64,000 bases of DNA, from contig JAVHLM010000005.1 in NCBI GenBank assembly GCA_031082125.1, positions 1 through 64,000 on the forward strand, given 5' to 3'. The stretch's first letter is position 1, and the number at the start of each line of letters is the position of its first letter. A program made the position numbers and the translations under genes. The notes under the pieces were generated by a model. It did no database searches. It saw only the letters and a program-made list of their open reading frames with translations, and was not told the origin of the DNA. This document shows positions 1-64,000 of the stretch, in pieces. This DNA is from Candidatus Eremiobacterota bacterium. Its GTDB lineage: Bacteria > Vulcanimicrobiota > CADAWZ01 > Ess09-12.

Positions 1-3
1 TGA

Positions 4-486
4 TTCATTGCCTCCCGATTACAATATACTTTTGAAATTGGCTGCGTAACTCGTGTTACTAATATAGAACTGATTGAACACCTGTTTTGGCCAAAAGATT
101 TTATTCTGTTCAGCCACAGGTCTCTGCGAAAAAATGGCCTGCTTATTTGCACAACACCAAATATAAAAGGATTTGATTTGCTCTTGCTTGGCAGGCTATC
201 CGATAATATTGGCGGCCCGGAGCATCTTAACTATTTTAACATTGATTCACTCTGCCATTTGCTGCAAAGATGCGGTTTTAGCATCATTGAGACTCTTACT
301 CCGGGGAGACTTGATGTTAATATTGTAAGAAACAAGATAAAGGAAAACGAAACAGACTTACTGGCCAATCCCTTTATGAAGTATATTTTAACTGAGGCAA
401 AGGATGAGGCTATAGATTCTTTTCAAAGATTTCTATCGAAGAACCGGCTTTCGTCTCATATGTGGGTAGTGGCACAGAAGAACTGA
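4..486 (+). pseudogene. SAM-dependent methyltransferase, C-terminal part
   Basis: This is the C-terminal half of a class I SAM-dependent methyltransferase. The open frame shows IELIEHLFWP (the acidic E-x-I-E-H region) and NGLLICTTPN, followed by SDNIGGPEHLNYF, a pattern common in methyltransferases of polysaccharide clusters. An in-frame TGA occupies bases 1-3. The frame just after it does not read like the expected motif I region, while the +1 frame there (DSLPPDYN) does. The gene is therefore either frameshifted near bases 30-50 or damaged upstream. It ends 2 bases before the next gene, consistent with one operon. The family is clear; whether it is functional cannot be judged from this fragment. 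Confidence 0.6.
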
Positions 487-488
487 TT

Positions 489-2384
489 ATGAGCAGTGCC
501 TTGATTTTTCCTCTTCTCACCCCTTATTCATATTTCACTTTCATTCTTGCCCAGAAACTTGCCAAAAAAGATATCTACTATACGGAGATTAGCAGGGAAT
601 TCAAAGACACCAAGGCCGTAGTTGAGCGTCTGGAAAAGAACAATATAAAATGGATAAAGAAATATTACAAGAGCAACTATGAGCATCAGAAGTATTATTT
701 CATAGCCGATAGTTTCACAGAGATAATCTATAACAGATTTTTCGAATCGCAGTTTTTTAAAATATTGAATAAAGATTTTCTAAATGATGCTGTGCTGATG
801 AAAAAAGCGGAAGTAATGTGGAAAAAGATCATATATGAATATCTTGAAAACCTGTCTCAGCAATATGCGGCTGCAGAATACCTCACTGAAAATGGTCATT
901 ATGACAATGCAATAATAATAACCTATGAAATTGCAGCAAACATGTTGAAGCCTCATGCCAACCACAAAATTATATTTAATGTGATCCCCTTGTCATACTT
1001 TGTTTTAAAGGATTTATCGTCAATATTGAAGCTTCTGTTCAGGATGAATAAGAAAGGAGCCATAACAAATAACAAGTCATTAGAAACAACAGAAGGAAAG
1101 CCGTTAGATTTTCCTGCCTACAAGGTGGCCTTTTTCCCTCATCAGGGGATCTATTATGGCAATCTGTTTGTGAAAGATCAATTTTATAGTGATGATGAAT
1201 CTTCAGAACTGCATAAATCAAAAATCCTCCATGTATCAATAAATGAAATCAATGAGGACTATATTGGCAGAGCGCTTCAGTATTACAGGGATTTTAAAAT
1301 TCCCGTCGTTGATTTGGTCGAGATCGGTTATAGCAATAAGAAATGTTACTTGCAGAGCATGATGTTTTTGATGCAAAAACCATTTTCCCTTATAAGGGAA
1401 ACTTTTCGGTGGGGGCTTGAGCTGATTTTCCTTTTTGTGCTTACTTTTTTCAGGGTTCAATGTTTTCTTTCTGTTCTGAGCAGATTTAAAAATCTGAAAC
1501 TGGTAATGGTTGGCTATGATTTTCTTTTCCCCCCTGCCCTCTCATTGGCTCTTGCGCTTCTCAGAATCCATGTATGTGCAGTGCAGGAGAGATTTATTAT
1601 GGCTTTTATGCCCAATACACGATTTGTCGTAGATTGCTATTTTGCCGCTGGTCCGGTTGTCAAGGAAAAAGGGTGTAAGCACTCATATATTGGTGACTTT
1701 ATTTATACAGGGCTTCCAAGAGCTGATAATCTTTTCTTATATGAGAAAGAACACATTAGCGATTCGAAATATGATGAGATAAAGAAAAAATACCGATTGG
1801 TACTTGCGCTTGACTATTTTCTTCCAAGAGATGATGTTGAAGATATATCGTTCCCGCACCAGAAAGTCTCCCAGATGCGCCAGTTCTACAATGACCTGAT
1901 AAAGCTTTCCGTTGAATTTCCAGATTTGTATATAGTAATAAAGGGAAAAGAGATAGAATCCTATAAAAGCCATTATATAGCAGACATTGTGGAAAAAATA
2001 GAAGGGCTTCCCAATATGGAGATAGAGACGGATCTTGATAAATACAATCCATACTATATTGGAGAAAAGGCGGACTTGACGATAGCTTGTCATACCTCAC
2101 TGTGTGATGAACTTCTTGCTGCCGGCAGAAAAGTCATATTTTATGAAGCCACCGATTATATGGAGACTTATTTTACCTATGAAGACCTGCCAATCATTGT
2201 AAAAGATTATGAGGTTTTGAGAAACAATGTGAAATATTTTATTGAGGGGGTGTACCTCGACTCGAAAAGAATCGAGAGATTAAAAGCCTATTATAGTAAT
2301 TGTTATCATGGGAAGGTGAAAGAAACAATAAGAAGACATATAATTAATTTCTTAGAGAAGAAAGATAGAAACAAGGATTGTTGA
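489..2384 (+). CDS. GT-B-like surface polysaccharide transferase
   Basis: This 631-aa protein is probably a cytoplasmic or membrane-associated glycosyl- or glycerophosphate-type transferase. The C-terminal half carries GLPRADNL near residue 420, like the G-x-P-R-x-D-x-L signature of the CDP-glycerol glycerophosphotransferase superfamily. It also has ADLTIACHTSLCDELLAAG near 545, matching the nucleotide-binding end of GT-B enzymes. Residues about 305-365 are very hydrophobic and may bind the membrane. The N-terminal 250 residues are not recognised. I chose the ATG at 489 because it follows the previous stop by two bases. It is the first intact gene of the glycan operon. Donor and acceptor cannot be told from sequence. 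Confidence 0.6.
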   Translation: MSSALIFPLLTPYSYFTFILAQKLAKKDIYYTEISREFKDTKAVVERLEKNNIKWIKKYYKSNYEHQKYYFIADSFTEIIYNRFFESQFFKILNKDFLNDAVLMKKAEVMWKKIIYEYLENLSQQYAAAEYLTENGHYDNAIIITYEIAANMLKPHANHKIIFNVIPLSYFVLKDLSSILKLLFRMNKKGAITNNKSLETTEGKPLDFPAYKVAFFPHQGIYYGNLFVKDQFYSDDESSELHKSKILHVSINEINEDYIGRALQYYRDFKIPVVDLVEIGYSNKKCYLQSMMFLMQKPFSLIRETFRWGLELIFLFVLTFFRVQCFLSVLSRFKNLKLVMVGYDFLFPPALSLALALLRIHVCAVQERFIMAFMPNTRFVVDCYFAAGPVVKEKGCKHSYIGDFIYTGLPRADNLFLYEKEHISDSKYDEIKKKYRLVLALDYFLPRDDVEDISFPHQKVSQMRQFYNDLIKLSVEFPDLYIVIKGKEIESYKSHYIADIVEKIEGLPNMEIETDLDKYNPYYIGEKADLTIACHTSLCDELLAAGRKVIFYEATDYMETYFTYEDLPIIVKDYEVLRNNVKYFIEGVYLDSKRIERLKAYYSNCYHGKVKETIRRHIINFLEKKDRNKDC

Positions 2385-2397
2385 GGAGAAAACAAAT

Positions 2398-3369
2398 ATG
2401 TTAGACGACAAGGTTATCTTACTGACGGGGGGTACTGGATCATTCGGTCAGAAGTTCGTTGAAATGGCGCTGAAAAGACACAACCCAATGGTGATTCGTG
2501 TCTATAGCAGGGATGAGCTCAAACAATGGGAAATGATGAAGCTATATGGCAACGAATCACAAGTTCGGTTCTTCATAGGCGACGTGAGAGACAAAGACAG
2601 ACTCGACAGGGCAATGGATGGCGTCGATATGGTAATTCACGCTGCAGCATTAAAGCAGGTGCCTTTTTGTGAATATAACCCTATCGAAGCGGTAAAGACC
2701 AATATTTTAGGAGCTCAGAACATTATTGAGTGCGCTATTGATCACAACATACCAAAGGTGGCTGCCATAAGCACCGATAAAGCTGTAAGCCCCGTGAATT
2801 TGTATGGTGCGACAAAAATGTGCATGGAAAAATTGCTTATTGCTGCAAATGCTTATGTCGGAGGAAAAAGGCAGACAAGAATGTCCTGTATTCGTTATGG
2901 AAATGTTGTCGGGAGCAGGGGAAGCGTAATCCCTTTATTTCTGGAGCAGAAGAATACAGGAAAGATAACGATCACTCATAAGGAGATGACAAGGTTCTGG
3001 ATTACTCTGGAGCAGGGAGTTGAATTTGTCATAAAAAGCGTTTCCATCATGCACGGAGGTGAAGTGTTTATTCCCAAAGTGCCAAGTATGAGAATTATGG
3101 ACCTGGCTGAAGCAATTGCACCTGATTGTGAAATAGACTTTGTGGGGATAAGGCCCGGAGAAAAAATTCATGAAAGCCTGCTTACCGCAGATGAAGCCCG
3201 TCATTCATTGGTGTTTGACGATTGCTTCATAATTGAGCCTGAACATACCTGGTGGAACAGAGATAAGATCACAGGAGGCAAAGAGCTGCCAGAGGGGTTC
3301 TGTTATGAAAGTGACAAGAATGATTGGTGGCTTTCCAAGGATGAACTGCAGAAAATGATAAGCGAATAA
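2398..3369 (+). CDS. pseB: UDP-GlcNAc 4,6-dehydratase/5-epimerase (inverting), PseB
   Basis: This 323-aa enzyme performs the first step of pseudaminic acid synthesis. It converts UDP-GlcNAc to the UDP-4-keto-6-deoxy-L-arabino intermediate. The N-terminal Rossmann motif GGTGSFGQKF (residues about 10-19) binds NADP. STDKAVSP and YGATKMCMEK (catalytic Tyr-x-x-x-Lys, near 141) are typical of the inverting short-chain dehydratase family. Length matches the family. A purine-rich Shine-Dalgarno (GAGGAG) precedes the ATG, and the stop overlaps the pseC start by one base. The adjacent aminotransferase supports PseB over other dehydratases. Confidence 0.93.
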   Translation: MLDDKVILLTGGTGSFGQKFVEMALKRHNPMVIRVYSRDELKQWEMMKLYGNESQVRFFIGDVRDKDRLDRAMDGVDMVIHAAALKQVPFCEYNPIEAVKTNILGAQNIIECAIDHNIPKVAAISTDKAVSPVNLYGATKMCMEKLLIAANAYVGGKRQTRMSCIRYGNVVGSRGSVIPLFLEQKNTGKITITHKEMTRFWITLEQGVEFVIKSVSIMHGGEVFIPKVPSMRIMDLAEAIAPDCEIDFVGIRPGEKIHESLLTADEARHSLVFDDCFIIEPEHTWWNRDKITGGKELPEGFCYESDKNDWWLSKDELQKMISE

Positions 3370-4526
3370 TGAGACTCATTCCTTACGGCCACCATTCCGT
3401 TGACCCATCAGACATTGATGTGGTCCTGGCTGTGCTCAGATCTGATTGGCTTACTCAGGGACCCCGTATCGAAGAATTCGAAAGAGCATTATGTGAGTTT
3501 GCTGGAGCACACTATGCAGTCGCCTTTTCACATGGAACGGCAGCTCTGCATGGTGCTTGTTATGCGGCAGGTATAGGGAAAGAAGATGAGGTCATCACCT
3601 CACCAAATACTTTTGTGGCAACTGCAAATAGTGTGCTTTACTGTGGCGGAAAGCCCGTGTTTGCTGATATTGAGGGAGAAACATTAAATATAAATCCGGC
3701 AGAAATAGAAAAAAGGCTCACTACTCATACAAAAGCCATAATGCCGGTTCATTTTGCGGGAAATCCCTGCGATATGGAAAAGATTGATTTTATTGCGAAA
3801 AAGAATAACTTGATGGTCATAGAGGATGCGGCTCATGCATTGGGCTCAATATATAGAAACTCTCCCATAGGAGCCTGCAAATATTCAAATTTTGCAGTAT
3901 TCAGCTTTCATCCGGTGAAAGCAATCGCCACAGGCGAGGGCGGTGCAGTTCTTACCAATGATAGGGAGTTTTATCAAAGACTGCTATTATTCAGGAATCA
4001 CGGTATAACGAAGGAATCTGATAAATTTCAGTACAGGGAGGATTCTGATGGCCCCTGGTACTATGAGATGCAGGATCTTGGTCATAATTTCCGTCTTACA
4101 GATATTCAGGCTGCATTGGGATTGTCGCAGATGAAGAAATTGAAGAGCTTTATTCTGAGAAGAAGAGAAATTGTTGAAAAATATAATAGTGTGTTTCAAG
4201 AATTGGACTTTGTAAGGATTCCCGTTGAAGCAGATGATTCTTTCTCGGCCTATCATCTTTTTGTTCTCCAGATAGATTTTGAGAGATTGAACAAAAGAAG
4301 AAAAGATGTAATGGATGAATTGTTGAAACGTTCAGTTGGCACACAAGTTCATTATATTCCGGTTCATCTTCAGCCTTATTACAGGAATAAATACGGCTAC
4401 AAGCGTGGTGACTATCCCGTATCGGAGAATTATTACAGCCGGGCGCTTACAATTCCGCTCTTCCCTAAAATGACTGATGCCGAAGTGGATTATGTCATAC
4501 AGAACGTCCTGCAGGTATTGAGATAA
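3369..4526 (+). CDS. pseC: UDP-4-keto-6-deoxy-sugar aminotransferase, PseC
   Basis: This 385-aa protein is a PLP-dependent DegT/DnrJ/EryC1 aminotransferase that adds the 4-amino group to the PseB product. The PLP lysine is in FSFHPVKAIATGEGGAV (Lys near residue 184). EDAAHALGS carries the Asp that contacts the pyridine ring, and FSHGTAALHGA is the phosphate-binding region. The start codon overlaps the pseB stop and the next gene begins directly after its stop, so translation is probably coupled. Specificity for the L-altrose series is inferred from the pseB neighbour. Confidence 0.9.
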   Translation: MRLIPYGHHSVDPSDIDVVLAVLRSDWLTQGPRIEEFERALCEFAGAHYAVAFSHGTAALHGACYAAGIGKEDEVITSPNTFVATANSVLYCGGKPVFADIEGETLNINPAEIEKRLTTHTKAIMPVHFAGNPCDMEKIDFIAKKNNLMVIEDAAHALGSIYRNSPIGACKYSNFAVFSFHPVKAIATGEGGAVLTNDREFYQRLLLFRNHGITKESDKFQYREDSDGPWYYEMQDLGHNFRLTDIQAALGLSQMKKLKSFILRRREIVEKYNSVFQELDFVRIPVEADDSFSAYHLFVLQIDFERLNKRRKDVMDELLKRSVGTQVHYIPVHLQPYYRNKYGYKRGDYPVSENYYSRALTIPLFPKMTDAEVDYVIQNVLQVLR

Positions 4527-5378
4527 ATGAGCAACAGAGGAATTATTATTCAGGCGAGAGCTTTATCTTCAAGGTGCCCAGGTAAGATTTTCAGGTATTT
4601 ACCCGATGGAAGCGGAATAACTGTGCTTGAGCAGGTGATTAGAAGAGTAAAAAGAGTGAAGGGTGCAAAGGTAATTATTGTTGCGACATCATGCCGGCAA
4701 GAAGATGATGAAGTGATAAGACTGGTTCAAAACGAGAATGTACTGAGTTTCAGAGGCAGCGAAGAGCACGTCCTGTCGAGGTTTTATCTTGCAGCGTCTT
4801 CCTGTGAATTGACTGATATAATAAGAATTACTGCAGATTGCCCCTGCATTGACCCAATGATCATTGATGAGCTCATTCAAAATCACGTAAGGCGGGGAAT
4901 GGATTACACCAGTAACACCCTGAAAAGAACTTTCCCCCGGGGGCTTGATGCTGAAGTAATATCTTTTAGTGCTTTGGAGAAAGCTTACAAAAATGCAAGT
5001 GAAGATTTTGAACAGGAACATGTGACTCCTTATATTTACAGGAGCCATCCAGAGCAGTTTCATGTCATGAACCTGGAAGCAGAAGGAAGGATAAATAATC
5101 CATCAATCAGAGTGACTCTTGATACTGAAGAGGATTACGCGCTTTTATGTGCAGTTTATGATTATCTGTATGATGAAGCAACTCTTTTCAGAACAGCAGA
5201 TATTATAGATCTGTTTGAAAAGAAACCCTGGCTTTCCCTGATCAATAAAAGGATTAATCAAAAAAGCTTGACCTCTTCAATTGAAGAAGAGTATAAAGAG
5301 GCTTTGGATCTTATGGAGCGGAACGGTCTGAAAAAAGCCAGGAAATTTATCATAGAGCAAGTGGGAAAATATGCATAG
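4527..5378 (+). CDS. pseF: CMP-pseudaminate cytidylyltransferase, PseF/SpsF type
   Basis: This 283-aa nucleotidyltransferase probably activates pseudaminic acid with CTP. The N-terminus IIIQARALSSRCPGK is the nucleotide-binding loop (Q-A-R-x-x-S-x-R-x-P-G-K) of the SpsF/NeuA-like family. RITADCPCIDP contains the acidic metal-binding residues. The protein is longer than a minimal PseF by a helical tail of about 40 residues after position 240. It starts immediately after the pseC stop and overlaps the next gene by 8 bases. SpsF-type and PseF-type enzymes are hard to separate by eye. Confidence 0.82.
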   Translation: MSNRGIIIQARALSSRCPGKIFRYLPDGSGITVLEQVIRRVKRVKGAKVIIVATSCRQEDDEVIRLVQNENVLSFRGSEEHVLSRFYLAASSCELTDIIRITADCPCIDPMIIDELIQNHVRRGMDYTSNTLKRTFPRGLDAEVISFSALEKAYKNASEDFEQEHVTPYIYRSHPEQFHVMNLEAEGRINNPSIRVTLDTEEDYALLCAVYDYLYDEATLFRTADIIDLFEKKPWLSLINKRINQKSLTSSIEEEYKEALDLMERNGLKKARKFIIEQVGKYA

Positions 5379-6153
5379 GTTCGGCCTTAAGCTCTGGTCA
5401 ACCAATGAGAATTATGTTATGGAAGCGCAGAAACTTTTTGCCGCTGATTATTTCAGCTATATTGAGCTTTTTGTTGTGCCGGGTTCATTCGGGAAATGCA
5501 TTACACTGTGGAGAAACATAAAGGCTCCCTTTGTGATTCATGCTCCCCATTACATGAGTGGCCTGAATCTGTCACAGTATTCAGATCGGCAATCAAATTT
5601 TGCAATGATCAGAGAAGTCATGGAATTCGCTGATATGTTAAAAGCTGATGAAATAATATTTCACCCGGGTGTGGGAGGAGATATTCAGGAGACAATTGCT
5701 CAGCTCAAAGATATTAATGATCAACGAATACTCATAGAGAATAAGCCTTACCGTGCCATTGTTGATGAATTGACATGCAATGGGAATTCTCCCGAAGATA
5801 TTAAATTGGTTATGGATAACACGGGCTGCGCTTTCTGTCTTGATATCGGACATGCAATATATTCTGCAAATTTCAGAAAAGTGGATCCGTGGGAGTATTT
5901 TAATAAATTCCTGGAATTAAGACCAGTGATGTATCATTTAACTGACGGTGATTTTCAGGGAGTGACTGATCAGCACAAGCATTTTGGAGAGGGCGATTTT
6001 CCAATAGAGAGAATATTAAAGACAATTCCTCAAGACTCAAGAATTACCATTGAAACAAAAAGAGAATCTGAAATATCCCTTGATGATACAATGGAGGATG
6101 TGGAATATTTGATGAGAATCTGCAATTGTTCAGGATCTGATGTAAAGGCCTGA
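5371..6153 (+). CDS. Endonuclease IV-like TIM-barrel metal hydrolase/isomerase
   Basis: This 260-aa protein has the AP-endonuclease-2/xylose-isomerase-like TIM barrel fold. The ligand set of an endonuclease IV trinuclear zinc site appears in order: His in IHAPHY (near 51), His in IIFHPG (near 97), Glu in LIENK, Asp and His in CLDIGHA, His in MYHLTD, Asp-x-His in DQHKHFGEGDF, and Glu in TIETK. The DQHKHFGEG segment resembles the endonuclease IV signature. It lies inside the pse operon at the place where a UDP-sugar hydrolase (PseG) would be expected, and no PseG is visible. I infer a sugar-nucleotide hydrolase or sugar isomerase role rather than DNA repair. Confidence 0.7.
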   Translation: MHRFGLKLWSTNENYVMEAQKLFAADYFSYIELFVVPGSFGKCITLWRNIKAPFVIHAPHYMSGLNLSQYSDRQSNFAMIREVMEFADMLKADEIIFHPGVGGDIQETIAQLKDINDQRILIENKPYRAIVDELTCNGNSPEDIKLVMDNTGCAFCLDIGHAIYSANFRKVDPWEYFNKFLELRPVMYHLTDGDFQGVTDQHKHFGEGDFPIERILKTIPQDSRITIETKRESEISLDDTMEDVEYLMRICNCSGSDVKA

Positions 6154-6164
6154 TAGTGAGTCCC

Positions 6165-6710
6165 ATGATCAATTTAAGAAAGAGCTTTGAATTCGAAGAG
6201 GTGAGCCTCATCAATTTTATTCATCTTAAAGTACAGGAAAGAGAGATGGTGCTGAACTGGAGAAATAACGAGGTCATTAGGAAATGGATGTATAATAGTG
6301 AGATCATATCAATGAAGGAGCATCTTGAATTCCTGGCCGGCTTGAAATCCTCTGACCATATGCATTATTGGCTGGTATGGACAAGAGAAAGCGGTTATAT
6401 CGGGGTAATATCACTTAACAAAATAAACAAGCTTCATAAGAATGCGTATATTGGAATATACTCAGATCCAGACAAAAAAGGAATAGGCACAATACTCATT
6501 CGGATGGTCTTCCGTCTTGCATTTCAAATCGCTTGTCTTCATACATTGAAGCTGGAAGTGATTGAAGACAATCTGAGAGCCTTGGAGTTTTACAGGAAGA
6601 ATGGCTTTATCGTAGAGGGAACACTGAAAGAATTTGTTTTTATGGATAATGGATGGAAAAATGTGATAATTATGGGAATTACTCAAAAGGAAATAGACAA
6701 TGGCCTTTAA
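6165..6710 (+). CDS. pseH: GNAT acetyltransferase, PseH
   Basis: This 181-aa GNAT N-acetyltransferase probably acetylates the 4-amino group of the PseC product with acetyl-CoA. MVLNWRNNEVIRKWMYNSE is the usual start of sugar GNATs of the RimJ/PseH type. IGIYSDPDKKGIGTILI is the acetyl-CoA loop, and RALEFYRKNGFIVEG is the conserved C-terminal core. I prefer the ATG at 6165 to the GTG at 6156, although the latter cannot be excluded. The gene overlaps pseI by 11 bases. Confidence 0.85.
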   Translation: MINLRKSFEFEEVSLINFIHLKVQEREMVLNWRNNEVIRKWMYNSEIISMKEHLEFLAGLKSSDHMHYWLVWTRESGYIGVISLNKINKLHKNAYIGIYSDPDKKGIGTILIRMVFRLAFQIACLHTLKLEVIEDNLRALEFYRKNGFIVEGTLKEFVFMDNGWKNVIIMGITQKEIDNGL

Positions 6711-7749
6711 GATGGCAGGACAGACTATCGGAGATGATAATTCTTGTTTCATAGTTGCTGAATTGTCTTCAAACCATGCAAAAAATCTGGAAATAGCAAT
6801 CAACACCATAAAGGCAATCAAGGAATCCGGCGCTGATGCGGTCAAATTACAGACATACACGCCAGAGAGCATGACACTAAAAAGTGAAAAAGACTTTTTC
6901 AGGATCAGGCAGGGGACTATTTGGGATGGGAAGACTCTCTATGACCTGTACGAGGAAGCTTATACTCCATGGGAATGGCATTCAAAACTGAAAACCGCTG
7001 CCGAAGAGCTTGGTCTTGTCTGTTTCTCTGCTCCCTTTGATAAGGCTGCTGTTGATTTTCTGGAGGATTTGAATTTTCCTGCTTATAAGGTGGCATCTTT
7101 TGAGATAACAGATATCCCATTGATAAGATATATTGCATCAAAGGGCAAGCCAATAATACTCTCAACAGGTATAGCCAATTTATCGGAGATAGAGGAGGCC
7201 GTGAATGTCTGCAGAAGTCAGGGAAACCTGCACATTGCATTGTTAAAATGCACATCGGCCTATCCGGCGCCATTTGATGAAATCAATTTGAAAACGATCC
7301 CCGATTTATTGAATACTTTCAATGCCGTTATCGGGCTTTCAGACCATACCATGGGCTATTCAGTGGCAATTGCCTCAATTGCACTTGGAGCAAAAATCGT
7401 AGAAAAGCATTTTATTCTGGATAGGAGTCTCAAGACGCCTGATGCTTCCTTTTCAATGGAACCGCATGAATTCAGAGCGATGGTAAGCTCTATTAAAGAA
7501 GCTGAGAAGGCAATGGGTAAAGTAAGCTATGACCTCACTGAAAGCACCATGAAATCAAGGGAGTTTGCACGTTCTCTTTTTGTGGTGCAGGATATACAAT
7601 GCGGTGATGTCTTCACAGAGGAAAACATTCGCTCTATCCGGCCAGGATTCGGTCTGCACCCAAGATATCTTGATTCAGTGCTCGGAAGGAAATCGCATGG
7701 TGCGCTCAGTGCAGGGACACCTTTACAATGGGAAATGATAGACAAGTAG
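6700..7749 (+). CDS. pseI: Pseudaminic acid synthase, PseI (NeuB family)
   Basis: This 349-aa synthase condenses the 2,4-diacetamido-trideoxy hexose with phosphoenolpyruvate. VAELSSNHAKN, GADAVKLQTYTPESMT, GLSDHTMGYSVAIA and VEKHF are conserved active-site segments of the NeuB TIM barrel. A SAF (antifreeze-like) domain follows from about residue 285 (LFVVQDIQCGDVF to AGTPLQW). Starts at 6700 or 6712 are both possible; 6700 gives coupling with pseH. Choice of PseI over NeuB or LegI rests on the pse neighbours. Confidence 0.9.
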   Translation: MAFKMAGQTIGDDNSCFIVAELSSNHAKNLEIAINTIKAIKESGADAVKLQTYTPESMTLKSEKDFFRIRQGTIWDGKTLYDLYEEAYTPWEWHSKLKTAAEELGLVCFSAPFDKAAVDFLEDLNFPAYKVASFEITDIPLIRYIASKGKPIILSTGIANLSEIEEAVNVCRSQGNLHIALLKCTSAYPAPFDEINLKTIPDLLNTFNAVIGLSDHTMGYSVAIASIALGAKIVEKHFILDRSLKTPDASFSMEPHEFRAMVSSIKEAEKAMGKVSYDLTESTMKSREFARSLFVVQDIQCGDVFTEENIRSIRPGFGLHPRYLDSVLGRKSHGALSAGTPLQWEMIDK

Positions 7750-7806
7750 CCGTTTCCCGAAAGCATCAGAAAACTCCACAAAAGCTCAACGCAGGAGAAA
7801 GATAGA

Positions 7807-8949
7807 ATGAGATATTGCACAAAATGCATCATGCCTGATACAAGGCCTGAGCAGGTTTTTGATGAAGCGGGAGTTTGTGATGCCTGCCGATCCTGGAAGA
7901 AGAGAAGTACAGAAATTGACTGGGAGCAGAGAAAGAGAGAATTCGAAGAAATCCTGAGTAAGTACAGAAATCGTGAGGGAACCTGGTGGGATTGTATCAT
8001 TCCCGTTAGTGGCGGGAAAGACAGCTGCCATCAGGCATATACGATGAAATATATGTTCGGTATGAATCCTCTCCTTGTAAACTTTATCCCCTGTGAAATG
8101 ACGGACATCGGGCTCAAAAATGTCTTATTTCTTCGTGATTTGGGTTTTGATATCATTCAGGTAGGAGCGAACAGGAAAATATACAGGCAGATGGTCCGGA
8201 AGGGTTTCTTTGATCTCGGAGATTGTTGCTGGCCTGAACATATAGGGATTTTTACTGCACCGGTGAGAGTTGCTGTTCAATACAGAATCCCTCTGATAAT
8301 ATGGGGTGAAAATCCTCAGTTTGATTATGGAGGCCCTGCCTCGAAAAGAGAGAGCAACTACCTGGATCGTAATTGGCTGGAGCAGTTTCAGATGTTGGGT
8401 TACAGGATATCCGACCTGTATGAGGAAGAAGAGTTTGAAAAGAAAGACCTGCTTGTTTTTGAATACCCTTCAGATGCTGAATTGAGAGAAGTAGGGGTAA
8501 CAGGTCTCTTCCTGGGGTACTATACAAAATGGAATGCCAATGACCATGTCAAAAAAATGTCGGCTCTTGGATGGAATGCCAATCCTGACGGTCCGGTGGA
8601 GGGAGCGTATTATGATTATGAAAATCTTGATTGCAAGTGGATAGCGGGTCTCCATGATTATATGAAGTTCATAAAATATGGCTACGGGAGAGCCACGGAT
8701 CAAATGTGCATTGAAATAAGAAGCGGGAGACTTGAACGGCAGAAGGCATTGAAAATGGTGAGAGAATATGAGGGGAAAATACCAAGGAAATATATGCCGG
8801 ATTTTTTGAGATTTATTAATTGTTCGGAGGAAGATTTTTTCAGAACGCTCACCAGGTTTACGCATAGAAAGATTTTTGTGAGAAACAGTGATGGATCATT
8901 CAAACGTGACAAAAATGGAGAACTGATAAAAATTGATTACGGTTATTGA
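7807..8949 (+). CDS. pseA: N-acetyl sugar amidotransferase, PseA/WbpG family
   Basis: This 380-aa ATP-pyrophosphatase-type amidotransferase probably converts an N-acetyl group to an acetamidino group. The PP-loop is PVSGGKDSCHQ (near residue 68). CTKCIMP and CDAC at the N-terminus form a likely zinc site, as in the WbpG family. The length is usual. The next two genes, hisH- and hisF-like, are the known partners that supply ammonia, as in Pseudomonas wbpG-hisH2-hisF2. It overlaps hisH by 17 bases. In a pse cluster the likely product is an acetamidino form of pseudaminic acid. Confidence 0.88.
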   Translation: MRYCTKCIMPDTRPEQVFDEAGVCDACRSWKKRSTEIDWEQRKREFEEILSKYRNREGTWWDCIIPVSGGKDSCHQAYTMKYMFGMNPLLVNFIPCEMTDIGLKNVLFLRDLGFDIIQVGANRKIYRQMVRKGFFDLGDCCWPEHIGIFTAPVRVAVQYRIPLIIWGENPQFDYGGPASKRESNYLDRNWLEQFQMLGYRISDLYEEEEFEKKDLLVFEYPSDAELREVGVTGLFLGYYTKWNANDHVKKMSALGWNANPDGPVEGAYYDYENLDCKWIAGLHDYMKFIKYGYGRATDQMCIEIRSGRLERQKALKMVREYEGKIPRKYMPDFLRFINCSEEDFFRTLTRFTHRKIFVRNSDGSFKRDKNGELIKIDYGY

Positions 8950-9562
8950 TTTAAAGATAGGAAATATAAATAGCGTAAGCCGCGCTCTGAGGCATTTAAA
9001 AGTAGAACATGGGGTCTCAAATGAAGATTCATTTATCGAGAAATCAGATAAGCTGATATTACCGGGTGTAGGTAACTTTTCCGAGGCAATGAAGAGAATG
9101 AAGGAAATGGGACTTGACTCCGTCATAAAAAATTTGGTGTCTGAGCGTGGAATTCCCATCCTGGGAATATGCCTTGGCATGCAGCTCTTTGCGAGCTATG
9201 GAGAGGAAGGTAGCAGGGTGGAAGGTCTGGACCTGGTGAAAGGGAAAGTGATTTTTCATCGTGCTTCAAGAATGGGCCTTCGGATCCCTCACATCGGCTG
9301 GAATGATGTGAATTCAGGCAAAATAAAGATATTCAAGTCGGTGGAGCAGAGTTCATGCTTCTATTTTACCCATAGTTATGAGTTTATCCCCGATGATCAG
9401 GAACATATAGAACTGGGTTATACCCATTATGGTCTTGATTTCGTATCTGCTCTGCAGAAAGGGCATATCTTTGGCACACAGTTTCATGTGGAAAAGAGTC
9501 AGAAGGTTGGATTAAAAGTCCTCTCCAATTTTTGTGAGGGAAGCTTTTATGCTGAGAAATAG
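8933..9562 (+). CDS. hisH: HisH-like glutamine amidotransferase subunit
   Basis: This 209-aa class I glutamine amidotransferase releases ammonia from glutamine. The nucleophile lies in LGICLGMQLF (Cys near 82). The His-x-Glu pair is in FGTQFHVEKSQ near the C-terminus. The start is a TTG that gives MITVIDLKIGN, the canonical HisH N-terminus, so the weak start codon is well supported. Other histidine genes are absent, so it most likely serves the sugar amidotransferase PseA rather than histidine synthesis. It overlaps hisF. Confidence 0.88.
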   Translation: MITVIDLKIGNINSVSRALRHLKVEHGVSNEDSFIEKSDKLILPGVGNFSEAMKRMKEMGLDSVIKNLVSERGIPILGICLGMQLFASYGEEGSRVEGLDLVKGKVIFHRASRMGLRIPHIGWNDVNSGKIKIFKSVEQSSCFYFTHSYEFIPDDQEHIELGYTHYGLDFVSALQKGHIFGTQFHVEKSQKVGLKVLSNFCEGSFYAEK

Positions 9563-10301
9563 AGTCATTCCTATCGTTTTGCTTGTGGATTATGCCGTAG
9601 TGAAGACTATACAATTCACCACAAGAAGAAATCTTGGAAATCCTGTGGTTATTGCCAATATTTATGAAAACCGTAAAGTTGATGAAATAGTATTTCTTGA
9701 CATTGATGCTTCTAAACAAGGAAGAGGTTTGGATGTTGATACAATAAATGCGGTTGTAGAAGATTGCTTTATGCCCATTACTATTGGGGGGGGACTGAGG
9801 AACTGCGAAGATATAGAAAAGGCTTTGAGAGCCGGCGCTGATAAGGTTTCTTTGAACAGCATTCTCCTGGAAAACATGGAATTTTTGAAGGAAGCGGTCT
9901 CCGTCTTTGGTAGTCAATGTATCACGGTATCAATAGATGTCAAAAAGAACTGTAATAACGATTATATTGTTTACTCTCATGCCCACAAGGATGTAAACTG
10001 GTCACTTACTGAGTTCTTGAGGCTGGTCAGTGAATACAAGGCTGGTGAGATATTGCTTAATAATGTTGACCTGGATGGAACAATGAAAGGCTATGATTTG
10101 CAATTAATCAACTTGGTTTCAAGTCTTTCCAGCATTCCCGTTATTGCCGCAGGTGGTGCCTCAAAACCTTCTGATTGCGCTGATGCCATCAAAGCGGGTG
10201 CATCAGCCGTAGCGGCATCAAGCATATTTCATTTCACAAGTATTACTCCAAGAATTTGTAAGAGAGCCATGGCAGAAGCCTCCATACCTGTCAGATTATG
10301 A
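9549..10301 (+). CDS. hisF: HisF-like ammonia-channelling cyclase subunit
   Basis: This 250-aa HisF-type TIM barrel forms the partner of HisH. VVFLD-type strands are visible: EIVFLDIDASKQGR, MPITIGGGLRN, GADKVSLNS and IPVIAAGGASKPSD. Some canonical HisF residues of the histidine cyclase are replaced; for example the first strand reads VIPIVLLVDYAVVKT. That fits a paralogue used to deliver ammonia to a sugar amidotransferase. I chose the ATG at 9549; a GTG at 9534 is in frame but adds residues not seen in the family. Confidence 0.88.
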   Translation: MLRNRVIPIVLLVDYAVVKTIQFTTRRNLGNPVVIANIYENRKVDEIVFLDIDASKQGRGLDVDTINAVVEDCFMPITIGGGLRNCEDIEKALRAGADKVSLNSILLENMEFLKEAVSVFGSQCITVSIDVKKNCNNDYIVYSHAHKDVNWSLTEFLRLVSEYKAGEILLNNVDLDGTMKGYDLQLINLVSSLSSIPVIAAGGASKPSDCADAIKAGASAVAASSIFHFTSITPRICKRAMAEASIPVRL

Positions 10302-10316
10302 CAAGAAGCATATATC

Positions 10317-11603
10317 ATGAGTGAAAAATTAAAAAATCTTCTGGAATCCTATTTTGACAGACTTTGGCCGAAATTCAGAAGTCTGGCAGGACCGGAATTC
10401 AGAAACTCATTAGATATTTTGTCGGAAATTGTACCTTTCAAGCGCTTTAAGTTCAAAACCGGCTCAAAGGTGCTTGACTGGATTGTTCCCAGGGAATGGT
10501 ATGTGAGAGAAGCTTATTTTATGGATTTACAAAGAAGAAAGTATGCAGATATTGAAAAGAACAATCTGCATCTTGTGTCGTATTCGGTCCCGTTTAAAGG
10601 AGTTTTGCCGTTAAGCAAGCTCCGTGACCACCTTCACAGTCTGCCGGATCGTCCCGATGCAATTCCTTATATCACCTCTTATTATAAAGAATACTGGGGG
10701 TTCTGCATCTCTCATAATGAATATCAAAGGCTTCCTGACGGGGATTATTTTGTCAAGATAGATTCACGCCTCTCCCCTGGTCACGTAGAAATAGGGGAAG
10801 CAATTCTCCCAGGCAAGACAAAGAAGGAGGTGCTGTTTTCTTCGTATCTCTGTCATCCTTCATTGGCAAACAATGAATTGTCAGGTCCACTGGTTCTGTC
10901 ATTTCTTTACGACAGAGTGCGAAGAATTAAAGACCGTCTCTATACATATAGATTTGTTATTGTTCCTGAGACTATAGGTACTTTATGCTACTTGAGCATG
11001 AGAGGTGCTCATTTGGTCAGGCACTTGATGGCAGGCTATATAGTAACATGTGTGGGAGATCGTGGAAATTTCACCTATAAACAGTCTCGTCAAGAAAATA
11101 CTCTTGCCGATAGAGCCGCCCGCCTGGTATTGGGGGATAAAGATTGTCACATAATTGTCCCGTTTGATCCAGGTAATGGCAGTGAAGAGAGACAATATTG
11201 TTCGCCTGGCTTCAATCTGCCGGTAGGATCACTGATGAGATCCATGTACTCATGCTATCCAGAATATCATACCTCAAAAGATGACAAGAGCTTTGTTGAT
11301 TTTGATTCCATGATTGAGTCAATATCAGTATATTATGATATAGTGCGTGCATTAGAATCTAATAGAACATGGGTCAATAAGGTGCGCTATGGTGAGCCTC
11401 AATTGGGCAGAAGAGGTCTTTATCCGTCACTGGGGAATGATAAGGCCTGCGAAGGGAAGGTAAGGGCGATGATGTGGCTCCTCAACCTTGCCGATGGAGA
11501 AAACGATCTATTCGCTATTGCGGAAAAGTCTGGAGAAAGCATTAAATTATTGCAGGAGCTCTGCGAAGAGCTCTACCACAAAGGACTGCTAGAACCCGCA
11601 TAA
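10317..11603 (+). CDS. DUF4910/DUF2172 aminopeptidase-like protein
   Basis: This 428-aa protein resembles the M28-peptidase-like DUF4910 family common in polysaccharide loci. It also has the embedded DUF2172 segment and a C-terminal winged-helix domain (LLNLADGENDLFAIAEKSGES). Recognisable blocks are VLDWIVPREWYVREA, YLCHPSLANNELSGP, IVPETIGTLCYLS and YHTSKDD. The metal-site Asp usually found after CHPSLAN is replaced (NNELSG), while the PETIG Glu and the YHTSKDD His remain. Metal-dependent hydrolysis is therefore uncertain. It follows hisF by 15 bases. The family's exact role in glycan synthesis is not established. Confidence 0.75.
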   Translation: MSEKLKNLLESYFDRLWPKFRSLAGPEFRNSLDILSEIVPFKRFKFKTGSKVLDWIVPREWYVREAYFMDLQRRKYADIEKNNLHLVSYSVPFKGVLPLSKLRDHLHSLPDRPDAIPYITSYYKEYWGFCISHNEYQRLPDGDYFVKIDSRLSPGHVEIGEAILPGKTKKEVLFSSYLCHPSLANNELSGPLVLSFLYDRVRRIKDRLYTYRFVIVPETIGTLCYLSMRGAHLVRHLMAGYIVTCVGDRGNFTYKQSRQENTLADRAARLVLGDKDCHIIVPFDPGNGSEERQYCSPGFNLPVGSLMRSMYSCYPEYHTSKDDKSFVDFDSMIESISVYYDIVRALESNRTWVNKVRYGEPQLGRRGLYPSLGNDKACEGKVRAMMWLLNLADGENDLFAIAEKSGESIKLLQELCEELYHKGLLEPA

Positions 11604-11643
11604 ATTAAGAGGTTATTAATATCTATTTGCATGGAGCACATCG

Positions 11644-11913
11644 ATGGATATTCAAGAATCAGTACTAACATATTTTAGACAGAATGGTTCAATTGATTTA
11701 AAAGGAGCCACTGAGCTGGAGAAATTGAAATGTAATTACCTCGAGGAAGGTGTAGTGGATTCTTTCGGGATTGTAAATATGATAATGACCTTTGAAGAGC
11801 AGTTTAATATCCATTTCACACCTGAAGATATGCAATCCGATGATTTTCAAACTCCCGGGGGATTAATCAAGCTTATAGAAAGCCATATTCAGAAGAGTGA
11901 AAATCATTCCTAA
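11644..11913 (+). CDS. Acyl carrier protein
   Basis: This 89-aa acidic protein has a phosphopantetheine attachment motif, VVDSFGIVNMI (Ser near residue 39), in a four-helix ACP layout. It lies between two DUF4910-containing genes and just before an AAC(3)-type acyltransferase fusion. It is therefore probably a dedicated carrier for an acyl or aminoacyl group put onto the sugar, not the fatty-acid ACP. No adenylation enzyme is adjacent, so how it is loaded is open. Confidence 0.88.
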   Translation: MDIQESVLTYFRQNGSIDLKGATELEKLKCNYLEEGVVDSFGIVNMIMTFEEQFNIHFTPEDMQSDDFQTPGGLIKLIESHIQKSENHS

Positions 11914-12001
11914 AAAAGCATTGGCTCTCCATTGTTCTTGTTGAATTTTGTAGCAGGGAACTTTTTATCTCCAAAATTTTGGCTTTCTCCCAGGAAATAA
12001 T

Positions 12002-14128
12002 ATGCAGAATTGGCATTATAATAAATCCGATCTCATAAGGGCCTTCCAAGATGTAGGAATAGAAAAAGGCGACACTATAAATGTACAGGTGAGTCTTGGG
12101 AGATTAGGTTTTCCTCAAGAAGGCCCAAAAATTGATATTGCATCTCTTTTACTCATTCAAACACTGCGTGAAGCAATCGGTGAGCAGGGAACCATTCTGG
12201 TCCCCGTATATACGTATTCCATCGGAAAGGGTGAAATCTTTGATGTTCAGAATACCCCTTCTGCAATTGGAGAATTCACGGAAATGTTCAGAAAGATGCC
12301 TGGTGTGACAAGATCTGCAGATCCGATGCTCTCAACGGCAGGAATTGGCCCAATGGCTGAATCGTTGCTTAAAGATATTTCCAGGAGTTGTTATGGAAAG
12401 GGAAGTCTTTTTCATAAAATGAGGGCTGCGGGAGCAAAGATCTGCACTGTGGGTGTGGGACTCAACTATGCAACATTTCGCCATCACATAGAAGAGAGTG
12501 CCGAGGTTCCCTTTCGTTTTAAGAAATTGTTCTCAGGATTTGTAAAAGAAAAGGGAGAGACTCGCTATGAGACATGGGAGTATTTTGCCGCAATATTGCA
12601 GGACAACTGCTCACCCGATGGCTCGCGTCTTGAAAAAATGGCTCGTGATGAAGGATTAGTCAGTATTGCGAGTGTGGGGAGAGGAGAAGTGTTATGTATC
12701 GAAGCGCAATCATACTTTGAATATGGCTTCAAACATATGAAAAAGGACCCTTGGCTCACTGCTAAGGGCCCTTCTTGTTCGGTACAAGAACTAATCAGAC
12801 GTGAAGATGAGCGAGTGACCTCACACAAAGCAGAAATCAGAATTCCTGAAACTGCATCAATGTTCCAAATAACAGAGATTCTGTCCCAACTCAGGCGTGA
12901 TATAGTCTCTGAAGGGTACGATGTTGCGTTGGATGCAGTCGCTCGAATACTATCTATCAAGATTCATGAGTATTGCACAGGCGAAGAATGCTGGACATGG
13001 ATTATTCCGGAAAAATGGACCTGCAATGGAGTCTTCATAAAGACAATCGACGGAAAAGAACCGGATTATGGGGTTGGCAGTTTTTTGAATGTAGTTCCAT
13101 ATTCTCAGCCCTATAAGGGAATAGTGACAAGAGATGAACTTTCTAAGCATTTGTATAACTCCCTAGTTTCATTTCAATCAAACCCATATGATTCTCTCAT
13201 CTTCGCACGAGATTGGGCCATTTGGTGTTCTGAAGATTTGAAATCGAAGTTATTAGATGATACCTATCAGATTTCAATTGATACTTCATTCAGTTACGGT
13301 TCTTTGAAGATTGGAGAGGTGCTTGCAAAAGGAAAGAGGGACGATAATATAGTGTTCTGTTGTCATCTGGACAATAGTTTTTGGGTGAATGACGGTCTTG
13401 CGGGAGTTGCTGTTCTTCTCGAAGTATTTGAGGAGTTGTGCAAGCGGTCCGATTTGAACTTTTCTTATAGATTGTTAGTAATCCCTGCCTTTTATGGTCC
13501 CATTGCGTTTTTATCTCACAATGAGCATCTGATTAACAGAATGATAGGAGGTATCTGTGTTGAGGCTCTTTGTGATGATGGCGATATTTCTCTGTCTCTT
13601 TCAAAACGCGGTGACACACAATTTGATAAGTGCTGTTTACTTGCCATGAGGGAATTTGAACCGTTATTCATGAATCTGGACACAGGTGATTTGACACTTA
13701 ATGATGCAAGGATATTTAATTCTTATGCAGTGAATGTGCCAATGGTATCGATCTCTGCAATACCTGCCAAGAAAGATTCTTGCATTCCTAAGACAGATTC
13801 TGATTCCAATGGAGATATTTCCCGCATAACAGCACAAACCCAAATGGAAAAGGCCAGGCATTTCATTTTGAAAGTCATTGAGATTTGGGAGAAGAACTAT
13901 ATTCCAATTCCTTTATATAAAGGGTATCCTTGCTTGCATAAGTTCCTGAGTTATCATCCTCTTGATGATCGGGAAAAGGAAGTTGCCGTCACATTGAAAA
14001 TCATAAGTTTGATAAACGGCGAGAATTCTTTGGTAGAGATAGCCGCTTTGAGTAAAGAGCCTATTAATAAAGTAATAGAGATAATGAATCTTCTTTTATT
14101 GAATAATTTGATAAAAAAGAAAGAATAA
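12002..14128 (+). CDS. AAC(3)-type N-acyltransferase fused to DUF4910 domain
   Basis: This 708-aa two-part protein starts with an aminoglycoside N3-acetyltransferase-like domain (residues about 1-260; TILVPVYTYS, RSADPMLSTAGIG, SLFHKM, HHIEE). It continues into a DUF4910 M28-like domain (about 270-620; WIIPEKW, CCHLDNSFWVNDGLAG) and a winged-helix tail. The DUF4910 half keeps the His and the ND pair. It has lost the PETIG Glu (IPAFYGP) and the YHTSKDD His, so it is probably not a peptidase. AAC(3)-family domains acylate amino sugars, which suits this context. The upstream ACP may be the acyl donor. The fusion is unusual to me. Confidence 0.72.
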   Translation: MQNWHYNKSDLIRAFQDVGIEKGDTINVQVSLGRLGFPQEGPKIDIASLLLIQTLREAIGEQGTILVPVYTYSIGKGEIFDVQNTPSAIGEFTEMFRKMPGVTRSADPMLSTAGIGPMAESLLKDISRSCYGKGSLFHKMRAAGAKICTVGVGLNYATFRHHIEESAEVPFRFKKLFSGFVKEKGETRYETWEYFAAILQDNCSPDGSRLEKMARDEGLVSIASVGRGEVLCIEAQSYFEYGFKHMKKDPWLTAKGPSCSVQELIRREDERVTSHKAEIRIPETASMFQITEILSQLRRDIVSEGYDVALDAVARILSIKIHEYCTGEECWTWIIPEKWTCNGVFIKTIDGKEPDYGVGSFLNVVPYSQPYKGIVTRDELSKHLYNSLVSFQSNPYDSLIFARDWAIWCSEDLKSKLLDDTYQISIDTSFSYGSLKIGEVLAKGKRDDNIVFCCHLDNSFWVNDGLAGVAVLLEVFEELCKRSDLNFSYRLLVIPAFYGPIAFLSHNEHLINRMIGGICVEALCDDGDISLSLSKRGDTQFDKCCLLAMREFEPLFMNLDTGDLTLNDARIFNSYAVNVPMVSISAIPAKKDSCIPKTDSDSNGDISRITAQTQMEKARHFILKVIEIWEKNYIPIPLYKGYPCLHKFLSYHPLDDREKEVAVTLKIISLINGENSLVEIAALSKEPINKVIEIMNLLLLNNLIKKKE

Positions 14129-14173
14129 TCACTGCTGTTTGATTTCTCATAGACATTATTCTTGATACGAAAT

Positions 14174-15259
14174 ATGCAATTACGATATGAACTAACTCCC
14201 CAGATGAAAGAATATGATTCTCTTGGTCATTTATGGCTTCCTTATGTGATGTATTTTCATACCCCTAATTATAGGTCGCCGATAGTAAATACTGACTCTT
14301 ATGGATTTAGGTTTTCAATAAAATCAGGAGAGGTAATAAAGGATTTTGAAACAGGGTCTGAAGAATCTTTCTCTCTATTGGTAGGTGGTTCTACCGCTTT
14401 TGGAATAGGTGCCACATCAGATAAGACAACAATTCCTTCTTTGCTTAATAATTCCACTGGCATGCTTTGGCTTAACTATGGTGGCAGGGCTTTCGGCTCA
14501 ACGCAAGAATTTATTATGTTCATGTTAACTCATAAGCACATTAATAGGATAAATAAAGTCTTGTTGTTTAGTGGCTTAAATAATCTAATTCTTTTTTACT
14601 TGTCAAATGAATATTCTAAAGAATTTGGTTCATTTTTTTTTTGGAACCACTACAATAATTCAATGAATCTCAGTTCAAATCTTTCTCCAAGGAGAAGAGT
14701 GTTGAAGAGGATGCTCTCTCCTTTTCTTAAAGACACAATAGACTATCAAAGGATTGGTTTGCAAGATATAATATATTTAATCAAAAATAGGAGACTGCCA
14801 GAAAAGAAGGTTCAATCAAACGTTTCTTATTTTGAAACAATCTCGAATCATGAAGAGGAAAAACAGAAGATTTTTTTCTCTTGGGAAAAGGATCTTGCAA
14901 ATTGGAAATTAATGTCTGAAGCTCTAAAATTCGATTTAATATATATACTTCAACCAATGGCAAATTGGGTAAAAGAAAACTTTTGTTTGGAAGAAAAAAA
15001 GATTTTTGAAGAACTGGACAGACATCCCGCCAACCACTGGAAAATTATTTCACATAAAATGGGGAATGAAAGATATGAATGGCTCAAATTAAATATCGAA
15101 AATATATGTAATACTAATAATATTAGATTTTTTGATATGAATGAGGCATTAAAAAAACATAACATCGATGAAAAATGGCTCTTTGTTGATCGTGCTCATC
15201 TTACCGACGAAGGGAACAGGATTGTTGCGGATATTATTAAGGAGGAAATACTCGGCTGA
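14174..15259 (+). CDS. SGNH/GDSL-hydrolase-like protein
   Basis: This 361-aa protein has VGGSTAFGIGA (near 73; a GGST block like the nucleophile region of SGNH-type proteins in glycan clusters). It also has a C-terminal VDRAHLTDEGN, the Asp-x-x-His block of SGNH hydrolases. It may move or remove O-acyl groups on the glycan. No signal peptide is seen. Codons are very AT-rich, more than in flanking genes. ATG at 14174 is preferred to the upstream TTG at 14162. The stop overlaps the start of a small membrane ORF. Confidence 0.6.
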   Translation: MQLRYELTPQMKEYDSLGHLWLPYVMYFHTPNYRSPIVNTDSYGFRFSIKSGEVIKDFETGSEESFSLLVGGSTAFGIGATSDKTTIPSLLNNSTGMLWLNYGGRAFGSTQEFIMFMLTHKHINRINKVLLFSGLNNLILFYLSNEYSKEFGSFFFWNHYNNSMNLSSNLSPRRRVLKRMLSPFLKDTIDYQRIGLQDIIYLIKNRRLPEKKVQSNVSYFETISNHEEEKQKIFFSWEKDLANWKLMSEALKFDLIYILQPMANWVKENFCLEEKKIFEELDRHPANHWKIISHKMGNERYEWLKLNIENICNTNNIRFFDMNEALKKHNIDEKWLFVDRAHLTDEGNRIVADIIKEEILG

Positions 15260-15384
15260 TGATATATGTTGTGTTAAGCATTTTAATATTATGTTTAATC
15301 ATAATCTATTTGCACTTTGCTAACAAGAGAAAGGATCGTACTGGTGAAGGTATTCCTCCAGATGATAGATATCCTTTATGGTAG
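15259..15384 (+). CDS. Small single-pass membrane peptide (41 aa)
   Basis: This 41-codon ORF overlaps the preceding stop codon (ATGA) and has a strong AAGGAGG Shine-Dalgarno 10-16 bases upstream. Residues 2-20 are a continuous hydrophobic helix (VVLSILILCLIIIYL core). A basic NKRKDR stop-transfer stretch and a short polar tail ending in PLW follow. The product would be an inner-membrane peptide with its C-terminus in the cytoplasm. Function is unknown; it may be a subunit of the neighbouring transferase or exporter. Confidence 0.5.
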   Translation: MIYVVLSILILCLIIIYLHFANKRKDRTGEGIPPDDRYPLW

Positions 15385-15532
15385 TGATAAGTTGAGTCGT
15401 AAGTTTTTCGTGTCCTGAAGTTACTGATTCGGCAATGCTCATAAGCACTGCTCAAATTTGTGCATATTTTCTTCGAACTTAAAAACAGAATTCGGTGGTT
15501 GGTGGATTCTATAATTGAGTTCACTAAATTCT

Positions 15533-17302
15533 ATGAGAGTTTCGTTATTCATTCTTGACATCGCGAATAAGTATCCCCGTCAGTTTATCCTGACGGTGGT
15601 GCTGATGGCGCTTCTGAACCTTGCCGAGATGGGGGCTATTCTGTCAATCGCCCCGGTGGTGGATTTTATCACCAGGCCGGATCTCTCCGGGGCAAGCGCA
15701 ATCACCTTATTTCTTGTCAAGACGCTAAAAAGCCTCAAGCTTCCCTCCGGTTTATGCAGCGTCATCTTGCTGATGATATGCTTCGCCTTCCTGAGAGCTT
15801 TGATCTATGTTATGGTTTATGCCTCTGTAATGAAGATAAAATTCGCCCTCGTGAGAGACCTGGTGTGCTCAACCTATGAGATCTTTTTCAACGCACGGTG
15901 GCATTTTTTCGCCTCCCGCAAGCAGGGCATGCTGGGTAATACCATCATTAAGGAATGCTTCAAGGTGGGCGACTATTTTGCCCACATGGCAATGGTGATT
16001 GTGAAGATCGTCCAGGTTCTTTTTTATTTCATCGTAGCCCTTTTTCTTTCCTGGAAGCTTTCCCTCGCCGTCATGGTGCCGGGAATACTCCTGGCAATCC
16101 CCTTTTCATATCTGGGGAAGATTACCTACCGGCTTGGTCAGACCTATATCGAGATGTCCAACAGGACCTTTGAGATCATCCAGGAGAATCTGGCCGCAGC
16201 AAAGATTGTGATAGGCTTTGGTGGCCAGAGGAGAGGGGTGGAAAATCTTGAAAAGGCAATCCACGGCTATGTGGCAGCGGAAATGAAGTCCCAGATTATG
16301 CACGCAGGAACCCCGATAGTATTTCAGCCCCTCGCGATTGGAATAATTCTGGTGGCCGTAGCCCTCTCTCAAAGTGTCTTCAGGATAGTCCTCTCGGATC
16401 TCACGGTGATTCTCTATGCCTTTTACCTTGCCATCCCTCAGTTCGGCCAGATAATCGGGATAAAGAATGTCATCCTCAATATCATTCCCTCATATGACCA
16501 GATAAACGCACTGCGGGATGCCGCTCTCAAAGAGAGGCAGTCCACGGGAAAGGAAGCCTTTACGAGTTTCAATGATTCTATCGTGCTCCGGGAGGTGGGC
16601 TTCAGTTACCCGGGGGGCATGAAGGTGCTTGACGGTATCAATGTGACCATCCCCAGGGGGAAAATGATTGCCTTTGTAGGGAAAAGCGGCGCGGGGAAAT
16701 CTACTCTCATCGATATGCTGATGAGGTTCTATGACGCCGATACGGGTGAGATTCTCGTTGACGGCAGAAATATATTGGATTTTGCAGTCCTCTCATTACG
16801 GAAAAGAATAGGGTATGTTCCCCAGGAGAGCATCCTCTTCAACATGACGCTCCGTGAGAACCTGCAGTGGTCGTCCGAGGCAGTCAATGACGCCGATGTT
16901 GAATATGCCTGCAGGATGGCCAATGTTGACGAGTTTCTCAACGGATTGCCCCAAGGTCTTGATACTGTTGTCGGCGACAGGGGAGTATGCATCTCGGGCG
17001 GGCAGCGGCAGCGTATAGCTCTCGCAAGGGCGATCATCAGGCGTCCTGAGCTCCTTATTCTTGACGAAGCGACAAGCTCGCTGGACAGCATCTCAGAGAA
17101 GCTCATCCAGGAAGCCATAGAAAAAATCGCCCATGAGACGACGGTGGTGGTGGTCGCCCACCGGCTCTCGACAGTGGTCAACGCAGATTATATCTATGTG
17201 CTTGATGAGGGAAAAATCGTTGAAGAGGGCACCTTTGAAGATCTGTGCGTCGGGACAGGCGTGTTCCATGAACTGGCTAAGGTTCAGGGAATGGTGGAAT
17301 AA
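15533..17302 (+). CDS. MsbA-like ABC exporter (fused permease-ATPase)
   Basis: This 589-aa half-transporter has six transmembrane helices (residues about 15-320) followed by an ATPase domain. The Walker A motif is GKSGAGKSTL, the signature is SGGQRQRIALARA, Walker B is LLILDEATSSLD, and the switch His is in VVVAHRLS. It most resembles lipid or lipid-linked oligosaccharide flippases (MsbA/PglK type). In this locus it may export the glycan. ATG at 15533 is chosen over TTG 15515. Its codons are clearly GC-richer than those of its neighbours, suggesting a different origin. Confidence 0.88.
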   Translation: MRVSLFILDIANKYPRQFILTVVLMALLNLAEMGAILSIAPVVDFITRPDLSGASAITLFLVKTLKSLKLPSGLCSVILLMICFAFLRALIYVMVYASVMKIKFALVRDLVCSTYEIFFNARWHFFASRKQGMLGNTIIKECFKVGDYFAHMAMVIVKIVQVLFYFIVALFLSWKLSLAVMVPGILLAIPFSYLGKITYRLGQTYIEMSNRTFEIIQENLAAAKIVIGFGGQRRGVENLEKAIHGYVAAEMKSQIMHAGTPIVFQPLAIGIILVAVALSQSVFRIVLSDLTVILYAFYLAIPQFGQIIGIKNVILNIIPSYDQINALRDAALKERQSTGKEAFTSFNDSIVLREVGFSYPGGMKVLDGINVTIPRGKMIAFVGKSGAGKSTLIDMLMRFYDADTGEILVDGRNILDFAVLSLRKRIGYVPQESILFNMTLRENLQWSSEAVNDADVEYACRMANVDEFLNGLPQGLDTVVGDRGVCISGGQRQRIALARAIIRRPELLILDEATSSLDSISEKLIQEAIEKIAHETTVVVVAHRLSTVVNADYIYVLDEGKIVEEGTFEDLCVGTGVFHELAKVQGMVE

Positions 17303-17361
17303 TTGCTGAAAATTCAGGGAATGTCTTGAAAAGTCCAATTAGGGATAGTGAGGACTAAGCG

Positions 17362-18246
17362 ATGAAGATGGTTGTTTTTGGGGGTTCAGGTTTTTTAGGG
17401 AGTCATGTCGCTGATGCGCTTACTGACTCTGGGCAATCGGTAGTAATATATGATGTAAAAGAATCACCTTATTTGAGAGAAGGCCAACTTATGCAAGTTG
17501 GTGACATTCTGGATTTTGAAAAAGTACTCTCTGCGGTGAAAGGCTCCGATTATGTATATAATTTTGCCGGGATAGCGGACCTTGACGATGCAACCACTAA
17601 ACCGCTGGATACAATTCATTTGAATATTGTGGGGAATGCCAATATACTTGAAGCTTCGAGACTCGCGAGCATAAAGCGATATATATATGCAAGCACCATA
17701 TATGTTTATAGTCAGAAAGGTGGATTTTATCGTTGTAGTAAACAGGCATCAGAGCTCTATATTGAAGAATACCGTCGCAGATTTGGGTTGAATTTTACCA
17801 TCCTGAGGTATGGCACTCTTTATGGGCAGAGAGCGGATCATAAGAACAGTATTTTCCGTTATCTTAAGCAGGCTCTGGAGAAAGGGAGAATTAAGTGCAC
17901 AGGTACAGGCGATGAAGTCCGTGAGTATATATATGTTAAAGACGCAGCCCGCTTGAGCCTTGATGTATTGGATAAGCAGTTTGAAGATTCACATGTTATC
18001 ATATCGGGCTATCATGCAATGAAACTCAGTGATATGCTGAAAATGATAGGTGAGATATTGAATAAAGAAATAAAAATTGACTATGATAACAAAGAAAACT
18101 TTAATCATTATATCTATACTCCATATTCCTATAGCCCCAGAATAGGTCACAAGCTGGTAAGTGATAGATACCTTGACATGGGGCAGGGACTTCTTGAGTG
18201 CATCCAAGAAATGGATAGAATAATTCATAATCAAGAAAATGGATGA
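17362..18246 (+). CDS. NAD-dependent nucleotide-sugar epimerase/dehydratase
   Basis: This 294-aa extended short-chain dehydrogenase acts on a nucleotide sugar. VVFGGSGFLGSHVADAL is the NAD-binding G-x-x-G-x-x-G motif at the N-terminus. YASTIYVYS holds the catalytic Ser/Thr, and YRCSK is the catalytic Tyr-x-x-x-Lys near residue 128. LRYGTLYGQRAD is the substrate loop. It is slightly shorter than typical GalE. The exact epimerisation or reduction cannot be assigned. It overlaps the next gene by 8 bases. Confidence 0.8.
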   Translation: MKMVVFGGSGFLGSHVADALTDSGQSVVIYDVKESPYLREGQLMQVGDILDFEKVLSAVKGSDYVYNFAGIADLDDATTKPLDTIHLNIVGNANILEASRLASIKRYIYASTIYVYSQKGGFYRCSKQASELYIEEYRRRFGLNFTILRYGTLYGQRADHKNSIFRYLKQALEKGRIKCTGTGDEVREYIYVKDAARLSLDVLDKQFEDSHVIISGYHAMKLSDMLKMIGEILNKEIKIDYDNKENFNHYIYTPYSYSPRIGHKLVSDRYLDMGQGLLECIQEMDRIIHNQENG

Positions 18247-20134
18247 ATTATATGCATATTGGCAGCTCCCTCGCCGACTGCCTGATGAAGATTCCACAAT
18301 ACTAAGTTTTCTTTCTCCTAAAAAGGAAATCGAGCTTCAAAAAAAATTCAGGGGAAATATTATTAATGCTCGTGATATCGCAATAAAGGTAAAAGATGAG
18401 GCTATAAGGGCTTATTTGGAACTGATCGCAGGCTTAGGTGCAACACCGATCAAGGAGAGAGGGAATATAACATTAAGGCAAGCTTTGAGAGGCACCAATG
18501 GTTATTCAAAATGGTGGTTTCACAAAGTGTCCCACAGAGATTGCGAATCAGACAAGACTTTTAACCATATTATCGAAATTGCAATATTACAATCTGTAAT
18601 TAAGGCAAAGAATTATAAAAAAGTCTTCCTTTATGAATGCTCCGAGCAGGTTTTTAAGGTCCTTAGAAGCAGATTTCCCGTTGATGGCATAAGAATATAT
18701 CGGCAGCATGGCATAGCTTACATTTTTCTCAGAGGCTTATTGAGCAGAGTGAAGGAATTTTTCCTCTTTCTGTACTATAAGCATCGCACCCGTAAAATTC
18801 ATTGTAATGAAAAGATCTTGGATGTTGTTTTTTCTGGTTTTCTTGATTGGAGTGTAAGGGAGAAAAAAGGTGGTGGCATAGAGGATCGTTTCTTTCGCTC
18901 ACTGCCAGAGGTGCTTTTAGCAAAAGGACTCAGAACGGGATGGTTTATCTGGCTTGATCCCCGTGTTGAACCAGTAATTAGAGGAAAGAAATTAGAGCCT
19001 CTTATTGAATTTCTAAATAATAATGATAAGGTAATTCTGCTTCAAAATTTCTTGAGTCTTATAGATTGCTTAAGAGCTTTAACGGATTTCTCATCATTGT
19101 TTTGTTATTTGAAATATTGTCAAGACCTCTCATTCAGAGAGCTTTTTATTTATAATGGTCTTGATTATTATCCATTATTAAGAGAACCTCTTTACTATGG
19201 CTTTATTAACGGTACATTACCTCGTCTTGAAATGGTTTTTCTTGCCGCCAGTAGAGCATTCAAAAAGTATGCTCCCAAAATCACCATGAGTTTTCTTGAG
19301 CTTTACCCCTATTCCCGTGCTTTTTATTTGGGAGCCCAGAGTTCTGCTGTACCAGTGCTGAATTATGCAATGCAGCACGCAAGTTACAGCAGAGAAAAAG
19401 TCTTTGGTATCATTGATCCGGAGAGAGAATATCATGGCAGTCCCGATGATTGTCCTATCCCAAGTCCTCATGGTGTTTTTGTTATGGGAGATTTGGGTAA
19501 AGAGGTATTTATTTCGAATGGCTTTCCCGAGGAGCGTGTTTTCCTCACTGGTTCATCACGATATGAAAATATAAAAACCACCCCTTTTGAGAATAAAACA
19601 GGAGAGAATGAAAGCATAAGGCTCCTGATTGTCGCATCTCTTGACAGAGATGCAGATATTGAACTCCTGGAAGCAGTATGCTTGGCAACATCTAATATTG
19701 ATATGATAAAAGTGCATCTTAGAAATCATCCCTTCGCGCATCTGGATCAACATCCTCAGTTTGTGGAGTTCAGAAAACGTATTTCAATAACAGATGACAA
19801 CCTGGAAGAGGACGTGAAGAAGGCCGATCTGATCCTCTTTTCAAACTCATCTGTTGCAGAAGAAGCATTAATAAGAGGCAAACCAGTATGGCAATGGCGC
19901 TCTAAAACATACAATTCATCAGTGTTCAGGGATATTGGCGGGATACCTTTTTTTACTTCTGTCGCTGCATTGGAGAAGGCAATAAAAGAATTCCAGATCT
20001 CTCCGGAACAATATTCTCCATCAAAGGAATTGAGAGCAGAAGTTTTAAGAAAGTGTTTTTATCTTGGAGATGGTAAAGAAAGTGAGCGAATAAGTCAGGT
20101 AATCATAGAAAGAATCGGCAGGCAAAGTGCCTAA
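18239..20134 (+). CDS. Large GT-B-like surface carbohydrate biosynthesis protein
   Basis: This 631-aa protein has no clear named family that I can assign with certainty. Its C-terminal third has VFLTGSSRYENI (near 437) followed by ADLILFSNSSVAEEALIRGKP (near 530). Both match the sugar-nucleotide-binding half of GT-B transferases such as polysialyl- and CDP-glycerol-type enzymes. It recalls long surface-carbohydrate proteins that are encoded next to epimerases and GT2 enzymes. No signal peptide is seen. It overlaps genes on both sides, indicating translational coupling. Confidence 0.55.
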   Translation: MDELYAYWQLPRRLPDEDSTILSFLSPKKEIELQKKFRGNIINARDIAIKVKDEAIRAYLELIAGLGATPIKERGNITLRQALRGTNGYSKWWFHKVSHRDCESDKTFNHIIEIAILQSVIKAKNYKKVFLYECSEQVFKVLRSRFPVDGIRIYRQHGIAYIFLRGLLSRVKEFFLFLYYKHRTRKIHCNEKILDVVFSGFLDWSVREKKGGGIEDRFFRSLPEVLLAKGLRTGWFIWLDPRVEPVIRGKKLEPLIEFLNNNDKVILLQNFLSLIDCLRALTDFSSLFCYLKYCQDLSFRELFIYNGLDYYPLLREPLYYGFINGTLPRLEMVFLAASRAFKKYAPKITMSFLELYPYSRAFYLGAQSSAVPVLNYAMQHASYSREKVFGIIDPEREYHGSPDDCPIPSPHGVFVMGDLGKEVFISNGFPEERVFLTGSSRYENIKTTPFENKTGENESIRLLIVASLDRDADIELLEAVCLATSNIDMIKVHLRNHPFAHLDQHPQFVEFRKRISITDDNLEEDVKKADLILFSNSSVAEEALIRGKPVWQWRSKTYNSSVFRDIGGIPFFTSVAALEKAIKEFQISPEQYSPSKELRAEVLRKCFYLGDGKESERISQVIIERIGRQSA

Positions 20135-21077
20135 AGGTATAATATCACAGTATAATTCAATAAAGTTCAGCGTAATTATACCTGCTTTCAATGCGGCATC
20201 TTTTATTGAAAAAGCGCTCGATTCTGTGCGCTTTCAATCTTACAATAACTATGAGGTGATAATTACAAATGATGGTTCAACAGATGGCACAGAGAAAATA
20301 GTCAAAGAGTATCTGGAAAGTTATGACTCATTTCCTGCCGTTCTGCTGAACCAGCAGAATAAAGGGTTGGGCGGTGCCAGAAATACGGCGATTTCAGAAG
20401 CAAAAGGAGATTTTCTGGCTTTTTTAGATGCCGATGACATATGGTATCCCCACAAATTATGTATAATCGGCGGTTTTTTGTTGAATAATCCTCATATTGA
20501 TATAATCTGCCATAATGAGGTCGAGGTGAGTTATGACGGTAAGAAAAGAGTATTGAACTATGGGATGCTAAAAAAACCATATTATGAGGATCTATTGTTT
20601 AATGGAAACCGTCTCTCGCCTTCAGCGACTATAGTGAGGTCTGAGTTGTTAAAGAAGTCGGGAGGATTTTCAGAGGAAGTGGATTTTCTTCATGGATGTG
20701 AAGATTACGATCTGTGGCTGAAACTCGCAAAAGAAGGAGCATCTTTCGCCAATTTTCCAGAAGTTCTTGGTGAGTACTACCGGATTCCAGGTGCGTTAAC
20801 TTCCAAAATTGAAGCCCATAGCAGGTTCGGTTATAATGTAAGGCAGCGACACTTGAATGCCCTGAAAGAAGAGGGTGTTTATTCTTCTCATTTTCTGAAA
20901 AAGATGGCAGACAAGATTTCCAGGGAATATCTTTACACGCTGGCTCGTGCTTTTTTTCATGCTGGTGACCATGAACGTGCTCGGAAATATTACAGAGAGG
21001 CGATAAATGAATCACCTTTGTGGTGGAAGCCTTATGCAGGCATCCTTCAACTATATTCATATAATAAAGTCAGGTAA
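20127..21077 (+). CDS. Family 2 glycosyltransferase
   Basis: This 316-aa inverting GT-A glycosyltransferase begins with FSVIIPAFNAASFIEKALDS and EVIITNDGSTDGT, the canonical GT2 nucleotide-binding start. FLDADDIW carries the metal-binding D-x-D. CEDYDLWLKLAKEG is the catalytic-base region. The start is a GTG overlapping the previous gene by 8 bases; no ATG lies before the conserved domain. The sugar donor is unknown. Confidence 0.85.
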   Translation: MPKGIISQYNSIKFSVIIPAFNAASFIEKALDSVRFQSYNNYEVIITNDGSTDGTEKIVKEYLESYDSFPAVLLNQQNKGLGGARNTAISEAKGDFLAFLDADDIWYPHKLCIIGGFLLNNPHIDIICHNEVEVSYDGKKRVLNYGMLKKPYYEDLLFNGNRLSPSATIVRSELLKKSGGFSEEVDFLHGCEDYDLWLKLAKEGASFANFPEVLGEYYRIPGALTSKIEAHSRFGYNVRQRHLNALKEEGVYSSHFLKKMADKISREYLYTLARAFFHAGDHERARKYYREAINESPLWWKPYAGILQLYSYNKVR

Positions 21078-21080
21078 ATA

Positions 21081-21959
21081 ATGATGCCAAGGATGCGAAA
21101 TTTGCTTGGCTTTTTTTATTTCATACCCCGCTTCATAAGGAAAAAATTTCATCTTTTTTCTGCCGGGCCCAAAGGATTTCTTAAAGTCCTTCTTTATCAC
21201 GATATCCCGCCGCATTTCCATGATACATTTAGATCTCATATTACGTTGGCGCATAGAATTTATAATTTCATTGATATTGTTGAGTTTGAGCAAATGATGA
21301 GTGGATTGATTCCCATTCATGGTGAAAACATTTTGCTCACTTTCGATGATGGTTTCAAGTCAAACAGGAGTATCGCCGAACAGATCCTTGATCCCCTGGG
21401 AATTAAAGCCCTGTTTTTTGTGACAACAGATTTTCTTGATTGTAATGCAAGAAATGATCAAAAAGAATTTGTTGCACAAAAAATATTTGAGGGAAAAATA
21501 TCATCAGAGGATATTCCGGATTATCTTTCACCGCTTTCATGGTCCGATCTTGAAATACTTCTTGAAAATGGACATACGATAGGATCTCACACAAAATCAC
21601 ATCGGCGTCTTTCTGAAATCACTCGCGCTAGTGAATTGGAAGAAGAAATCGTTGGTTCGAGAGCAATTTTGCATAAGAAACTTGGCGTGGAGATAAAGAA
21701 TTTTGCGTATCCATTTGGGGACTTTAAAAGTATCAATACGGAAGCAGCGCTATGTGCTCAAAAGCACTATCTCTATGCATTTTCTGGAGTAAGGGGCGAA
21801 AATCATCCTAAGATTGTAAGATATTTACTGAGAAGAGAATCTCTTTCTATTGAGGACTCTGCACCCTATATGCGCTTTATAATAGATGGGGGACTTTCAT
21901 GGTATTATTCTCATAAGAGAAAGTATTTAGATTCCATGGGGGAAACAATTGAAACATAA
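21081..21959 (+). CDS. Polysaccharide deacetylase (NodB domain)
   Basis: This 292-aa carbohydrate esterase family 4 protein removes acetyl groups from N-acetyl sugars. VLLYHDIP precedes the metal-binding LLTFDDGF motif (Asp-Asp near 88-89). GSHTKSHRRLS is the His-x-x-x-His metal site. No secretion signal is evident, although the first 25 residues are basic and hydrophobic. In this cluster it may trim the repeat unit or modify the lipid-linked intermediate. Confidence 0.83.
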   Translation: MMPRMRNLLGFFYFIPRFIRKKFHLFSAGPKGFLKVLLYHDIPPHFHDTFRSHITLAHRIYNFIDIVEFEQMMSGLIPIHGENILLTFDDGFKSNRSIAEQILDPLGIKALFFVTTDFLDCNARNDQKEFVAQKIFEGKISSEDIPDYLSPLSWSDLEILLENGHTIGSHTKSHRRLSEITRASELEEEIVGSRAILHKKLGVEIKNFAYPFGDFKSINTEAALCAQKHYLYAFSGVRGENHPKIVRYLLRRESLSIEDSAPYMRFIIDGGLSWYYSHKRKYLDSMGETIET

Positions 21960-21965
21960 CTGTTT

Positions 21966-24083
21966 ATGCTGACAGCAGCACCTTTGCCGGAATGGAGTGA
22001 TTTCCTCTCTTTGGTATTTACATCAACTGGAGATGATCAAACTCTTTCTTCTCCTTGGCGAAAGAAGGGTGATTATCCATATTGGTTTTCCAGGTCAGCC
22101 TGGGCTCTTCATGCCATAATACTCTGGTGGGAGGAATACAATAAAAAGAAAGAACCTATCGTCTGGTTCCCAGATTACTTCTGTGTTGAGCCTTTATGGG
22201 CTGTTTTCCAAAAAACGCAACAGGTGTTCTTTTATCCAATTAATGAAAGGCTGCACCCTGATTGGGATGCATGTAAGAAAATTACTGCAAAGCCTGATAT
22301 TTTTATTCTGGTCCATTATTTTGGCCATCCATCAGAGAGTAAGGAAGCAAGGGCATTCTGTGATTTATCAGGGGCACTCCTTGTTGAAGACTGTGCTCAT
22401 GTCATGCTTCCCACACAGGGGATTGGGATGACAGGTGATTTTGTTTTCTACAGTCTCTACAAAAATCTGGCACTGCCTGATGGCTCCCTTCTCTTGCTCT
22501 GTTCAAAGTCACAATACTTCGTTAACCAGGATATCACCATGGCGCTTGAAATAATGAAAAGAACAATAAATATGCTCTCGATATCATCACCGTCTCCATT
22601 GAAGTGGCTTATAAAGCGCGGAATTCAAAAAATGTTGCCAGCGGCTCTTGCGGGAGCGCTCAGAAAAGCTCAAACCTTTGATGATGATGCACAGATTGAG
22701 GCATTCCCCATAACACCGGCCATAAGCATTATCAGTAAAAAATTACTGAAACGTTACGCTGGACGTCTGTCAGAGATGGCAGAGAAAAGAAGGCTTAACA
22801 AAAGGGTTATTGATGCTATACTTAATATTGAAGACAATGTGAAGCCCCTTTTTGTAATGAACCCTTCTTCGGAATTGATTCCTTATATTTCTCCATTTGT
22901 GTGTCCCGATAAGAAAGCAGCAAAAATAAAATTTGAAGCAATCAATCGAAGTGGAGGCATTGTCCAATTCTGGCCCTATTTGCCTTGCCAAGTAAAGTCA
23001 GAGCCAGATTTTCATCGTGTCGCACTAATGCTTCGCAATACCGTAGTCACCTTTCCTGTCCATCAGACAGTATCAATGCAGGATTATCTTAACTCTTATG
23101 GGAGAATTGTAAAACATAAAATTGGATCATTTCATAATGAATATAGTATTGACAATTATGAAGTATCTCAGGAGGAATGGAATTCTTTTCTCGAAGGGAT
23201 GGAGCATACAAGCCTTACGCAAAGTTGGGCTTATGGTGAGGCAAAGGCAGAATGTGAGAAATGGAAAGTTCTCCGAGGTATTATCAAGAGAGGAAAACAA
23301 AGCATTGCAATTTTCCAGGCTTTGCAGAAAAAAATACCCTTAATCGGCACCTTAATAAGGATAAACCGGGGGCCACTTATGATCGATGCAAATATTACTC
23401 ATTTTGATCTTTATGGCGTATTTATGGTATTAAAGAAGTGGCCAGTCTTTAAAGGAGCTTTTCTTCTCATAGTGCCCGAACTTTATGATGAACCCGAAAG
23501 TGGAGTTATGTTAACGCTTCTAAATTATATACGATTAAGAGAAAATGTATGGCATTCCTCGCTTCTTGACCTCAGTAGAGAGGAAAAAGAGCTTCGCTCC
23601 TCTTTAAAAGGAAAATGGCGGAACCAGCTTGCCGCATCCGAGAGATCAGGCATTGTTCTTAAAATAAGTTATTCCTCTGAAGACTTTGAATGGCTGTTGA
23701 CAAACCATAATATCCTCATGAAGGAGAAACGCTATCAAGGACCATCTGATGAACTATTAAGAAGTCTGCGGGAAAAGATGGTCCAAAAAGATGATTTCGT
23801 AATGTTGATTGCTTTGAATAATAATTTACCTGCTGCGGGTATTGTAATGATAAAGCATGGGCTCACATGCACTTACCTTTTAGGATGGAATGGACCAGAA
23901 GGTCGCGCAATTCACGCCAATAATTATCTCTTATGGAATGCAATAGTAGAAATGAAACGAAGAGGATGCAAATGGCTTGATTTAGGTGGACTGGATGAAA
24001 AATCCACACCCCATATCACAAGATTCAAGCGTGGCGTTGGAGGTATGGAGTATAAGTTGGCTGGAGAATATATAGGTTTCTGA
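21966..24083 (+). CDS. DegT-type aminotransferase fused to FemAB-like acyltransferase
   Basis: This 705-aa protein joins two enzymes. Residues about 1-370 form a DegT/DnrJ-type PLP fold: LVEDCAHVMLP holds the Asp, and FYSLYKNLALPDGSLLL holds the presumed PLP Lys near 169. Residues about 395-705 form a FemAB/GNAT-like domain (SLTQSWAYGEAKAE, LKGKWRNQLAASE, HANNYLLWNAIVEMKRRGCK, LGGLDEK). FemAB-like proteins transfer aminoacyl groups. A fused amination and aminoacylation of one sugar is the simplest reading. The fusion is unusual to me. Confidence 0.72.
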   Translation: MLTAAPLPEWSDFLSLVFTSTGDDQTLSSPWRKKGDYPYWFSRSAWALHAIILWWEEYNKKKEPIVWFPDYFCVEPLWAVFQKTQQVFFYPINERLHPDWDACKKITAKPDIFILVHYFGHPSESKEARAFCDLSGALLVEDCAHVMLPTQGIGMTGDFVFYSLYKNLALPDGSLLLLCSKSQYFVNQDITMALEIMKRTINMLSISSPSPLKWLIKRGIQKMLPAALAGALRKAQTFDDDAQIEAFPITPAISIISKKLLKRYAGRLSEMAEKRRLNKRVIDAILNIEDNVKPLFVMNPSSELIPYISPFVCPDKKAAKIKFEAINRSGGIVQFWPYLPCQVKSEPDFHRVALMLRNTVVTFPVHQTVSMQDYLNSYGRIVKHKIGSFHNEYSIDNYEVSQEEWNSFLEGMEHTSLTQSWAYGEAKAECEKWKVLRGIIKRGKQSIAIFQALQKKIPLIGTLIRINRGPLMIDANITHFDLYGVFMVLKKWPVFKGAFLLIVPELYDEPESGVMLTLLNYIRLRENVWHSSLLDLSREEKELRSSLKGKWRNQLAASERSGIVLKISYSSEDFEWLLTNHNILMKEKRYQGPSDELLRSLREKMVQKDDFVMLIALNNNLPAAGIVMIKHGLTCTYLLGWNGPEGRAIHANNYLLWNAIVEMKRRGCKWLDLGGLDEKSTPHITRFKRGVGGMEYKLAGEYIGF

Positions 24084-24088
24084 ATGTT

Positions 24089-25438
24089 ATGAATATCATC
24101 AAATCAAAGATTTTCACAGACAACAATCTCACTGCATTATGTATAAAGCTGTATTTCGTAATAATTCCATTCATCTATGTTATTCAGGTAATTACTATGA
24201 ATAAATATATGGCATTACTCCCTTCTCTGTTCCTTTTGCTTCCTCTTGTCAATATAATTAACAAATATAAAAATGTGAGTACACATAGAAAACTTACCTT
24301 TGTGGATAAATCTCTTCTCTTTATCGCAGGAGTGACTTTTATCTCCATTCCAGTAGAAGTCTATTTTGTTGGCTTCGTCTCCGCGATGAGCATTGCCACG
24401 CGATATTTCATAACTATGCTCATCTATGTATATGTATCGAGAGAATTGAGTCCTCGGGATTTAATATCAATCATTTTTATTCTCTGTATAACCTCATCTA
24501 TCGTGTCAACGGAACTACTTTATGAGAATTTCAGCTTAAGAATATGCGGAGTAATTCCTCCCTATCAGATGAGGAGTTATGAATACATGCAAAATTTAGG
24601 AAGCGGAGGGGAAATAGGGCATTATATGAGCTATAAAATGCGCCCTTCCGGAATACTGGAGCATTTACACGCTTCAGCTCTTTATATCGGAATTGGTTTA
24701 CTTGCCAGCGTGATTATATATTTTATAAGAGATTGGAAGCCTGCCTTACTACTTATAATTTTGAATTTTCTTGCCTTATTTGTTTCTGGAGGGAGAATCG
24801 CATTGGCTCTTACCTTAATAGCGTTATTTGTGATGATTGTTGCAGTGTATAAAAAATCACAATTAAAGGAAAAGATCAGAAACCTTGTGGCGCTATTTAT
24901 TTTGTCGATTTTGATTTTATTGGTCTGGTGTGTGAGTCTTTCTCTATATTATCCGTCTGTCAAAGATTATCTTGTTAATAACTATGTTTTACTTATTACT
25001 CAGGGAAAATACGATACCGGACCAAATATGAATATTGTGAAATTATTCTTTATTGAAGTAGAACGGTTTATCTCCAATTTCTGCCATTATCCCTGGGCTT
25101 TTCCTTTCGGAGTAGGCATGACCAGTCTTATAAATTCCCATTATTTTTCTTGCGAAGATTTTTATGTTCTTCAAATTATGGGGCAGTATGGTTTGATTGG
25201 GGCAATGATATTCTATTCTCTCTGCTTCATCTCAATGTGGCAATGGGGGAAGTGCCTGAGCCGACTCAATGGAGATGATTATTATATCACGCTGTTCGCA
25301 GGTATAGTTCTTTCAATGCTTTTGTTAACAATGTTGCATAGCCCAGTCCTTTTAAGAAAATCAATCTATCCATTGTTTTTCTTTAGTCTGGGCATCATTC
25401 AGTTTTATCATGATGCAATATCGTTGAAAGAGCGATAA
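24089..25438 (+). CDS. O-antigen polymerase/ligase-like membrane protein (Wzy type)
   Basis: This 449-aa integral membrane protein has about ten hydrophobic helices. A long periplasmic loop between the last helix pairs (about residues 300-345) matches Wzy and WaaL architecture. SGILEHLHASALYIGIG and FVSGGRIALAL resemble the conserved loop and helix of the Wzy_C family. It would polymerise or ligate the glycan at the inner membrane. Wzy-type and WaaL-type proteins cannot be separated by eye; the lack of another polymerase candidate here favours Wzy. Confidence 0.75.
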   Translation: MNIIKSKIFTDNNLTALCIKLYFVIIPFIYVIQVITMNKYMALLPSLFLLLPLVNIINKYKNVSTHRKLTFVDKSLLFIAGVTFISIPVEVYFVGFVSAMSIATRYFITMLIYVYVSRELSPRDLISIIFILCITSSIVSTELLYENFSLRICGVIPPYQMRSYEYMQNLGSGGEIGHYMSYKMRPSGILEHLHASALYIGIGLLASVIIYFIRDWKPALLLIILNFLALFVSGGRIALALTLIALFVMIVAVYKKSQLKEKIRNLVALFILSILILLVWCVSLSLYYPSVKDYLVNNYVLLITQGKYDTGPNMNIVKLFFIEVERFISNFCHYPWAFPFGVGMTSLINSHYFSCEDFYVLQIMGQYGLIGAMIFYSLCFISMWQWGKCLSRLNGDDYYITLFAGIVLSMLLLTMLHSPVLLRKSIYPLFFFSLGIIQFYHDAISLKER

Positions 25439-25468
25439 TAGGTTGATTATGGAGGCAAGAATTCTGAA

Positions 25469-26392
25469 ATGAAGTCTGATGGGATGTCAAGTGCCGGTTC
25501 AGAAGAAACTGAAATATTATGGCAGAAGCTTTTTCAAAAAGAACAGGATAGTGAATTATCGGTAATCGGGTATTCAGATGGAATTATGAAGGTGAAAAGA
25601 ACAATCGAAACGAGTAATGGGCAGGAACTGGAGCATGCTATAAGGGATAATGTAGCGATGACTTTCTTGGAATCAGATGTTGACAATGCCGTGGATGAGG
25701 CGAAGAATCATCATTCAAATTTTGTGATGAAAAAAAAAGTGAATTCTATAATGCGGATGCTTAAGCATTCATCGGGAGATGAATCGCTTTTGATTGATCT
25801 CGGCTGCGGTTTTGGCTGGCATTGGGTCGAAGCGGCTCGAGAAAACTCCCGGTTCAGGTTTCTTCTTGTGGACTTCTCTCTTAATAACCTTCTGGTCGCC
25901 AGGAAGTTAATGCCTTTTGATAGGTATCCAAATGTTTTGTGTCTTCAGAGTGACATTTTGCATCTTCCTATCATATCTCATATGGCAGATTTTATCTGGA
26001 GTGTTCAGGTAATGCAGCATTTGCCACAAGATAAACGAAAAAGAACTTTGAATGAGATGAAAAGGATAGGGAAGCCTCTCTGCAGATTCTATATTGCCTG
26101 GATTCGAAGCGTCCCTCTTATTGAACTTATTTATAGTATCTTGAGAAGGAAATACCATAAAAAGGGAATACTGAGCAGTGGAATGTTTTTCCAGCGTTAT
26201 GACAGAGAAGTTGAAGAAGAATTTAATAACTTATTCTCAGTGAAGAAAAGTTATTCAGAAGGCCTCTTTCACCCAGAATTGCGGTTGATATCAAAAAATA
26301 ATCTGGTAGGCATTATTGATGACTTGATTTGTTCCACATTTCTCGGATATCTTTGTGCGCGTCAAATTGAAATATGGGGCACTATGAAATAA
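25469..26392 (+). CDS. Class I SAM-dependent methyltransferase
   Basis: This 307-aa protein has motif I LLIDLGCGFGWHWVEAA (near 110), then FLLVDFSLNN (motif post I) and LHLPIISHMADFIWSVQVMQHLP (motif II and following). The N-terminal 90 residues are charged and not recognised. A GGAGG lies 13-17 bases before the ATG. It closes the glycan operon, just upstream of the IS insertion. It probably methylates a sugar or caps the chain; the target is not visible. Confidence 0.8.
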   Translation: MKSDGMSSAGSEETEILWQKLFQKEQDSELSVIGYSDGIMKVKRTIETSNGQELEHAIRDNVAMTFLESDVDNAVDEAKNHHSNFVMKKKVNSIMRMLKHSSGDESLLIDLGCGFGWHWVEAARENSRFRFLLVDFSLNNLLVARKLMPFDRYPNVLCLQSDILHLPIISHMADFIWSVQVMQHLPQDKRKRTLNEMKRIGKPLCRFYIAWIRSVPLIELIYSILRRKYHKKGILSSGMFFQRYDREVEEEFNNLFSVKKSYSEGLFHPELRLISKNNLVGIIDDLICSTFLGYLCARQIEIWGTMK

Positions 26393-26521
26393 TGATTGAA
26401 CTTATGTTTGAAGTAAATTCGACAACAAAATCAAGATAAAAACGAAAACCTCATAATCATGCGGAAGCTTCTTGTTATCTATAACATAGTGCTTTTCGAA
26501 AGTCATAAAATCATCATTTGA
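26393..26521. other. Intergenic remnant interrupted by the left IS copy
   Basis: This AT-rich stretch lies between the last methyltransferase gene and the IS. On the minus strand a 34-codon ORF (26402-26506, starting MTFEKHYVIDNKK) can be read. It has no recognisable domain and may be chance. No terminator hairpin with a T-run was found. Confidence 0.3.
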
Positions 26522-26594
26522 CGCATCTTCGACAGTCACTTTTTTGAAAGCCTTAGTTCATGCGTGATTGAGCGTTGAATATAATTCATTGCCA

Positions 26595-28262
26595 CTACAC
26601 AAGCTTCAATTGGGTATACCCCGGAGATTCCCCAGAAATCTTATGAGAACAGGCTTTCTGAGGAGAAATGAGCTGAGCCCGGGGAGGGGGGCGGACGCCT
26701 GCCGCCCGGAATATGTCGTTCACACCAGGAGGAAACTCCGTGCGCAGCAGAAATTCACTGTCCCCCACGTTGACCTTCACTGCGGAAATCTGCTCAAGCC
26801 TGAGAATTATCTCCTTCCAGGGAATACTCACCGACTCCGACTCCAGTCTCTTTTTCAGCTCTACCATAAGCTGAAGCGCCAGGAAGCAGCTGAAAAGATG
26901 TGCCTTCACCATATCTTCTTTCCGGTGAAAGAAAGGGCGGGCCTCAAGAATATCCTTGAGATCCCTGAAAAGCGCTTCTACATCCTGAAGGCCCTTGTAG
27001 GTGAGGGCAACTTTCTCTTTGGGAAGATCGGTATTCGTGCGAAGCACATATTTCCCGTCATACCTCGCTTCCCGCTGTACCTTCAACTCATCGATATGCA
27101 ACGCTTCCCTCTCGACAGAGAGATATGCGCGATAGCCCTTGTTGCCTATGAGGCTTCTTGCTTCGCCACCTGCCAGCTTCTCCCGGAGATCATCAAGAAT
27201 GGCCTCCCGCTTCTTTTTGTCGCGTTCGGCTTCCTGGGGGTTGTAGCAGAGGACATAGCGCTGATGCCGATAGGACACCTCTTTTACTCGGAGATTTTCC
27301 CGGACTTCGAGGTATCTCCCACGTTTGCCCATCACTTTCGTTTTGACGTGTCTGGTCTTTCTCATCTTCATCCCGACGATATACTTGAAGCCGAGTGCCG
27401 TGAATCGCTTGAGGTTTTTCGCACTCACCATACCCCGGTCACACACCAGCACCACGTCTTTTACGTAAAATCGTTTTTTCAGGGAAGATGCCACATCGCG
27501 TATGGTTTCCACATCAGCAGTGTTGCCTGGCCACCACATACAGGAAAGAGGGGTGCCCTCGCGGCTCATTACCACTCCAAAGACTATCTGGTTGTCCTGT
27601 GCGTGGCCATCTTTGGAAAACCCTCTCTTTGCAAAGTTCTTCGGGCCTTTCCCTTCGAAGTAGAGCGTGCTTGTGTCGAAGAATACGATATCCACTTCGT
27701 TGATGAGCATATGGCGCCGGCGCTCAAAAAGCTGATCCTCCACGTATTCTTTCTTCCCCGCAAGGAAGCCAAGCGCGCGGTAAAAGTGCTGGAGCCCGAT
27801 ATTCTCAAGTCCTTCGCCATAGATGGCACGCTTCACCCACGAGCTCCCGAGGAGATCGCTTCCCGGTTTCACAAGGCGCTGAAGCGCGATGGCAAAAAGC
27901 GTCTTCTCCACATCAAACTGAAATGCTCTTTCTGTGAGAGCGGCCTTGATGATTTCTGGTATCTGAAGCTGTTCCCACAGCCTTCTGAATATGAGAGAAG
28001 GACCCCACGATTTCGACCATTCCGCAGAGAGAGCGCCCTCCTGGTGAAGGTTGAGGACCTGCAGGTTCTGGCTGAACTTCGCCATACTTTCCACAAAGCG
28101 GTCAAGCTGTCCGCTGGGGACGAGCTCATCCATTGTGCCCAGGGTGGCGATTACCTTCTGGCGCACTTTCTTGTCCTCTCTGCTGGTTTCACAGATCTGG
28201 AGGTAGTCGTATTGTTTTCTTCCGCTGGTCACTTTCTTCACTCGTATAAACATAGCACTCAC
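26595..28262 (-). CDS. IS1634-family transposase (left copy)
   Basis: This 555-aa DDE transposase of the IS4-superfamily IS1634 group starts MFIRVKKVTSGRKQYDYLQI (from Met4). It contains VDIVFFDTSTLYFEG (first Asp), VVLVCDRGMVSAKNL (second Asp) and, near residue 430, GLQDVEALFRDLKDIL (the Y/E region with the catalytic Glu). The copy at 36348-38015 encodes an identical protein, pointing to recent transposition. The promoter at 28263-28291 sits directly against the start codon, so the message may be leaderless. The start could be Met1 or Met4 (28253). Confidence 0.92.
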   Translation of the reverse strand: MSAMFIRVKKVTSGRKQYDYLQICETSREDKKVRQKVIATLGTMDELVPSGQLDRFVESMAKFSQNLQVLNLHQEGALSAEWSKSWGPSLIFRRLWEQLQIPEIIKAALTERAFQFDVEKTLFAIALQRLVKPGSDLLGSSWVKRAIYGEGLENIGLQHFYRALGFLAGKKEYVEDQLFERRRHMLINEVDIVFFDTSTLYFEGKGPKNFAKRGFSKDGHAQDNQIVFGVVMSREGTPLSCMWWPGNTADVETIRDVASSLKKRFYVKDVVLVCDRGMVSAKNLKRFTALGFKYIVGMKMRKTRHVKTKVMGKRGRYLEVRENLRVKEVSYRHQRYVLCYNPQEAERDKKKREAILDDLREKLAGGEARSLIGNKGYRAYLSVEREALHIDELKVQREARYDGKYVLRTNTDLPKEKVALTYKGLQDVEALFRDLKDILEARPFFHRKEDMVKAHLFSCFLALQLMVELKKRLESESVSIPWKEIILRLEQISAVKVNVGDSEFLLRTEFPPGVNDIFRAAGVRPPPRAQLISPQKACSHKISGESPGYTQLKLV

Positions 28263-28291
28263 ATATTAACAAATTCCATCACAATTGTCAA
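28263..28291 (-). promoter_or_regulatory. Promoter of left transposase
   Basis: Reading the minus strand there is TTGACA (28291-28286), a 17-bp spacer, and TAATAT (28268-28263), close to the sigma-70 consensus. Transcription would begin about 6-7 bases further on, inside or at the first codons. This implies a leaderless or nearly leaderless transcript. The same promoter is present at 38016-38044 in the right copy. Confidence 0.7.
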
Positions 28292-28323
28292 TATGTTGTG
28301 TAATTTATTGGCACTACATTTTT

Positions 28324-28355
28324 CGAAAATTTTGCAATTTGCAAGAAAATTTTCG
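28324..28355. repeat. Inverted repeat upstream of transposase
   Basis: CGAAAATTTT and AAAATTTTCG form 10-bp arms around a 12-bp centre, between the transposase promoter and the IS end. It may be a host-factor or transposase binding site, or a hairpin that protects against read-in transcription. An identical copy lies at 38077-38108. Confidence 0.55.
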
Positions 28356-28378
28356 CATGGTTATGCGGTTTTGATTTT

Positions 28379-28438
28379 CAAAATTGGATTTCACTGTCGA
28401 AGATGCGTCAAAATTGGATTTCACTGTCGAAGATGCGT
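28379..28438. repeat. 30-bp tandem duplication of the IS right end
   Basis: Two exact 30-bp units (28379-28408 and 28409-28438) begin CAAAATTGG and end GATGCGT. The right IS copy has a single unit. Because the target duplication lies outside the second unit, the duplication belongs to the element as inserted or arose afterwards at its end. Confidence 0.9.
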
Positions 28439-28472
28439 TTGAGCAATTATAAAAATATAATAAAATCAAGCG

Positions 28473-29621
28473 TTGAAAATAGCCGTCCTTAACAAGACCC
28501 GCGGCGGGATAAGCGGTGGGTACCGCAAGTACCTCCTCTCTGTCATCCCGCGGCTTGCCCGTCATCCTGACGTAGAGGGGGTGCTGTGCACCTCACCACC
28601 GGGCCTAGATATTCACGAAAGCCTGGAGAGTCTGCCGAAGCTCCATTGCATCGACTGCCTTCCCTTCCAGGTTATGCGCCACAGGCCCGAGCCATCGCTT
28701 CGAAAAGCCCTCGATGACTTTTCCCCCGATGTCGTCTTTGTCCCCCTTGCCCGCTATATCCGATATAATAGGGTTCCCACCGTGGTGATGGTGCAGAACA
28801 CCTGGCCTCTCGTGTCGCGCCTTCACGACAGGCACCTCGGACAGAGCCTGGTGTATGCCGCAGAGCGTTTTGAGACAGGAGTGGCTGTGCAAAAGGCTGA
28901 CCATGTCATCGTCATCTCTGGATATGCCGGTGAGCTTATTCAAAAGAAGTGGCAGGTCCCTGAGGAGAAGCTTTCATTGATCTATTTCGGTGTTGAAGCT
29001 CATCCCGGAGGGAGCGAAAAGAAGCCCCTGGCCATCCCTCCTGAATGGAAAGGGAGGTTCCTTTTCACTGCCGGCTCTATTGCTCCTTTCAGGGGGCTCG
29101 ATGACATACTCGGGGTCTTTGCGGACAATGCTGCTGGTGATCTTTCCACTTTGAATCTTGTCATTGCCGGCGAAGCGCGCCGTGACATGGAAGGTTACCG
29201 GAAAAAACTCATGCAGTATGCTGAAACTCAGGGTATTTCCTCCCGGGTCCTGTGGGCAGGGAGGCTCACGAGCGATGAGATGGCCTGGTGTTATAAGAAT
29301 TGCCAATCCTTTCTGATGATGAGCCGCTTCGAGGCCTGCCCCAACATCGCCCTCGAGGCGATGGCCCACGGGTGCCTCATCATCTCCACGGAGAACCCCC
29401 CCATGCCGGAGTTTTTTCAGGATAACGCCCTTTATTATCCTGCGGGGGATACGGGGTGCCTCTCGGAGGTGCTGGAAAGAGCCCTCACGCTTGATGAAGA
29501 AGAGAGGACTGCCTTGGCGGATAAGGCGCAGCTCCGCTCAATGGAGTTTTCATGGGATGTCACTGCGGAAAAGACTGTCAAGATATTGAAAGAGGCGGCT
29601 TCAGGCAGGGAGCATAAATGA
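28473..29621 (+). CDS. Family 4 glycosyltransferase
   Basis: This 382-aa GT-B retaining glycosyltransferase has KIAVLNKTRGGISGGYRKYL at its N-terminus (glycine-rich acceptor loop) and FLFTAGSIAPFRGLDDIL, the start of the C-terminal domain. SRFEACPNIALEAMAHG is the conserved E-x7-E nucleotide-sugar site, near residue 288-297. The start is a TTG only 35 bases from the IS end with no good Shine-Dalgarno, so the IS insertion may have altered its expression. It is GC-rich, unlike the cluster to the left. Confidence 0.85.
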   Translation: MKIAVLNKTRGGISGGYRKYLLSVIPRLARHPDVEGVLCTSPPGLDIHESLESLPKLHCIDCLPFQVMRHRPEPSLRKALDDFSPDVVFVPLARYIRYNRVPTVVMVQNTWPLVSRLHDRHLGQSLVYAAERFETGVAVQKADHVIVISGYAGELIQKKWQVPEEKLSLIYFGVEAHPGGSEKKPLAIPPEWKGRFLFTAGSIAPFRGLDDILGVFADNAAGDLSTLNLVIAGEARRDMEGYRKKLMQYAETQGISSRVLWAGRLTSDEMAWCYKNCQSFLMMSRFEACPNIALEAMAHGCLIISTENPPMPEFFQDNALYYPAGDTGCLSEVLERALTLDEEERTALADKAQLRSMEFSWDVTAEKTVKILKEAASGREHK

Positions 29622-29700
29622 GGTGCTGTATCGCAGGAGAAGGATAATAGCAGGCTTTCATGAAATATCCAGAGTACCAGACGAACAGGGGTGGTGAGAG

Positions 29701-31146
29701 ATGCTCCGCACACTGAGAATTCTAAATTTCAAAGGATGGCAGGACACCGGCGCTCTCGAACTGGCGCCCCTCACCCTGCTTTTCGGTGTCAACAGCTCGG
29801 GAAAGTCGAGCATCGGGCAGTTCCTTATGATGCTCAAGCAGACGGCCGAGTCTGCTGACAGGAAAATGGTGCTTTCCCCGGGTGACAGGAAATCAGCGGT
29901 GCAGCCCGGCACATTCCAGCAGATGGTCTATCGCAGGGACCCTTCACAAAGAATTTCCTTTGAGTACCTCTGGGATCTCCCGGAAGGCCTTGCCATCAAG
30001 GACTCTTTTTCAGGGAAACAGCACCATGGAGACCGGCTTTCCTTCGAGGCATCAGTGGGCATCAACGAGCAGAAGCACTCATCGATCTTTGTGGAGCGTT
30101 TTCACTATAATCTTCAGCGTGATGACGGATCAAAAGTATTGGCAATAGGCATGGAGCGCCTTCCCTATTCCGATGATGGATATGAGGTGAAGGCCAGCGA
30201 ATATATCTTGCAGCCCAAAGAAGGGCGCTCCGGCAAAATGGGGCCGCCGGTCAGGTTCTACGGTTTTCCCGACGAAGTGGCGGCCTCCTTCCTCAATGCG
30301 GAATTCGTCCAGGAGCTTAACCTGCTTCAGGAAAAGCTCTTTCGTTCAATATTTTACCTCGGCCCCCTGAGGACCAGGGCGGAGCGCCTCTATACCTGGG
30401 CGGGGAATGAGCCTGAAGGAGTGGGCTTTAACGGGGAACATACCGTTTCGGCGATCCTTTCAGCGAAAAACCGCTGGATAGGGATTGGAAAGAACGGTCC
30501 GGAAAAGGCATTTGAGCAGGTCATTGCCGAGAAGCTCAAGGACATGGGCCTTATTAAGAGCTTCAAAGTTTCCTCCATATCGAAAAAGAGGCAGGAATAC
30601 GAGGTGAAGATAAGCACGGGAGGGGCTGGAGACACCGTCGAGCTTCCCGATGTGGGTTTCGGAATATCCCAGGTGCTTCCTGTGCTTGTGCAGTGCTTTT
30701 ATGCGCCCCGTGGCTCCATTATCATCATGGAGCAGCCGGAGCTCCATCTTCATCCTTCCGCCCAGTCTGCCCTGGCCGATGTGATGATTGAGGTGATAAG
30801 CTCCCGCGAAGATAAGGTTGAAAGGAATATTCAGCTCGTTATGGAGACACACTCCGAGCATTTTCTCAGGCGTCTCCAGAGAAGAGTCGCTGAAGGCACG
30901 GTGGAGAGCGGGAAAGTCCGGGCATATTTCGCTGATGTATCAGGAGCCCCACCGCATCTTGATCCGCTCAGGATTGATGAATTCGGTACCATTCTCAACT
31001 GGCCGGAGCATTTCTTCGGTGATGAGATGGGGGATGTCGCAGAGCAGGCCAGGGCCGCCAATCCTCGAAGCGACAGACAGCAAGTGGTGGGGATGGAAAG
31101 ATGCGCTCTCCTCGGCGGGAATCACGGTGAAATTCCTCTGCCGTGA
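29701..31146 (+). CDS. AAA/RecF-like ATPase with DUF3696 C-terminus
   Basis: This 481-aa ABC-type ATPase of the AAA_15/DUF3696 group shows LRILNFKGWQDTG, Walker A GVNSSGKSSI (near 28), signature-like DVGFGISQVLPVLV and Walker B IIIMEQPELHLHP. METHSEHFLRRLQRR contains the switch His. The C-terminal PEHFFGDEMGD is the DUF3696 part. The last 30 residues (from about 31070) use poor codons while another frame looks coding, so the true end may lie earlier or be shifted. GGTGGTGAGAG precedes the ATG. It likely forms a cassette with the next ATPase and the DUF4276 protein. Confidence 0.82.
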   Translation: MLRTLRILNFKGWQDTGALELAPLTLLFGVNSSGKSSIGQFLMMLKQTAESADRKMVLSPGDRKSAVQPGTFQQMVYRRDPSQRISFEYLWDLPEGLAIKDSFSGKQHHGDRLSFEASVGINEQKHSSIFVERFHYNLQRDDGSKVLAIGMERLPYSDDGYEVKASEYILQPKEGRSGKMGPPVRFYGFPDEVAASFLNAEFVQELNLLQEKLFRSIFYLGPLRTRAERLYTWAGNEPEGVGFNGEHTVSAILSAKNRWIGIGKNGPEKAFEQVIAEKLKDMGLIKSFKVSSISKKRQEYEVKISTGGAGDTVELPDVGFGISQVLPVLVQCFYAPRGSIIIMEQPELHLHPSAQSALADVMIEVISSREDKVERNIQLVMETHSEHFLRRLQRRVAEGTVESGKVRAYFADVSGAPPHLDPLRIDEFGTILNWPEHFFGDEMGDVAEQARAANPRSDRQQVVGMERCALLGGNHGEIPLP

Positions 31147-31219
31147 CTATGTTGAAGCTGTATACAATGTGAAATTTGGAGACGAGTGGGCAAGAGGAAA
31201 CCGCCATAGGAAAACGTAA
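31022..31219 (+). CDS. Candidate small overlapping ORF (65 aa)
   Basis: In the +1 frame overlapping the end of the DUF3696 gene, an ORF (ATG at 31022 or 31034) reads PPILEATDSKWWGWKDAL, then FLCRDYVEAVYNVKFGDEWA. Its codons favour C/G third positions like true genes here and it extends 73 bases past the upstream stop. It is either a separate small protein or the real C-terminus of the ATPase after a frameshift. I do not recognise the family. Confidence 0.4.
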   Translation: MRWGMSQSRPGPPILEATDSKWWGWKDALSSAGITVKFLCRDYVEAVYNVKFGDEWARGNRHRKT

Positions 31220-31275
31220 TATTGAAGCTGGAAACGCGCTTAAGGCTGATAATAAGAAGGAGGAGGTGAAAAGCT

Positions 31276-32478
31276 CTGGCGCTCATTGAGGGATTCAGGA
31301 TAGAGAATTTCCGCGTGCTTAAGAAAATCACGATGGGGAGGCTTGATGAGCACTCACATGAGCCGCCTCTTACCCCCTTTCTTGCGGTGATAGGGAAGAA
31401 CGGCACGGGGAAAAGCACGCTTTTCGATACCTTCGGATTTCTCTCAGACTCGCTTGCCTCAGGAGTCGAGGAAGCCTGCAGCCTTCGCAGCAGGGGCGGC
31501 TTTGAGCGCCTTGTATCTTCAGGAGTAGAAGGCTCTATAAGGTTCGAGCTCTGCTACCGGGAAACTCCCGAGAGCCAGCCGATTACTTATGAGCTGTCAA
31601 TTGCAGCCGACGAAAAAGACAGGCCTTACGTCCTGGAGGAGTGCCTCAGGCAGAGCGGCAACAACTCATCCAGCACCTTTTTCTCGCTGAATGAAGGGAA
31701 GGGTTTCGCCTGGACCGGCGAGGAGGTTTTTGCCGGCGAGAAGGTGGAGGTGAGTCTTACCGACAAAAGCCAGCTTGGTATAGCGGTTTACGGGGTAATC
31801 AAGGATCATCCCCGCATCTCCCGCTTCAGAGATTTCCTTAAAGGCTGGTACCTGAGCTATTTTATCCCCGATGCCGCGAAGGGTCTTCCCAAGGCAGGCC
31901 CGCAGAGGCGTCTTAACGCCCGCGGCGATAACCTGGGAAATGTAGTGCAGTATATGGAAAAAGAACACAAAGAAAGGTTTGGAGATCTGCTGCACCGTGT
32001 TGCAGGTAAGATACCGGGCGTTGATTCCATCAAGACAAAGCGCTCCGATGACGGAAGGCTTCTGCTGTGCTTTAATGAGAAAGGCTTCAAGGATCCCTTC
32101 TACGCGAACCAGATGTCTGACGGAACGCTCAAGCTCCTTGCCTACATGCTCATGCTCGAAGATCCCCAGCCCCCTCCCTTCATAGGCATCGAGGAGCCCG
32201 AGAACGGACTTTATCACAAGCTTCTCGAGGTGCTCGCGGCGGAGTTCAGGGCCCATACCACGGGGAAAAACAACCCTCCCCAGATTCTTGTCACCACCCA
32301 TCAGCCCTATTTCATCAATGCGCTCAGGCCTGAAGAGACATGGATACTGGAAAAGGGCCTCGATGGCTTTGCCCGGATAAAAAGGGCTGCCGATGACCCC
32401 CTGGTATGCAGCCTCGTGAGCGAGGGCCTGCCTCTTGGAGGGCTTTGGTACTCGGACTATTTCGACGCGAGGGCCTGA
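31276..32478 (+). CDS. RecF/OLD-like AAA ATPase
   Basis: This is an about 400-aa SMC/RecF-like ATPase. ALIEGFRIENFRVLKKI is the typical first strand, Walker A is GKNGTGKSTL, signature-like QMSDGTLKLLAYML and Walker B FIGIEEPENGLYH follow, and TTHQPYFINAL holds the switch His. The conserved N-terminus lies before the first GTG (31315). The only start with a good Shine-Dalgarno (AGGAGGTGA at 31261-31269) is a CTG at 31276, so a rare CTG start is proposed. It overlaps the DUF4276 gene by ATGA. The pair suggests a nuclease or defence complex. Confidence 0.8.
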   Translation: MALIEGFRIENFRVLKKITMGRLDEHSHEPPLTPFLAVIGKNGTGKSTLFDTFGFLSDSLASGVEEACSLRSRGGFERLVSSGVEGSIRFELCYRETPESQPITYELSIAADEKDRPYVLEECLRQSGNNSSSTFFSLNEGKGFAWTGEEVFAGEKVEVSLTDKSQLGIAVYGVIKDHPRISRFRDFLKGWYLSYFIPDAAKGLPKAGPQRRLNARGDNLGNVVQYMEKEHKERFGDLLHRVAGKIPGVDSIKTKRSDDGRLLLCFNEKGFKDPFYANQMSDGTLKLLAYMLMLEDPQPPPFIGIEEPENGLYHKLLEVLAAEFRAHTTGKNNPPQILVTTHQPYFINALRPEETWILEKGLDGFARIKRAADDPLVCSLVSEGLPLGGLWYSDYFDARA

Positions 32479-33137
32479 TGCATTTCGAAGTGCTCGTCGA
32501 AGACCGGTCAGGGGCCATCGCCCTTGAGGCGCTTCTTAAGAAGATCCTCACTCCGGAAGCAACAGGCCATACCTATACCATCCACTCGTATAAGGGGCTT
32601 GGAAGCATTCCGCGAAACCTCCGCCACGGCTCAGATCCCAGAAAGCGAATACTTCTCAGTCGCCTCCCCGGTATTCTGAGGGGCTATGGAAAAAGCTTAT
32701 CAACATACAATGCAGTTGTGGTTGTCGTGGTTGATCTCGATCAGAGGGACTGCAGGGCATTCAAGAGGGAGCTCGTCGCGCTCCTTGACGAGTGTGTGCC
32801 CAGGCCCGATACCCTCTTCAGGTTTGCCATAGAAGAAATTGAGGCATGGTATCTTGGTGATCCCGATGCGGTAAAGGAAGCCTATCCTGATGCCAGGCTG
32901 AATGCCATAGAGGGCTGCATGCCGGATGCAGTGGAAAATACATGGGAGAGGCTTGCAGATGCGCTCTATCCAGGAGGCTCCAGTGCCCTCAAAAGAGAAG
33001 GATACCCCCGCATAGGTGAAATGAAGTGCGAATGGGCAAGGAACATCGCGCCCCATGTTGATCTGGAGCGGAACAGATCTCACAGTCTGAAGGTTTTTAT
33101 GAACGGGGTCTTGAGAAAGGCGGGGATTGTTCAATAA
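32478..33137 (+). CDS. DUF4276 family protein (TOPRIM-like)
   Basis: This 219-aa protein starts at the ATG that overlaps the ATPase stop. HFEVLVEDRSGAIALEALL is the N-terminal acidic strand (Glu near 7) and VVVVVVDLDQRDC (near 75) has the second Asp-x-Asp site. Both are expected of the TOPRIM-like DUF4276 fold. EEIEAWYLGDPDAV is a further family hallmark. DUF4276 genes are commonly paired with RecF-like ATPases. I infer that the pair forms an ATPase-nuclease system, perhaps anti-phage. Confidence 0.78.
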   Translation: MHFEVLVEDRSGAIALEALLKKILTPEATGHTYTIHSYKGLGSIPRNLRHGSDPRKRILLSRLPGILRGYGKSLSTYNAVVVVVVDLDQRDCRAFKRELVALLDECVPRPDTLFRFAIEEIEAWYLGDPDAVKEAYPDARLNAIEGCMPDAVENTWERLADALYPGGSSALKREGYPRIGEMKCEWARNIAPHVDLERNRSHSLKVFMNGVLRKAGIVQ

Positions 33138-33201
33138 TCTGCGCCGGTGATACGTTCATACCTCAGTTGCATAAGACAAGCTCTTGTGGAAGGAGTGTTC
33201 C

Positions 33202-35103
33202 ATGTGCGGGATAGCGGGATTTCTCGGGGGCTTTGAGCCCTCGCTCCTTGAGAGAATGAGCGCCCGTATCGCCCACCGGGGGCCTGATGACTGCGGCGAG
33301 CTTTATGACAGGGAGGCAGGACTCGGGTTTGCCCACAGGCGCCTCTCAATTATTGATCTTTCCCCTGCAGGGCACCAGCCCATGGAGAGCACTGACGGGA
33401 AGGCCGTCATCATCTATAATGGCGAGCTCTATAATTACCGGGAGCTTCGCACGGAGCTTCTTACAGGAGGGTATCCCTTCAGAAGCCACTCCGATACCGA
33501 AGTGCTTCTTGCCCTTTATCTCCGTGATGGCGAGGATATGCTCAAAAAGCTCAATGGCATATTTGCCTTTGCCCTCTGGGACCGTGAAAAAAAGCGGCTT
33601 TTCCTCGCCCGTGACGGGGTGGGTGTTAAACCCCTCTATTATGCCGAGACAGAGTTGGGCTTTCTCTTCGCAAGTGAGATAAAGGCCCTTCTTGCCGAGC
33701 CCTCGCTTTCACGCGCTCTCGACTATGAAGCCCTCATCTCTTACCTCACCTACCTCTGGTGCCCGGCGCCCAGGACTCTTCTTGCTGCGGTGAAAAAGCT
33801 TGAGCCCGGCCATGGGCTTCTGGTGAAAGAGGGGAAAGTCGAGAAGAAGTGGCAGTTTTATGACCTGCCCTATCAGCAAAGGGTGAAGCCTCTTGATGAG
33901 GCTTCCGCTGTGCAAAAATGCAGGGAGCTTGTTTCGCAGGCAGTGGAGCGGCAGCTCGTCTCCGATGTGCCTGTAGGCGCTTTCCTGTCAGGCGGTCTTG
34001 ACTCAAGCGCCGTCGTGGCCATGGCGAGGCGCTTCATCAGGGATAAGCCCATTCAGTGCTTTACCATCGCCTGTAATGAAGGCGAGATGGAGAAGGAGGG
34101 CTTTGCCGACGACCTTCCCTATGCAAAAAAAGTAGCCGGGGAGCTGGGAGTCAGCCTCAACGTAGTGAAAGTTGAAAGCTCTATGCTCTCGCGCCTTGAA
34201 GAAATGATCTGGCACCTCGACGAGCCCCAGGCGGACCCTGCGGCGCTCCATGTTCTCTTTATCAGCGAGCTTGCGAGACAGCATGGCATCAAGGTGGTCC
34301 TCTCCGGTGCGGGAGGCGATGACATCTTCACGGGATACCGCCGCCACTTTGCCCTGATGCAGGAGCGTTACTGGAGGAGGCTTCCTTCCGCCTTAAGGTA
34401 TGGCCTCCGTGCCCTTCCCGGGGCCCTTCCTCTCCGCGGCCCTCTCAAGCGCCGCTGCATAAAGGCTCTCGAGTATGCCCATCTTGATGATGATGAGCGC
34501 CTCGTGAGCTACTTCTACTGGACTGCTCCCTCTGTAGCTTCCCGTATCCTGAGTGCCGACGTGAGGAATTCCCTTGGAAGGGTTGACCCCTCGGAGCCGC
34601 TTCTTGCAAGCCTGGCAGCTCTTCCTCCAGGCATTGCGCCTCTCAACAGGATGCTCTATCTCGAGGGGAAGCACTTTCTTGCCGATCACAACCTGAACTA
34701 TACCGACAAGATGAGCATGGCTTCAGGCGTTGAAGTGCGGGTGCCGCTACTGGACCCTGAGCTTGTTTCTTTTGCCGCCTCGCTCCCTGTGCGTTTCAAG
34801 CAGCACGGAAGGACAGGGAAGTGGATTTTTAAAAAGGCTATGGAAGGTGTCCTTCCCCCTGAAGTCATCTACCGTCCCAAGTCAGGCTTTTTCGCCCCTG
34901 TGCGCCTCTGGATGAAGGAGGGCCTCTCCTTTTATATTGACGGGTATCTCTCAGAGAGCTCACTTCAGAAAAGGGATCTCTTTGATTATACTGGTGTATC
35001 CAGGCTTCTTAAAGAGACAAGGGAGGGGCGCATTGACGGAGCCTATACTATCTTCTCGCTGATATGCATAGAATTATGGTGCCGTCTCTTTCTGGACCGG
35101 TGA
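33202..35103 (+). CDS. asnB: Asparagine synthase (glutamine-hydrolysing)
   Basis: This 633-aa enzyme makes asparagine or amidates a related acid using glutamine. The start is fixed by MCGIAGFLGG, because Cys2 is the catalytic nucleophile of the N-terminal glutaminase domain (1-210). The synthase PP-loop is FLSGGLDSSAVVAM (near 262). LDEPQADPAALH and SGAGGDDIFTGYRR are conserved. AsnB paralogues are common in glycan loci, where they may amidate uronic acids. The flanking glycosyltransferase fits, but an ordinary metabolic role is also possible. Confidence 0.9.
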   Translation: MCGIAGFLGGFEPSLLERMSARIAHRGPDDCGELYDREAGLGFAHRRLSIIDLSPAGHQPMESTDGKAVIIYNGELYNYRELRTELLTGGYPFRSHSDTEVLLALYLRDGEDMLKKLNGIFAFALWDREKKRLFLARDGVGVKPLYYAETELGFLFASEIKALLAEPSLSRALDYEALISYLTYLWCPAPRTLLAAVKKLEPGHGLLVKEGKVEKKWQFYDLPYQQRVKPLDEASAVQKCRELVSQAVERQLVSDVPVGAFLSGGLDSSAVVAMARRFIRDKPIQCFTIACNEGEMEKEGFADDLPYAKKVAGELGVSLNVVKVESSMLSRLEEMIWHLDEPQADPAALHVLFISELARQHGIKVVLSGAGGDDIFTGYRRHFALMQERYWRRLPSALRYGLRALPGALPLRGPLKRRCIKALEYAHLDDDERLVSYFYWTAPSVASRILSADVRNSLGRVDPSEPLLASLAALPPGIAPLNRMLYLEGKHFLADHNLNYTDKMSMASGVEVRVPLLDPELVSFAASLPVRFKQHGRTGKWIFKKAMEGVLPPEVIYRPKSGFFAPVRLWMKEGLSFYIDGYLSESSLQKRDLFDYTGVSRLLKETREGRIDGAYTIFSLICIELWCRLFLDR

Positions 35104-35142
35104 ATCACCAGAGTGAAGCGCTTTGATTCGACGTAGATGCGC

Positions 35143-35415
35143 TTAAAAAGACTCCAACAGGGAGATGATATCCTCCCGTGAGTACTTCTCCCCTATATGC
35201 GATCTCAGAATGGCAAAGCTCTTCGCCAGAATTTTCTTCACTTGAGACACGGGGATCTTTAATCTCTCAGAGATCTCGGAAAGTCTCAGCTCTTCAAAAA
35301 GGTAATATCTCAGAACTACAAGCTCGATAAAGTCGAGCCGGTCAAGTGTGGAGTTCACGCAGTCTATCAGCTCGGTGAGACTCAGTATGTGCGAAGGCTC
35401 TTTACTCATACTCAA
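35143..35415 (-). CDS. Small sigma-70 region 4-like HTH protein
   Basis: This 90-aa protein reads LDRLDFIELVVLRYYLFEE, then LRLSEISERLKIPVSQVKKI and LAKSFAILRSHIGE. This is the helix-turn-helix layout of sigma region 4 without region 2. It may act as a DNA-binding regulator or anti-sigma-like partner. It is divergent from the GNAT toxin-antitoxin-like operon, sharing the 35416-35553 gap, and may regulate it. Confidence 0.6.
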   Translation of the reverse strand: MSMSKEPSHILSLTELIDCVNSTLDRLDFIELVVLRYYLFEELRLSEISERLKIPVSQVKKILAKSFAILRSHIGEKYSREDIISLLESF

Positions 35416-35472
35416 AAGATATCGCTATCTCGTAATGTTGTCAATAGCAAAAGTGCTGTAATGGCGGGGATT

Positions 35473-35505
35473 CAGAGTTTTTCCTTTAAAAAGGGAAAAA
35501 CTCTG
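35473..35505. promoter_or_regulatory. Palindromic operator candidate
   Basis: CAGAGTTTTTCC and GGAAAAACTCTG form perfect 12-bp arms around a 9-bp centre. The right arm ends one base before the -10 TATAAT (35507-35512) and the centre covers the -35 position. Such placement is typical of an autoregulatory toxin-antitoxin operator. Confidence 0.6.
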
Positions 35506-35512
35506 ATATAAT
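35484..35512 (+). promoter_or_regulatory. Promoter of GNAT toxin-antitoxin-like operon
   Basis: A perfect TATAAT at 35507-35512 is preceded at 17 bp by CTTTAA (35484-35489), a weak -35. The start of transcription would be about 35519, giving a 35-base leader with a Shine-Dalgarno-like GGAAAGG before ATG 35554. Confidence 0.6.
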
Positions 35513-35553
35513 AAAGACAGAAAGAGAAGTCTGTGCCGGAAAGGTGAAATAGC

Positions 35554-35835
35554 ATGACCTTGGTAAAGAACAAAGGCAAGAAGGCGCTGAAAGCTCTGGA
35601 GTCTCTTAAGAAGAAGCTCGGGGCCAGGGATGATAGAGATGCCGAAGAGAAGCTTAGAAAACTTCTCGGGTGCCTTGCATCCCCCCCCTTCAGGTTTGAA
35701 GTGGAACTGGGGAAAGAAGAGTCAACCGCATTATTGAATAGGATGGAAGATGCCGGGCTCGATCCTGAACTTCAGGATTTTATGAAAAAGGCCGATGAAT
35801 ATGCCCAGAAGCACCCCATACGAAAGCCTCAATGA
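35554..35835 (+). CDS. Small basic/acidic helical protein, putative antitoxin
   Basis: This 93-aa protein has a lysine-rich N-terminus (KNKGKKALKALESLKKKLG) and an acidic C-terminal half (EVELGKEESTALLNRMEDAG). No named domain is recognised. It overlaps the GNAT gene by ATGA, and its promoter overlaps a long palindrome. That is the layout of type II antitoxins paired with GNAT toxins, although this is not the usual DUF1778 ribbon-helix-helix antitoxin. Confidence 0.55.
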   Translation: MTLVKNKGKKALKALESLKKKLGARDDRDAEEKLRKLLGCLASPPFRFEVELGKEESTALLNRMEDAGLDPELQDFMKKADEYAQKHPIRKPQ

Positions 35836-36274
35836 GTGTTTCATTTAACCTGGAAGAGCTGGAATTTGAACAAATATCTCCAGCCCGAGATCTTGGAGCT
35901 TTCAAGTGCGCAGAAACTTCAGACTCAAAGGAGATCGAGAGCTTCCTGAAAGAATATGCCCTTTTTTACCATAAGCAAGGATTGACAAGGGTCGCTCTTG
36001 CCCTTCATAAAGATATTATCGCCGGGTATTTCGCCTTGTCCATGGGAGGGATAAGCCTGTCGCATGAGAACAGAGAAGAGATCTTCGGTCCAGGGGTGAA
36101 AATAAGGATTCCGGCCTTGCTGCTGGCAAGAATGGGAGTTCACGAAGAATACCGAGGTAACGGCATCGGAAGGGCTATGATGATGCATGTCTATTCTATC
36201 GCGTATCGGCTCTCCGATATAGTAGGCTTTCGCTTTGTTTTCGTAGATTCCAAAGCGCAATCGGTCGATTTTTA
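35832..36274 (+). pseudogene. GNAT toxin-like acetyltransferase, 5' part (IS-interrupted)
   Basis: This is the N-terminal 147 codons of a TacT/AtaT-like GNAT protein. FKCAETSDSKEIESFLKEYA, LPALLLARMGV-like strand (IPALLLARMGVHEEY) and RGNGIGRAMM (acetyl-CoA loop) are present. The right IS copy inserted after VDFY. Removing the IS and one TTTTA copy joins it in frame with 38166-38262 to give 179 aa, with FYRKFGFVEN restored. Known relatives acetylate aminoacyl-tRNA; that function is inferred only. The interruption suggests an inactivated toxin. Read-through into the IS would add a short tail ending at 36320. Confidence 0.8.
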
Positions 36275-36347
36275 CGCATCTTCGACAGTCACTTTTTTGA
36301 AAGCCTTAGTTCATGCGTGATTGAGCGTTGAATATAATTCATTGCCA

Positions 36348-38015
36348 CTACACAAGCTTCAATTGGGTATACCCCGGAGATTCCCCAGAAATCTTATGAG
36401 AACAGGCTTTCTGAGGAGAAATGAGCTGAGCCCGGGGAGGGGGGCGGACGCCTGCCGCCCGGAATATGTCGTTCACACCAGGAGGAAACTCCGTGCGCAG
36501 CAGAAATTCACTGTCCCCCACGTTGACCTTCACTGCGGAAATCTGCTCAAGCCTGAGAATTATCTCCTTCCAGGGAATACTCACCGACTCCGACTCCAGT
36601 CTCTTTTTCAGCTCTACCATAAGCTGAAGCGCCAGGAAGCAGCTGAAAAGATGTGCCTTCACCATATCTTCTTTCCGGTGAAAGAAAGGGCGGGCCTCAA
36701 GAATATCCTTGAGATCCCTGAAAAGCGCTTCTACATCCTGAAGGCCCTTGTAGGTGAGGGCAACTTTCTCTTTGGGAAGATCGGTATTCGTGCGAAGCAC
36801 ATATTTCCCGTCATACCTCGCTTCCCGCTGTACCTTCAACTCATCGATATGCAACGCTTCCCTCTCGACAGAGAGATATGCGCGATAGCCCTTGTTGCCT
36901 ATGAGGCTTCTTGCTTCGCCACCTGCCAGCTTCTCCCGGAGATCATCAAGAATGGCCTCCCGCTTCTTTTTGTCGCGTTCGGCTTCCTGGGGGTTGTAGC
37001 AGAGGACATAGCGCTGATGCCGATAGGACACCTCTTTTACTCGGAGATTTTCCCGGACTTCGAGGTATCTCCCACGTTTGCCCATCACTTTCGTTTTGAC
37101 GTGTCTGGTCTTTCTCATCTTCATCCCGACGATATACTTGAAGCCGAGTGCCGTGAATCGCTTGAGGTTTTTCGCACTCACCATACCCCGGTCACACACC
37201 AGCACCACGTCTTTTACGTAAAATCGTTTTTTCAGGGAAGATGCCACATCGCGTATGGTTTCCACATCAGCAGTGTTGCCTGGCCACCACATACAGGAAA
37301 GAGGGGTGCCCTCGCGGCTCATTACCACTCCAAAGACTATCTGGTTGTCCTGTGCGTGGCCATCTTTGGAAAACCCTCTCTTTGCAAAGTTCTTCGGGCC
37401 TTTCCCTTCGAAGTAGAGCGTGCTTGTGTCGAAGAATACGATATCCACTTCGTTGATGAGCATATGGCGCCGGCGCTCAAAAAGCTGATCCTCCACGTAT
37501 TCTTTCTTCCCCGCAAGGAAGCCAAGCGCGCGGTAAAAGTGCTGGAGCCCGATATTCTCAAGTCCTTCGCCATAGATGGCACGCTTCACCCACGAGCTCC
37601 CGAGGAGATCGCTTCCCGGTTTCACAAGGCGCTGAAGCGCGATGGCAAAAAGCGTCTTCTCCACATCAAACTGAAATGCTCTTTCTGTGAGAGCGGCCTT
37701 GATGATTTCTGGTATCTGAAGCTGTTCCCACAGCCTTCTGAATATGAGAGAAGGACCCCACGATTTCGACCATTCCGCAGAGAGAGCGCCCTCCTGGTGA
37801 AGGTTGAGGACCTGCAGGTTCTGGCTGAACTTCGCCATACTTTCCACAAAGCGGTCAAGCTGTCCGCTGGGGACGAGCTCATCCATTGTGCCCAGGGTGG
37901 CGATTACCTTCTGGCGCACTTTCTTGTCCTCTCTGCTGGTTTCACAGATCTGGAGGTAGTCGTATTGTTTTCTTCCGCTGGTCACTTTCTTCACTCGTAT
38001 AAACATAGCACTCAC
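36348..38015 (-). CDS. IS1634-family transposase (right copy)
   Basis: This 555-aa transposase is identical to the left copy, with the same DDE regions (VVFFDTS-like VDIVFFDTSTLYF, VLVCDRGMVS, VEALFRDLKD). Its promoter is at 38016-38044. There is no damage visible, so the element should be able to move. Homologous recombination between the two direct copies could delete the 7.8-kb interval. Confidence 0.92.
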   Translation of the reverse strand: MSAMFIRVKKVTSGRKQYDYLQICETSREDKKVRQKVIATLGTMDELVPSGQLDRFVESMAKFSQNLQVLNLHQEGALSAEWSKSWGPSLIFRRLWEQLQIPEIIKAALTERAFQFDVEKTLFAIALQRLVKPGSDLLGSSWVKRAIYGEGLENIGLQHFYRALGFLAGKKEYVEDQLFERRRHMLINEVDIVFFDTSTLYFEGKGPKNFAKRGFSKDGHAQDNQIVFGVVMSREGTPLSCMWWPGNTADVETIRDVASSLKKRFYVKDVVLVCDRGMVSAKNLKRFTALGFKYIVGMKMRKTRHVKTKVMGKRGRYLEVRENLRVKEVSYRHQRYVLCYNPQEAERDKKKREAILDDLREKLAGGEARSLIGNKGYRAYLSVEREALHIDELKVQREARYDGKYVLRTNTDLPKEKVALTYKGLQDVEALFRDLKDILEARPFFHRKEDMVKAHLFSCFLALQLMVELKKRLESESVSIPWKEIILRLEQISAVKVNVGDSEFLLRTEFPPGVNDIFRAAGVRPPPRAQLISPQKACSHKISGESPGYTQLKLV

Positions 38016-38044
38016 ATATTAACAAATTCCATCACAATTGTCAA
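38016..38044 (-). promoter_or_regulatory. Promoter of right transposase
   Basis: TTGACA (38044-38039), a 17-bp spacer and TAATAT (38021-38016) on the minus strand duplicate the promoter of the left copy. Confidence 0.7.
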
Positions 38045-38165
38045 TATGTTGTGTAATTTATTGGCACTACATTTTTCGAAAATTTTGCAATTTGCAAGAA
38101 AATTTTCGCATGGTTATGCGGTTTTGATTTTCAAAATTGGATTTCACTGTCGAAGATGCGTTTTA

Positions 38166-38262
38166 CAGGAAATTCGGCTTTGTGGAGAACCAAAGCAGTG
38201 AATATAAGGGCAGAGCTCTGATGAATATGGTGCTTGATCTAAAAAAGATAAAAGAATTATAA
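38166..38262 (+). pseudogene. GNAT toxin-like acetyltransferase, 3' part
   Basis: This 97-base tail continues the interrupted gene: RKFGFVENQSSEYKGRALM, then the C-terminal KKIKEL and TAA at 38260-38262. The phase across the IS (443 + 97 bases = 180 codons) is exact, which shows that the gene was intact before insertion. Confidence 0.8.
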
Positions 38263-38266
38263 AAAG

Positions 38267-39025
38267 TTACCCTCCATTTTGCCCGTCGCCGGTGATTTTC
38301 TTCGCGAAGGCGAAGAGGGCGAGCTTGAGACACGAGGGGGCGTACTTCTGATGGAGGGTGCCCAGGAAGTACGCTGCTTTTGAAAAGGCCATATACTGAG
38401 GCTCTGCCTCGTAACCATACACTACCCCTTCAAACCCCTTTTTTTTCAGCATTTTTTTAAGAGCCCCCATACTGTTGCAACGGTAGAGCGTGGGGAACAC
38501 ATCCTCTTCTTTTCTTCCCTCCTGAACCTTTGCTGCCACCTTTGCATGATACCTGTTGGGGAGGAGTCTTGAGGCAATGCCGATATAGCTCCACCTGTTT
38601 GGTGTCCTTATGCAGAGGTGCCCTCCCGCTTTCAAAGTCCGTGAGGCTTCATTGAAGAAGTACTCGGGGTTTTCCATGTGCTCGAGCACCGAGTCGCAAA
38701 TACACAAGTCTGCTTCGTTATCGCTGATAGGCCATGGGGCTTTGCTGGGGCTTATCTGGTGGAACTCGTCTAAATAAGGGTTTTGTGAGCCTTGCTCGCT
38801 CACATCGAGGCCCATGACCCTTTTCGCTTTGCCTTTCAGGATTCGCAGGGCTCTTCTTGCCTTCACCGGGTCTTCTCCATAGGCTCCCCTCCCGCAGCCA
38901 TAGTCTATCACCACTGCGTTTTCATCGAGGAGGGAGTTGACTCGGGTGTAAAAGATGACGGTGCCATCAATATCGGTGAAGCCGCCGAAGCGGCTCTCGG
39001 GGTAGAAGTCGGTTTCAAAGGGCAC
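38267..39025 (-). CDS. Class I SAM-dependent methyltransferase
   Basis: This 252-aa methyltransferase shows VIDYGCGRGAYGED (motif I, near 40), VMGLDVSEQG, ADLCICDSVLEHMENP and GGHLCIRTPNRWSY. The N-terminus FYPESRFGGFTDIDGTVIFY matters for the island. Fragments of this 5' coding segment, including the hairpin AGCCGC-CGAA-GCGGCT (38980-38995), are scattered at four other places. The target may be a glycan or small molecule. It converges with the GNAT remnant. Confidence 0.82.
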   Translation of the reverse strand: MPFETDFYPESRFGGFTDIDGTVIFYTRVNSLLDENAVVIDYGCGRGAYGEDPVKARRALRILKGKAKRVMGLDVSEQGSQNPYLDEFHQISPSKAPWPISDNEADLCICDSVLEHMENPEYFFNEASRTLKAGGHLCIRTPNRWSYIGIASRLLPNRYHAKVAAKVQEGRKEEDVFPTLYRCNSMGALKKMLKKKGFEGVVYGYEAEPQYMAFSKAAYFLGTLHQKYAPSCLKLALFAFAKKITGDGQNGG

Positions 39026-39075
39026 GGGGTGTTTCTTCGCCTTTCTCTGCAGATGTGATGCTGATAAGAGCCGGG

Positions 39076-39123
39076 TCAGGCCACTTTATACCTCATCACC
39101 GGCACGGAGATGACTTTTTCGAG
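39076..39123 (-). pseudogene. YgiT-type antitoxin C-terminal remnant
   Basis: The minus strand reads LEKVISVPVMRYKVA then TGA, identical in protein to the last residues of the YgiT-type gene at 49137-49370. Only this tail remains. It shows that a YgiT module once lay directly upstream of the methyltransferase. Confidence 0.65.
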
Positions 39124-39139
39124 CAGGCCCTGGCTGCGG

Positions 39140-39358
39140 CTACTCTCTCTCAATGCTGTCCAGTTCTGTATCGGAGAGGGCGGTGGCTTTCTTGATGGTC
39201 TCCCTGTTTAAACCCAGGCTCTTGAGACGGGCTGCCACTTTTGATCTCTCTTCCTGTTTGCCTTCCAGTCTTCCCTCCTGCCGGCCTTTCATCATGGCTT
39301 CTTCTTCAAAGCGCTGCAGATTTGTTTCCAGCATGGTCCTTACCTCCTGTCCGCTCAT
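39140..39358 (-). pseudogene. Rpn-family nuclease, C-terminal remnant (72 aa)
   Basis: This 72-codon piece begins MSGQEVRTMLETNLQRFEEE and has the GRQEGRLEGKQEE coiled tail and SLGLNRETIKKATALSDTEL ending of Rpn-like proteins. It repeats the C-terminal part of the adjacent gene (39377-40294) and lacks the nuclease domain. It probably arose by tandem duplication and deletion. A short expressed coiled-coil peptide cannot be excluded. Confidence 0.65.
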
Positions 39359-39376
39359 TGACAGGACTTCTCAATA

Positions 39377-40294
39377 TCACTGACGCGATGATTCAATGCT
39401 TTCCAATTCCTTGTCAATGAGGCCTGTGAGCTTTTTCACCGTCTCCCTGTCGAAGCCGGCATTGAACATGTTCACGGCAGTCTCAAGCCGGCCTTCAAGC
39501 CGGCCCTTCTGCTCTCCGCGCTTCATGGCTTCTTCTTCAAAGCGCTGCAGATTTGTTTCCAGCATGGTCCTTACCTCCTGTCCGCTCATTGTGGTCAGAT
39601 CGATCTCAATATCTCTGTTGGTCCTTTTTTTAAAAAGCTTCCTGATCCACAGACCAAAGGTCCGCTGGAGCTCCGGGTCAACAGACTTCTTCAGGAACTC
39701 CACTGCCTCTGCTATCACTTCCGTGAGGTCTGATGTTTCGGCCGTCTCTATAAGAAAAAGCCGCGACACGATGTTGTCCATCTCTTTCAGAGCCTCCGGG
39801 GGAAAATCGCGTTCTACAATCTTGTGGCAGCTGAATGAAGGCAGCAAGGCCCCGGGGAAACGGGCGGGGAGCTCTATCAGCTCCGCCACCGACATCGGCG
39901 CATCCCAGGGATCATTGCCACTGTATAGAAGCAGAGGGAACACGGCGGGCAGGCGCCCCCGATTTTTCACTTTCTCATCCTTGATAAGCTCGAGATAGAA
40001 CAGAGCTGTGTAAGAGAGAAGGCGAAGTATCATATAACGATCAACGGTGGACTGAAACTCTATGAGCAGGTAAAAATAGAGAGTGCTCTCTTTTGCTTTC
40101 ACCTGCCAGATGATATCAGTTTCCCGCTCTTTGAATTCTTCCGTGACAAAGGATGTGAATGACCTTGAGATCGTAGAGAAGTCAATGTCCTCGACAAAAT
40201 CCTCTTTGACAAAGGAGCGAATCAGCTCCTCCACCAGCCGGGGGTGTGAAAAGAGCGCCTTGTAGCCGCGGTCGTGAAATTTTTCGGTATCCAT
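39377..40294 (-). CDS. Rpn-family PD-(D/E)XK nuclease
   Basis: This 305-aa Rpn/transposase_31-like protein starts at MDTEKFHDRGYKALFSHP. The upstream Met at 40330 is not supported. RETDIIWQV-type Asp (ETDIIWQVKAK) and LLIEFQS give the D...E-x-Q form of the PD-(D/E)XK core (residues about 57-80). The C-terminus has KGRLEGRLETA coiled repeats and TVKKLTGLIDKELESIE. Known relatives are RecA-independent recombination-promoting nucleases. This copy looks complete. Confidence 0.82.
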   Translation of the reverse strand: MDTEKFHDRGYKALFSHPRLVEELIRSFVKEDFVEDIDFSTISRSFTSFVTEEFKERETDIIWQVKAKESTLYFYLLIEFQSTVDRYMILRLLSYTALFYLELIKDEKVKNRGRLPAVFPLLLYSGNDPWDAPMSVAELIELPARFPGALLPSFSCHKIVERDFPPEALKEMDNIVSRLFLIETAETSDLTEVIAEAVEFLKKSVDPELQRTFGLWIRKLFKKRTNRDIEIDLTTMSGQEVRTMLETNLQRFEEEAMKRGEQKGRLEGRLETAVNMFNAGFDRETVKKLTGLIDKELESIESSRQ

Positions 40295-40455
40295 GTCTTT
40301 ATTGTAGCAGAGCAGGGAAGAGGTGGTCAATGGTCCTTGTCTTCTCAGAGGGGCGTGTTTTTATCTGCCGGTGTTGCCGAGCTTCACACAGTTTCTCCCG
40401 GACAGCCCGCGCATATACTTTTACTCTCGGAAGAGAAAGAAGCTCATGCACTCAG

Positions 40456-40860
40456 TTAAAATGGCTCGCTTCTGTCAATGCCGATATTATCGAAATCTTC
40501 GTCAAAGGAATAGATTCCTTTTTGAGCGTAAATGCAGGCTGTTGCAAGATATGCGTCGGTGAAGCTCACGTTTTTGTCAATATATAATTCCAGTGCATCA
40601 AGAACAAGTTTCTTGTCCCTCACTTTTATACACGGGGTAGTGAGCATTATGCTCAGATTTTCCACCACTTCCTTTCTGGGCTGTTTATAATACCTGGTCA
40701 TCGTCCACACCACTTCAGCTATTACCAGCAGGGGTAGCTCTATTGTCTCTTTTCCTTCTGAGACTCTTCTGAAAAGATTTTCGCATTTTTTTGCCTGTTC
40801 TTCGATATCATCGGTCAGATACCTGAGAATGATATTGGTGTCAATGATCCGTTCCTTCAA
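40456..40860 (-). CDS. PIN-domain toxin (VapC-like)
   Basis: This 134-aa PIN ribonuclease has all expected acidic residues: IDTNIILRYLTDD, IAEVVW, FTDAYLA and YSFDEDFDNI. Related toxins cleave tRNA or rRNA. The upstream antitoxin gene overlaps by 20 bases, so the two are co-translated from the promoter at 41126-41154. Confidence 0.88.
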   Translation of the reverse strand: MKERIIDTNIILRYLTDDIEEQAKKCENLFRRVSEGKETIELPLLVIAEVVWTMTRYYKQPRKEVVENLSIMLTTPCIKVRDKKLVLDALELYIDKNVSFTDAYLATACIYAQKGIYSFDEDFDNIGIDRSEPF

Positions 40861-41101
40861 GCCCGGCCTCCTCTGCTACTTCGTCCAGCACATATTCCCT
40901 GATTTTTTTAAAATCCTGAGGTGCAGTCACTTTCGCGCTTCCTCTCAGATTTCTCAGAGTTTTAGGAGCTGCTTTAAGCTCTATGACCTCATTGTTCCTT
41001 ATATTTACTTCAAGCAGATCGCCTTGCTGGATTCCCATTTTTTCAAAAATAGCTTTAGAGAATGTCACTTGCCGTTTCGCAGTTACTTTTACATAGGGCA
41101 T
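40841..41101 (-). CDS. AbrB/MazE-like antitoxin
   Basis: This 86-aa protein starts YVKVTAKRQVTFSKAIFEKM and GIQQGDLLEV, a SpoVT/AbrB swapped-hairpin DNA-binding domain. The acidic C-terminal tail (REYVLDEVAEEAG) would wrap the PIN toxin. AAGGAGG lies 8-14 bases upstream of the ATG. It is likely autoregulated at its promoter. Confidence 0.85.
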   Translation of the reverse strand: MPYVKVTAKRQVTFSKAIFEKMGIQQGDLLEVNIRNNEVIELKAAPKTLRNLRGSAKVTAPQDFKKIREYVLDEVAEEAGLEGTDH

Positions 41102-41125
41102 ACGCTATCCTCCTTACTATAAATA

Positions 41126-41154
41126 ATTGTAAGGCAATCTGTGATAAAAGTCAA
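41126..41154 (-). promoter_or_regulatory. Promoter of AbrB-PIN module
   Basis: Minus strand TTGACT (41154-41149), 17-bp spacer and TACAAT (41131-41126) lie just upstream of AAGGAGG and the antitoxin ATG. Confidence 0.7.
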
Positions 41155-41340
41155 GTGGCTTCGGTAAGTGCTGATTATGAGCTCAAAAAGCCTTTTCAGG
41201 TTTACTCTCCACGGGCACTGAGAGAAATATCTCATATGTTCCGCATATATTTTTGCATATGCAGAATTTTATATCAGGTGAGTTGTACAACACAGTCAGG
41301 CAGGTGATCAGGGGACATTTTTTCCCATGCTGTGCCTCGG

Positions 41341-41460
41341 GCAAGTACGCCGCCGAAGCGGCTCTCGGGGCAGAATTGGGATTGGAAGGGCCTGAAGGCC
41401 ACTTTTCCTTTAGTGCCGGCGCTTTGAAGACGCCCAGGGTTCCGGTTACTCTGTTGTGAG
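41341..41460. repeat. Dispersed junction repeat, copy with hairpin
   Basis: This copy contains GCCGC-CGAA-GCGGC (about 41348-41363) from the methyltransferase 5' segment. It is followed by the conserved block TTTAGTGCCGGCGCTTTGA (41410 region) and the 3' end of an Rpn gene. The same order recurs near 46320 and 49851. Confidence 0.65.
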
Positions 41461-42298
41461 GCTGTCCAGCTCTTTGTCGGAGAGGCCGGTGGCCTTCTTT
41501 ATGAGCTCCCTGTCGAGGCCGAGCTCCTTCATCCTGGCCGCCACCTCTGCCCTGCCTTCTTCCCGGGCAAGGGCAAGCTTTGTCGCCTCCATAAGCTCCG
41601 CTTTCTCACGGAAATGCAGCATGTTCAGCACCTCGCGGTCGGCAAGCGACTTCCTGTAGGCATTCAACGCCATCTCCATCCCCTCCTCTGATAAAAGCTC
41701 CGCAGGAACTTCCACCTCAATAGTAGCATATTTCACGCCGAATTTCAAAAGGTGAAGCCACCTGTCCAGGGAGCACGATAGGCGCTTCACATCATCGCCA
41801 TGAAACTTCGGAAGCTCCAGGAAATGAAGCTCCCTCAGGTCATTGAGAACGAAGCCGTCGTCCCACTCACGGCTGCCAAACCTGCTGTGGACTCTTTCAC
41901 CGTCCGGGAAAAGCGCCTGGACCGTCACCAGGACCGACGTGGTTTTCCTCAAAAGGGAGAAATCATCGCCCTGGGAGAGCTGCTCCCCATGGATCCTCGC
42001 GTGGTACCACGACACTCTCTGCACGAACATCCTGTCATGGTCGGCCTGGGTCTCAATATGATAGAGGCGGCCTGTGCTGTCTTTTGCTGCGATGTCAAGG
42101 ATCCCGACCCTGTCCTTGAGCTTTTCGCCATAGCGGAAGGGGTTCAGGATCTCAATATCCCTTATGGGTTCTTCTCCCGTAACGCCTGGAATGCTGTTCA
42201 GGCATGCCGCCAGGATCGGCCCGCTCGAGTCTCTGCCGAAGACGGACTTGAAGATGATGTGCTTCCCTGATTTTGAAGTAATCCATAAGTTCGATCAC
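41446..42298 (-). pseudogene. Rpn-family nuclease with N-terminal frameshift
   Basis: This PD-(D/E)XK_2-type Rpn homologue is open from 42294 down to 41446: IIFKSVFGRDSSGPILAACL, EKLKDRVGILDIAAKDSTGR with YHIETQADHDR (D...E-x-Q core), and the tail ELIKKATGLSDKELDSLTTE. The start (GTG 42298 or ATG 42286, reading ELMDYFKIR after a strong AAGGAGGAGG) is in a different frame. A one-base shift around 42260-42275 breaks the gene. It could be a sequencing error; otherwise translation from the ATG at 42030 would lack half of the nuclease core. Confidence 0.7.
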
Positions 42299-42825
42299 CC
42301 TTTCTCCTCCTCCTTGCCCAGCATTTCTCAAGGCAAAGTTAGAGGTCATTCTGGGTGGATCATTTTTTCAGGATCAAAATCTGCCTCTATGGATCATTTT
42401 ATCACGATCATTTACATGCAGGGGGGGATTATGGGGAAGCATAGGTTTCTCTATGTCCGAAGACCCTGTTATCTTGTCATAAGAGGGATTGGCCGCCATA
42501 GTACAGATTTGTGCACAGGAACATCTCTCTGGAGAGGAGGCGGTCTGAGGGGCACCGGTTACTTTGTGATGAAGCCGTCCAGATCTTTGTAACGAGGCCC
42601 GCTGGCTTCTTTACCGCCTTAGACGGTCACGCTGCTTTTTTCCAATAAGTGTAACCCTGGACCTTGACTTTAAGTACTCTGAAAGACCAAAGGCCCGGGG
42701 AGCCTGTCGGCCTGCGGATAACCCTCCAGGGCCGGCGGCATGCTCCGGGGGTTATCGACATGCCTTGGTGCCTGAAGGCCACTTTTCCTTTAGTGCCGGC
42801 GCTTTGAAGACGCCCAGGGTTCCGG
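42299..42825. other. Non-coding stretch with remnants
   Basis: The first 100 bases are the upstream region of the frameshifted Rpn gene. Bases 42470-42545 match the remnant block seen at 45415-45482 and 50278-50346. Around 42700-42765, GATAACCC and GGGTTATC form an inverted repeat around a GC-rich centre, resembling 50430-50475. No complete gene was found. Confidence 0.5.
42470..42545 (+). pseudogene. DUF222/HNH-gene remnant, copy 1
   Basis: GATTGGCCGCCATAGTACAG followed by ATTTGTGCACAGG aligns without gaps to two other island copies. It also aligns, more weakly, to an internal part of the large HNH gene (around 52618-52655, GGTTTGG then TTTGTGCACAG at the same spacing). It is a short dispersed fragment. 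Confidence 0.45.
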
Positions 42826-43253
42826 TTAGTCTGTTGTGAGGCTGTCCAGCCCTTTGTCGGAGAGGCCGGTGGCCTTCTTTATAAGCTCCCTGTCGAGGCC
42901 GAGCTCCTTCATCCTTGCCGCCACTTCTGCCCTGCCCTTCTCAACGCCTTCCTTCAGGAGTTTTTCCCTGTACCGCGTCATATTTGTTTCCAGCATGGGA
43001 AGCACCTCCGTGTCATTAATGAGTGAGAAATCTATATGAATGCCGGCTTTCTCCAGCTTCCTGTTGAGCCATACGTCAGGAATCTTCTCAGTGGAGCGTG
43101 AATATGGGGATCAAGAAGACGGAAAATCTCCGCGATCCTCTCTTTGACGGTCTCCTCATCGGCCCGCTCTATCAGGAATATCTGGGACACGATAAGCTGC
43201 TCGGAGGTGAAATGCTCCGGGATTTCCTCTCTTGCGGGTAATTCGCTGTTCAT
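42826..43253 (-). pseudogene. Rpn-family nuclease remnant, frameshifted
   Basis: Minus strand MNSELPAREEIPEHFTSEQL and LIERADEETVKERIAEIFRL form the middle of an Rpn-like protein. A one-base loss near 43069 breaks the frame after RRFLTY. The next frame continues WLNRKLEKAGIHIDFSL and MLETNMTRYREKLLKEG to DKGLDSLTTD and TAA (42826). The nuclease core is missing; a further piece (FLKFSGKCATIERE) lies at 43330-43380. Confidence 0.7.
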
Positions 43254-43418
43254 GGCATAACCTTATCTATTGCTTTCTGCTTCAATCCCTGTGGCCCCGG
43301 CAGTGAGAGCCGCGCTTGTGCTCTCTGCTGCAGCCTCTCTCTCAATAGTAGCACATTTTCCGCTGAATTTCAAAAAATGGCTGCGCCGGCAGGATCAGGT
43401 GACGGTGCGCACTCTTCT

Positions 43419-43853
43419 TTACCGTGTGGCGCGCAGCTCGCCATCAAGCCTCACCCCGAGAGCCTCTCCCACCTGAAGCACTCTTCGCAGAGAAGCGCTC
43501 TGATACCTTGTGCTTTCATAACGCTGGATCTGCTGAGGCTTAAGCCTCAGCATCGCAGCAAGCTCTTTCTGGGTAAGTCTTCTTGCGATCCTTGCCTTTA
43601 TGAGCGCTTCAGGGAGGTCTTCCAGGCTTCGCACCAGGATTGCCGGTTCTCTTTCAAGCCGCTCATACTCTGCTATCTCCTGTCTGAGCTCCTCAATCTG
43701 CGCATCCATACCGGCTATCATCGCCTTGAAAATTTCTGGACCGAGCCTGCCGGCAGTGCTTTCTCCCTGACTCTGCGCGCGGGCCTGCTCCATATGGGTG
43801 AGCTGCATCCTCGCGGTAGAAAGCTGCTTTTTATTTCTTATCATGAAACTCAC
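43419..43853 (-). CDS. XRE-family HTH antitoxin-like regulator
   Basis: This 144-aa protein has a coiled-coil N-terminal half (residues about 10-75, AQIEELRQEIAEYERLEREP) and an XRE helix-turn-helix near 85-135 (ARRLTQKELAAMLRLKPQQI, then QRYESTRYQSASLRRV). It resembles antitoxins of HigB/RelE-like modules. The start overlaps a decayed upstream mini-ORF. With the promoter at 43947-43975 this looks like a module whose toxin was lost. Confidence 0.78.
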   Translation of the reverse strand: MSFMIRNKKQLSTARMQLTHMEQARAQSQGESTAGRLGPEIFKAMIAGMDAQIEELRQEIAEYERLEREPAILVRSLEDLPEALIKARIARRLTQKELAAMLRLKPQQIQRYESTRYQSASLRRVLQVGEALGVRLDGELRATR

Positions 43854-43868
43854 CTCCGAGGTCGATTG

Positions 43869-43925
43869 CTATGATGCCTTTGGGGTGGCCATTTTTCTGC
43901 CTTTGTCAGTAAAATCAGGGATCAT
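43869..43925 (-). CDS. Mini-ORF (18 aa) upstream of the XRE gene
   Basis: ATG at 43925 follows an AAAGGAG Shine-Dalgarno and encodes MIPDFTDKGRKMATPKAS. If the A5 run is read with one extra base, the frame continues NGHPKGIIAIDLGGEFHDKK and ends overlapping the XRE start. It may be a leader peptide, a frameshift site or a collapsed toxin gene. Confidence 0.35.
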   Translation of the reverse strand: MIPDFTDKGRKMATPKAS

Positions 43926-43946
43926 CGCTGATCTCCTTTCTGCTAT

Positions 43947-43975
43947 AGTTTAGCACATCATATTTGTTGTGTAAA
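43947..43975 (-). promoter_or_regulatory. Promoter of XRE module
   Basis: Minus strand TTTACA (43975-43970), 17-bp spacer and TAAACT (43952-43947) precede the Shine-Dalgarno of the mini-ORF. Confidence 0.55.
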
Positions 43976-44077
43976 GACATGGCCAACAAATTGGTTGTAT
44001 TCAATATGAAAACCAGGTGCATGATCCTGCCGGTCACCGCGCACGACGGCCACGGCTGCTGTGCATGGTTTATAAGG

Positions 44078-44151
44078 TGTTCAATGGGCGCGGGAGGACT
44101 GTTCAATGCGGCGCGGTCAGGGTGTTCAACCTTAAACGGTCACGCTGTTCA
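44078..44151 (+). repeat. Four TGTTCA repeats at 22-23 bp spacing
   Basis: TGTTCA occurs at 44078, 44100, 44123 and 44146, within GC-rich non-coding DNA. The spacing is about two helical turns, so all would face the same side of the helix. It could be an iteron-like protein-binding array or chance. Confidence 0.4.
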
Positions 44152-44165
44152 TTCGCGCCGGAATT

Positions 44166-44245
44166 TGCAACCGCAGCAGATATGAATTGCTCTGCCGCTT
44201 TTTGAGGCTCCAAGGACAAGGCAGCTCTGGCCCCAGGGATCAACA
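44166..44245 (-). pseudogene. DUF4258-toxin 3' remnant
   Basis: About 75 bases match the 3' end of the DUF4258 gene at 49457-49531 with few changes (both contain ATATGAATTGCTCTGCCGCT). Nothing else of the gene is present. The rest of 43980-44295 shows no gene. Confidence 0.55.
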
Positions 44246-44295
44246 GGCCATCTTCTCTTTTAGTGCCGGCGCTTTGAGGAAGCCCGGGGTACCGG

Positions 44296-45213
44296 TTACT
44301 CTGTCGTGAGGCTGTCCAGTTCCTTGTCCGTGAGGCCCGTGAGCTTCTTCACCGTCTCTCTGTTGAAGCCCTCCTTGAACATGTTTGAGGCGGTTTCCAG
44401 CTTGCCTTCAAGCCTGCCTTCAAGCTTGCCTTCCAGCTTGCCTTCAAGCCTGCCTTCCTTGCGGCCCTGCTTTCTCCCGATTCTCTCTGCCGAGGTCACG
44501 TAAGCCATGTTCTTCTCCTTCTCATATCTTTTCATGTCTTCATTATACTCTATCTCAAGGGGCTCTGGTAAGACCAGGAGCCAGTCGATAAAGATATAGA
44601 GCACGGCGCGGGCATCATGATCAAATCCTTTCTCATCGAGACTTTTTACCAGGGCGCTCTTCCAGAACAGCCTCTCCCTCTTGTTGTGCATGGTCGCCAG
44701 AAATCTCAGATGGGCAAGGACCACAATCGCGAATACGTTCCTGCTTTCCTCAAGTTCCTGAATCTTTTCGGCATAATCCAGCAGCTTTACCGACGGAAAC
44801 TCAAAGAGATGCCGGCAGCCCCAGTTCTGCATTTCAAAACAGGCCGGCCTGTAGTCCCTCCTGCCATCGGCAAGCACCGCCAGTGTCGCAACACCACGGC
44901 GATGCCGGTCATAGATCCGGTAGCTGTAGATGAAAAGGCGCTCTTCAAAGCCTCTTTCCTCTTTGCCCTGGATCTCGATATGCACGAGCAGCCATCTCTC
45001 GCTGCCATTGCTGAGATAGACCTTTACCAGCTTGTCGGTAATTCTTTTTCCTATGCCGACCCGCCTTGCAAGGCTCTGCAGCTCCCCGTCAACAAACTCG
45101 TAGCGGTCAGGCTGGGTATCCCGTGAGATTTCCGGGAAGAAGAACTCCAGAAAATCCCTGAAATAATTCTGCAGCACGAGCTTCCAGCCATCATCACCTC
45201 TCGAGCGCGCCAT
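44296..45213 (-). CDS. Rpn-family PD-(D/E)XK nuclease
   Basis: This 305-aa Rpn-like protein starts WKLVLQNYFRDFLEFFFPEI. Its nuclease core is DKLVKVYLSNG with WLLVHIEIQGKEERGFEERL (D...E-x-Q, residues about 60-85). RLFIYSYRIYDRH and VLADGRRDYRP follow. The tail has five E-G-[RK]-L units (residues about 255-275) coded by a 12-base tandem repeat, then FNRETVKKLTGLTDKELDSL. This is the best intact copy of the type whose 3' ends are scattered in the island. Confidence 0.82.
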   Translation of the reverse strand: MARSRGDDGWKLVLQNYFRDFLEFFFPEISRDTQPDRYEFVDGELQSLARRVGIGKRITDKLVKVYLSNGSERWLLVHIEIQGKEERGFEERLFIYSYRIYDRHRRGVATLAVLADGRRDYRPACFEMQNWGCRHLFEFPSVKLLDYAEKIQELEESRNVFAIVVLAHLRFLATMHNKRERLFWKSALVKSLDEKGFDHDARAVLYIFIDWLLVLPEPLEIEYNEDMKRYEKEKNMAYVTSAERIGRKQGRKEGRLEGKLEGKLEGRLEGKLETASNMFKEGFNRETVKKLTGLTDKELDSLTTE

Positions 45214-45564
45214 GGTGCCACCTCTCTATTATAACACTGCCTTTGCAGCGGGACAAGATTGCAGGTCCTCTTCTCAGTATAGGATAAAGGCATTGCCGGG
45301 AGATGATCGGAAGGTAACAATTGAGGGAGGAATTGTAAACATTTTTATGAGGAGGTGGCTGTTGTCACGGGAAGATCCGTCAGGAGGGTGCCCTTCATGT
45401 TCAAAGGCCATGGAACCTTGTAATGAGAGGGTTTGGCCGCCAAAGTACAGATTTGTGCACAGGAGTATCTCTCGGGGGTAACTGCTGGCGGTGCACTTCT
45501 GCCTGGCCGAAGGGGCTCCCGGGGTAGAATATTGTTTCGTGAGGCTCCTTGGTCTCCTTTATGC
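45214..45564. other. Gap with HNH-gene remnant, copy 2
   Basis: Bases 45349-45482 read EVAVVTGRSVRRVPF in the plus frame. This corresponds to EVAVTGRSVKRVP in the HNH protein (about 52540-52580) and is followed by the GGTTTGG...TTTGTGCACAG block. The remainder has no gene. The fragment is flanked by unrelated toxin and nuclease genes. Confidence 0.55.
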
Positions 45565-45972
45565 TCATTCTCCTGAAACAGTGCTGATGAAGCCGGCTTT
45601 TTCAAAGTGCTCGTCGAAGCCGAAGAAATATTTTATCGAATGATGATGCATTGCGGCGAAGCTCACACAGTCAACAAAGCTTACTTCAGCGGTATTTTTT
45701 AGGAAGAGCCGGCAGCCCTCGAGGTGAAGCTTTTCGCTTATCCATAGTATTTCTACCCACTTCCCCCTGTTCAGGGAATCAAGAAAGTGCAGGGCGGCAC
45801 TCTTTCCTCCGCGGTTCTGGAGAAGTGCGAGGGTCTCTGCAACGATATAAGAAGTAGTGATGAACTCATGGCCTGTAATAAGCTTTTTCAGATGGGTTTT
45901 TGCTTTCTGATGGAAGGCATCATTTTGAGAGGCAAGGGCGTAGAACGCCGAGGTATCCACGAAAAGTCTCAT
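45565..45972 (-). CDS. PIN-domain toxin (VapC-like)
   Basis: This 135-aa PIN ribonuclease retains the acidic residues: LFVDTSAFYALASQ, YIVAETLALL, VSFVDCVSFAAM and FFGFDEHFEKAGF. It overlaps the upstream antitoxin gene by 4 bases and is transcribed from 46251-46279. It appears intact. Confidence 0.87.
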   Translation of the reverse strand: MRLFVDTSAFYALASQNDAFHQKAKTHLKKLITGHEFITTSYIVAETLALLQNRGGKSAALHFLDSLNRGKWVEILWISEKLHLEGCRLFLKNTAEVSFVDCVSFAAMHHHSIKYFFGFDEHFEKAGFISTVSGE

Positions 45973-46232
45973 TTTCTCAGTTTCCCCCCGAGTGCTTCAT
46001 CCAGGTAGGCATCATGGCACTCTGCCACATCTTTCTTATCATCCGAGATGCACCCGATGAAGGAAAAGGCAGTGGCAGTGTCTTTTGTGCGCTTCCCGGC
46101 CTCCGCCTCGAAGCCCCGGTCTATCATTGACCTTATTGTCTGCGAGAGAGACTGGTTGTTCCTGAATGCCTCTTCCTTGAGCCGCTCATATTGACGGCGC
46201 TCCAGTTGTATCTGGGTTCTCACTTTCTCCAT
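45969..46232 (-). CDS. Ribbon-helix-helix antitoxin
   Basis: This 87-aa protein starts MEKVRTQIQLERRQYERLKE, then NQSLSQTIRSMIDRG, a CopG/VapB-type ribbon-helix-helix. The C-terminal half (AFSFIGCISDDKKDVAECHD) is typical of antitoxins for this PIN subgroup. An in-frame Met lies 3 codons upstream (46241); the second is preferred. It is probably autoregulated by the palindrome at 46248-46269. Confidence 0.83.
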   Translation of the reverse strand: MEKVRTQIQLERRQYERLKEEAFRNNQSLSQTIRSMIDRGFEAEAGKRTKDTATAFSFIGCISDDKKDVAECHDAYLDEALGGKLRK

Positions 46233-46247
46233 GGGTATCACCTCATG

Positions 46248-46279
46248 TACATAATAACATCATAATGTAATGGTGTCAA
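46248..46279 (-). promoter_or_regulatory. Promoter and operator of RHH-PIN module
   Basis: Minus strand TTGACA (46279-46274), 17-bp spacer and TATTAT (46256-46251) form a strong promoter. An imperfect palindrome, TACATAATAAC and ATCATAATGTA (46248-46269), covers the -10, as expected for ribbon-helix-helix repression. Confidence 0.68.
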
Positions 46280-46310
46280 TCGATTATCTTTTAAGAAGGT
46301 GCGACGGTGC

Positions 46311-46445
46311 CATCTCTGTCAGTGAAGCCGCCGAAGCGGCTCTCGGGGGAGAATTTCATTTGAAGGGCAAGCAGGCCACTTTTTTTCAGTGCCGGCCCTT
46401 TGAGAAAGCCCGGGCGGGGCGCCGGTTACTCTGTCGTGAGGCTGT
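46311..46445. repeat. Dispersed junction repeat with hairpin
   Basis: The methyltransferase-derived segment (minus strand SPESRFGGFTDRDGTV) contains AGCCGC-CGAA-GCGGCT at 46326-46341. It is followed by the TTCAGTGCCGGC block and the 3' end of an Rpn gene (from 46426). Confidence 0.65.
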
Positions 46446-46735
46446 CCAGCTCCTTATCCGTGAATCCCGTGAGCTTCTTCACCGTCTCTCTGCTGAAGCC
46501 CTCCTTGAACATGTGTGCGGCGGTTTCAAGCTTGCCTTCCAGCCTGCCTTTCAGCCTGCCTTCCTTGCGGCCCAGCTTTCTCCCGATTCTCTCTGCCGAG
46601 GTCACGTAAGCCATGTTCTTCTCCTTCTCATATCTTTTCGGTATAATCCTGCAGCTTTACCGACGGAAACTCAAAGAGATGCCGGCAGCGGTAGATGAAA
46701 AGGCGCTCTTCAAAGCCTCTCACCTCAACATTGAA
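46426..46735 (-). pseudogene. Rpn-family remnant with internal deletions
   Basis: Minus strand fragments follow the order of the gene at 44296-45213 with two gaps. A piece like GFEERLFIYR joins FEFPSVKL-like sequence near 46690, and EKI joins RYEKEKN near 46640 out of frame. The open tail (62 aa from ATG 46614) keeps MAYVTSAERIGRKLGRKEG, three EG-x-L units and KELDSLTTE. Confidence 0.7.
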
Positions 46736-46774
46736 GGGCTTAACAATCTATGGAGGGCTGCCAGGACGGGGTGG

Positions 46775-48115
46775 CTACCACCAGAGCCACCAGGGAATGA
46801 GAAAGATCTTCCTCTCTCCCAGTTGCTCCTCCTTGAGCTCGCCGCGGTAGAGAAAGATACCATAGAGCGACTCGGGGAACTGCTCGAAGAAAGCTTTGAA
46901 ATTTCTCAGTTTTTCTCTCGGCAGATTTTTCCCGTAGTCTATCTCTACGGGAAATAGGTGAGCTCCTGCCGAGACCACCAGATCTATTTCATGCCCGTCG
47001 TAATCCCTCCAGAAATAACAATTCTTTCTGGCAAGACGATTCCTGTTTTCAGCCTCAAAGGATTTCAGCATGATGTTCTCAAAAAGAAATCCCCCCACGG
47101 GGCCGTGAATATGCTCCCGCTCCGTTCGTTTTACAAGCATATTGGCTATCCCGACATCGAAGAAATACACTTTGCTGCTCTTGACAGATCTTTTTCTTAC
47201 CCGCGGGACCATCGGGGCAAGAATATTCAGCACAAAGGTGTCTTCCAGAATGGAGATATACTTCTTGAGAGTATTATAGGCAATACCGAGATCGGAAGAC
47301 AGAGAGCTCAGGTTGAGGAGAGAGCCGATCTCGTATGAGATCGTTTTCAGGACGCTCACGTAACTGTTCAGATCCCCGATCTCCTGCATCGCGCGAATAT
47401 CGCGCTCCAGATAGGTTTCTATCATGCTCTGGAGGCGCAGGAGCTTCTCTGCCGGCGTATCTGCCGCATATACCGCGGGGAGGCAGCCTTCAAGAAGTAT
47501 CCGTTCAAGAAGATTTTCAAGCTCCGCTTTGTGGCTGTAGAGAAGGGACTGGCGGGAGATAAAATCTTTCATAGGGTGAGTCCCGCCCAGAATGTCCCAC
47601 AATGGCGGGGGAAGGGCGAGCCCCCATGCTGATTTAATGATCTCCCGTAATGACAGCGGGAAAAGCCTGAGAAAGGTAATCCTGCCGGCCAGGCTTTCGG
47701 CGGAGCCCAATCTCAGCTCCGGTGACGATGAGCCTGAAAGTACCAGCCTGAGGTTTTCACAATGCCTGTCATAAACGAGCTTGAGCCAATCAAATATGAG
47801 AGGGACCTTCTGCACCTCATCAATAATTATCAAGACCGGCTTGTCGCCAGGAAACGGCATCCCTGTTCTTCTCTCTATCTCCCTCTCCAGGTGCTTCGCA
47901 TCCCGGTAGAGCTCAGCCCTCAGAAGGGGATCGTCAAAAGTGAAATAAAAAATCATGGCTCCGGCGACCGGCCCTTTGGCGGCAATCAGCTCCTGCAGCT
48001 TGAGAAGCATAGTAGTCTTGCCTACCTGCCTGGCGCCGATGACGGCGGTGATGAGGCCGGTTTCCATTCTTTCAAGAACAATGGGTTCTAAATCCCTTTG
48101 GATATAAGGTTTCAT
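46775..48115 (-). CDS. AAA+ ATPase with DUF4143 domain
   Basis: This 446-aa protein has Walker A VIGARQVGKTTML (near 26), Walker B VLIIIDEVQKV (near 94), sensor LVLSGSSSPELRLG and the DUF4143 C-terminal region (YFFDVGIANML, FLFENIML, YFWRDYDGHEIDLVV). The last motif resembles a PD-(D/E)XK-like site. The role of this archaeal-type ATPase family is unclear; it often accompanies toxin-antitoxin genes. It appears intact. Confidence 0.85.
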   Translation of the reverse strand: MKPYIQRDLEPIVLERMETGLITAVIGARQVGKTTMLLKLQELIAAKGPVAGAMIFYFTFDDPLLRAELYRDAKHLEREIERRTGMPFPGDKPVLIIIDEVQKVPLIFDWLKLVYDRHCENLRLVLSGSSSPELRLGSAESLAGRITFLRLFPLSLREIIKSAWGLALPPPLWDILGGTHPMKDFISRQSLLYSHKAELENLLERILLEGCLPAVYAADTPAEKLLRLQSMIETYLERDIRAMQEIGDLNSYVSVLKTISYEIGSLLNLSSLSSDLGIAYNTLKKYISILEDTFVLNILAPMVPRVRKRSVKSSKVYFFDVGIANMLVKRTEREHIHGPVGGFLFENIMLKSFEAENRNRLARKNCYFWRDYDGHEIDLVVSAGAHLFPVEIDYGKNLPREKLRNFKAFFEQFPESLYGIFLYRGELKEEQLGERKIFLIPWWLWW

Positions 48116-48403
48116 GGCGATTTTAAAATATCTATCAAGCCTTTAATAAATAATAGCATATTTTTTGTCAACATTCAATGGATTCTGGTGGTGGGCACTA
48201 AGGACAAAATCAATAGGTGGATCTCAGAAGGATCGTTTAGAATGAGTGAGCGAAGTGGCTGGGATACAAAGCCGCCGAAGCGGCTCTCGGGATATGGGTG
48301 GCTTCAATGGCACGGGGTTCTTATTTGCCTTCCTCTTGACATCTATTTACTTCAATACTTAAAATATTATATAGATACCATACTTCATATAGGAGGCACC
48401 ATC
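48116..48403. other. Intergenic region with hairpin repeat copy
   Basis: AGCCGC-CGAA-GCGGCT lies at 48270-48285, with flanks resembling the methyltransferase 5' end (GGCACGGGGTTC like 39024-39035). The segment sits between the divergent DUF4143 and antitoxin-like genes. An AT-rich run at 48350-48390 may hold the promoter of the latter, with AGGAGG at 48391-48396. Confidence 0.5.
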
Positions 48404-48886
48404 ATGGCACTGAAACCTGTCACTCACAGGGAGAATTGTATGTGCCCTGCCTGTCGTTCATCGAGAGGCGAGAAGTGGGCCACAAAGAAACGATTCACCA
48501 CAAGCATAAATCCTCTTCTCATTGACCACATGCAGAGCTGGGCCAGGCTCCATAATACCTCTCTGGCGGGAGCCAGCGAAAAGGCTTTGACTGATTTTCT
48601 TGAAAGGGAACAGCAGGCTCATTTCCTTGATTTCGCTCTTCAAGTGAAAGGGCCTCTCGCTCCTGAACAGGCAGAGAAAATAAAGAGACTCCTCGGTAAA
48701 CTCCCCGATGAACAAGGAATCAGGATTTACCGTGACGAGGAAATCGATGAATGGAAAGAAGCGGACCGGTTACCCCCGGAGCTCAAAGAGAAGCTTGAGG
48801 CGATGAAAAAACTGCCGATAGAAGAGCAGAGAGCATTGTTTAATGGCCTGGCGGAGAGACTGCAGAAAGACTGGAATAAGAAATGA
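48404..48886 (+). CDS. Putative antitoxin with Cys-rich N-terminus
   Basis: This 160-aa protein starts ALKPVTHRENCMCPACRSSR (a possible C-x-C-x2-C metal site). SINPLLIDHMQSWARLHNTS follows, which reads like a ribbon-helix-helix strand and helix, and then a long charged helical region. AGGAGG lies 8 bases upstream of the ATG. It overlaps a truncated PIN toxin by ATGA, so it is most likely that toxin's antitoxin. Confidence 0.6.
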   Translation: MALKPVTHRENCMCPACRSSRGEKWATKKRFTTSINPLLIDHMQSWARLHNTSLAGASEKALTDFLEREQQAHFLDFALQVKGPLAPEQAEKIKRLLGKLPDEQGIRIYRDEEIDEWKEADRLPPELKEKLEAMKKLPIEEQRALFNGLAERLQKDWNKK

Positions 48887-49044
48887 GGTTCTTTTTTGAT
48901 GCAGACTGCCTTTTTTCTGCGGTGATTTCTCCTGCGGGAGGGGCAGGTGAGCTTTTACACCGCGCTTATGAAGGTGCAATCGATATTGTCATAACAGATG
49001 AGGTATTTCATGAAGCTCTCAGGAATCTTCTCAGTGGAGCGTGA
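48883..49044 (+). pseudogene. Truncated PIN-domain toxin (53 aa)
   Basis: RFFFDADCLFSAVISPAGG and VITDEVFHEALRNL are the first two acidic motifs of a PIN toxin. After residue about 49 the sequence runs into the repeat CTTCTCAGTGGAGCGTGA, which also occurs in the Rpn remnant at 43088, and terminates. The last two catalytic acidic residues are missing, so it is almost certainly inactive. Confidence 0.7.
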
Positions 49045-49136
49045 ATATAGGGATCAAGAAGACGGAAAATCTCGGCAATCCTCTCTTTGACTGTTTCTTC
49101 GCCTTTCTCTGCAGGTATGATGCTGTACGGATTTCG

Positions 49137-49370
49137 TCAGGCCACTTTGTACCTCATGACCGGCACGGATATCACTTTTTCGATATGGTCCTTATCGGCA
49201 AGCATCCGCTCTATGTTCATCAGCACCCTGCCGTCATAGTATTCCTCTCCGCATTGAGGGCAGACGAAGACGGGAACATCTTCAATGATATGCCATTCAC
49301 CATTCCATTGTTTATGAAGAGTGGTCTTTTTCTCAACAAATTCGCTTTCGCATCTGCAGAGGGGCGTCAT
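49137..49370 (-). CDS. YgiT-type zinc-finger antitoxin
   Basis: This 77-aa protein starts MTPLCRCESEFVEKKTTLHK and has FVCPQCGEEYYDG, the second zinc knuckle. The first knuckle is C-x-C rather than C-x-x-C, an oddity. The ATG at 49370 has AAGGAGG upstream and is preferred to the Met at 49400. It follows a DUF4258 gene, its usual toxin partner. Confidence 0.8.
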   Translation of the reverse strand: MTPLCRCESEFVEKKTTLHKQWNGEWHIIEDVPVFVCPQCGEEYYDGRVLMNIERMLADKDHIEKVISVPVMRYKVA

Positions 49371-49433
49371 GATGCTATTTCCTCCTTTTTCTGCACTCAA
49401 TCCATTCGGCGGGGCAGGGAATATACACCGTGA

Positions 49434-49691
49434 TTACACAGGCTTTTCCTCCTTTGAAACCGCAGCATATATGAATTGCTCTGCCGCTTTTTGAGGATCC
49501 AAGGAAAAGCAGCTGTGGCCCCTGGGATCATCGGGGTAATCTTCTATCATTTCCCCGCTTATCAGGGCTTCCCATATCTCGATTATGGTGAGGGTATCTG
49601 TTTCAGCTTCTTTCCTGGCATGAGCGGTGAGGTAGAAATTTTGCTCGGCAAAGTGCGCTTTTATTGTCTCAAAGAAGGTGCTGTCTTCCAT
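49434..49691 (-). CDS. DUF4258 toxin-like protein, C-terminally shortened
   Basis: This 85-aa protein reads FYLTAHARKEAETDTLTIIE, then IWEALISGEMIEDYPDDP, the DUF4258 RelE-like fold. Intact relatives continue with strands like GRPIHVVCG and VYRPD. Here the sequence ends in a different tail (AAEQFIYAAVSKEEKPV). It has probably lost its last strands by a frameshift or fusion. The start at 49691 is preferred over the Met at 49745. Confidence 0.65.
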   Translation of the reverse strand: MEDSTFFETIKAHFAEQNFYLTAHARKEAETDTLTIIEIWEALISGEMIEDYPDDPRGHSCFSLDPQKAAEQFIYAAVSKEEKPV

Positions 49692-49844
49692 CAACCCTCC
49701 GCCCGGCGGCCTCTTCTCTCTCAATACTACCACATTTCCTCTCAAATTTCAAAATGCGGGAGGCTCCCGGCTCAGCCGCAGCCCTTCACTGTCGAGCTCT
49801 GCTCGAGGAGATACCTTCATCGGTGGAGAAGATGACGGTGCCGT

Positions 49845-49978
49845 CTCTGTCGGTGAAGCCGCCGAAGGGGCTCTCGGGGGAGAACTATGAATTGAAGGGC
49901 ATGCAGGCCACCTTGTTTTTCAGTGCCGGCGCTTTGAGGAAGCCTGGGTACCGGTTACTCTGTCGTGATGCGGTCCAG
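49845..49978. repeat. Dispersed junction repeat with imperfect hairpin
   Basis: AGCCGC-CGAA-GGGGCT (49857-49872, one arm mismatch) lies within a methyltransferase-like fragment (minus strand GGFTDRDGTVIFS). It is followed by the TTCAGTGCCGGCGCTTTGA block and an Rpn 3' end. Confidence 0.65.
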
Positions 49979-50210
49979 CTCCTTGTCCGTGAGGCCCGTG
50001 AGCTTCTTCACCGTCTCTTTGCTGAAGCCTTCCCTGAACATGTTTGCCGCGGTTTCAAGCTTTCCTTCAAGCCTGCCTTTCAGCAGGCCTTCCTTGCGGC
50101 CCTGCTTTCTTCCGATTCTCTCTGCGGAAGTTACGTACGCCATATTCTTCTCCTTCTCATATCTTTTCATGTCTTCATTATACTCTATCTCAAGGGGCTC
50201 TGGTAAGACA
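49955..50210 (-). pseudogene. Rpn-family C-terminal remnant
   Basis: Minus strand PLEIEYNEDMKRYEKEKN and MAYVTSAERIGRKQGRKEG match residues about 218-305 of the protein at 44296-45213, with three EG-x-L type units. The match stops abruptly at 50210, where an HNH-gene fragment begins. The junction shows recombination between two repeat families. Confidence 0.7.
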
Positions 50211-50763
50211 TTTCCGTGAAGAGGTGGCTGTCACGGGAAGATCCGTCAGGAGGGTCCCCTTCATGTTCAAAGGCCATGAAACCTGGTAATGAGAGGGTTT
50301 GGCCGCCAAAGTACAGATTTGTGCACAGGAGTATCTCTCGGGGGAGATCTCCGGATCATGCCCTGAGATCTGAAAAGCCTCTCACCTCAACATGAAATAT
50401 CCATCACTTATGAAGGCGTATCTAGGGACCTGCAGCGGTGGATAACCTTCCCGGGCCGGTGGCATAATCCCGGGCACAACGGAAGGGCTTCTTGCACATA
50501 CATATTATGACGGGATTTTGGGGTGTGAGGGAGCCAGCCGTCAAAGACATGGCCGTTTTTCTTGAGAAAAATTTCTGCAAATTTTTATGCCTCTGTCTTC
50601 TCCCCTCCTTTGCGCCGCCGCCCGCCCTCTTTTTTCTGCGCTGGCTGCATTTTTCGGGGCTTATGGCGGAAAAATCGCACTTTGGTGCTTTCCTGTCATT
50701 GGGGAGGCATCTGGTGATGGGCTCGAACATCAACAATGATAAGCTTTTCTGCAGACTGACACT
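50211..50763. other. Gap with HNH-gene remnant, copy 3
   Basis: Bases 50219-50346 read EVAVTGRSVRRVPFMFKG and then the TTTGTGCACAG block, nearly identical to 45349-45482. Bases 50430-50475 resemble 42700-42750. The remainder to 50763 is GC-rich with no supported gene. Confidence 0.55.
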
Positions 50764-50792
50764 TTGACTTGTTATTATTAATCTTGTATAAT
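50764..50792 (+). promoter_or_regulatory. Promoter of HNH gene
   Basis: TTGACT (50764-50769), 17-bp spacer and TATAAT (50787-50792) are near consensus. A leader of about 55 bases leads to AGGAGG (50841-50846) and the GTG start at 50853. Confidence 0.75.
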
Positions 50793-50852
50793 ATTATAAG
50801 GGATACAAAAGTATCTAAAAAATCTGCCAAAAATCATGAAAGGAGGACTATT

Positions 50853-53186
50853 GTGAATACCGGCGTGATCCGCGAGTATCCTGGCTACGAGGCCGTCATG
50901 GAGGGCGGGCAGGTCTTCAGGGCACTTCCCGGCCTCCCGCTGGTCACGTACGGCGCCGACGAGGTGCTCTCGCGCTCGAATTGTCGCCATATCTTTCGCG
51001 ATCTCACCGCGGAGGTCCTGGACTGGAACCTCTGGTGCCTCTCCCATGCCGGCACGAAGCTTGATATCCTCATAGGCGAGGCCCTTCTCTCTCTCAACGG
51101 GAAGCTCGAGAAGCTCGGCTATGTGAGAGTGTCCGACTTTGTCCGCGAGGAGCTGGGGATCTCGTCCAGGAGCGGCTATGAGCTGATGCGGAACGCGAAG
51201 GCCCTTCAGAAGCTCCCCCTCATCAGGGAAGCTCTTGAAAAGGGGCACCTCCGCAAGAGCGCGCTGCGGCATCTTTTCCAGGTAGTGACGCCCGAGACCG
51301 AGGCGGAGTGGCTCTCCAAGGCCATGTATTCCACCATAAGAGAACTTGAAGAGGAGGTGAAGAATTTTAAAGCCGGCGCCGGGGAGGCCGGCACAAGGGA
51401 TGGTTCGGGGGATGCTGAAGGCGGCCCCGAGGGGAGCGGCATCAATGCCTTCGTCGCCAGGAGTGATTACGAGGAGGACACAGGGAGCCTCGCGGTAAGC
51501 GCGCGGGTTCCTTTTTCCGTTGCCGCGAAATGGGATCGGGCCCTCGAGGTCTTCCGCAGGATCGAGGAGGCGGAGCTCCCTTCGGAGAGCTTCGTGGAGG
51601 CCCTTCTTGCGGAGTTCGCCGCTTCGGCGCCGCTCGGGGGTATCGGGGATCCTGGCACAACGGTGCAGTCTCCGGAGGATTCCGATTCCGGGACAGGGAA
51701 GCCTGAGGCTCGGGAGGCCGCGGGAGCTTCTCTCTGCCGCTCGCAGGGGAAAGACTCCCAGGGAGCCTGCGTCACCCACGGCGAGGGGGCATACTCTCGG
51801 AATAGCCTTGATGCTTCCGGCACCAAGGAGAACGGAACCGATCCCGCCATCGAGAAGAAAGCCCTTCTCCTTGGCGCCCTGGCGGGTGCCATCGGCTCCC
51901 TCGATGACGAGGCCTCCTTCGGCGAGCGGGACAAGGAGCTTGCCCGCCAGGTCCACAAGGATCTCGAAGAGGTGTCGCACCTCTGGGAGTTTTTGCCCTG
52001 GAAACCTGTCACGGTGGAGCTTCCTTCGGAGTTTCAGGCTCCCGGGAACCACAGGCCTGATGCCGATACCGCCGTCACTCCCGACAGCACCCTTGTGCGT
52101 CCTCCCGCCGATCCCTTCGAGACGGTCGCCCGCCTCCGGAAGATGGCTTCCCTGCGCCACTCCCTCTCCTTCTACCAGGGGAGGCTCCTGCGGACTCTCA
52201 ACAATTTCGGCCTCTACAAGGACATGCTCTTCCTCTCCCTGGGCCACTACACCAGGGAGCGCCTCGGGATGTCCCGCAGCGCCGCATATTCCTTAATCAA
52301 ATTAGAAAGGTGGTATCTGGAATATCCCGATATGCTGGACCTCGTGCAGGCGGGGAAGCTCACCCCCGAGCAGGCGCGCCTTCTTTCAAAGGTCTTCAAT
52401 GAGGGGACCAGGGTCCAGGGGGCGTGGCTCTCTTACGCCCAGGAGGTTCCGGTGGCCACCCTCATGCTGGCCGTCGAGGGATTCCTCCGCTTCGCGAAGA
52501 GGGCTGTCCACAAGAAATGGGACATCGCTCCCGAGGCCTTCGAGGTGGCCGTCACGGGGAGATCCGTCAAGAGGGTCCCCGCCCCTCCTTCAAATGCCAC
52601 GGAACCCAGTGGAGACGAGGGTTTGGATATCGGAATCCAACTTTGTGCACAGCAAAAAACCATGGAAGGAGGAGGTAATTCCGGGGTCCCCGCCGTCATC
52701 TGGAAGGTCACCGAAGGCGGTGAGCACCCTGAGCTCCCTGAGATTCTCTCGATACTCTCGGGGGACCCCCACAAAGACGGAACCTTCGGGTCAAACCCCC
52801 AGGCCCTCATCCGCTTCTTCCTGAAAAGGGATCTCATCCCTCTCTGGAACCACGCCGTGAGGCTCTGGGGCGGAGAGGACCTTGCCCTCTTCATCGAGGC
52901 CCTCCTTGACGCATTCCTCTCCGCATGGGACCACCCCGAAAAAAGGGACCTCCACAGCCGCGTCCTCGCCCGGGACCACTACCAGTGCCAGGCTCCCGGC
53001 TGCCGGTGCCGGCGCAATCTCAACGCGCACCACATCAAATACCGCTCCCATGGCGGCCCCACGACCGAGGGCAATCTCCTCACCCTCTGCATGGCCCACC
53101 ACCTTCGGTGCCTCCACGAGGGCCACCTCATCATCAGGGGCACGGCTCCTCACAGCCTCACCTTCATCTTCCCCCGGGGCAGGTGA
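50853..53186 (+). CDS. DUF222/13E12-like HNH endonuclease
   Basis: This 777-aa protein ends in a clear HNH domain (residues about 700-765): SRVLARDHYQCQAPGC, LNAHHIKYRSHGG, NLLTLCMAHH. The central part repeats similar helical blocks (ISSRSGYELMRNAKAL near 110 and MSRSAAYSLIKLERW near 475), as in DUF222-type proteins with two N-terminal repeats. A low-complexity linker lies at 190-350. GTG with AGGAGG six bases upstream defines the start. Fragments of residues 560-600 are scattered in the island, so this gene is the probable parent of a remnant family. Confidence 0.8.
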   Translation: MNTGVIREYPGYEAVMEGGQVFRALPGLPLVTYGADEVLSRSNCRHIFRDLTAEVLDWNLWCLSHAGTKLDILIGEALLSLNGKLEKLGYVRVSDFVREELGISSRSGYELMRNAKALQKLPLIREALEKGHLRKSALRHLFQVVTPETEAEWLSKAMYSTIRELEEEVKNFKAGAGEAGTRDGSGDAEGGPEGSGINAFVARSDYEEDTGSLAVSARVPFSVAAKWDRALEVFRRIEEAELPSESFVEALLAEFAASAPLGGIGDPGTTVQSPEDSDSGTGKPEAREAAGASLCRSQGKDSQGACVTHGEGAYSRNSLDASGTKENGTDPAIEKKALLLGALAGAIGSLDDEASFGERDKELARQVHKDLEEVSHLWEFLPWKPVTVELPSEFQAPGNHRPDADTAVTPDSTLVRPPADPFETVARLRKMASLRHSLSFYQGRLLRTLNNFGLYKDMLFLSLGHYTRERLGMSRSAAYSLIKLERWYLEYPDMLDLVQAGKLTPEQARLLSKVFNEGTRVQGAWLSYAQEVPVATLMLAVEGFLRFAKRAVHKKWDIAPEAFEVAVTGRSVKRVPAPPSNATEPSGDEGLDIGIQLCAQQKTMEGGGNSGVPAVIWKVTEGGEHPELPEILSILSGDPHKDGTFGSNPQALIRFFLKRDLIPLWNHAVRLWGGEDLALFIEALLDAFLSAWDHPEKRDLHSRVLARDHYQCQAPGCRCRRNLNAHHIKYRSHGGPTTEGNLLTLCMAHHLRCLHEGHLIIRGTAPHSLTFIFPRGR

Positions 53187-53201
53187 TTCAGATGCTGACC
53201 T

Positions 53202-53255
53202 GCCCGCCACCGTGGGGACCTGCGATGGCGACGATGACGAGCCGGTTATCCAGAA
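53202..53255 (-). pseudogene. Zeta-toxin 5' remnant
   Basis: About 45 bases (containing GGACCTGCGATGGCGACGAT) match 53923-53970, the first codons of the zeta-like toxin gene (minus strand DNRLVIVAIAGP-like). The remnant lies directly after the HNH stop. The rest of 53256-53402 holds nothing recognisable. Confidence 0.6.
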
Positions 53256-53402
53256 AGGGCTCGGGAAGATCGGGACTCTATTCTGTTGCCTTGTATTATA
53301 AAATTGTTGCCATTCTCACCCTGAATAGCGCATACAAGATAAAAGAATGGATGGTCCTTGTCTATTGTCAAAGCAGGGTGGCTTTAATGATATCCGTAAC
53401 CA

Positions 53403-53984
53403 CTACTCCAGTAATCTCGTGAACCACAAAGGAGGAGAGGGGTCCGCGAAAATCTGCTGCCCCTCCCTGAATATCGAGATACTTCGAAATGGCCTGCCGA
53501 GGTCGCTGTTGTCGAATACATATACGAGTGGAAGTTCGCTGAGTGCCGCTTTGAGGTTCGCCAAGGTGCGGGGAAAACACGAGCGCAGCTTTTCGGAGGG
53601 CACCTCATGCCCGCCCTGCGAAACCCTCATGGCGACACGGGTTTCGGAAAGGTCGGGATCGGCCAGGCCGATAAAGCACAGCACGACAGTATGTCCTGCT
53701 TTTGACGCCTCTTTCAGGAATTTCAGTTTCTCGCCTGCCGGATCTGAAAAGACTGTCTCAAAGGCAAAGCTCTCTCCCGCACAGAGAAGCCGGCGCCTCA
53801 GGGCATCAGCCATTTTTGCCGCAGTGTAGGCATCGGTGCCCAATTCTCTTGCGAGCGCATCGGGATCGATGAACCTGAGGGCGGCCGGCGCGATATGGGA
53901 GTGAAAAAATGTTGATTTGCCCGCGCCATTGGGACCTGCGATGGCGACGATGACGGGCCGGTTATCCAGCTCGGGGAGCTCCAT
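53403..53984 (-). CDS. Zeta-toxin-like P-loop kinase
   Basis: This 193-aa protein has Walker A IAGPNGAGKSTFF (near 15), FIDPDALARELG, and SFAFETVFSD, the substrate and catalytic region of zeta-type kinases. ADPDLSETRVAMRVSQGGHE contains the basic residues for phosphate transfer. Zeta toxins phosphorylate UDP-activated amino sugars, which is interesting beside a UDP-GlcNAc-consuming pathway. It overlaps the ParD-like gene by one base. Confidence 0.83.
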   Translation of the reverse strand: MELPELDNRPVIVAIAGPNGAGKSTFFHSHIAPAALRFIDPDALARELGTDAYTAAKMADALRRRLLCAGESFAFETVFSDPAGEKLKFLKEASKAGHTVVLCFIGLADPDLSETRVAMRVSQGGHEVPSEKLRSCFPRTLANLKAALSELPLVYVFDNSDLGRPFRSISIFREGQQIFADPSPPLWFTRLLE

Positions 53985-54352
53985 CAGTCCGCGGGGAGGA
54001 ACTGCCGGTTGACAAACTTTCCTACGGTGCGGCTGCCGTCCTCTTCTATCCGGACGATCAGGCCGGGTCTGCCTGGTGCCTGCTCGTAATGAGGATAAGG
54101 CAGGTGCTGCAGGTAATCCCGGACTCTGCGGCGGCCCTCTTCGCTATCGACGGAATCTATGCATTGGGAGAGAGGCCTGAGGCGTCCAGCGCGTCGGAGC
54201 GCCATTACCTGCGCTCCATAGAGCAGAGGCTCAAGAGCCTGTCCCAGATGGGCCCAGAATTCAATCTGGCCGGCGATGGAGCGATCCTCGATTTCAGCGG
54301 CCAGCCGGGCTTCCAATATAAGCTTATCGGAGATTCTCACTGGCTGTCCCAT
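53984..54352 (-). CDS. ParD-like antitoxin
   Basis: This 122-aa protein starts MGQPVRISDKLILEARLAAE and IEDRSIAGQIEFWAHLGQAL, matching the ParD_like family. A tail (PGRPGLIVRIEEDGSRTVGK) probably contacts the toxin. The start is well supported by the family. It coincides with the predicted transcription start, so the message may be leaderless. Confidence 0.82.
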   Translation of the reverse strand: MGQPVRISDKLILEARLAAEIEDRSIAGQIEFWAHLGQALEPLLYGAQVMALRRAGRLRPLSQCIDSVDSEEGRRRVRDYLQHLPYPHYEQAPGRPGLIVRIEEDGSRTVGKFVNRQFLPAD

Positions 54353-54358
54353 ACTCTT

Positions 54359-54386
54359 ATTGTAGCATTTTGCTACATAATGTCAA
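54359..54386 (-). promoter_or_regulatory. Promoter with palindrome, ParD-zeta module
   Basis: Minus strand TTGACA (54386-54381), 16-bp spacer and TACAAT (54364-54359). A perfect palindrome GTAGCA-TTT-TGCTAC (54362-54376) fills the spacer and touches the -10, a likely autoregulatory operator. The initiation point falls at or next to the ATG (54352). Confidence 0.7.
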
Positions 54387-54436
54387 GCCTCCTCCTTGAG
54401 GCGCTCACATCAGATTTTCACGGGCTTTGTGGCTCT

Positions 54437-54811
54437 TCAGCTAAAAGAGGAAGGGGCCTCCCGCGATATTATTCCGAGCCGGTCAAGGTCGGCGTCGGAG
54501 AGGGCGGTGGCCTTCTTGATGGTCTCCCTGTCGAAGCCGAGGTCTTTCATGCGGGTGGCTGTGTCGGCCCTGGCCCGGGTTACGCCCTCTTCAAAGCCTT
54601 TCTCGATGCCCTTCGCGATATGCTGAGCCATGACCTCAGCGAAGCCCTGAGCAAAGCCCTCTTTATAGCCCTCCATAATGCCCTCGGCCATACCTTCTTC
54701 CCGGGCAAGAGCAAGCTTTGTCGCCTCCATAAGCTCCGCTTTCTCATGGAAATGCCGCATATTCAGCGCATCGCGGTCGGCATGTGATTTCCTGTTCGCC
54801 TTCAATGCCAT
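54437..54811 (-). pseudogene. Rpn-family C-terminal remnant (124 aa)
   Basis: Minus strand KANRKSHADRDALNMRHFHE and KAELMEATKLALAREEGMAE match the C-terminal third of the Rpn gene at 41446-42298. They are followed by a longer amphipathic insert (YKEGFAQGFAEVMAQ, KGIEKGFEEG) and the ETIKKATALSDADL ending. The nuclease core is absent. Confidence 0.65.
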
Positions 54812-54862
54812 CTCTATCCCCTCCTCGGCTCTCAGTCCGTGGGAATCAGGCTGGTGAGACTG

Positions 54863-56392
54863 TCAGCGGCTTTCCGGGGCTTTTCCGCCGGTACCGGCTT
54901 TCAGGGCGGCGCTGATGCTGCGGTACTCAAAGACCAGTCTTCTCATTCTGCTTATTTCTTCATTGTCGGAGGGCTTGATGGCCATGCAGAACAGGAAGAA
55001 CAGGATCTGACGGTCCTGCTCCCTGTCAATCCATTCCCAGGCCTGCTCGCTGACAAGTATTCCCGAGTCAACGGCCCGGCCGACAAGCACCTTCCAGCAT
55101 TTGTCTCTGGAATGCTTCTTCGTCCTGCCATAAGATTCCATGCATCTGTCCCAAAAAGGCACAAGAAGCTCCGCGAGGAGAGGCACGAGCTTCTCTTCAT
55201 CGTCTTGCGGGGAGCTCTCAGGCTTCCGGGCGGGATTTTTCTCTCTCTCCTGCTCAAGCTTTCTGAAATCCCTCTGTGCCGCCTTCAGTATCTTCTCCTC
55301 CCTGTCTGTGGCCTTCTTCACCCTTGTGGCAATCGGCGATTCCAGGGCAGGGAAGCTCTGCTGCAGAAGCTCAATAAGCCGTGCCTGTTCCATGTGAAAT
55401 TCGATGTCCTGGTCCTTCAGCTGCATGTTCATCATCATCGACGCCATCAGATAATCAATAGTGGGCGCAATGTGGTCCGGTTTTCTCAAGGCCCTGAGAA
55501 AGGCGTATTGTTCGGGTTCGATGGTGACCCATGTGCCGGCAAGGGCTTCGGCGAACTTCAGGGGGTCATAGCGGGGCCCGTCGCGGTCCAGGCAGGCCAG
55601 CCTGCAGAGGCCCGCCACATCCCCGGTGGCATTCAGGTAGAGGGTTAAGGCTTTTGTGGCGCCTCTCTGGGAGGGCAAAAAGCTCTTGAGGGTGTTTTTG
55701 GTGTATGCGGCGAGAAATTCTTTGTCGATATGAGCCGCGAGAGCCTTCCAGAGGTCCCTGTCATCGCCGCGGAAGAGGCGCTCGCAGATATCGATGAGAC
55801 GTGAGCCTTCGCAATGGGGCCTGAGCCTCTCTATGAGCCTTTCTGCATCAGTGCACACGGGAGGTGAGAGGAGGACATCCGTGAGCTTCCCGGCCTCTTT
55901 TATCACGGCGAGGGCTTGCGCTCTGCTGATGTCACCCGAAGCCATGGCATAAGGCGAAAAGAGGCTCTCAAACAGGATGGCGACGGTGAGCATGGGATAA
56001 TGGTAGGGGTACCCCTGGGTTTTGTCGTCAAAAACAGTCCTGTAGCCTTCTTCATCGCAGCCGACGGCTTTCAGAATATCGTCTCCCGTCCCGGCTCCTG
56101 ACCGGTCTTTCCTGTAGAAGTCGAGATCGCGATGCAGCACAAAGGATTCTGCCGTTTCCCCGCTCTTTAAGTCTCCCACTACATGCCATGAGCGCCCAAG
56201 GGCATCGGTGCCTGATTCAAGATGCCGCGTGAAGCTTATCCTGGTGCAGAAGCCCAGGTCCTCTTCCTTGATGCCGATGAGAGGGATGCCGGGATAGCCC
56301 TGCAGTATCTTCAGCGACTCGTCATAGGCCTTCGCCCAGGCGCCCCTGTCAATCTTTCCGGGTATGCAGTAAAGCTGGATAAACACTCCCAT
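54863..56392 (-). CDS. Hypothetical 509-aa protein
   Basis: I do not recognise this family. It starts MGVFIQLYCIPGKIDRGAWA and is largely helical and soluble. No signal peptide or membrane segment is seen. A charged stretch (about 375-410, FRKLEQEREKNPARKPE) separates two helical halves. The Met at 56392 is chosen because GGAGG lies within the six codons before it. It has its own promoter with an inverted repeat (56415-56453), divergent from an XRE-ImmA gene. Confidence 0.7.
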   Translation of the reverse strand: MGVFIQLYCIPGKIDRGAWAKAYDESLKILQGYPGIPLIGIKEEDLGFCTRISFTRHLESGTDALGRSWHVVGDLKSGETAESFVLHRDLDFYRKDRSGAGTGDDILKAVGCDEEGYRTVFDDKTQGYPYHYPMLTVAILFESLFSPYAMASGDISRAQALAVIKEAGKLTDVLLSPPVCTDAERLIERLRPHCEGSRLIDICERLFRGDDRDLWKALAAHIDKEFLAAYTKNTLKSFLPSQRGATKALTLYLNATGDVAGLCRLACLDRDGPRYDPLKFAEALAGTWVTIEPEQYAFLRALRKPDHIAPTIDYLMASMMMNMQLKDQDIEFHMEQARLIELLQQSFPALESPIATRVKKATDREEKILKAAQRDFRKLEQEREKNPARKPESSPQDDEEKLVPLLAELLVPFWDRCMESYGRTKKHSRDKCWKVLVGRAVDSGILVSEQAWEWIDREQDRQILFFLFCMAIKPSDNEEISRMRRLVFEYRSISAALKAGTGGKAPESR

Positions 56393-56414
56393 ACCTGTTC
56401 CTCCTTTCATATAT

Positions 56415-56453
56415 TGTTTACATTATAGCATATAATAAAATAAAAAGTAAACA
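56415..56453 (-). promoter_or_regulatory. Promoter with TGTTTAC inverted repeat
   Basis: Minus strand TTTACT (56451-56446), 18-bp spacer and TATAAT (56427-56422). TGTTTAC (56415-56421) and GTAAACA (56447-56453) flank the -10 and cover the -35. It is a likely operator, possibly for the divergent XRE-ImmA protein. Confidence 0.55.
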
Positions 56454-56626
56454 CAATATTGAAAACCAAAACGATGCCCATGGGCTGTCACCAATGCATT
56501 AAGATCGTTATTACCGCTTCTGGCACAAAGAGAAATGGTTTTTACCGGATCGAAGCACTTCCATGATTATTTTTGCCGGAAGTATATGCTATACTGTAAC
56601 CACATCAGTGCAAAGGGAGACTGCCC

Positions 56627-57748
56627 ATGATCGGAGCACGCCTGCTGCAGGCGAGGAGAGCCGCGGGGCTGAGCCTCCGGGAGCTTGCCGCCAGGGCGGA
56701 GATCTCGGCGATGGCGCTCTCCAAGTATGAGAGGGATCTCATGTCGCCTGCGCCCGCCTCTCTGGAGAAGCTTGCCCGCGTGCTCTCGGTGGATGCGGAT
56801 TTTTTTCATTGCCCTCTCAAGATCGCCCTCTCGGAGCCCTCTTTCAGGAAGCGGGGCACCCTGTCCCGGAGGGAGGGTGAGAGAATCACCTTCGCGCTCC
56901 GTCAGAGCCTCGAGAGAATGCTTGATCTTGAGCATATTTTCGGCGTTGCCCGCTCGGCGTTCTTCAGCTTGCCCCCGGCGGTCACAAGGGAGGTCAGGAG
57001 CCTCGAGGATGTCGAGCTGAGGGCCGATTCGCTCCGCCAGCACTGGAATCTCGGTGCGGCGCCGCTGGAAAGTGTCGCCTCCATAATGGAGGAGCATGGG
57101 ATCAAGGTTTTTGTCTCTGATGCGCCTGAAGGGGTTGACGGGTTCTCGTGCAGGGCGAGGGGCGGCTGGGTAAATGCCAGGGAGGCCCCGGTGATCGTGA
57201 TAAGCAGCAGGCTCCCCGGTGACCGTCAGCGCTTCAGCATGCTTCATGAGCTTGGCCACCTTGTACTTGATACCGCTGTGGACATAGACAGAGAAAAGGC
57301 CTGCCACCGCTTTGCGGGGGCGTTTCTCGTCCCGCGGGAGGCCGCCCTGAGGGAGCTCGGGGTAAGGCGCTCGCGGTTGAGCTTCTATGAGCTGAAGATT
57401 CTGAAGCAGAAATATGGAATAAGCATGCAGGCCCTGGTATACCGGGCCGCGGACCTGGCGGTGATCAGCAGGACCATGGCGCAGGGGCTTTTTACTGCAA
57501 TGAGCAGGCGCGGGTGGAAGAAAAAGGAGCCCTGCGAGATCGGAAGGGAGGAGCCCCGTCGCTATAAGCTTCTGCTCTTCCAGGCCGTCGTGGAGGGGCT
57601 GATTACCAGGCAGCAGGCCCTGGAGTATCTCGGGGAGCCCGTGGAAGAGACGAGGCACGAGCTTGAGGCGGAGTGGGTCTTTGAGGAGCTCTCCGAGCTT
57701 CTCCAGGATGACTTCCCAGATCTTGACAGAGCCGGCTTTGAGCAGTAA
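56627..57748 (+). CDS. XRE regulator with ImmA/IrrE metallopeptidase domain
   Basis: This 373-aa protein has an N-terminal XRE helix-turn-helix (GARLLQARRAAGLSLRELAA, AEISAMALSKYERD; 1-60). An ImmA/IrrE zinc peptidase domain carries MLHELGHLVLD (H-E-x-x-H near 208-212) and CHRFAGAFLVP. Such fusions act as one-protein regulators or as antitoxin-type proteins that cleave partner repressors. A GGGAGA lies 6 bases upstream of the ATG. A -10-like TATACT is at 56590-56595. Confidence 0.85.
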   Translation: MIGARLLQARRAAGLSLRELAARAEISAMALSKYERDLMSPAPASLEKLARVLSVDADFFHCPLKIALSEPSFRKRGTLSRREGERITFALRQSLERMLDLEHIFGVARSAFFSLPPAVTREVRSLEDVELRADSLRQHWNLGAAPLESVASIMEEHGIKVFVSDAPEGVDGFSCRARGGWVNAREAPVIVISSRLPGDRQRFSMLHELGHLVLDTAVDIDREKACHRFAGAFLVPREAALRELGVRRSRLSFYELKILKQKYGISMQALVYRAADLAVISRTMAQGLFTAMSRRGWKKKEPCEIGREEPRRYKLLLFQAVVEGLITRQQALEYLGEPVEETRHELEAEWVFEELSELLQDDFPDLDRAGFEQ

Positions 57749-57796
57749 GGGGAGCCCTTGCATGGGAATTCCTTTTTCCCGCCTCTGTGCGGCGCG

Positions 57797-57920
57797 CTAC
57801 TCCACGATATAGGGGTTGTTCAGCACGTCCTCAATGCTTTCGGGGCCTTTCCGGTAAGGCTTGATCCAGGTGAGGCGCCTCTTTTCTTCGGATGTGAAGG
57901 CTACAGGCTCCCAGCCCCGG
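57797..57920 (-). pseudogene. Coding fragment without visible start
   Basis: Downstream of the HAD gene the minus strand reads WEPVAFTSEEKRRLTWIKPY then RKGPESIEDVLNNPYIVE and TAG (57797). Codon choice is gene-like, but no start codon precedes it and it is out of frame with the HAD gene. It may be a decayed gene end or a frameshifted extension. Confidence 0.4.
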
Positions 57921-58563
57921 CGTTCAGGCCCTCGAGAGCCTCTCCCAGTCCAGTGAGGTCATCGAGCGTGTGGGGATGGCTCCTCAGGTCGTCACTGCAC
58001 TCAGTGGTGAGCCTTGCGATGAAGGGGATGCCGGTCTCAAGGGCGGCGCGGCGGTCGCTGTCGCCGTCTCCTATGAAGACTACCTCGTCGGGTTGGTAGT
58101 GGTGACGCTCCAGGATGCTCCTTATAAGGGCGGGCTTCTTTGCCGGCGAGCCGGCGACCTCGAGGAAATACTTCTGGAGCCCCCGCTCCCTTACTATCAT
58201 CTGAAGCTCTTCTTCAGGCGTTCCCGAGGCCACGAAGAAGGCATACTTCCCGTGGAAGCGCTCCAGGAACTCAAGGGCGCCGGGCACGAAGGGCGCCGTG
58301 AAGACCTTCTCCTTGACAAAGACGGCAAACCTCTCCCCCAGGGTCTTTTCAATCTCTTCTGTGTAAGGCTTCTTGAGAAGCTTTTCGTAGATATAGCGGA
58401 ACTTCACATATCGTGAGATCCCCACATTTTCCTTGTGGTAGGTGACAATATGCTCCGCGTGCTCCGGGCAGAGGTCGCCTGACAGATCGCGGAAGGCTTC
58501 GGTCTTTATCTCCGCCGATTCCAGGATGACGCCGTCAAAATCGAAGATGACGGCGCGGATCAC
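57901..58563 (-). CDS. HAD-family phosphatase
   Basis: This 220-aa HAD hydrolase shows VIFDFDGVILES (motif I, nucleophile Asp), FVASGTPEEEL (motif II), KKPALI (motif III Lys) and FIGDGDSDRRAA (motif IV). A helical cap lies at about 15-85. It resembles beta-phosphoglucomutase/phosphoglycolate phosphatase types. The GTG at 58563 overlaps the stop of the upstream dehydrogenase, so they are co-translated. Confidence 0.85.
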   Translation of the reverse strand: MIRAVIFDFDGVILESAEIKTEAFRDLSGDLCPEHAEHIVTYHKENVGISRYVKFRYIYEKLLKKPYTEEIEKTLGERFAVFVKEKVFTAPFVPGALEFLERFHGKYAFFVASGTPEEELQMIVRERGLQKYFLEVAGSPAKKPALIRSILERHHYQPDEVVFIGDGDSDRRAALETGIPFIARLTTECSDDLRSHPHTLDDLTGLGEALEGLNAGAGSL

Positions 58564-59474
58564 GGCTTCACCTTTTTCCGGGCTCCAAGGCCTTCCAGGA
58601 GGTTCTTCACCGCCGCAATCTCCATCTGGACGCGGCACTCCATGGCGTATGAGCCGATGTGAGGCGTGAGGATCACCTGCTCGAGCTCCTTGAGGGGCCC
58701 TGTGTAAGGCTCGTCGGGGAACACGTCAAGGGCTGCCCCTGCGAGGTGCCCTTCCTTAAGGAGCGCCGCCAGGGCTCCATAGTTCACCGCCTCTCCCCGT
58801 GACAGGTTGAGGAGCAGCGCGCCTGCCTTCATAAGCCGGAGCTCCTTCTCGCCGAGGATCCTCTCTTTTGAATCGGCATGGAGGGTGACTATGTCTGACG
58901 AGGCGAGGACCTCTTCGAGGGGGAGGCATGTGCAGGCCTTTTCATCGTCCACGCAGGGGTCCGCGTACGATATCTTGCAGCCGAAAGCCATGAGAAGCTC
59001 CGCCACTTTTTTCCCTATCTTGCCAAAGCCCACAATCCCCACGTTCCTGCCGTAAAGAAGGTTCCCCATGCACTTCTCCCACTTGCCCTCCCTGAGCCTG
59101 CGGTCCATGAATGATATCTTCCTCATGAGGTTGAGCATGAGAGCCACGGTGAGCTCTGCCACGGCGAGGGTGGGGGCGTCGGGGGTGTTAAAGACCCTGA
59201 TGCCGCAGCGCTCGGCGGCGGTGCAGTCCACGCTGTCAAGGCCCGTGCCTACCCTTGAGATGACCTTGAGCTTCGGGAGCGACGTGATGGCCTTTGCGTC
59301 AAGCTTTTCCGTGCCCGCCAGGATGCCCACGGCGTCGCGGGCGAGCTCCACGGCCTCGACGGAGCTCAGCTTCCTCCTGTAGGGGTTCTTTATCACCTCG
59401 AAACCGCTTAAGAGCTCAAGCGGCGTCTCATCGTACTCACCGAAGGTGGTGGTGGTGATAACTATCTTTTCCAT
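58560..59474 (-). CDS. D-isomer 2-hydroxyacid dehydrogenase
   Basis: This 304-aa enzyme, like phosphoglycerate dehydrogenase without the ACT domain, has the NAD-binding motif VGIVGFGKIGKKVAEL (near 145). Catalytic Arg is in NLSRGEAV, Glu in DVFPDEPY, and His in LTPHIGSYA. Its pairing with a HAD phosphatase suggests a short oxidation or dephosphorylation pathway of a hydroxyacid. SerA-like activity is only one possibility. Confidence 0.85.
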   Translation of the reverse strand: MEKIVITTTTFGEYDETPLELLSGFEVIKNPYRRKLSSVEAVELARDAVGILAGTEKLDAKAITSLPKLKVISRVGTGLDSVDCTAAERCGIRVFNTPDAPTLAVAELTVALMLNLMRKISFMDRRLREGKWEKCMGNLLYGRNVGIVGFGKIGKKVAELLMAFGCKISYADPCVDDEKACTCLPLEEVLASSDIVTLHADSKERILGEKELRLMKAGALLLNLSRGEAVNYGALAALLKEGHLAGAALDVFPDEPYTGPLKELEQVILTPHIGSYAMECRVQMEIAAVKNLLEGLGARKKVKP

Positions 59475-59561
59475 GGCCCCTCCTCGTCTCTGCGCGCTGC
59501 GCAGCCTGCCTTGTGCTTCCCGGTGGAAGAATTATTTGCCGGAGGGAGCGGTCATTCCTCT

Positions 59562-60194
59562 TTAAAGGGGAGCTTCAGTCTTTTCGGGGAGGCTTTCGCC
59601 CTTTTCAGAGGGCTCGCTGAAGACCATGGCAAGCTCAACCTCAAACCCGCCGTCTGTGATGCCCACAGGGGCCTTTTCTTCAGGGGCATAGACAGAAGGC
59701 TTCGAGAAGCCTTCTTTTTCCTTCTGGATGAAGACCATCACGAGCTTCTCCGAAGGCTGGACTATCCAGTATTCCTTTACTCCAGAGCGCTCGTAAAGGG
59801 CGAGCTTCTCCTTGAGATCTCTTCGCGCCGTGGAAGGGGACTGTATTTCTATGACGAGGTCCGGGGCCCCCCGCACGCCTCTTTCATCGATTTTTTCCTT
59901 ATCGCATACTACGATGAGATCGGGCTGCACCACCGTGGTGATATCCTCGTCGCGCTCGTCGTGAAGGGGGATTCTCACATCGAGAGGGGCGATGAAGACC
60001 TGGCATTCTTTTTGCAGAAAGTAAGTGGCAAATTGCCTGGCAAGCTCGATGAGCATTCGCTGGTGGGGCACGCCGGGGGCAGGCGTCATATTGAAAGGAA
60101 CGCCGTCGATAAGCTCCCAGCGGAGCCCGTCATCCCAGGAGTAATAGTCGCCGTAAGTGAATTTCTCTTTGGTGTTCTCTGCGGGAAGGCTCAT
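59562..60194 (-). CDS. Uma2/DUF820-family putative endonuclease
   Basis: This 210-aa protein has the PD-(D/E)XK core of the Uma2 family: PDLIVVCDKEKIDERG, then APDLVIEIQSPSTARRDLKE and KLALYERSGVKEYWIV. AAAGGAG precedes the ATG at 60194. Uma2 genes occur in many copies in some bacteria; their function is not settled. It appears intact. Confidence 0.83.
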   Translation of the reverse strand: MSLPAENTKEKFTYGDYYSWDDGLRWELIDGVPFNMTPAPGVPHQRMLIELARQFATYFLQKECQVFIAPLDVRIPLHDERDEDITTVVQPDLIVVCDKEKIDERGVRGAPDLVIEIQSPSTARRDLKEKLALYERSGVKEYWIVQPSEKLVMVFIQKEKEGFSKPSVYAPEEKAPVGITDGGFEVELAMVFSEPSEKGESLPEKTEAPL

Positions 60195-60229
60195 GGGGGC
60201 TCCTTTCAGAAATTCATGGCAGGAAGGCG

Positions 60230-60826
60230 TCATGGCGAGTGGACCACCACGTCGCGCTGGGCGTTGAAGGTGCAGGGCTTTCCCCTTATGTCGTTCTCTG
60301 TCTCCATGCGGATCTTGTAATAGGTCGTGAGGGGCAAGACCTCCACCTGGACGCGCTTCACGTTTCTCGCCATCACCCGATAGGGCTTCCTGGCAATCTC
60401 TGTATCGACGCTGAAGGTCGCGTAGAGGTCACCCTCAACCTGGGTCCTCGCAAGGAAGTAGAGGGACGAGCCGTCCGCGGCTTTCCTCTGCCCGTCAGGC
60501 ACAAGGTGGTAGATATACCAGCTCGACCAGAGAGGGCCTGTCTCGGTGCTGTGAAAGATCCCGCTGAGGTCCCGGGCTGACGGGAAGGTCCATGTATTGG
60601 GTCTTGTGGTGCTGACATTGGAAAAGCTCGTCTCGGTGAGGTCAAGGGAAAAGAGGTCCACTCCCCTGACCGCGTTGAACTGGACGTCCTGGAGGGCATT
60701 GGAGACGTGGTAGCGCCGCCAGGCCGAGACGAAGATGTAGGATGAGATGCTGATGAGAAAGCCAAGCAGCGCCATCGCGACGATGATCTCCGCAAGCGAG
60801 AGGCCACGGGCTCCCTTATTCCTCAT
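60230..60826 (-). CDS. Prepilin-like protein (type IV pilus/type II secretion minor pilin)
   Basis: This 198-aa protein starts RNKGARGLSLAEIIVAMALL. The prepilin peptidase site is after the second Gly, with Glu5 of the mature helix present. The globular part is beta-rich and not assigned. The ATG at 60826 is chosen because it gives the short basic leader usual for class III signals. It is last of three prepilin-type genes in one operon. Confidence 0.83.
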   Translation of the reverse strand: MRNKGARGLSLAEIIVAMALLGFLISISSYIFVSAWRRYHVSNALQDVQFNAVRGVDLFSLDLTETSFSNVSTTRPNTWTFPSARDLSGIFHSTETGPLWSSWYIYHLVPDGQRKAADGSSLYFLARTQVEGDLYATFSVDTEIARKPYRVMARNVKRVQVEVLPLTTYYKIRMETENDIRGKPCTFNAQRDVVVHSP

Positions 60827-60830
60827 TGCC

Positions 60831-61334
60831 TCATTCCTTCCTGGTGACTTTCGACGACACGGTGATGGTCTTTTCCTGGGCCTCGGATTCCTTGGCCCCA
60901 TGCTCCCGCCAGGAGACATTTACGGTCACCACGTAGACTTTCGGCTTGATTGGCGATTCCTGGGCGGCGGTGACGGTGAAAAAATACTCCGTGGTGTGGG
61001 TGAGGGATTTCGCGGTGTCAGTGGAGGGATATTCGCTCACATGGGTGACTGATGGGTAGGGCCAGGGCGGGAACTGGGAGGGCCCTGAATGGGCCGGCTG
61101 CCCGCTGAAGGTGGTTCCCGGCACGATGTCGCCGCTGTTCATGCCGCAGACGGTGTTGAGAAGGATGTCGGCATAAGTGTAAGCCATGTCGCGGTGAGTG
61201 GTCTGTCTCATATGGAGCTGCGAGAAAGGGATCAGGACCCCGATGGAAAAAATAAGGAGCGCCAGCAGGAGGAGTGCTACCATCATTTCGAAGAGAGTGA
61301 ATCCCCATGGGGTGCTTCGCTTCCCAGGCCTCAC
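60831..61334 (-). CDS. Prepilin-like protein (minor pilin)
   Basis: This 167-aa protein has the class III leader RPGKRSTPWGFTLFEMMVAL (cleavage before Phe, Glu5 present) and a hydrophobic helix (LLLLALLIFSIGVL). The start is a GTG overlapping the upstream stop (GTGA), with GGAGG 10 bases ahead; starts further upstream lie inside the previous gene. It is probably a minor pilin working with its neighbours. Confidence 0.8.
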   Translation of the reverse strand: MRPGKRSTPWGFTLFEMMVALLLLALLIFSIGVLIPFSQLHMRQTTHRDMAYTYADILLNTVCGMNSGDIVPGTTFSGQPAHSGPSQFPPWPYPSVTHVSEYPSTDTAKSLTHTTEYFFTVTAAQESPIKPKVYVVTVNVSWREHGAKESEAQEKTITVSSKVTRKE

Positions 61335-62719
61335 TTGCGCACTTCCTCCCAGCTCACGATAGTGGCCTTGTCCTTGGTTTTCCCATAGCGGATATCCGAG
61401 CTGAAGCAGGTGAGCTGGTTTCCCTCGATGGCGCCCTGGATCTGCGCCTTGTAGAGGAGCACCCATGAGGCGCCCCCGATGTAGCCGCAGAAGCGGCACT
61501 CCGAGAGGAACGTCTTGCAGGAAGGCTTCATGGCGATGATGACTATTTTCCCGGGGTCGCCGTCGAAGTTTATATTGACGCCCTGTCCTATGGTAATCTC
61601 GTCCTCGACAAAGATAAAGGCGGGTGTCTCATTGTGCTCATCGGGAATGATCGTGATATCCGTGGGGTGATAGAGGTCGCCGAGGACCAGGTTCCTTGCC
61701 TTGTAAAACCCTTCCCTGAGGGTAATCTTGTGGGAGTTTTTGATGATGAGGTCTTCATATTCACCGTGGGCAAGGTAAAAGTCACCGAGATGCTCGGTCT
61801 CATCGAAGATCAGCTCGCCCTGCCTCTTGTACAGCGGCGGGTCATAGCACCTGAGCTTTCTTTTTTTCTTCGTCGCCACATCCAGCGGCAGATCGGGGTC
61901 CTGGTGAATACTGACAGTCTCGAATCGCTGCAGGTCGGTGGCTTCAGCGGAGAGCGTCCTGATGCGGTTCCCGCTTTCGTTGAGGGGATCGAGGTCTCTC
62001 GTGACAAGCATCGAATCCTTGTTGCCGAAGCCGAGGGTCCCGTAGAACTTTGACTTGCTGATGGCGATGCTGTAAGCGCTGACGCCCGGCGCGTACAGGT
62101 CGTAAATCTCGGTGTTCATAACAGAATAGTAGGGCTTGAGGTCGGGCACGGTGTAAAGCTCGGAGCTTATCATCGAGTTGAGGGCGTACTTGAAGGCGTT
62201 CTTGTTGAAGATGACTTTTATCGCTTTTTCCCAGAGGCGGTTTGACGGATCGTCGCCGAGGGAATTATTCCTCTTGAAATAGCCTGTTGAAGTGACGGCG
62301 CATGAAAAGAAGTCCGTGGCATCGACGGTGGTGGTGAAATAGGTGCCGTTCTGGGGGAAATAGCTGTCGTTGATGAGAAGGGGCGGGATTGACCCGCCGT
62401 CCGGCACCACGGAAAAGTCTCTATGGCCGTGGCCGCCCCCGTCATCATCATCATGCTTGTTTTCCCGGTCCTCTTTTTCTTCCATCGTCATGGCCGCTTC
62501 TATCTTGCCCCAGTCATAAATATCCCTGAGGATCAGGTATGCCTCCTGGATTCCCGCCTGGGCCGACTGCCTGGTGATGACCTCGTTGCCGCGCCTGAGG
62601 GAGTACCGCGACTGCATGGTGGAGAGCCCGATGAGGGCAACGGAAAAGATGACGACAACAATGAGGACCACCAGCACGAGGATAAGGGCAATGCCCCGGT
62701 TAGTATCCGTACGGTACAC
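61331..62719 (-). CDS. PilX-like pilus assembly protein
   Basis: This 462-aa protein has the N-terminus of PilX-type minor pilins: TDTNRGIALILVLVVLIVVV, then a long hydrophobic helix and QSRYSLRRGNEVITRQSAQAG. Residues about 80-100 are Asp/His/Gly-rich (NKHDDDDGGGHGHRD), a possible metal-binding or flexible loop. The rest is beta-rich and unassigned. It is first in the operon of two further prepilins. Confidence 0.75.
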   Translation of the reverse strand: MYRTDTNRGIALILVLVVLIVVVIFSVALIGLSTMQSRYSLRRGNEVITRQSAQAGIQEAYLILRDIYDWGKIEAAMTMEEKEDRENKHDDDDGGGHGHRDFSVVPDGGSIPPLLINDSYFPQNGTYFTTTVDATDFFSCAVTSTGYFKRNNSLGDDPSNRLWEKAIKVIFNKNAFKYALNSMISSELYTVPDLKPYYSVMNTEIYDLYAPGVSAYSIAISKSKFYGTLGFGNKDSMLVTRDLDPLNESGNRIRTLSAEATDLQRFETVSIHQDPDLPLDVATKKKRKLRCYDPPLYKRQGELIFDETEHLGDFYLAHGEYEDLIIKNSHKITLREGFYKARNLVLGDLYHPTDITIIPDEHNETPAFIFVEDEITIGQGVNINFDGDPGKIVIIAMKPSCKTFLSECRFCGYIGGASWVLLYKAQIQGAIEGNQLTCFSSDIRYGKTKDKATIVSWEEVRK

Positions 62720-62841
62720 GGAAAATCACCTCCCGTGAAGGAGTTCCTTTTACATATAAGATTATAGCAGAAAACGGCGCTTATGCAAAGGTTCGGCGGT
62801 AAAAAAGGTTTTTGGCATTCCCCCGGCAAAATGGGGAGTAC

Positions 62842-63945
62842 ATGGGGCGAGTGCAGATGGCGCGGGGTACAGGTATGGCCGAGGTGAGGCACTTAAAAAA
62901 ACTTTATGATCTGCTGGGAAGCGACAGGCTCAGGGCAGGGGTGCTGCAGGCGGCCGAGGCCCTGGGGATGCGCAAGAATGTCCTGCGGATGGATACCAAC
63001 GACGTCTGCAATATCGAATGCATCATGTGCGAGAACAGGCCTCAGAAATGCACAGAAGAGCATATGATGCCCCTTCCCCGCTTCAATGCTCTCCTGGAAA
63101 GAGTCGGTCCCGCCGCGAGGCTCCTGTACCTCTCGTGCTCTTATGAGCCCCTCATGACGCCAGGTTTCATAGACTATATCGCGTCGGCGAAGGACCGGGG
63201 CATCCCCTTTGTCTCCTTTGCCACCAACGGCCTTCTCCTTGACGACACTATAATGAAATTCATGGTGGAGAGGCCTGTCGATGAGCTTGTCATCTCGATG
63301 AACGGATTTGCCCGCGATGACTATCACCGCATCATGTTCCGCTCGAATTTTGATGCCGTCACGGAAAAGCTCGCCAGGCTCAGGGAGCTGAAACGCTCGA
63401 GAAACTCGGCATTCCCGCGCCTCCGCGTCAACACCATCCTTATGAAGACAAACCTGCTGCGCTTTGATGAGGCGATGGCCTTCGTCGAGGAGTATGGCGC
63501 CTCCACTGTGCAGTTTCGCTCTTTCAAGGTTGATGAGCGCCACAACAACAACCCCGGGGAGATCGCAAAAGAGCGTCTCTCTCGCCTTGCGCCCGCAGAG
63601 ATCGCGTCTTTTGCCTCACATATCAGGGAAAAGGTCCACGAGCTCTCACGTAAGGGCATTACCGTCATCGTGCCGCGGGAGATTCTGGAAAAGGGCACCA
63701 TCAGCGAGGCCGGCGATTCATCGGCGAGGGGGAGCTGCTCCATCCCTTTTTTCTCCCAGTGGGTCGATTTCAAGGGGAACCTGCGCATCTGCTGCGGCGA
63801 GCACGAGGACTCCTGTATAGGGAATGTCATTGATGATGATCCCGGCGAGGTCAGGAAGAAGCGCGACGCCTTCAGGGCCCAGGCCCTCTCGGGGAAATGC
63901 CGGAAGAACTGCACCATGTTCATCAACTCGTCAACGATGACGTAG
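62842..63945 (+). CDS. Radical SAM protein with SPASM-like C-terminus
   Basis: This 367-aa enzyme has the [4Fe-4S] motif CNIECIMC (near 52-59). SCSYEPLMTPG and FATNGLLLDD follow, then the barrel. A C-terminal Cys set (GSCSIPF, LRICCGEHEDSC, GKCRKNC) could hold an auxiliary cluster, as in SPASM proteins. GGGGAG precedes the ATG at 62842; starts at 62812 and 62857 are also possible. The substrate is unknown. Confidence 0.82.
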   Translation: MGRVQMARGTGMAEVRHLKKLYDLLGSDRLRAGVLQAAEALGMRKNVLRMDTNDVCNIECIMCENRPQKCTEEHMMPLPRFNALLERVGPAARLLYLSCSYEPLMTPGFIDYIASAKDRGIPFVSFATNGLLLDDTIMKFMVERPVDELVISMNGFARDDYHRIMFRSNFDAVTEKLARLRELKRSRNSAFPRLRVNTILMKTNLLRFDEAMAFVEEYGASTVQFRSFKVDERHNNNPGEIAKERLSRLAPAEIASFASHIREKVHELSRKGITVIVPREILEKGTISEAGDSSARGSCSIPFFSQWVDFKGNLRICCGEHEDSCIGNVIDDDPGEVRKKRDAFRAQALSGKCRKNCTMFINSSTMT

Positions 63946-64000
63946 GGTGAGGGGGCTATCATAAGCCGCGCTGCCGGCCGGCAGGAGATGGAATGAGGGT

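Follow-up and report, generated by a model that had tools for sequence, protein, structure and literature searches.

A TIM-barrel protein of the AP endonuclease 2 superfamily as a probable replacement of PseG in pseudaminic acid synthesis

Which enzyme frees the sugar from its UDP carrier in a pseudaminic acid (Pse) operon where no pseG can be recognized? The question is raised by a stretch of 64,000 nucleotides (contig JAVHLM010000005.1, assembly GCA_031082125.1) from a Candidatus Eremiobacterota bacterium of the phylum Vulcanimicrobiota, further referred to as the window. An earlier note, made from the sequence of the window, had claimed that the pse genes are contiguous, that no PseG is recognizable, and that a TIM-barrel protein encoded between pseF and pseH seems to keep all trinuclear-zinc ligands of endonuclease IV and may act in place of PseG. 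It proposed modeling of the protein and a search for co-occurrence of its family with pse genes lacking pseG, and it named a second site in the genome, with PseG beside other pse genes, as evidence that would speak against the replacement. The genes concerned are listed below.

2398–3369, forward strand: pseB, UDP-GlcNAc 4,6-dehydratase (inverting); TIGR03589, 485.8 bits (cut-off 407.75)
3369–4526, forward strand: pseC, UDP-4-amino-4,6-dideoxy-AltNAc transaminase; TIGR03588, 509.9 bits (cut-off 423.5)
4527–5378, forward strand: pseF-like CMP-sugar transferase; PF02348, 79.1 bits, function assigned from family and position
5371–6153, forward strand: TIM barrel of the AP endonuclease 2 superfamily, proposed replacement of PseG (UDP-sugar hydrolase); PF01261, nine ligands, AlphaFold2 model, operon slot, exclusion and fusions
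6156–6710, forward strand: pseH, N-acetyltransferase; TIGR03585, 149.8 bits (cut-off 93.1)
6700–7749, forward strand: pseI, pseudaminic acid synthase; TIGR03586, 505.1 bits (cut-off 340.25)
7807–8949, forward strand: PseA/WbuX-type N-acetyl sugar amidotransferase; TIGR03573, 346.1 bits, above the cut-off
8933–9562, forward strand: HisH-like glutaminase of the amidination module; TIGR01855, 203.3 bits, above the cut-off
9534–10301, forward strand: HisF/WbuZ-like partner in the amidination module; TIGR03572, 266.3 bits, below the cut-off of 299.7; PF00977, 204.3 bits

The gene order is thus PseB-PseC-PseF-[TIM barrel]-PseH-PseI, followed by the WbuX/PseA, HisH and HisF module up to position 10301, all on one strand. 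The TIM-barrel gene overlaps the end of pseF by 8 bases, and its stop codon is separated from the start codon of pseH by 2 bases. All four of the PseB, PseC, PseH and PseI equivalogs score above their curated cut-offs within one operon, which identifies a pseudaminic acid pathway and bears out the claimed contiguity. For the pseF-like gene no PseF equivalog was found above the cut-off, the match being to the general cytidylyltransferase family PF02348 only. The interval 4527–6710 given for the finding in the earlier note contains the TIM-barrel gene (5371–6153) and also spans pseF and pseH.

The WbuX/PseA, HisH and HisF-like genes (7807–10301) directly 3' of pseI suggest that the product is an acetamidino-modified pseudaminic acid. 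Upstream of pseB, at 462–2384, a protein of 640 amino acids is encoded that has no Pfam match above the cut-off; judging by its position, it may be a glycosyltransferase using CMP-Pse. Elsewhere in the window, the ORFs at 26568–28442 and 36321–38201 (624 and 626 amino acids) resemble two copies of a single gene; each has an antisense ORF of 555 amino acids, located at an identical offset.

The absence of PseG holds for the entire genome. A six-frame search of all 7.43 Mb (97.6% complete) with the PseG profile TIGR03590 yielded a single partial match of 20.6 bits (cut-off 153.55) spanning profile positions 190–268, so that both the earlier claim that PseG is not recognizable and the check for a copy elsewhere came out in favor of a replacement. 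Weak matches to this profile in genomes carrying the TIM-barrel gene were considered as hidden PseG and rejected: nearly all of them cover the C-terminal third of the profile only, lie in frames of about 380 codons, and occur in most of the genomes searched. This is the pattern expected of MurG-like proteins, as suggested by the cross-match of MurG with the PseG profile. The genome to which the window belongs encodes a second nonulosonic acid synthase (L060, G000:C6:8000-27000; 284 bits to PseI, below the cut-off) near a NeuC gene scoring above its cut-off (461 bits), that is, a separate Leg/Neu-type cluster.

The TIM-barrel protein belongs to the AP endonuclease 2 superfamily (PF01261, 45.7 bits, gathering score 31.1). 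With TIGR03590 (curated cut-off 153.55 bits) it produces no match at E 0.1, and it passes no curated equivalog cut-off at all: the nearest NCBIfam model is CbiR (NF041277) with 31.3 bits of the required 105, and MNIO / MbnB-TglH-ChrH (PF05114) gives 21.7 bits, below its gathering score of 25. The AlphaFold2 model, built with an alignment of 15 sequences, has pLDDT 94.2 and pTM 0.91 and consists of alternating strands and helices. The nearest structures found by Foldseek are MJ1311, TTHB071, endonuclease IV and MbnB with TM-scores of about 0.7; several folds of sugar isomerases and epimerases are also among the structural matches. The modeling proposed earlier returned a TIM barrel with endonuclease IV among its nearest structural matches.

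The nine metal positions of endonuclease IV correspond, by alignment, to H57, H98, E123, D158, H161, H189, D200, H202 and E228 of the protein, in agreement with the ligand claim of the earlier note. In 48 of the 50 family members this set is complete, the exceptions being a lysine at the position of H161 (L020) and an asparagine at the position of D200 (L145). The former member, a divergent homologue (L020, 6362–7126), is encoded in the pse cluster of a TGA-recoded Gracilibacteria-like MAG; judging by this substitution, it may have no activity or work with a smaller number of metals.

Homologues were collected by scanning genome contigs. The window protein alone retrieved nothing, while an alignment of this protein with a homologue from genome G010 retrieved 15 loci; the starting homologue, from the same phylum, adjoins pseI and pseH. 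The TIM-barrel gene resides in pse clusters of Termititenax-like Margulisbacteria (L007), Omnitrophota (L010, L013, L014), Gastranaerophilales (L012), Vulcanimicrobiota (L017), Methanolobus vulcani (L018) and the recoded Gracilibacteria-like MAG mentioned above. In one genome of Deferribacterota (L055), the TIM-barrel gene lies apart from the pse cluster, which lacks PseG. No family members were found on the viral contigs and plasmids scanned, and the phage collection contained one match, on an unannotated 5-kb scaffold without clear pse neighbors.

If the protein performs the step of PseG, the two should exclude each other, and this is what we observed. None of the 16 genomes with the family has PseG above the cut-off; PseI is above the cut-off in 11 of them and not in the other 5. 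Of the 384 Omnitrophota genomes, 60 encode PseI above the cut-off, and eight of these 60 carry the TIM-barrel family (at least 240 bits), in all eight cases at 39–1238 bases from the pseI match. PseG was found in none of these eight genomes and in 50 of the 52 without the TIM-barrel gene (Fisher's test p = 1.8e-8, relatedness ignored). Here PseG was counted as present at the best E-value of 1.5e-17 or lower, which is looser than the curated cut-off, passed by only 23 of the 60. The separation is clean, as the eight carriers and two double negatives have E-values of 6e-9 or worse and no genome falls between that value and 1.5e-17. The double negatives (G539, locus L203; G346, locus L204) may accomplish the step in yet another way or be incomplete drafts. 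NeuC, another UDP-sugar hydrolase, was not detected in seven Omnitrophota carriers (G153, G156, G157, G369, G467, G302, G233). In the phylum of the window, eight genomes have PseI above the cut-off; two have the TIM-barrel gene and no PseG, and six have PseG and no TIM-barrel gene. Hence the co-occurrence search proposed earlier revealed mutual exclusion among PseI-carrying genomes of two phyla, many of the compared genomes being incomplete MAGs. In Gastranaerophilales, where PseG is too rare for a test, 34 of 383 genomes contain the TIM-barrel family and 2 of 383 a PseG-like match, with no overlap.

The exchange is also visible in individual operons. In locus L207, from the phylum of the window, the order is PseB-PseC-PseF-PseG-PseH-PseI, identical to that of the window with PseG in the slot of the TIM-barrel gene. 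Likewise, in Omnitrophota PseB-PseC-AT3-AKR-PseF-PseG-FMT-PseI (L206) has a counterpart PseB-PseC-AT3-AKR-PseF-TIM-PseI (L013). The two proteins form similar fusions: six genomes with PseG encode it with a C-terminal PseH-like domain, and the TIM-barrel protein carries a GNAT domain at its C-terminus in L201 (PseH profile TIGR03585, E = 2.3e-15, below the cut-off) and, with a weaker match to PseH, in L007. On a tree of 54 PseI sequences, the type of hydrolase switches about 10 times, and well-supported branches make at least 5 of the switches necessary; the synthases of G175 (TIM-barrel gene) and G256 (PseG) are sisters with support 100/87. Because the hydrolase has changed repeatedly on this tree, the exclusion is not the trace of one inherited event.

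Taken together, the exclusion, the repeated exchange, the same slot and the same fusion are best explained by replacement of PseG, and the anatomy of the active site points in the same direction. The central claim of the earlier note is thereby supported, and from these genomic patterns we put the probability that the protein encoded at 5371–6153 takes the place of PseG in pseudaminic acid synthesis, as a pathway role, at about 0.84. It would then catalyze the fourth step, the hydrolysis of the presumed substrate UDP-2,4-diacetamido-2,4,6-trideoxy-beta-L-altrose, the product of PseH, and deliver the free reducing sugar to PseI.

The chemistry would differ from that of PseG, which cleaves the C–O bond. 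The three-metal site of endonuclease IV attacks phosphorus. Within the superfamily, CbiR, a phosphodiesterase, provides a precedent for hydrolysis of phosphodiesters in small molecules (PMC7733943). By analogy with these two enzymes we infer cleavage of a P–O bond in the UDP-sugar. The endonuclease-IV-type ligand set would hold three metals, and a metal-bound hydroxide would attack phosphorus of the diphosphate, the beta-phosphorus being the most probable target, with the anomeric oxygen as the leaving group and UDP and the sugar as products. Most likely, then, the protein hydrolyzes the UDP-sugar at phosphorus in a metal-dependent manner.

The same type of site would also suit a UDP-sugar pyrophosphohydrolase producing UMP and sugar-1-phosphate, so that PseG would be replaced by two enzymes, this one and a separate phosphatase. 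Three-metal sites of the AP-endonuclease type act on phosphodiesters, the phosphodiesterase CbiR leaves a phosphorylated product (PMC7733943), and HAD-family hydrolases are encoded in two clusters with the TIM-barrel gene (L018, L202) and directly upstream of this gene in L008. However, such clusters have no phosphatase in common and the pse operon of the window shows none, and we therefore prefer direct release of UDP; the HAD gene of L018, L202 and L203 accompanies an ATP-grasp gene, and the genome of L203 has no TIM-barrel gene. The HAD phosphatase was accordingly rejected as an obligate second enzyme, and the two-enzyme route seems rather unlikely to us. The pair of the HAD hydrolase and the ATP-grasp_3 gene, located together near pseI in all three clusters with or without the TIM-barrel gene, is possibly a tailoring module of NulO clusters.

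Two other readings assign the protein to a different step. Many sugar isomerases and epimerases belong to PF01261 and, as noted above, several such folds resemble the model; the protein could then modify the sugar before or after PseI, the UDP-hydrolase step being left to an unlinked enzyme. This would leave unexplained the exclusion of PseG and the like-for-like swaps of slot and fusion. Moreover, in a comparison of the family profile with PDB sequences, MJ1311 and endonuclease IV/APN1 were found at E < 0.001, and no characterized epimerase scored below E 0.01. Retention of all nine ligands of the three-metal site exceeds what epimerases with a single metal require. We regard this reading as very improbable. 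Nor does it seem at all probable that the protein tailors, for example, a Pse variant whose synthesis also happens not to need PseG, the exclusion being indirect. Several clusters with the TIM-barrel gene do contain a class III aminotransferase, an aldo/keto reductase and a formyltransferase, so that they may make something other than plain Pse, but the PseG cluster L206 has the same extra genes, and the window contains the plain six-gene set with PseG alone exchanged.

Replacement of PseG by the TIM-barrel protein would be non-homologous. The protein resembles PseG (TIGR03590; FlmD in Caulobacter) in the proposed reaction, the operon position and the fusion to PseH-like GNAT domains. PseG is, however, a hydrolase with the GT-B, glycosyltransferase-like fold, whereas the protein studied here has no match to the PseG profile but a predicted metal site, and its model finds its best matches among TIM barrels of the AP endonuclease 2 superfamily, not among GT-B folds. 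With the DNA-repair nuclease endonuclease IV (Nfo, deoxyribonuclease IV) it shares the fold and all nine metal ligands; it differs in the score (18.9 of the required 333 bits with NF002196) and in His60, which stands in the family where endonuclease-IV-like comparison proteins carry the tyrosine of the HAPY motif. Separate endonuclease-IV-like proteins are encoded in genomes with the TIM-barrel gene, e.g. G302 and G175, and the linkage to pse genes argues against cleavage of AP sites in DNA. CbiR, the phosphodiesterase of cobamide remodeling and the best NCBIfam match, is from the same superfamily; its clade is defined by linkage to cobamide genes (PMC7733943), and the present family is linked to NulO genes. 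The nearest solved folds, MJ1311 (PDB 3wqo) and TTHB071 (3ayt), are 18–21% identical to the protein at a TM-score of about 0.7 and offer no function to transfer.

Family members outside pse clusters, in Spirochaetota (L006, L008, L019), Alphaproteobacteria (L015, L016) and a subgroup of Gastranaerophilales (L252–L256), suggest a wider substrate range. The last subgroup is divergent, lies in clusters where no full complement of pse genes is recognized, and may act on a different substrate. When the family tree is viewed from the side of the endonuclease-IV-like proteins, members linked to pse genes branch off first and the remaining ones are nested, the key branch having modest support (89/59). 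Three Gastranaerophilales members adjoin a NeuB-type synthase only 28–30% identical to PseI, and in the two genomes of Brevinematales a NeuB-type synthase occurs with no PseG above the cut-off and no NeuC match; these cases may point to a broader function of the family in the synthesis of nonulosonic acids. We tentatively suggest, while considering it somewhat doubtful, that the family comprises general metal-dependent UDP-sugar hydrolases that feed nonulosonic acid synthases beyond PseI, attack phosphorus rather than carbon, have traded places with PseG on many occasions in bacteria and archaea, and may replace NeuC/LegG beside NeuB-type synthases, as in Brevinematales and some Gastranaerophilales. 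In one spirochaete (G151), the TIM-barrel gene is accompanied by a PseG-like domain within a fusion protein of 822 amino acids. A protein of this length at 442–2910 of L021, a spirochaete MAG, reads as a PseG-like domain between an N-terminus resembling cytidylyltransferases and a methyltransferase-like C-terminus.

The literature searched, which includes only a minority of subscription papers, describes the pathway and the superfamily, but neither the replacement of PseG by such an enzyme, nor its proposed reaction, nor the recurrence of the exchange. As prediction of Pse pathways relies on six defined genes, clusters without PseG appear incomplete. If our reading is true, such clusters in Omnitrophota, Gastranaerophilales, Margulisbacteria, Vulcanimicrobiota, the Gracilibacteria-like lineage and the archaeon Methanolobus would be complete by virtue of an unrelated enzyme. 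The same swap in several phyla very probably represents a second route by which the sugar is released from UDP.
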